Shown here: positions 1-9,616 of the stretch, in pieces
How positions within the stretch are numbered: position 1 is the first letter of the stretch
Layout: each line of letters begins with the position of its first letter
DNA from: Nitrospinae bacterium RIFCSPLOWO2_12_FULL_45_22
Lineage (GTDB): Bacteria; 2-12-FULL-45-22
NCBI GenBank assembly: GCA_001803565.1
Contig: MHDQ01000010.1
Coordinates: 1-9,616, forward strand
DNA: 9,616 nucleotides
Direction of reading: 5' to 3'
Position numbers and translations under genes: made by a program
The notes under the pieces: generated by a model
What the model was told of the DNA's origin: nothing
Seen by the model: the letters and a program-made list of their open reading frames with translations, nothing else
The model's database searches: none

Positions 1-1047
1 TGTGTCATAGGTCTCTCCTGATTGGGAAATCGCCAGGACCAGGCTATTGCTATCCACCTGGCTTAAATGACAGAATTCATCGGAGCTAATACAAGGGACA
101 TAATGCCTGGCCAGCTTAGCAAAATAATATTGCGCTACTAGAGCTACGTAATAAGTAGTGCCGACACCAACAGAGTAAGTTAGTTGGGCATGGGCTATAA
201 GCTCAGCCAGTCTTTGTATTTGTTCAGTATCTACCTTAAGGGCATGGGTGATAGATTGGGGCTGCTCAAAGATCTCTTTGAGCATATAATGAGGGAAGCC
301 CCCTTTCTTGGACGCCTCCACATCCCAATGAATGGTAAGGCCCTCTTTCCAGCTTATCTCTCTACTCAAGACATTTTTCACTACATAGCCATCCTGGCTA
401 AGGATGGCATATTCACCATCATCAAGGACTATGGCATTCCTGGTAAATTCTATAAAGGCATTGAAGTCAGACCCCACATAATGGGCCTGGTGGCCTAATC
501 CCAGGATAAGGGGACTCTCTTTACGGGCACAGAATAGGGTATCGGGTTGATGGGTAGAGAGGATAGCTAACGCATAGCTCCCTTGCAGGCGACTAAGGGT
601 GTTTATCAATGCCTCTTCGACATTACCGGTTTTCTGGAAATATTTTTCTAAGAGATGGACGATAGTTTCGGTATCGGTCTCCGAGCGAAAACAATGACCC
701 TCATTAGTCAATTCCTCGCGCAGTTCTCGATAATTAGAAATGATGCCATTATGGACCAGGGCAAAATCACCCTGGCAGCTAGTATGGGGGTGGGCATTGT
801 TTCTCGCTACCCCACCATGGGTAGCCCAGCGGGTATGGGCAATACCGACCTTACCCGCTGGGGTAGTTAGGGCTTCTCGCTGGTTCACTTCCTCTACTGT
901 GCCAATATTTTTTCTGACCTCGATCCCATCCTGGCCTAAGATAGCTACGCCGCAGGAATCATATCCCCGATACTCCAGGTTCTGAATAGACCTGAGCAGG
1001 TCCTCAGCTATATCTTTCTTAGCCACAATGCCACTTATACCACACAT
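1..1047 (-). CDS. glmS: Glutamine--fructose-6-phosphate aminotransferase (isomerizing), N-terminal 349 residues, cut by window edge
   Basis: GlmS converts fructose-6-phosphate and glutamine to glucosamine-6-phosphate, the first step to UDP-GlcNAc, in the cytosol. Translating the minus strand from the ATG at 1047 gives an unbroken frame to base 1. It begins MCGISGIVA; Cys2 becomes the N-terminal nucleophile of the class II glutaminase after Met removal, which fixes the start. Further glutaminase motifs are HTRWATHG (71-78), HNGIISNY (99-106) and SETDTE (122-127). The linker GFPHYMLKEIFEQP (250-263) leads into the first SIS sugar-isomerase domain, ending at SQSGETYDT (341-349), a sugar-phosphate-binding motif. 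Full-length family members have about 600 residues, so the rest of SIS1 and all of SIS2 lie outside the window. No strong Shine-Dalgarno is visible; GGGATAA sits upstream. The gene follows two nucleotidyltransferase genes of the same pathway across a 140-base gap holding a palindromic repeat. Family assignment is very secure. Confidence 0.97.
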   Translation of the reverse strand, partial: MCGISGIVAKKDIAEDLLRSIQNLEYRGYDSCGVAILGQDGIEVRKNIGTVEEVNQREALTTPAGKVGIAHTRWATHGGVARNNAHPHTSCQGDFALVHNGIISNYRELREELTNEGHCFRSETDTETIVHLLEKYFQKTGNVEEALINTLSRLQGSYALAILSTHQPDTLFCARKESPLILGLGHQAHYVGSDFNAFIEFTRNAIVLDDGEYAILSQDGYVVKNVLSREISWKEGLTIHWDVEASKKGGFPHYMLKEIFEQPQSITHALKVDTEQIQRLAELIAHAQLTYSVGVGTTYYVALVAQYYFAKLARHYVPCISSDEFCHLSQVDSNSLVLAISQSGETYDT

Positions 1048-1070
1048 AACATATTATCCCAAAATTGTGC

Positions 1071-1146
1071 ACCACAAAGACAGAAAGCACGCAAAGAATT
1101 TTCGACGGAGCAGCCCATCTCTTTGCGTCCTTCGCGTCTCTGTGGT
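1071..1146. repeat. Palindromic repeat upstream of glmS
   Basis: Two 28-base arms, 1071-1098 and 1119-1146, are inverted copies of each other matching at 22 of 28 positions, around a 20-base loop. The arms begin with ACCACAAAGACAG and end with CGCGTCTCTGTGGT, with the CTTTGCGTCCTTCGCG core typical of dispersed repeats I remember from several environmental genomes (memory, not checked). It fills most of the 140-base gap between the beta-helix nucleotidyltransferase stop and the glmS start, and would form a long RNA hairpin in the glmS leader if the genes are co-transcribed. It has no downstream T-run of the kind expected of an intrinsic terminator. Confidence 0.85.
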
Positions 1147-1187
1147 AAGAATAATTCCAAATTATGGCTCTTTTGGCAGTGGTTTTA

Positions 1188-2387
1188 CTATACTAAAGAG
1201 TAATTAGGTAGAATGATCTCTCCGGACTTTATTACTGTACCGGCCGGTAGTGTATGACTAGCACCTATTCTAGCATGATCACCGATAAAGGCCCCTAACT
1301 TCTTCAGGCCGGTTTCATGGAAGTGCTGGTTAAGGGAGACCTTTATCGGGGTATCGTCCAGATTAAAATTCACGGTAACGGTCCCCGATCCCAGATAGGC
1401 CCCTTCACCTACTACACTGTCTCCCACAAAGGAGAGCCTACCCACCTTGCATCTGCCAAATATAACACAGTTCTTTAACTCGACACCAAATCCAATCTGG
1501 GTGTTTCGGCCAATGGAGGTATATTCCCTCACCAGGACATTGTTACCAATAAAACTGCCGGAGCCAATATAACAGGGCCCTTTTAAGACCGTGCCCGATT
1601 CAATAACCACACCTTCTTCAATCCGTACCGGCCCTTCCAGTCTTACATCACCCCGGAAAATAACCGATTTATCCATAGCTGCCTGGGGCCAGGTGTCCAT
1701 GATAAGTTTATTGGCACTAAGGATTTCCCAGGGATAGCCAATATCTATCCAATCGCCTTCCCAGATAGATGCCTGCATACCTATTTCTGTGATTAGGCGG
1801 TTTAAGGCTAATTCCATACTCTTATTACTCTCTTCCAGTAATGAGAAGATGGCGCTGGGTAGCACGTAAACCCCTGCCAGGACATAATTTCCTGCCAATC
1901 CTTCCTTGGGCTTTTCTACGAATTTGGTTATCTGCATCTCATTGTTCAGATAGACATTGCCATAGGGCAGAGAGGATGGTGGCAGGTATATAGCTGCGAC
2001 TGGGCCTTTGCTAGTGCGGAAGGTCTGCAGGGTATGGCTGAAGATATTGGCAAAGGTTAATATGTCGCCATATATTAGGAGGAAATATTCGCCCGGCATG
2101 ATCTTATCTTTGGCGGTATACAAGGCATCACCTATACCACGGGGCCCTTCTTGATGTAAATAGTGGAGATGGGTCCCGAAATTATGCCCGTTCTGGAAAT
2201 ATTCCATGATCCTTTGTTTCTGGTGGCAGACAATAATATAGACCTCGTTCAGGCCGATTTCTTTGAGAAGCTCCAGGGTTGTTTCCAGGATATATTTACC
2301 ACAGAAGGCCATCATGCCCTTGGGCCGGGTAGCTGTGAAAGGGGCAAGATTTTCTCCACTACCACCTGCTAGGATTACAACCTTCAT
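1188..2387 (-). CDS. Sugar-phosphate nucleotidyltransferase fused to left-handed beta-helix domain (bifunctional GlmU-like)
   Basis: A 399-residue two-domain protein. Residues 1-230 are an NTP-transferase Rossmann-like domain: MKVVILAGGSGENL, then TRPKGM (20-25), YGDI (106-109) and FVEKP (156-160). Residues 240-395 are isoleucine-patch hexapeptide repeats of a left-handed beta helix, including VGDSVVGEGAYLGSGTVTVN (321-340), which resembles the acetyltransferase half of GlmU and the archaeal bifunctional sugar-1-phosphate enzymes. By that analogy it could acetylate glucosamine-1-phosphate, the function missing from the neighbouring short GlmU. Two departures are visible: the usual GTRL loop of the nucleotidyltransferase reads GENL, so the Arg is Asn13; and the position of the GlmU catalytic His (KHLTYLG in E. 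coli) reads GRLSFVG, Arg317. Either activity may therefore be altered or lost. The ATG at 2387 has an excellent GGAGGTGA Shine-Dalgarno. The gene lies 78 bases after glmU and before glmS. The domain calls are firm; the exact substrate is not known. Confidence 0.85.
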   Translation of the reverse strand: MKVVILAGGSGENLAPFTATRPKGMMAFCGKYILETTLELLKEIGLNEVYIIVCHQKQRIMEYFQNGHNFGTHLHYLHQEGPRGIGDALYTAKDKIMPGEYFLLIYGDILTFANIFSHTLQTFRTSKGPVAAIYLPPSSLPYGNVYLNNEMQITKFVEKPKEGLAGNYVLAGVYVLPSAIFSLLEESNKSMELALNRLITEIGMQASIWEGDWIDIGYPWEILSANKLIMDTWPQAAMDKSVIFRGDVRLEGPVRIEEGVVIESGTVLKGPCYIGSGSFIGNNVLVREYTSIGRNTQIGFGVELKNCVIFGRCKVGRLSFVGDSVVGEGAYLGSGTVTVNFNLDDTPIKVSLNQHFHETGLKKLGAFIGDHARIGASHTLPAGTVIKSGEIILPNYSLV

Positions 2388-2391
2388 CGCT

Positions 2392-2399
2392 TCACCTCC
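2392..2399 (-). promoter_or_regulatory. Ribosome binding site of the beta-helix nucleotidyltransferase gene
   Basis: On the minus strand GGAGGTGA ends four bases before the ATG at 2387. It is the best Shine-Dalgarno match in the window and confirms that start. Confidence 0.8.
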
Positions 2400-2418
2400 T
2401 CCACCCTTAATCGTTAGG

Positions 2419-2447
2419 GGTAAGGGGTTAGGGGCTCTTCCCTTACC
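2419..2447. repeat. Short inverted repeat between glmU and the beta-helix gene
   Basis: GGTAAGGG (2419-2426) and CCCTTACC (2440-2447) are perfect inverted 8-base arms around a 13-base loop that itself repeats the TTAGGGG motif. It lies in the 78-base gap after the glmU stop. There is no T-run after it on the minus strand, so a terminator role is unlikely. It may be a small hairpin in the operon mRNA or a remnant of a dispersed repeat. Confidence 0.5.
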
Positions 2448-2465
2448 GTCTCACGTCTTATGGGC

Positions 2466-3278
2466 CTATGCTTTACGGCCTGCCTCCTGAAGTAAAGACT
2501 CCATAAGGGATAATTCTTCCCTGGTATTAACCCCTAGAATCTCTACTGGCTGATCACTCTTATACCCTATAACTCTTAAGCCCCTTTGGTGAGCTATATG
2601 GACGATATCAGTGAGATAATACTCCTCCTGCTGATTATCCTGGTTGATTAATCTGAGGGCTTCATAAAGGAAATCTTTCTGAAAGCAATAGATACCGCTG
2701 TTGATCTCCCTGATTTTCCGCTCCTGTGGGCTGGCATCCTTTTCTTCTTCTACTCTTATCACTTCTAACCCCTTACCCCGTATTACCCGACCATAACCTT
2801 TCGGATCATCCAGGTCAGCAGTGAGGAAGGATACAGTGGCCTTTTGAGAGCGATGGATATGGACAAGCTGGACTAAACTCCCCGAGGTCAAGAGAGGAAC
2901 GTCACCACTCAACACCATAATCTCACCCATGAAGTCTTTTAATAAGGGGTAGGTCTGGAGCACAGCATGGCCGGTACCCACTTGCTCTTCCTGATAGACA
3001 AACTCTATATGAGTAGTTCGTGATTGTAATTCGTGTCTGTACTTAGTTCTGGAGCAGGGATCCAGGTCAGGGACACGGTTTACGACTGCCCTGACCTCTT
3101 CAGCCTGATAACCAATGACCATTAAAATCCTTTGGGGAGATATTTGCCGAACAGTATATAATAAATATTGGATTAAGGGAATACCGGCCAGGAGGTGTAA
3201 TACCTTAGCCTTGTTTGATTTCATCCGCGTGCCTTTGCCGGCTGCCAGGATAATTACCGCTAACTCTCCCGTTGCCAT
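2466..3278 (-). CDS. glmU: UDP-N-acetylglucosamine pyrophosphorylase, uridylyltransferase domain only (short GlmU)
   Basis: GlmU's N-terminal domain joins UTP and GlcNAc-1-phosphate to make UDP-GlcNAc for peptidoglycan and lipopolysaccharide. Counting from the ATG at 3278 (270 residues), the motifs are LAAGKGTRMKSNKAKVLH (11-28, nucleotide-binding loop with catalytic Arg and Lys), QEEQVGTGHAV (96-106), GDVPLL (125-130), GYGRVIR (161-167), EINSGIY (191-197) and GVNTREEL (248-255). Typical bacterial GlmU has about 450 residues with a C-terminal beta-helix acetyltransferase; here the protein stops right after the first domain, and a separate beta-helix protein is encoded next. Residues 67-90, between AEEVRAVV and IEFVYQEE, are extra compared with ordinary GlmU and coincide with a DNA repeat (3009-3080). 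A TTG at 3281 is an alternative start, but the adjacent ATG is preferred; AAGG (3282-3285) is a weak, very close ribosome site. The gap to metH is about 40 bases, consistent with an operon. Confidence 0.93.
   Translation of the reverse strand: MATGELAVIILAAGKGTRMKSNKAKVLHLLAGIPLIQYLLYTVRQISPQRILMVIGYQAEEVRAVVNRVPDLDPCSRTKYRHELQSRTTHIEFVYQEEQVGTGHAVLQTYPLLKDFMGEIMVLSGDVPLLTSGSLVQLVHIHRSQKATVSFLTADLDDPKGYGRVIRGKGLEVIRVEEEKDASPQERKIREINSGIYCFQKDFLYEALRLINQDNQQEEYYLTDIVHIAHQRGLRVIGYKSDQPVEILGVNTREELSLMESLLQEAGRKA
3009..3080. repeat. Diverged dispersed repeat inserted in frame within glmU
   Basis: This 72-base stretch encodes the extra residues 67-90 of the short GlmU. Its bases 3017-3040 match 5783-5806 in the metH leader at 19 of 24 positions, all five differences being transitions. 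Its GGACACGGT (3071-3079) is identical to 5839-5847. The distance between the two matched blocks is almost the same in both copies (54 versus 56 bases), so this looks like one element of about 63-65 bases present twice. The length is a multiple of three and there is no stop codon in the glmU frame. The match was made by eye. Confidence 0.6.
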
Positions 3279-3310
3279 CAACCTTGGTCCCTATATATTA
3301 AGCATAGCTG

Positions 3311-3360
3311 TCAGGGGTCAGGGCTCAGCCGATCTTTTATTCCTGATTCTTGACCTCTGA
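3311..3360. repeat. Palindromic repeat overlapping the 3' end of metH
   Basis: Arms TCAGGGGTCAGGGCTCAG (3311-3328) and CTGATTCTTGACCTCTGA (3343-3360) pair as inverted copies at 14 of 18 positions around a 14-base loop. The element contains the metH stop codon and encodes its last dozen or so residues, after the natural domain end near AKRLV. It belongs to a GGTCAGGG-type repeat, different from the TCCGTG type found elsewhere in the window. As RNA it would fold between metH and glmU. Confidence 0.7.
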
Positions 3361-5780
3361 TCCCTAACTAATCTTTTGGCTTTGGTGGCGGCTTCTATAG
3401 CATCTTTCGCATAAGCCTGGGCGCCAATCGCCTGGGCAAAGTCTTCGGTTACTACTGCCCCACCCACCATTATTGGAATAGATAACTGGAGACCCTGAAA
3501 GGCCTCTACTACCCTTTTCATCTCTTGCATGGTGCTGGTCATCAAGGCACTGAGACCTACTATCTGGGGTTGGTATTTCTGCACCGCCGCAACAATCTCT
3601 GGGGTAGGGATATTCCTGCCCAGGTCTATTACTTCAAATCCATGGGTCTCTAAGATTAGCCCCACGATGTTTTTACCAATATCATGGATATCACCATAGA
3701 CCGTAGCCAGGATAACCTTACCCAGAGATTCTATCTCCCTTTCCTTTTCTTTTCTGGTAACTCCCTTTAGGTAATCGAAGGCCTTTTGCACAGTTTGGGC
3801 AGCAAGGATAAGCTGGGGTAAAAATATCTCGTCATTATTAAAGGCCTGGCCGATCTCTTCCAGGATGGGTATTAACCGTTCATGGATAATGGTCATAGGT
3901 TTTACCTGGTCTTTTAGGGCTTGATCTATTAGGGTGATCAGTTCATCGGCATTTCCTTCTTTGACTTTCAGAAGGGCCTCTTTGAGCCATACATTTTCTT
4001 CTTTAACTTCTTTGGTCTCTGGCGGCTTATCCTTGCTAGATATAGGGCGGCAATAGGCTAAATATTTCTCTGCTCGCATATCACGTCCGGTCAAGACTGC
4101 GGCCGCATAAAAGGCCTGCTGGACCAATGGGTCCAGGGGATCAACAATGGCGGCATCCAGGCCGGCTGCCAGGGCCATGGCCAGGAAAGAGGCATTGAGG
4201 AAGTTACGGTTAGGCAGGCCAAAAGATATATTACTAATACCCAGGATAGTAGCAACGGGTAAGTTGGCTTTGATCATCCTTAATGCCTTAAGGGTCTCCT
4301 GGGCCTGTTGGGGCTGGGCACTGACGGCTAGGGCCAGGCAGTCAACCAGGATATCTCGCGGCGGTATCGCATATCTTTGGGCAGCTTCCAGTATCCTCAG
4401 GGCCATAGTCAGCCGCTCCTGCGCTGTTTCGGGCATCCCCTTCTCATCCAGTGTTAAGCCAATAATAGCCGCGCCATATTTCTTTGCCAGAGGTAAAATG
4501 CGATCAAGGCTTTCTGGTTTGGCATTTACTGAATTGATAATGGGCTTACCGGTAGCACTTTTTAAACCCCGCTCCAGTACTTCCGGTAAACTGGAATCAA
4601 TCATAACTGGAATATCTACTAACCGCTGGACCTCCAGTACCACCCTCTCCATCAACTCAGCTTCGTCTATGCCAGGCAAGCCCAGGTTTATATCCAGGAC
4701 CTCTGCGCCCTGCTTTACCTGTTCCTGGGCAGCCTTTTTGACCCAATCCCACCTGCCTTCTTTAAGCTGAGTGGCTAGCTCCGGCTTTCTGGTAGGATTA
4801 ATCCTTTCTCCTACTATAACCGGCATCCTGTCTCTCCCCAGCTCTATCCACCGGGTGCGGCTAGCTAGCCCAGAAAAAGGAATTACTGAACGTCTCAAGG
4901 GCGATAATTCTTTTACCGCCTCCCTAACCGCCCGGACATGAGCCGTCGTACTGCCGCAGCAACAGCCAATAATACTGGTGCCTTCCTGGACAAGCTTTAC
5001 GGCATAATCAGCCATGAGTTGCGGTGAGGCAGGGAAATAGGTACGGCCATCACGTAGCACTGGCATACCAGCATTGGGCTGGAAAGCCAGCTTTTTTTGG
5101 CTGACCCGCTTCATCCGCTGGAATACTTCATATATCTTCTCTGGGCCCAGGCCACAGTTGGCCCCCACCAGATCAATATCCAGGGACCCTAAGATGATAC
5201 AGGCCTCTTCTGGCCCGGTGCCTAGAATGGTTCGCAGATTATCCTGGAAAGTCAAAGTACAGATGATAGGCACCCGTTCAGTGATCTCTCTAACGGCAAT
5301 GATAGCCGCCTTGACTTCTTTGATATCAGAAAAGGTTTCGATAAGGATCAGTTGCGCACCGGCTTTTATACAGGCAGCTATCTGTTCCTTAAAGACCTCC
5401 CGGACAGTATCGAAGCTAAGTTCTCCTATGGGCTCTACAAATTTACCAGTAGGGCCAATAGATGCCGCTACTAAGGCCTTATCCCGCGCTATTTCTCTTG
5501 CCAGGGCAATAGCTGAGGCATTAATCTCCTCCGTTTTATTATCTTGACTATAATGAGATAATTTTATCCTATTGGCGCCAAAGGTATTAGTGGCAATAAT
5601 GTCTACTCCTAAAGCTACATATGCCTGGTGCACCTCCCGTATCCATTGGGGGTGGGTAAGGTTAAGGAGCTCCGGGGCTACATCAGCCGGGAGGCCTTTA
5701 TCCTGGAGCATGGTTCCCATAGCCCCGTCCATGACCAATACCTTTGACTCTAAATATTCAAGGAAAGTATGTCGTTCCAT
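3318..5780 (-). CDS. metH: Cobalamin-dependent methionine synthase, short form without reactivation domain
   Basis: MetH methylates homocysteine to methionine using methyl-tetrahydrofolate with cobalamin as methyl carrier, in the cytosol. From the ATG at 5780 the protein has 820 residues. The homocysteine-binding barrel (about 1-295) holds MDGAMGT (17-23) and the zinc-binding Cys209 (ANCG), Cys274 and Cys275 (in GCCCGS). The pterin-binding barrel (about 320-575) holds VGERINPTR (323-331) and VLDINLGLP (361-369). The cobalamin-binding module (about 595-805) has the helical cap and DIHDIG (697-702), whose His699 is the lower cobalt ligand. Full E. coli MetH has about 1230 residues; the SAM-dependent reactivation domain is absent, as in several anaerobic bacteria, so another protein would have to reactivate it. 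A TTG at 5837 would add 19 residues encoded by repeat DNA; the ATG fits where family similarity begins. The nearest GGAGG (5832-5836) lies about 50 bases upstream, beyond the repeat. The C-terminal tail after AKRLV also comes from a repeat. Confidence 0.95.
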   Translation of the reverse strand: MERHTFLEYLESKVLVMDGAMGTMLQDKGLPADVAPELLNLTHPQWIREVHQAYVALGVDIIATNTFGANRIKLSHYSQDNKTEEINASAIALAREIARDKALVAASIGPTGKFVEPIGELSFDTVREVFKEQIAACIKAGAQLILIETFSDIKEVKAAIIAVREITERVPIICTLTFQDNLRTILGTGPEEACIILGSLDIDLVGANCGLGPEKIYEVFQRMKRVSQKKLAFQPNAGMPVLRDGRTYFPASPQLMADYAVKLVQEGTSIIGCCCGSTTAHVRAVREAVKELSPLRRSVIPFSGLASRTRWIELGRDRMPVIVGERINPTRKPELATQLKEGRWDWVKKAAQEQVKQGAEVLDINLGLPGIDEAELMERVVLEVQRLVDIPVMIDSSLPEVLERGLKSATGKPIINSVNAKPESLDRILPLAKKYGAAIIGLTLDEKGMPETAQERLTMALRILEAAQRYAIPPRDILVDCLALAVSAQPQQAQETLKALRMIKANLPVATILGISNISFGLPNRNFLNASFLAMALAAGLDAAIVDPLDPLVQQAFYAAAVLTGRDMRAEKYLAYCRPISSKDKPPETKEVKEENVWLKEALLKVKEGNADELITLIDQALKDQVKPMTIIHERLIPILEEIGQAFNNDEIFLPQLILAAQTVQKAFDYLKGVTRKEKEREIESLGKVILATVYGDIHDIGKNIVGLILETHGFEVIDLGRNIPTPEIVAAVQKYQPQIVGLSALMTSTMQEMKRVVEAFQGLQLSIPIMVGGAVVTEDFAQAIGAQAYAKDAIEAATKAKRLVRDQRSRIRNKRSAEP

Positions 5781-5782
5781 AA

Positions 5783-5867
5783 TTCGTGACCGTGATCCGT
5801 GTCCGTGACTGTGATCCGAGCCTGTTACTACCTCCAACGGACACGGTCACGTCCCACGGACACGCTC
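5783..5867. repeat. Palindromic TCCGTG-type repeat in the ntrC-metH gap
   Basis: The plus strand reads as repeated units of CCGTGA/CCGTGTCC at 5785-5806, then an inverted GGACACGGTCACG (5839-5851) and CACGGACACG (5855-5864). The two sides can pair as an imperfect hairpin. The block fills the 87 bases between the ntrC stop and the metH ATG. Its interior contains GGAGG on the minus strand (5832-5836), which would be a ribosome site if a start codon lay nearby, but none does. Bases 5783-5847 match the segment inside glmU. Confidence 0.7.
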
Positions 5868-7307
5868 TTAATTGCCTTTCCTGGTTGTGATACCCAAAGA
5901 TTGTATCTTTTTCCGTAAGGTATTCCGGTTGATCCCCAGGATAGCAGCCGCCTTCAACTGGTTACCTTTAGTTTCCTTTAAGGCCAACTGGAATAAGGTC
6001 TTATCTACCGCCTGCGTAACCAGGTCATATAGCCCCCCTTGGCCCAGGTGGTGGAAGGCCGAAATAACTTGTTTAAGCTTTGCTTCCAGGAAGCTTTCCA
6101 GAGATGAAACCCCTCTCTCGTTTCTTGAGTCATTAGGTGGATAAGCCTGGATCATAGCAGCCGGCAGATGTTCTGGCAGGATAGTATCTCCCCGGGCTAA
6201 TACCACTGCCCGTTTTAAGGTATTCTCTAGCTCTCTAATGTTGCCTGACCAGGAGTATTGCATCAGACAATCCAGTCCTTCAGAGGATATATATTGAACC
6301 TTTGTCCCTAGCTCCTTATGGAATCGGTTCAGGAAATGGTGTACTAACGCCGGGATGTCTTCCGGGTGTTCCCGTAAAGGTGGGATAAGAATAGGGACGA
6401 CGTTCAAACGATAAAAAAGGTCTTCTCGGAAGCCTCCCTGAGCCATTAATTCCTCCAGGTTTTGGTTAGTAGCAGCTACAATCCTGATATCTACCCCCTG
6501 ATCTTCCTGGCTACCCAACCGCCGGAAAGACCTCTCTTGAATGACGCGCAGGATTTTAGCCTGCGTGGCAATGTCCATATCCCCTATCTCATCTAAAAAG
6601 ATAGTACCTTTATTAGCTTCCTCAAATTTCCCTATTTTTGTCGCAATAGCGCCCGTAAAAGCCCCCTTTTCATGGCCGAAAAGCTCGCTCTCTAAAAGCT
6701 CCTTAGGGATAGCAGCACAATTTACTGCCACAAAGGGGGAATCTACTCGGTGACTATAATAATGTAAGGCCCTGGCTACCAACTCTTTACCGGTGCCAGT
6801 TTCTCCTCTGATTAATACATTAACATCCTTATCGGCTATTTTACCGATAGTCTTATATATCTCTTGCATTATTGGGCTACTACCTACCATGAGTTGGTTC
6901 TGAAATTCCGCCTCCAGGAACTGAACCTTCTTCTTCAAAGCCTTAGTATTTAATGCCTTTTCTGTCAGGAGACAGACCTGCTCAAGGTCAAAGGGCTTTA
7001 TCAGGTAATCATAAGCGCCCAGCCTCATGGCTTCTATAGCGTTTTGCATAGAGCTTTGGGCAGTAATGATTATTGTCAGCAATTCGGGATCTATTTTCTG
7101 TAAAGTTGTCAGGGCCTCCAGGCCGTTAATATCGGGTAAGATAATATCCAAAAATATAACAGCGTAAGGGGTTTCTTGGGCCATGCGGAAGGCATCAGCG
7201 GCCTTCTCAGCACAGTGGACTTCATAGCCTTCCTTCTCTAATCCCTTCTTGAAGACCCACCTTATACTCTCTTCATCATCAACTATCAGGATATTCTTTT
7301 TATCCAT
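5868..7307 (-). CDS. NtrC-family sigma-54-dependent response regulator
   Basis: A DNA-binding transcription activator that, once phosphorylated by its sensor kinase, hydrolyses ATP to open sigma-54 RNA polymerase complexes. The 479 residues hold three domains. The receiver (1-120) has the acidic pair in VDDEES, phospho-acceptor Asp54 (FLDIILPD), Thr83-region signalling residue and Lys104 (LIKPFD). The AAA+ domain (about 140-375) has Walker A GETGTGKE (168-175), the sigma-54 contact loop GAFTGA (215-220), Walker B TIFLDEIGDM (235-244) and the FREDLFYRLNVVPI arginine region. The Fis-type helix-turn-helix (about 447-472) reads GNQLKAAAILGINRNTLRKK. All key residues are present, so it should be functional. 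AAGGA lies just before the ATG at 7307. A kinase gene precedes it with a 288-base gap; NtrB/NtrC pairs usually sit much closer. Targets are unknown: metH and the amino-sugar genes downstream need not be regulated by it. Confidence 0.95.
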   Translation of the reverse strand: MDKKNILIVDDEESIRWVFKKGLEKEGYEVHCAEKAADAFRMAQETPYAVIFLDIILPDINGLEALTTLQKIDPELLTIIITAQSSMQNAIEAMRLGAYDYLIKPFDLEQVCLLTEKALNTKALKKKVQFLEAEFQNQLMVGSSPIMQEIYKTIGKIADKDVNVLIRGETGTGKELVARALHYYSHRVDSPFVAVNCAAIPKELLESELFGHEKGAFTGAIATKIGKFEEANKGTIFLDEIGDMDIATQAKILRVIQERSFRRLGSQEDQGVDIRIVAATNQNLEELMAQGGFREDLFYRLNVVPILIPPLREHPEDIPALVHHFLNRFHKELGTKVQYISSEGLDCLMQYSWSGNIRELENTLKRAVVLARGDTILPEHLPAAMIQAYPPNDSRNERGVSSLESFLEAKLKQVISAFHHLGQGGLYDLVTQAVDKTLFQLALKETKGNQLKAAAILGINRNTLRKKIQSLGITTRKGN

Positions 7308-7328
7308 AATTCCTTGATTTTATTGGAG

Positions 7329-7352
7329 CCACGAATATACACGAATGACTAC
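7329..7352. repeat. CCACGAAT-type repeat unit upstream of ntrC
   Basis: These 24 bases match 7412-7435 at 17 of 24 positions, with most differences A/G transitions (CCACGAAT versus CCACGGAT). It appears to be a diverged single arm of the palindromic family present further right in the same gap. It lies about 20 bases before the ntrC start codon on the minus strand, within the leader of that gene. Confidence 0.5.
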
Positions 7353-7410
7353 AAATAATCTTTGTAACTTAATGTTTTTATGTAATTGTTTAGCCAAATT
7401 TAGTATCTTA

Positions 7411-7551
7411 GCCACGGATGAACACGGATAGATACAGATTAGGCCACCAAGGCACTAAGTTACTACAAGGGGTGACCTCTTAGTGTCTTGGTGTCTTTGT
7501 GGCAAGAAAGTTAGCTGAGTAATCTATCTTCATCCGTGTGTATCCGTGGTC
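7411..7551. repeat. Nested palindromic element between sensor kinase and regulator genes
   Basis: The outer arms 7411-7440 and 7521-7550 are inverted copies at 23 of 30 positions, with CCACGGAT and ATCCGTGG at the ends. Inside them CCAAGGCACTAAG (7447-7459) and CTTAGTGTCTTGG (7479-7491) form a second inverted pair at 12 of 13 positions. The arrangement would fold as a long interrupted stem. No open frame with codon-like character lies inside it. It accounts for most of the 288-base gap 7308-7595; the rest is AT-rich sequence without a recognisable promoter. It could be a miniature mobile element or a composite of two repeat families, one nested in the other. Confidence 0.8.
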
Positions 7552-7595
7552 AAATCTTTATCGCGGTCTTTATTTAGCTAAACTGTTACGAATAA

Positions 7596-8675
7596 CTACT
7601 GTCGTAAGGGGAGGAAAATGATAGCAGTAGTCCCCTTTCCCTCAACACTTTCTATCCTGAGCCGGCCTTTATGCTGCCAAATAATTTCTTGACATATCGC
7701 TAAGCCCAGGCCACTGCCCTTGGGCTTGGTAGTAAAGAAAGGGGTAAATAGGTATTGAACTTTATCTTTTGGTATACCTCCTCCCGTATCCTGGATCTGG
7801 ATCTTAATTATTGATATATGGTGCTCTAGCCCATTTATTCTGGCTAATTGATAATCCGACGAGATCTTGGTCCTGACTCTTACCTCACCCCCTTCCGGCA
7901 TGGCTTCCAGGGAATTTTGTATTAAGTTAATAAATACCTGCCTTAATAAGTTCTCATCCGCCATGATGTGAGGGATGCTGGGATCATATTCCGAAGAGAA
8001 TTGAACCTTTTGGCCTATAGGGGTCTGCCGCTCTAAAAGAATCACCCGCTCTAATACCTCGTGGATATTTACTAACTCCAGGAAGGGTTTTCGCATATAT
8101 GTGAGGCTGGTAAGGTTTGCTATAAGAAAATTCAAGCGATCTACTTCTTTTATAATCACCTGTGGGTATTCTTTGAGCTCTGGATCAGCCAATTCTCTTT
8201 CCAGCAACTGCGCTGCACCCCGGATGCCCAGGAGGGGGTTCCTGATCTCATGGGTAAGGCCCGCTAAGAGGGTCTTTAAAGATAAGAGTTTATCGGCCTG
8301 CCAGGAGCTTTCTTCTATCTCCTTCAATACCTGAAGATCCTTCACCAGGATTACACTACCCAGGATCGCCCCTGCCCCATTGATTAAAGGAGAGATAGTA
8401 ATACTGCTGAGGAGTAAACCCTTGCCCCGCTTTGGCAGATAATATTCAGGAAAGGAGAAGGATTGACCGGTGGTGATATTTTTGTGGATAGCCTTTTCTA
8501 GCTCTTTTTCAGGGAAGACTTCTATGAAAGGACGGCCCAGGACTTGACTGGTAGAAATCTCTAATATTTGCTCCAGGGCGGGGTTGAAGGTGGTTATAAT
8601 GAAGTCTCTATCCACCGTCATCAAGCCCTCAGTCAAGCTTCCTAGAATATAATTATAAAAAAGGTCATCTGACAA
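7596..8675 (-). CDS. PAS-domain sensor histidine kinase (NtrB-like)
   Basis: This kinase senses a signal, autophosphorylates on His and passes the phosphate to a response regulator, very likely the NtrC-type protein encoded next. The 359 residues have no membrane segment, so it is cytosolic like NtrB. A PAS domain occupies about 10-115. The HisKA segment holds the H-box LLAGLTHEIRNPLLGIRGAA (136-155) with His142. The HATPase domain holds the N-box FINLIQNSLEAMPEGG (248-263), G1 DTGGGIP (296-302) and G2 GSGLGLAI (320-327). All catalytic residues are present. The start is a TTG at 8675: an in-frame TAG lies 13-15 bases upstream and GGGAG (8684-8688) stands eight bases before it. A strong sigma-70-like promoter lies about 60 bases upstream. 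The PAS ligand is unknown, so nitrogen control is only one possibility. Confidence 0.93.
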   Translation of the reverse strand: MSDDLFYNYILGSLTEGLMTVDRDFIITTFNPALEQILEISTSQVLGRPFIEVFPEKELEKAIHKNITTGQSFSFPEYYLPKRGKGLLLSSITISPLINGAGAILGSVILVKDLQVLKEIEESSWQADKLLSLKTLLAGLTHEIRNPLLGIRGAAQLLERELADPELKEYPQVIIKEVDRLNFLIANLTSLTYMRKPFLELVNIHEVLERVILLERQTPIGQKVQFSSEYDPSIPHIMADENLLRQVFINLIQNSLEAMPEGGEVRVRTKISSDYQLARINGLEHHISIIKIQIQDTGGGIPKDKVQYLFTPFFTTKPKGSGLGLAICQEIIWQHKGRLRIESVEGKGTTAIIFLPLRQ

Positions 8676-8683
8676 AATAGCTA

Positions 8684-8688
8684 CTCCC
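8684..8688 (-). promoter_or_regulatory. Ribosome binding site deciding the TTG start of the kinase gene
   Basis: GGGAG on the minus strand is eight bases upstream of the TTG at 8675. An in-frame TAG overlaps it (8688-8690), and no ATG or GTG lies between, so translation must start at this TTG or further inside the gene. Confidence 0.65.
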
Positions 8689-8737
8689 TAAAAGCCTCTT
8701 CAGAACTATTATTGAAGGCTGGATTTTAAACATTTTT

Positions 8738-8766
8738 ATATTAGCAGAGACCTGCCTTTTGGTCAA
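8738..8766 (-). promoter_or_regulatory. Sigma-70-type promoter of the kinase gene
   Basis: On the minus strand TTGACC (8761-8766) and TAATAT (8738-8743) are separated by exactly 17 bases, close to the consensus TTGACA-17-TATAAT. Transcription would begin near 8731, giving a leader of about 55 bases before the kinase TTG. It is the clearest promoter in the window and probably drives the kinase and possibly the genes after it. The rest of the gap 8676-8870 holds only AT-rich sequence and presumably the end of the insertion element. Confidence 0.7.
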
Positions 8767-8770
8767 CTGA

Positions 8771-8870
8771 GTCTTCAAGTAATACTTCCATTAGGTAATA
8801 TCGTTATGCTATCATGTCACTAAGAGCCAGATAAAGGAGAAAAAGGGGTGTGGCTATTTTTTGTCAGAGA
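8771..8870. other. Probable end of the ISKra4-type element, boundary not resolved
   Basis: This short stretch follows the transposase stop and precedes the kinase promoter. AGCCAC (8850-8855 read on the minus strand) and TGGCTC (8824-8829) could form a weak 5-base hairpin. No target-site duplication can be seen because the opposite end of the element is outside the window. Confidence 0.3.
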
Positions 8871-9616
8871 TTAAGCAGCCTTCTTTTCGATTTCGATAAC
8901 TGGAGTTTTAGGCTTCCAGCATCTACCTCCAAATCTCCGCATTTTTTCTTTGTTAATGCGGAATTTCCAAAATCTTTCCCAGGCATTATTTTCATGGATG
9001 ATTCTTAACTGCAAGACAGCTTCAGCACCTTTTACAGTCCATCTCATCCCTGTCCTTTCAAATCGGTCCTTTACCGGGTGTCTACAAGCTCCCTCAACTA
9101 CTCCACTACCTATGGGATATCCCTGCTTCAGGTACTCATCGTAGCGCATGTAATCTTTGTTCCTTTCAAAGTAGCCTATCACTTTTTTCAAGGTCTTTCG
9201 TCCCCTTTGGGTGAGTCTCTTCTCAGATAAGGATTGTTTTAGGATCTCTATGAGCCCTTCAACCTCTCCTTTCAGTAATTTTATCAGCTGCTCCTTGACC
9301 CACAACCGGGCTTCCTGGGAACCTTCTTTGTAGAATACATAGGATGCTTTCCACACATACTCCATCACATGAAAAATATCGAGGATATAGACCATTCCAG
9401 TAAGGATGGATAATACCAGGGTCCATAGCCCTCTTTCTCCATCTAATAGACAAACCCTTTCGCTCTTCTCCTCTTTATCCCGCCGCTCTACCTCTTCTTT
9501 AACCTCTTCCACCACCTCTCTTTTGCTCTTCGCCAGGCTGCCGATGTATTTCTTGTTCTTCAGTTTAGGGCTCTCAGGAGACTCCCGCTGCTCCACCACT
9601 TCCCATATTATCTCCT
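8871..9616 (-). CDS. ISKra4-type transposase, C-terminal part, cut by window edge
   Basis: A DDE transposase that would move an insertion sequence. Counting from a GTG at 9599 there are 242 residues, but the frame stays open to the window edge (…EIIWEVVEQRES), so the true start probably lies outside. Family members usually have over 400 residues. Visible motifs are LLDGE (51-55, candidate catalytic Asp53), ILDIFHVMEYVWKA (72-85, candidate Asp74), and YPIGSGVVEGACRH (161-174) followed by KDRFERTGMRW (177-187), with candidate catalytic Glu169. The GSGVVE block is highly characteristic of ISKra4 transposases. Residues 20-47 are rich in Lys and Glu. No frameshift or stop is seen, so the copy may be intact. 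The element's terminal repeats cannot be confirmed because only one side is in view; the end nearest the kinase gene should lie within 8770-8870. Confidence 0.88.
   Translation of the reverse strand, partial: EIIWEVVEQRESPESPKLKNKKYIGSLAKSKREVVEEVKEEVERRDKEEKSERVCLLDGERGLWTLVLSILTGMVYILDIFHVMEYVWKASYVFYKEGSQEARLWVKEQLIKLLKGEVEGLIEILKQSLSEKRLTQRGRKTLKKVIGYFERNKDYMRYDEYLKQGYPIGSGVVEGACRHPVKDRFERTGMRWTVKGAEAVLQLRIIHENNAWERFWKFRINKEKMRRFGGRCWKPKTPVIEIEKKAA

Follow-up and report, generated by a model that had tools for sequence, protein, structure and literature searches.

A palindromic repeat as the probable source of an extra loop in a bacterial GlmU

The short GlmU protein encoded in the window (the whole 9,616-nt stretch under study, from the 3.67-Mb genome of an uncultured bacterium) carries a loop that other GlmU proteins do not have, and the DNA encoding it resembles a palindromic repeat found elsewhere in the same genome. 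The repeat family exists, the glmU segment scores as one of its members, the match falls exactly at the protein insertion, and the reading frame is open. The best explanation, to which we assign a probability of about 0.87, is that the loop stems from a non-autonomous palindromic repeat with two facing 22-nt arms, which is otherwise dispersed between genes and of which an old copy, now partly decayed, lies in glmU.

The extra loop of GlmU

The glmU gene (positions 2466 to 3281, minus strand) encodes 271 residues that make up the uridyltransferase domain only. The assignment comes from conserved motifs and the predicted fold, and the protein matches NCBIfam GlmU models with E values down to 1.5e-77 and GlmU entries of the PDB at 1e-57, the GlmU structures being gapped at the loop site. 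In an alignment of 41 sequences, the stretch from RA to IEFVYQEE has 26 residues in the window protein and 5 to 12 in the 40 homologues, and the spacing from the LAAG motif to GTGHA is 77 to 82 residues in the other homologues. An earlier note on this DNA had described about 24 additional residues. The loop is real, since all 40 homologues (the nearest about 48% identical, from a scan of genome contigs and the alignment) lack it, but the net excess over them is 14 to 21 residues with a mode of 20, and not 24. The sister genome, which is 68% complete and is the only other genome of the phylum among those compared, gave no GlmU match.

At the protein level, the insertion spans approximately codons 68 to 90 (positions 3012 to 3080, minus strand). 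An AlphaFold2 model built from the 41 sequences has a mean pLDDT of 92.3 and superposes on solved GlmU structures; pLDDT falls to about 55 at residues 71 to 90 and exceeds 90 around the insert. The insert follows a helix (60-67) and precedes the strand (92-96) leading into the QEEQVGTGHA motif. The prediction is thus of a disordered loop on a GlmU fold that is modelled confidently elsewhere, which agrees with the earlier suggestion of a surface loop, and we infer that it is flexible, exposed and probably without a function of its own.

The glmU segment as a copy of the repeat

The first indication of a repeat was a likeness to the leader of metH. Positions 3017-3040 and 5783-5806 are identical at 19 of 24 positions, the sequence GGACACGGT occurs unchanged at 3071-3079 and 5839-5847, and the blocks are spaced by 54 nt in glmU and 56 nt in the metH leader; each of these points, made in the earlier note, is confirmed from the sequence. 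The segment is a palindromic copy, as proposed there, although its best bounds are now 3019-3084 (66 nt). Its left arm, CGTGATTGTAATTCGTGTCTGT (3019-3040, plus strand), scores 17.6 bits against a profile of the 22-nt arm trained on 11 arms with both window copies left out, a score reached at 21 of 2.31 million positions when 1.16 Mb of the genome was scanned. Partial matches were sought with R1, a sequence model of the arm from which the metH arms were excluded, but which includes an identical arm from another contig. R1 gives 7.3 bits for the left arm and 8.7 bits (model positions 7-21) for a partial right arm at 3070-3084 on the minus strand, whose reverse complement is CGTAAACCGTGTCCC; a fixed-length scan placed the right-arm partner at 3056-3077, also on the other strand. 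Across the entire window, R1 ranks four matches highest: both arms of the metH copy together with glmU 3070-3084 and 3019-3037, which lie on opposite strands.

It could be argued that this GlmU simply has a lineage-specific extension of the ordinary kind, which resembles the repeat by chance. The length of GlmU does vary at this site, the M. tuberculosis loop being longer than that of S. pneumoniae and the homologues themselves differing over the range given above, and the glmU copy is degenerate. However, both arms lie within the protein-level insertion in opposite orientation, and not one of 20,000 dinucleotide shuffles of the insert attained their pair score of 28.1 bits, the best shuffle scoring 17.7. 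Among approximately 39,600 coding windows, the lone higher scorer is a repeat copy (C129) lying under a spurious antisense ORF, which was for that reason rejected as a coding copy. The two coding windows next after glmU score 26.8 and 23.4 bits, followed by one at 11.6; the two are most likely other copies of the family that overlap ORFs, such as the copy in contig C179 described below. For coding windows of the genome sample that are unrelated to the repeat, the highest score is 11.6 in a fixed 84-nt scan and 14.4 when wider spacing is allowed, and 40 column-permuted profiles run over 1.16 Mb gave a maximum of 26.2. Coincidence is very unlikely given that so high a pair score falls exactly within the protein-level insertion, and we consider a chance extension to be highly improbable.

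The glmU copy appears to be old. All five differences between 3017-3040 and the metH copy are transitions, with T for C or A for G in glmU, as fits a copy in decay. The hairpin has also decayed: only part of the right arm is left, and the insert, folded as coding-strand RNA, does no better than shuffles (z -0.1). When the glmU insert itself was used as a DNA query against the source genome, no second copy was convincing because the insert is too degenerate, hence the need for the arm profile. The same loss of stem bears on the proposal that the inserted hairpin has been kept for an action at the DNA or RNA level, such as slowing translation. In this genome, gene leaders frequently contain palindromes, as that of metH does, but a hairpin that has lost much of its stem and folds no better than shuffled sequence makes such a role very doubtful.

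Under the insertion model, the element would have been copied or moved into glmU, which would have stayed open because the consensus arm has no stop codon in five of six frames and the segment, at 66 nt, is a multiple of three. The peptide would have been tolerated as a flexible loop without its own function because the length of GlmU varies naturally at this junction of a helix and a strand, and the inserted DNA would have drifted afterwards. No target-site duplication is visible; glmU was examined as an occupied site alone, and its inverted arms are present.

The CGTG palindrome family

The copy in the metH leader (5785-5864) is much better preserved than that in glmU. Its left arm, CGTGACCGTGATCCGTGTCCGT (5785-5806, plus strand), and its right arm (5843-5864, minus strand) score 24.6 and 14.5 bits with R1, the arm pair scores 62.5 bits, and the predicted fold has an energy of -37.2 kcal/mol. 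When this repeat was used as the query, matches were found in ten other contigs of the source genome, almost all of them intergenic. The aligned copies share an arm of constant length, 22 nt, with the consensus CGTGnCCGTGATCCGTGnCCGT, usually followed by a short loop and the reverse complement; arm-to-arm lengths are about 43-80 nt, and two-arm copies form strong hairpins, at -17 to -42 kcal/mol. The earlier claim of a dispersed repeat is therefore borne out by the genome search, with a match far above chance.

The family appears to be specific to this genome. Arms with at most two mismatches occur at 13 sites in the source genome, at none in a control with the pattern read backwards, at none in the sister genome, and at no more than one site in each of 143 other genomes. 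The arm sequence model gave at least 26 matches genome-wide, with 150 of 1,051 candidates scored. In all, the source genome has copies of the family at about 20 further places, whereas the 144 other genomes, the sister included, essentially lack it. A detailed scan covered 1.41 of the 3.67 Mb, and there the CGTG palindrome is otherwise intergenic except for the C179 copy (L160, 1095-1190), which makes up the C-terminal tail of an ORF resembling a flippase. One further candidate for a coding copy, C83:2294-2348, was rejected as intergenic.

About eight CGTG copies (loci L166, L217, L266, L283, L285, L213, L165 and L284) have inverted repeats of other families on their outer sides (shuffle p <=0.03), and these outer repeats include the sequences ACCACAAAG, CACCGCAGAG and TAAATCCTAA. 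The nested arrangement at these eight loci looks as if palindromes insert into each other. The source genome has five Y1 transposase (Y1_Tnp) genes; no family arms were found near them, the best arm score in those loci being 3.6 bits.

The neighbouring sugar nucleotidylyltransferase

Directly downstream of the short glmU lies a gene (1188-2387) for an archaeal-type bifunctional sugar-1-phosphate nucleotidylyltransferase/acetyltransferase, the product of which passes the TIGR03992 Arch_glmU cut-off (305.9 versus 292.1 bits). This enzyme may supply the acetyltransferase step or render glmU partly redundant, and with such a homologue encoded next door, glmU, called essential in the earlier note, may not be so. 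An alternative that accepts the insertion as real is that it survives since GlmU is redundant or being lost, its activity being provided by the neighbouring enzyme. The score of that enzyme and the missing acetyltransferase domain of the short GlmU are consistent with this idea. On the other hand, the glmU ORF is intact, all residues invariant across the 40 homologues are retained, and the prediction for the remaining fold is highly confident. We regard survival through redundancy as unlikely, though as a better candidate than either chance resemblance or a retained hairpin.

Palindromes of other families within genes

Insertion of a palindrome into a gene in frame is further supported by the behaviour of other palindromes in the same genome. 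HsdM and HsdR (contig C44, L235, 2017-3690 and 12443-14842) contain in-frame palindromes of the GGAATGCGGAATGC / GCATTCCGC type; the HsdM inserts are located where the structure 5ybb has just a few residues, and they are absent from 5ybb. Fold z values are -6.1 for one HsdM insert and -4.7 in HsdR. The thymidylate kinase gene tmk (contig C58, L298, 3577-4434) has a RGQGSGIRGPQRSP insert, absent from 2pbr as a 12-residue gap in the alignment, and a long KNKEPRTKNQEQRTK tract near its C-terminus. The KNKEPRTKNQEQRTK tract matches several intergenic stretches. Further candidates for in-frame palindrome or word repeats occur in DegT, AddA-like, oxidoreductase-acyltransferase and lytic transglycosylase genes. 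A strong palindrome in the linker of dnaX (coding, z -6.3) was not counted as a proven insertion; the linker of the sister genome is unrelated but of similar length. A plain count of intergenic repeats inside ORFs provides no clean statistic because a reversed control also matches (11 versus 4 clusters with at least three queries), and protein alignments were therefore relied on for the extra cases.

Given these other families in frame in hsdM, hsdR and tmk, glmU is probably one of a series of in-frame palindrome inserts. The insertion proposed in the earlier note is supported, and it is not an isolated case. A broader proposal, which we judge to have roughly an even chance of being correct, is that this lineage runs a Rickettsia-like process at larger scale, in which several unrelated families of short palindromes nest in one another between genes and are time and again accepted in frame by conserved genes, among them those for glmU, thymidylate kinase, HsdM and HsdR. 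If so, hairpin insertion would be a steady maker of new protein loops outside the groups where it was described.

Relation to known repeats

The best descriptions of in-frame palindromic repeat insertion come from Rickettsia and a small number of REP-rich genomes. Rickettsia palindromic elements (RPEs) are found as in-frame inserts in genes, and the one insert-bearing enzyme that was tested was active (PMC2229807, PMC10969869). The glmU case had been likened to these insertions with an unrelated repeat, and the parallel holds as one of the same kind of event: in both systems, dispersed palindromes lie between genes and in frame within conserved protein genes, and here a dispersed intergenic family is accompanied by an in-frame copy absent from homologues. 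The present family is nevertheless set apart by its host, its length and its described ends. The host is not Rickettsia but a bacterium with a 3.67-Mb genome and one other phylum member among the genomes compared; the elements are about 50-85 nt long, with arm-to-arm lengths of about 43-80 nt, whereas RPEs are 105-146 bp (PMC2229807); and the repeats of R. conorii end with CGTC (PMC3733652), in contrast to CGTG at the arm end here.

Other short repeats offer partial parallels. GTAG- and CGTC-tagged REPs are also short palindromes, some of them wholly within ORFs, where they often contribute 20-30 residues, their presence in loops or linkers being considered neutral (PMC3733652). Here, however, the arms are 22 nt long rather than stems of 5-13 bp, they carry CGTG, and the copies inspected have no GTAG, CGTC or consistent tag. 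The family also differs from RAYT-mobilised REPs, as none of the five Y1_Tnp loci holds a repeat-flanked RAYT (Y1 transposase) gene. Bacterial MITEs such as ERIC, Correia/NEMIS and YPAL are small, non-autonomous elements with long hairpins that are mostly intergenic and sometimes form in-frame fusions (PMC2229807). The present repeat resembles them in its small size, non-autonomy, hairpins and mostly intergenic copies; it has inverted arms, but fixed termini, TA ends and a target-site duplication were not definable from the copies here. The repeat in glmU is neither an RPE (host, length) nor a GTAG/CGTC REP (tag), nor is it linked to a RAYT, and we therefore class it as a new family that illustrates an already known type of event.

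A clear case with a family specific to one genome, in a phylum that has hardly been sampled, shows that intergenic hairpins can give rise to protein loops elsewhere too. In-frame palindrome insertion accounts for one type of puzzling gap seen when proteins derived from metagenomes are aligned, and several more pairs of donor repeat and recipient gene can be compared within this genome.

Other repeat features of the window

No Rfam match was found within the window. On the coding strand, the loop of the metH-leader palindrome (5807-5842) contains the sequence GGAGGT some 50 nt ahead of the likely ATG (5778-5780), and the repeat may have displaced a ribosome-binding site. Intergenic inverted repeats of other families occur in the window at 1071-1146 and 7412-7549. 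In the latter, outer arms (CCACGGATGAACACGGAT) surround what appears to be a second, different palindrome (CACCAAGGCACTAAG / CTTAGTGTCTTGGTG).
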